Positions 1-7,286 of a stretch of DNA of 7,286 nucleotides are shown here, in pieces. Below the pieces are notes generated by a model, which ran no database searches, was not told where the DNA came from, and worked only from the letters and a program-made list of their open reading frames with translations. Numbering within the stretch: position 1 is the first letter of the stretch; each line of letters starts with the position of its first letter. The position numbers and the translations under genes were made by a program. Source of the DNA: Candidatus Eiseniibacteriota bacterium (GTDB taxonomy: Bacteria; Arandabacterota; Arandabacteria; JAGLYR01); assembly GCA_023132135.1 (NCBI GenBank), contig JAGLYR010000318.1, forward strand, positions 1 through 7,286, given 5' to 3'.

Positions 1-583
1 ACTCCGCCTCCACCTTCTCCCTGGCGAGTCCCGCACCCTTGAACGCCACCAGTCGCCCGCCCCCCCGAAGCAAGGGCAAACCCATCTCAACCAAGCGCGC
101 CAGCTTCGCCACCGTCCGCACCACCACCACATCCAAGCCACCCGCAAGTCCACCGTCCTTCACCAGCTCCTCCGCCCTCACCCGCAACACCACTGTCTCC
201 CGTAACCCCAAGTGTCCCACGACGCGCTCCAGAAATAAACAGCGCTTTCGAACAGACTCCACCAGAGTCATCCTCAGTGCAGGCCTCAGGATCTTCCAGA
301 CCAGTCCCGGGAACCCAGCCCCGCTCCCCAAATCCATGATCTCCGTATCTACATTGGTCCGGAGACATCGCAACCCCTCCGCGCAGTCCAGGAAATGATA
401 TTCCACCAGACGATCCACGTCGCGGCGCGAGACAAGATTCACCCGCCGATTCCAGCTCCTGACGGCCTCCCGGTACCACACCAGAGCTTCCAGACGATCC
501 TCGGAACACTCCAGCCCCAGCCCCGCGAGCGCATCACGGAAAGCCAGGAATTCCGTATCCAGTGGTGATCCATATCGTCTCAC
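1..583 (-). CDS. rsmG: 16S rRNA (guanine-N7) methyltransferase RsmG (GidB), 3' end cut by window
   Basis: RsmG transfers a methyl group from S-adenosylmethionine to N7 of a guanine in the 530 loop of 16S rRNA (G527 in E. coli numbering); it is cytosolic. The 194 codons present read openly to the window edge. The SAM-binding loop [10 protein letters not shown] is at residues 84-93. Before it comes the family N-terminal helical part with WNRRVNLVS (44-52) and H63. After it come LVES (107-110), VVVVRT (152-157) and LVAFKG (178-183). Families usually have a little over 200 residues, so only the C-terminal end is missing. The start is GTG at 581-583, which overlaps the mnmG stop as GTGA; a GGAAG five bases upstream can act as Shine-Dalgarno. 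This suggests translational coupling to mnmG. A run of seven G on the coding strand (plus 60-66) encodes part of the LLRGGGRL stretch. Identity is secure from the motif and the position after mnmG. Confidence 0.95.
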
Positions 584-2463
584 GACATCTTCCGCAACGA
601 GTCCCTGCTTCGCTTTCCCAAGTGGATCCAGAGTCCGGCAATATCAGCCGGGCTGACCCCGGAAATCCGCGATGCCTGACCCAGGGATTCAGGTCGCATT
701 CTAGCCAGTTTCTCCCGCGCTTCAAACGAAATCTGCGGAATTGCCATAAAATCCAGATCCTCCGGAATCCCCTTGTTTTCCAACCGGGCAACTTCCTCGA
801 TCTGCTTTTCCTGCCTCCGAATGTAGCCCTTGTACTTCAGACGGATCTCCACTCGTGAAGTCACCGATTCCGGCAACTCCGGCAGTTTGCTATCCAGAGG
901 TGAGAGCGCCGCGTAGTCCACGCGCGGACGAGCGAGAATCCTCGCCAGTGGAATTCCCGAAGTAAGATCGCGGGATCCGAGCGCATCGGGCATCTCACGA
1001 AGTACTCCCGGCCGGACCACTGTTTTCTCCAGACGCCGGATTTCCCGTTCGACCTCACGCGTCCGGTCCTCCACGGAGCGAAGCGCTTCCGCCGGAATGA
1101 GACCAAACCGGTGCCCGTGCTTCATGAGCCGCTCGTCCGCGTTGTCATGCCGGAGCATCAGACGGTACTCCGCTCGGGAGGTAAACATCCTGTAGGGCTC
1201 TTCGGTTCCCTTGGTCACAAGATCGTCAATGAGAACCCCAATGTATGCTTCGGAGCGGGAGAGTCGGAGCGGCGCCCGCCCCTGGGTGGAGGCCGCCGCA
1301 TTGATACCCGCCAGAATCCCCTGCCCCGCTGCTTCCTCATAGCCCGATGTTCCGTTGATTTGGCCGGCCAGGAAGAGACCAGCAACCCGTTTGGTCTCCA
1401 AGGTAGCTCGCAGTTGCGTCGGCTGAACGAAGTCGTACTCCACGGCGTAGCCCGGGCGCATGATCTGGGCCTCTTCAAGTCCGGGAATAGACTGAAGCAC
1501 TTCCATCTGGACTTCCTCGGCCAGAGAAGTCGCCAACCCATTCAGGTAGAACTCCTCTGTGTCCTTCCCCTCGGGTTCCACGAAGATCTGGTGGCTCTGC
1601 TTCTGCGCGAAACGGACCACCTTATCCTCAATCGAAGGGCAGTACCGTGGCCCAACACCCACAATTTGCCCCGAGTACAGTGCCGAGCGCCCCAGATTCC
1701 TCAGGATGATGGCATGGGTTCGTTCGTTGGTAGAGGTCATGTAGCAAGACACTTGCTCTTGGGTGATTCTCCCGGTGAAATGAGAAAATGGCGATGGGGG
1801 GTCGTCCCCCTTCTGTTCCCTCATTCTCGCAAAATCAAGCGTCCGGCCGTTGACTCTGGGAGGCGTACCCGTTTTCAGTCTCCCAAGAGTCAAACCCGCC
1901 CTCCCAAGCGACGCCGAAAGCCGGGCCGCCCCAACTTCTCCCGAGCGGCCTCCGGGAAACGACTGCGATGCGAGATGGATCGTCCCATTAAGGAACGTCC
2001 CGGGCGCCAGGACAACAGTTCGGCAGAGGTACCGGCTGCCGGTCAGTGTTTCGAGCCCAACCACCCGCCCTCCCTCAATCACCAGATCGCAGACCTCATC
2101 CTGCTTCAGCGCAAGTCCATCCTGGCTTTCAATGGCCTGCCTCATCCGTCTCTGGTACCTGAGCCTGTCGGCCTGTGCCCGCAGGGACCATAGTGCTGCT
2201 CCCCGCTTCCGGTTCAGCCAGCGGAACTGGATGCCCGTCTCATCAATGGCCCGAGCCATTTCTCCGCCCAGCGCATCCACCTCGCGGACAATCTGTCCCT
2301 TTGCAACCCCGCCAATGGCAGGGTTGCATGACATCTGCGCCAAATGGTCGATGTTCAGGCAGAAGAGAACCGTTCGCACACCCATGCGGGCCGCAGCCAG
2401 TGCGGCTTCACACCCAGCGTGACCAGCGCCCACAACCGCGACATCGAATGACCCTGTTTCCAT
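580..2463 (-). CDS. mnmG: tRNA uridine-5-carboxymethylaminomethyl modification enzyme MnmG (GidA)
   Basis: MnmG is the FAD- and NADH-dependent partner of MnmE. The complex installs the (carboxymethyl)aminomethyl group on C5 of the wobble uridine of certain tRNAs in the cytosol. With the ATG at 2461-2463 the protein has 627 residues, close to the usual length. Visible signatures are the FAD dinucleotide-binding GAGHAG (12-17), MSCNPAIGG with conserved Cys46, [13 protein letters not shown] with conserved Cys275, PGYAVEYDF (about 337-345), [21 protein letters not shown] (362-382) and the C-terminal [14 protein letters not shown] (595-608). The usual GPAV near residue 88 reads GAAL here. An in-frame TTG at 2473-2475 would add four residues. 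I prefer the ATG, since a weak GGCGGAG lies just upstream, but the start is not settled. A parS site lies directly upstream. The stop overlaps the rsmG start. Confidence 0.97.
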
Positions 2464-2475
2464 GGACTCCGCCAA

Positions 2476-2491
2476 TGTTCCACGTGAAACG
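2476..2491. promoter_or_regulatory. parS: parS centromere-like site (ParB binding)
   Basis: The 16 bases TGTTCCACGTGAAACG match the known bacterial parS consensus TGTTNCACGTGAAACA at every position except the last (G for A). The site is a near-palindrome centred on CACGTG and fills most of the 30-base gap between the mnmE stop and the mnmG start. parS sites bind the CTP-dependent clamp protein ParB to organise and segregate the origin region, and they often occur near mnmG/rsmG/parAB. The match is read directly; binding is inferred. No second CACGTG-centred copy was noticed in this window. Confidence 0.85.
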
Positions 2492-2493
2492 CT

Positions 2494-3858
2494 CTACTTG
2501 CCAATACAGAACCGTGAGAAAATGCGCTCCAGAATCTCCTCACTTGTTGTCTCTCCGCTGAGATCTCCAAATGCCTCAACTGCTTCCCGAAGATCCACTG
2601 CGGCGATTTCAATACCGCCAGAGTTTATCGCATCAACACTTTTTATAACCATATCGTACGTTCGTCTCAAGATGTCTATCTGTCGGACGCTCGCCGGGAC
2701 ACCTACTTCCGGCTCAAGGTTGCCGGCAATTCGGCGGCCCAGTTCCTGTTTCAGATCATCCACCCCATCCCCGCGCAGAGCCGACACTCGCACTACCGGA
2801 ACTCCGGGCCCCAACCCACTCACCAAGTTCTCGACTTCCCTCCGGACCCCGAAATCTATCTTGTTGAGAACCAGCAAGACCTGGTCGCCGCTGCAACCAG
2901 TGAGAGCTTTCCTGTCCTCGTCATCCGGCACCCCCGCAGCATCCAGCAAGTGGAGCACTATCTCCGCCCGTTTCCCTTCCCTCCGGGCGCGCTCCACAGC
3001 AATCTCTTCAATCCCGCTGGTCCCGGACCGAATTCCCGCCGTATCCAGCAGTCGAGTGGGAACACCTCCCATGGATATCCATTCAGCCACCACATCGCGC
3101 GTTGTTCCCGGTTTGTCGCTCACAATCACCCGGTCTTCTCCCACAAGGCAGTTGAAAAGCGTCGACTTGCCCACATTGGGTTTTCCCACAATGGCTACGT
3201 CGGTTCCGTCCTGGAGTCTTCGCCCCAGCCGACAGCGATCAAGCATCGCCTCGAGCCGACGCGCAACATCAGCCAGTTTCTTGCCCATCTCCTCGTCGGA
3301 CCATGGCGCTGTGTCCTCCGCAAAGTCAATCTCACATTCCAGATGCACACGGCACTCATCGAGTTCCCCTCGAAGCGATCTCAACTCCCGAGATACCTCT
3401 CCCCCCGCCTGGCGAACAGCCGCCCGGAGACCTGCGTCCGTCCGGGCTTGGATGATCTCCACCACACCCTCGGCCTGAACCAGATCCATGCGGCCGTTAA
3501 GAAACCCTCGTCGGGTGAACTCGCCGGCTTCCGCCAGCCTCGCGCCTGCCGCCAGTACCTGTTCCAGCACCAGAGCCGAAGGTACGCGACCGCCATGGCA
3601 GCTGATCTCGACGGTGTCTTCACCCGTTGAGGTTCCCGGGCCGCGCATCACGGTCAGGAGCACCCGATCAATGGTATCGCCCCGCTTGTCCACGACGCGA
3701 CCATAGCTGACGGTGTGCGAAGGCATTTCCGAGGGATTCTTTCCACCCCGGAAGCACTCGTCCGCAACCCTGACCGCTGTCGGCCCCGAGATGCGGACGA
3801 TGGAAAGCGCACCTTCCCCGATGGGAGTTGCAATTGCTGCGATGGTGTCTCCAAACAC
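2494..3858 (-). CDS. mnmE: tRNA uridine-5-carboxymethylaminomethyl modification GTPase MnmE (TrmE)
   Basis: MnmE is the GTPase and formyl-tetrahydrofolate-binding partner of MnmG in wobble-uridine modification of tRNA. The 454 residues match the family length. The N-terminal tetrahydrofolate-binding domain opens with DTIAAIATPIGEGALSIVRISG (4-25). The inserted G domain carries G1 GKPNVGKST (225-233), G2 GTTRD (251-255), G3 DTAG (272-275), G4 NKID (332-335) and SA (359-360). The helical domain ends in the family's FCIGK (450-454), whose Cys is conserved. The Arg-His pair often seen where the C-terminal helical domain resumes is not present: this stretch reads VRQIDILRR (391-399). The start is GTG at 3856-3858, chosen because family members begin only a few residues before DTI and an in-frame stop lies 30 bases further up. 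Its Shine-Dalgarno sequence lies on the far side of a hairpin. Confidence 0.97.
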   Translation of the reverse strand: MFGDTIAAIATPIGEGALSIVRISGPTAVRVADECFRGGKNPSEMPSHTVSYGRVVDKRGDTIDRVLLTVMRGPGTSTGEDTVEISCHGGRVPSALVLEQVLAAGARLAEAGEFTRRGFLNGRMDLVQAEGVVEIIQARTDAGLRAAVRQAGGEVSRELRSLRGELDECRVHLECEIDFAEDTAPWSDEEMGKKLADVARRLEAMLDRCRLGRRLQDGTDVAIVGKPNVGKSTLFNCLVGEDRVIVSDKPGTTRDVVAEWISMGGVPTRLLDTAGIRSGTSGIEEIAVERARREGKRAEIVLHLLDAAGVPDDEDRKALTGCSGDQVLLVLNKIDFGVRREVENLVSGLGPGVPVVRVSALRGDGVDDLKQELGRRIAGNLEPEVGVPASVRQIDILRRTYDMVIKSVDAINSGGIEIAAVDLREAVEAFGDLSGETTSEEILERIFSRFCIGK

Positions 3859-3866
3859 ACCAACGA

Positions 3867-3902
3867 CAGGGTGCGCTTCCGCTCACCCTGCCTCCACCTC
3901 CT
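3867..3902 (-). promoter_or_regulatory. mnmE ribosome-binding site separated from GTG start by a hairpin
   Basis: On the coding strand AGGAGGTGGAGG (3902-3891) is a very strong Shine-Dalgarno sequence but ends 32 bases before the mnmE GTG. The bases between begin with an inverted repeat at 3890-3867: CAGGGTG, a two-base bulge AG, CG, a GAAG loop, then CGCACCCTG. This gives nine Watson-Crick pairs. If the stem forms, the GGAGG at 3895-3891 is brought to eight bases from the start codon, a normal spacing. The sequence and pairing are read directly; the role in initiation is inferred. Confidence 0.55.
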
Positions 3903-3932
3903 CGTATGGAAATGAACCTCGGACTACCCCGA

Positions 3933-4496
3933 TCACACAGGTTGAGCAGACCGGCTTTTTCCGGAATCCGTCGTTCGTCCTCCGGAGCTCCGATCCCTGC
4001 GGTAGGAACTTCTCCCCTTGTCTTGGGGGGACGATCGTCGCCGCGATCCCGAGCGTTGGCGGCGCCGGTATCCTCCCACATCCACAGTCACCCGCCGCCG
4101 CTCACTGCAACCGCTATTGACCATGCGGTCGATCAGATGTTCAAGAGCGTCCAGGGTCTGGCCGTGACGCCCGATCAGCAAACCATCGAGGTCGGCGGTT
4201 TCAATGGAAACGTGGATTCGCATTTCGCTGATCGCCACTCCTACCTGTCCACCCAGTCCCATTCGCCCCAGGAGACCATCCACTATCCTCCGGGCTCTTT
4301 CTTCCCTTGTTGCCGCGGGGATCAGCTGCACACGGGCCTTCCGAGCTCCGAATAGCCAGAAGATACCCCTGGAGCCCTCATCGAGGACGATGACCCGCAC
4401 GTCCCCTTCCGGCATTCCAAGAACAGCCAAACCCCGATTAACAGCTTCTCTGATCGTCTTTCCCTCTTGAACGATCCCGTCTTTCATTTCCGTCAT
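3933..4496 (-). CDS. jag: Jag/KhpB-type RNA-binding protein, Jag-N and KH domains, no R3H
   Basis: Jag (KhpB, SpoIIIJ-associated) is a cytosolic RNA-binding protein usually encoded directly after yidC. With the ATG at 4494-4496 it has 187 residues. The Jag-N domain spans about 8-58, including EGKTIREAVN and the typical GSRGIFWLFGARKARV. A KH domain follows (about 60-142) with GRHG as the GxxG loop (109-112) and TLDALEHLIDRMVN. Normal family members continue from GGY into a roughly 60-residue R3H domain. Here the last 45 residues are instead a low-complexity tail rich in Arg, Ser and Gly (13 Arg and 2 Lys after Y143), with no R3H signature. The ATG is chosen because GGGA lies eight bases upstream. 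An in-frame TTG at 4512-4514 would add six residues, and the ATG at 4485-4487 would remove three. The yidC gap is 42 bases. Identity is secure from Jag-N, KH and position; the tail is unusual. Confidence 0.9.
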   Translation of the reverse strand: MTEMKDGIVQEGKTIREAVNRGLAVLGMPEGDVRVIVLDEGSRGIFWLFGARKARVQLIPAATREERARRIVDGLLGRMGLGGQVGVAISEMRIHVSIETADLDGLLIGRHGQTLDALEHLIDRMVNSGCSERRRVTVDVGGYRRRQRSGSRRRSSPQDKGRSSYRRDRSSGGRTTDSGKSRSAQPV

Positions 4497-4538
4497 CGTC
4501 GGTGTCCCATCCAAATCCAGGTTTGTGCATGGAAAAGA

Positions 4539-6242
4539 CTACGCAGGTTCCCCTTCCGCGGCAGCCTTGCCTCGCTTCACCATCACGTACTGCTGCCCGA
4601 TACTCATGACCGTGTTCACAAGCCAGTACAGAACCAAACCAGACGGCATACGGAAGAAGATCACCGTCATGAAAATGGGCATCATGTAGCCCATCATCTT
4701 CTGCCGCGGATCGCCGGCCCCGCTGGTGGTAGTCAACTTCTGCTGCAGGAGCATCGATACTCCCATCAATATTGGCAACAGGCTGAGAGCCGGAAGCGGC
4801 GCAGGCAAAGAAAGAACCACATCGGGAAGCGAAAGATCGTTGATCCACAGGACAAAGGGCGCTTGCCTCAGCTCGATCGTTCGCTGCAGGACGGCATAGA
4901 GAGCGAAGAACACGGGCGACTGCAACAGCAGAGGAAAGCACCCGCCCACAGGATTGACGCCCTGGTCCTTATAGAGCTTCATCACCTCCTGGTTCATACG
5001 CTTGGGGTCCTTCTTGTGCTTCTCCTTGAGCGCCGCCATCTTGGGCTGGAGCTCCTGCATTCTCTGCATGGACTTCATGCTCTTCTGCGTGAGCGGGTAG
5101 AAGAGGACCTTCGTGACGACTGACAGGATGATGATAACCAGACCATAGTTCGGAATCCACTTGTGCGTTGTCAGCAGCATCCAGTAGATGAGCTTGCTAA
5201 GGGGGCGGATGAGTTTGTGCCCGAAATCAACATATTGTTCGAGACCGAGATCGAGATCCTTGAGGATCCTGTAGTCAAGCGGGCCGAGGTACAGCTGGGT
5301 GTCTATCCGCCAACCTCCCCTTTCTGTCGCCGCGAAGAGAATCGAGAAGCCCAGACGCTCAGCGCCCTCCTCACCGCCCATTTCAACGGCCATGGCGTTT
5401 CCGCTCCGGGGAACCAGCACCGAGGTGAAGTACTTCGTCTTCAGTCCCGCCCAGTGCACCTCCCCGCGGCGCAGGGGCATCGGCTCCTTCTTCAAATGCT
5501 TGACCTGCTTCTTGATGACCTCGCTGTCCACGGAAACCAAGGTAGAAAAGTAGCGGTTCTCATCCGTCCGGTCGGCTTCTGTTGAGGCCGCCGAACTGAT
5601 CCAGCCGAGACGCAGCGGGTCTCCTTTCTCGGCCGCCGGATCGCTCACCGAAATTGACATGTCCGCCAGGTATTCCGCGTTTCTGAACGTCAGAACCTCC
5701 GTGATCACAGGTCCGTGCCCGCCGGCGGATGTGAATCTCACTTCGCCCACCAAGGCCCTGTCGGGCGTCCCCTCTCCCAGAACCAGTCTGTCGACATTCG
5801 TCTCAAAAACCCGCATTGCGCCGCTCTGCTTTTCCCAACCCCCCACTCCCAGGAAAAGCCCTCCCTCCAGGCTGTCGGGCACCAGTTCCGCCCAATCTGA
5901 ATCAACACCGGAGAAATTCTTCAGCTGCCATGAGAGGATTCTCGGACCCACGTTGCTCAGGACCGCTCTGAACAAGTCCGTGTCCACCACGATTCTTTTC
6001 TCGGGGATTGCAGAAGGAAACTCATCGTCTCCGATTTCCATCTCAGTGCCGGCAGATTCCTCCCGGCGAAACTCCTCCCGGGAGGGGATTGCCGTTCTTT
6101 CCTTCGCAAGATCCGCCGTGACCACCGGAGAATCGGATCGCTGCGGCTCAGGCGGAGCAACGCGCGTTGGCCGCATCAGCACCTCATACATGACCAGCAC
6201 GAGGAACATCAACATAACTGCAATGAAAGCCCTTTTCTCCAT
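4539..6242 (-). CDS. yidC: membrane protein insertase YidC
   Basis: YidC inserts and folds inner-membrane proteins, alone or with SecYEG. The 567-residue length and layout are those of the Gram-negative form. The first transmembrane helix is at about 6-23, a large periplasmic domain spans about 50-345, and the conserved five-helix core runs to the C terminus. In the core, KVLFYPLTQKSMKSM begins at 378, the cytoplasmic coiled hairpin is at about 388-426, NPVGGCFPLLLQSPVFFALY at 430-449, and MPSGLVLYW at 532-540. The groove residue that is Arg366 in E. coli aligns with Lys378. The C-terminal tail after the last helix is short (about 15 residues), with no long ribosome-binding extension. The ATG start has AGAGGG nine bases upstream. 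The gene lies 51 bases after yidD, the usual companion order. Identity is secure. Confidence 0.97.
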   Translation of the reverse strand: MEKRAFIAVMLMFLVLVMYEVLMRPTRVAPPEPQRSDSPVVTADLAKERTAIPSREEFRREESAGTEMEIGDDEFPSAIPEKRIVVDTDLFRAVLSNVGPRILSWQLKNFSGVDSDWAELVPDSLEGGLFLGVGGWEKQSGAMRVFETNVDRLVLGEGTPDRALVGEVRFTSAGGHGPVITEVLTFRNAEYLADMSISVSDPAAEKGDPLRLGWISSAASTEADRTDENRYFSTLVSVDSEVIKKQVKHLKKEPMPLRRGEVHWAGLKTKYFTSVLVPRSGNAMAVEMGGEEGAERLGFSILFAATERGGWRIDTQLYLGPLDYRILKDLDLGLEQYVDFGHKLIRPLSKLIYWMLLTTHKWIPNYGLVIIILSVVTKVLFYPLTQKSMKSMQRMQELQPKMAALKEKHKKDPKRMNQEVMKLYKDQGVNPVGGCFPLLLQSPVFFALYAVLQRTIELRQAPFVLWINDLSLPDVVLSLPAPLPALSLLPILMGVSMLLQQKLTTTSGAGDPRQKMMGYMMPIFMTVIFFRMPSGLVLYWLVNTVMSIGQQYVMVKRGKAAAEGEPA

Positions 6243-6293
6243 TGTATCTATCCCTCTTGTCTGCGAATGCAGACCAACGAGTGGTCCCGCGCG

Positions 6294-6551
6294 CTACGCC
6301 GGGTCGTAACCCCCTGGGTGAAGGGGATGACACCGAAGCACACGAAGAAGAGCCGATGCGGTTCCCCGGAGCAATCCATACTTGCGAATGGCGTCCGCGG
6401 CATACTGGGAACATGAGGGTGTGAATCTACAGTGGGAACCAAGCAGAGGGGAAATGAGTTGTTGGTACACGCGGATCACGACGATGAACACGAAGGCGGC
6501 TACCCGTTCCGCCCACACAATCCAAGCCGAGCGTTTCATCTTCCCAAGCAT
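6294..6551 (-). CDS. yidD: membrane protein insertion efficiency factor YidD
   Basis: YidD is a small membrane-associated protein that aids YidC-dependent insertion; its gene is commonly placed between rnpA and yidC, as here. With ATG at 6549-6551 it has 85 residues, the normal size. An N-terminal hydrophobic or amphipathic segment (about 10-28) precedes [10 protein letters not shown] (29-38), then the hallmark [19 protein letters not shown] (41-59) and [12 protein letters not shown] (73-84). Three Cys (41, 47, 74) fit the family pattern. Alternative in-frame starts are GTG at 6552-6554 and ATG at 6537-6539. The chosen ATG has a GGGTGG-type Shine-Dalgarno just upstream. Only 16 bases separate it from the rnpA stop, so the two are probably co-transcribed. 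Identity is secure; the exact start is not. Confidence 0.95.
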
Positions 6552-6567
6552 CACGCCACCCGGGTAT

Positions 6568-6924
6568 CTATCCGCGCCACAGGCGGGCGCTCTCCAACAA
6601 CCGGACCATGTCCGCCTGCACGTTCTCGAAGGTCATGCCGCGGGTATCGCCCCGCGCCAGAAACACAAGCGATCGTCCCCCGCTTGGGATCCCGTACCTG
6701 ATCTTCCGGTACGCTTCTCGCATCAGTCTCTTCGCCCGGTTGCGCGCCACAGCTTTTCTCACGCGGCGGGTTGTCGTGAATCCCACCTTGGGCCCGCGAC
6801 CTTCTCTCGTTAGACAGAAAAGGACCAGATGCGTTCCACCGTAGGCCTTGCCCTTCTTGAACACTTCCCCGAACTCGGCAGAGGATCCGATTCTCTCGGC
6901 TTTTCTCAAGCACTCACGGGTCAT
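6568..6924 (-). CDS. rnpA: ribonuclease P protein component
   Basis: RnpA binds the catalytic RNase P RNA and helps it remove 5' leaders from pre-tRNA. From the ATG at 6922-6924 it is 118 residues, the usual size. It starts with the family pattern [22 protein letters not shown] (5-26). The basic signature [14 protein letters not shown] (60-73) contains the RNR of the RNA-binding helix, and VFLARGD (87-93) matches the conserved strand after it. An in-frame ATG at 6970-6972, with GGGG eight bases upstream and only 24 bases from rpmH, would add 16 residues that have no counterpart I know in the family. Automatic callers may choose it. The gene follows rpmH, as in most bacteria. Identity is secure; the start is moderately sure. 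Confidence 0.93.
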
Positions 6925-6996
6925 CGTTCGAAGAGCCCTCGCTGTGTCCGGACCTACTGATCCGCAGACCATCTCGATGTCCCCAAGATGGCCGCG

Positions 6997-7131
6997 TCAG
7001 ACCGTCAGGCGAGTTCTACCCTTCGCGCGTCTTCTCGTGATGACCTTTCGCCCACCGCGGGTTCGCATCCGAGCCCGAAAGCCGAGGCCCCTTTTCCGAC
7101 GCACATTACTCGGTTGATACGTTCGCTTCAC
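6997..7131 (-). CDS. rpmH: 50S ribosomal protein L34 (bL34)
   Basis: This is the small, very basic large-subunit ribosomal protein L34. The 44-residue product begins [20 protein letters not shown] after the initiator and ends [12 protein letters not shown], both diagnostic of the family, and the length is exactly typical. The start codon is GTG (7129-7131), set by the invariant KRTYQPS start and supported by GGAGAAAAGG ending seven bases upstream. It is the first gene of the cluster; rnpA follows on the same strand after a gap of about 70 bases. Confidence 0.97.
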
Positions 7132-7138
7132 AGCAGCA

Positions 7139-7148
7139 CCTTTTCTCC
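7139..7148 (-). promoter_or_regulatory. rpmH ribosome-binding site
   Basis: On the coding strand GGAGAAAAGG ends seven bases before the rpmH GTG. It offers both a GGAG and an AAAGG complementary to the 16S rRNA tail. It supports the GTG as start. Confidence 0.6.
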
Positions 7149-7188
7149 ACTCTCAGGGTCCGTCCCAGTACAGACGCTCAATCGCCTC

Positions 7189-7217
7189 ACGCTACGTTAC
7201 GTCCTACTCGAAGTCAA
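7189..7217 (-). promoter_or_regulatory. candidate sigma-70-like promoter of the rpmH cluster
   Basis: Upstream of rpmH on the coding strand a good -35 box TTGACT (7217-7212) is followed after 17 bases by TAGCGT (7194-7189), a weak -10 box with three consensus matches. It sits about 58 bases before the rpmH GTG, where a promoter for the first gene is expected, and an A-rich GGGAAAAAGC lies just before the -35. Only the -35 box and spacing are good, so this is tentative. The rest of 7132-7286 shows no gene I can support. Confidence 0.35.
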
Positions 7218-7286
7218 GCTTTTTCCCGCGCCCGCCTACCGGCCCCCATGAGAGACCGTCCCTAGTGCCGTGTCTCAGAAAGTAGT

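Follow-up and report, generated by a model that had tools for sequence, protein, structure and literature searches.

A Jag/KhpB orthologue with a basic, predicted disordered tail where the R3H domain is expected

KhpB, also referred to as EloR or Jag, is described as a conserved protein of three domains. It is recognized by the position of its gene between yidC and mnmE and by an R3H domain at its C-terminus. In S. pneumoniae, the KH domain of EloR/KhpB is the part that binds KhpA: EloR constructs needed KH for this interaction in a two-hybrid system, an R3H-deleted form being among those tested, and the control of elongation is said to require all three RNA-binding domains (PMC6403258). Loss of R3H may therefore cost function. 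The C. symbiosum KhpB-type protein 3GKU has been named as a homologue of EloR (PMC6403258). Here, we focus on a Jag protein that deviates from this arrangement at its C-terminus.

The jag gene and its C-terminal tail

The window, which is the whole stretch of 7,286 nucleotides analysed, carries the order rpmH-rnpA-yidD-yidC-jag-mnmE-mnmG on its minus strand. This order is canonical and is shared by relatives of the same class; rpmH lies at about 6997-7131 (read off the translation), yidC at 4539-6242 and mnmE at 2494-3858. The jag/khpB gene itself (3933-4514, minus strand; ORF, Pfam and NCBIfam) lies between yidC and mnmE, with a gap of 74 nt (3859-3932) between its stop and mnmE, and encodes 193 amino acids if a TTG start is used or 187 if translation begins at an internal ATG at 4496. 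It is the only Jag copy, as a search of the genome returned no second one; a search of the window for RNA elements returned none.

From domain searches it is evident that the first two domains are present. Jag_N occupies residues 17-63 (4326-4466, minus strand; PF14804, 9.2e-12 in the protein, above the Pfam cut-off), and a type II KH domain of the KH_KhpA-B family occupies residues 97-143 (4086-4229, minus strand; PF13083, 3.5e-8, above the cut-off), its GxxG preserved as IGRHG within the motif GLLIGRHGQT. Most of both domains is modelled by AlphaFold with a pLDDT above 90, and the best match of the protein in sequence (5e-14) as well as in fold (Foldseek) is 3GKU. A single gene for KhpA, with a full-length KH domain (1e-24), is found on another contig of the genome. 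As the preliminary description had read from the translation, Jag_N and KH are intact up to a GGY motif (4068-4076) and R3H is missing: no Pfam match to R3H follows KH, and a search for R3H anywhere in the 96%-complete genome returned none. The absence of R3H from this Jag is a solid observation. With the NCBIfam model Jag_EloR (NF041568), the protein scores 103.4 bits, below the equivalog cut-off of 145, in a match that covers model positions 2-142 of 203 and ends at Jag residue 154. By its position and its two domains the gene is a KhpB orthologue, yet its product is not a three-domain KhpB.

Where R3H would be expected there is instead an Arg/Ser/Gly-rich tail (3933-4067 on the minus strand, stop codon included). 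The boundaries proposed earlier, 3933-4070, are essentially right, with the tail proper at 3936-4067 and the stop at 3933-3935; the residues beyond GGY read RRRQRSGSRRRSSPQDKGRSSYRRDRSSGGRTTDSGKSRSAQPV. With GGY counted in, the 47 residues include 13 Arg, 11 Ser and 7 Gly (66% Arg/Ser/Gly), a single hydrophobic residue and a net charge of +12. This Arg/Ser/Gly fraction was matched by none of 5000 dinucleotide shuffles and by none of the 3056 overlapping out-of-frame windows drawn from the window's genes, while out-of-frame reads of R3H regions reached 0.51 at most (60 reads). Therefore, the tail is no simple out-of-frame reading. In loci of the same class, a tail-like composition occurs in one unrelated stretch per about 34,500 overlapping six-frame windows. 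The use of both codon boxes for Arg (CGN/AGR) and for Ser (TCN/AGY) speaks against a DNA repeat; no repeats were found in the tail DNA, and its origin by copying from another site in the genome was also rejected, as no second copy was found. A similar tail encoded elsewhere in the genome was likewise searched for and not found. With a pLDDT of about 46-65 the tail is predicted to be disordered, and its basic, disordered character thus agrees with what had been proposed from the sequence.

Lineage of the loss and parallel cases in other bacteria

One possibility raised at the outset was that the tail is a lineage trait of the phylum. Eight genomes of the phylum were compared, this one included, with the window's own family represented by one genome. 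In all seven others Jag has a full R3H and, behind it, a short stretch with little net charge (e.g. PQRRTRPPGEGTGESE). Going by these sequences, an R3H-less, tailed Jag is not a phylum trait and, because R3H is present in all seven, its loss is derived and belongs to the branch that leads to this genome. A scan of named genomes with MnmE for a close relative found none, the best-scoring match having 38% identity. The spacing of the locus has changed as well. GGY lies 236 nt from mnmE, a distance that is 265-269 nt in class relatives; the clean deletion of 180 nt is therefore insufficient to explain the locus on its own. From the jag stop to the DTI codons of mnmE there are 83 nt, against 1-23 nt in class relatives, where the two genes are practically gapless.

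A survey across the domain covered 337 genomes, 133 of which have a Jag_N match. A Pfam R3H match is missing in 19 of these 133. Jag_N lies solely within large ORFs (548-1141 aa) in eight of the 19 and stands alone (65-77 aa) in two; in six the C-terminus is diverged, and an R3H profile made from relatives matches three of these six. This leaves three genomes in which Jag has Jag_N and KH but lacks R3H, namely G076, G248 and the present one. Three such cases are a minimum, because the count took any R3H match in a genome as R3H present, also one lying outside Jag. Another survey, this time around G248, covered nearly the same genomes and brought no addition.

In G076 (locus L064, 231-923, minus strand), Jag_N and KH are followed by about 80 Arg/Gly-rich residues, and the GxxG motif of KH is degraded (LLSDKGG). 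No mnmE was found within 1.5 kb downstream of this jag; it adjoins jag in the relatives L078, L082 and L086. All 18 relatives inspected (L078-L095) have R3H and behind it a basic tail (GGRGGRG, RSRRRRKR and others), so the tail probably predates the loss of R3H. This suggests, as far as the sequences compared can tell, that in the G076 lineage the tail came first and the loss of R3H afterwards. In G248 (locus L070, 473-949, minus strand), a Jag of 159 aa continues after KH with about 20 basic residues ending RIRSRHKRGKRHM, and mnmE is retained downstream. The lineages are unrelated, and the losses in G076 and G248 are independent of the one in this genome.

The survey also turned up other departures from the usual Jag architecture. 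Stand-alone Jag_N proteins of 65-77 aa with neither KH nor R3H are encoded at L071 (G063; 286-516, plus strand) and L072 (G206; 123-317, minus strand); the two genomes, 1.2-1.3 Mb in size, belong to a single family. Long Arg/Gly-rich, disordered-looking segments lie between Jag_N and KH in L021 and behind R3H in L023. There are three Jag_N matches in G006 (L006, L034 and L040), a possibly mixed bin (6% contamination). In two of these the jag gene is full-length and flanked by yidC and mnmE; the third (L040), a Jag_N-only match considered as a further case, was rejected, its gene being clipped by the contig end.

Readings of the R3H-less protein

The reading that we prefer, at a probability of roughly 0.6, is that of a genuine Jag/KhpB which lost R3H on its own branch and binds RNA through KH and a disordered basic tail. 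It draws on the absence of R3H, the intact KH motif, the KhpA gene, the composition and predicted disorder of the tail, and the two parallels. Jag_N would act as in other KhpBs, and KH would pair with the separate KhpA of the genome and make sequence-selective contacts with RNA. The basic tail may then provide an extra electrostatic grip of low specificity, given elsewhere by R3H, and so serve as a functional replacement of that domain. Such a contribution has precedent, as disordered regions add unspecific RNA affinity in many RNA chaperones (PMC9037510). The preliminary description had spoken of a disordered RNA- or ribosome-binding extension. Its disorder and basic charge were borne out and the idea fits the independent parallels; the binding of RNA by the tail is inferred. 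A broader version holds that R3H and a disordered basic tail are interchangeable and have been swapped independently in several lineages, at least once with the tail arising first behind R3H. This we regard as tentative and less likely than not.

The main rival is decay under relaxed selection, in which R3H was lost because KhpB matters little in this organism, leaving a basic tail that has no job of its own; we give it a real though minority chance. The Jag body on this branch has diverged somewhat more than its operon neighbours. The ratio of the distances from its own branch to those between other families, obtained as arithmetic on pairwise identities, is about 1.8 for the Jag body and 1.33, 1.41, 1.47 and 1.61 for MnmE, YidC, MnmG and RnpA. 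This greater divergence, together with the damage to the KH motif of G076 alongside its loss of R3H, would also fit decay. Also counted on this side is that khpB mutations, with frameshifts and stops among those marked, arise in L. cremoris as salt-resistant suppressors (PMC12542702). However, the frame here is open over 193 codons and KH keeps its IGRHG, both folded domains are modelled at high confidence, and the composition of the tail is far from random.

Considerably less probable is a frameshift, real or introduced in assembly, that conceals R3H and leaves the tail as an out-of-frame reading. The distance from KH to mnmE is near that of the R3H-bearing relatives, and the summed codon likelihood is +6.5 in another frame, which holds an isolated ERRI, against -7.5 in the frame of the tail. 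A test confined to synonymous codons did not separate the frames, however, and the high second-position GC of the tail is due to its Arg, Ser and Gly codons. The ERRI, spotted by eye in frame 1, proved to be at noise level in a frameshift-tolerant alignment. With an R3H profile derived from 30 relatives, a six-frame search of 3800-4100 (HMMER), the tail included, gave no match, and the frameshift-tolerant alignment of this profile to 3859-4067 scored 24.5, no better than 400 dinucleotide shuffles (mean 24.7, s.d. 3.6). The power of this alignment was gauged with the R3H regions of two class relatives, each given one indel and random substitutions. These scored about 94-115 at 20% substitution, about 50 (49 at the lowest) at 30% and near background at about 40%. 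For two R3H domains of other phyla, which are among the most diverged, the signal was lost at lower substitution. Since an R3H with an indel and 20-30% substitution would still be detected, a recent frameshift or a sequencing error is excluded, in line with the earlier argument that a single frameshift does not explain the tail, and the possible remainder is an old, heavily decayed frameshift, against which the test has no power at about 40% substitution. The Arg/Ser/Gly content of the tail, above that of any out-of-frame read of an R3H region, speaks against a frameshift as well.

It is very improbable that the tail is a ribosome-contacting extension offsetting the short C-terminal tail of the adjacent YidC (KRGKAAAEGEPA), as had been speculated from the proximity of the two genes and the basic charge of the Jag tail: YidC tails are just as short in class relatives, whose Jag lacks a strongly basic tail, in the G076 clade YidC (three relatives checked: L078, L082, L086) and Jag are both basic-tailed, and pairings that run this way show no sign of compensation.

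Comparison with known KhpB proteins

Returning to the reading of a genuine KhpB with a replaced R3H, the swap may show how a simple charged tail can stand in for a folded domain. What R3H contributes could be tested directly on the natural KhpB variants that lack it and all have a basic tail. If it is true that a short disordered tail suffices, R3H would mainly give unspecific affinity for RNA and not recognition.

Compared with KhpB/EloR/Jag as modelled in NF041568, the RNA-binding cell elongation regulator, the protein has in common its operon position, Jag_N, KH and a KhpA in the genome. It differs in lacking R3H, in scoring 103 of 145 bits and in ending with a disordered Arg/Ser/Gly tail. 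The match to 3GKU holds in sequence and fold across Jag_N and KH, and in sequence it stops at residue 148 of 225, the rest of 3GKU being the position of R3H in this EloR homologue. In the Jag proteins of G076 and G248 a basic tail likewise comes after Jag_N and KH, with no R3H. However, they belong to unrelated lineages, the GxxG of KH is lost in G076 and the tail of G248 is only about 20 residues long. Jag proteins of the G076 class (e.g. L078 and L083) also have a basic tail, of RGG or RRRRKR type, but behind a complete R3H. The Jag described here is a real, rare and lineage-specific variant of a well-known protein.
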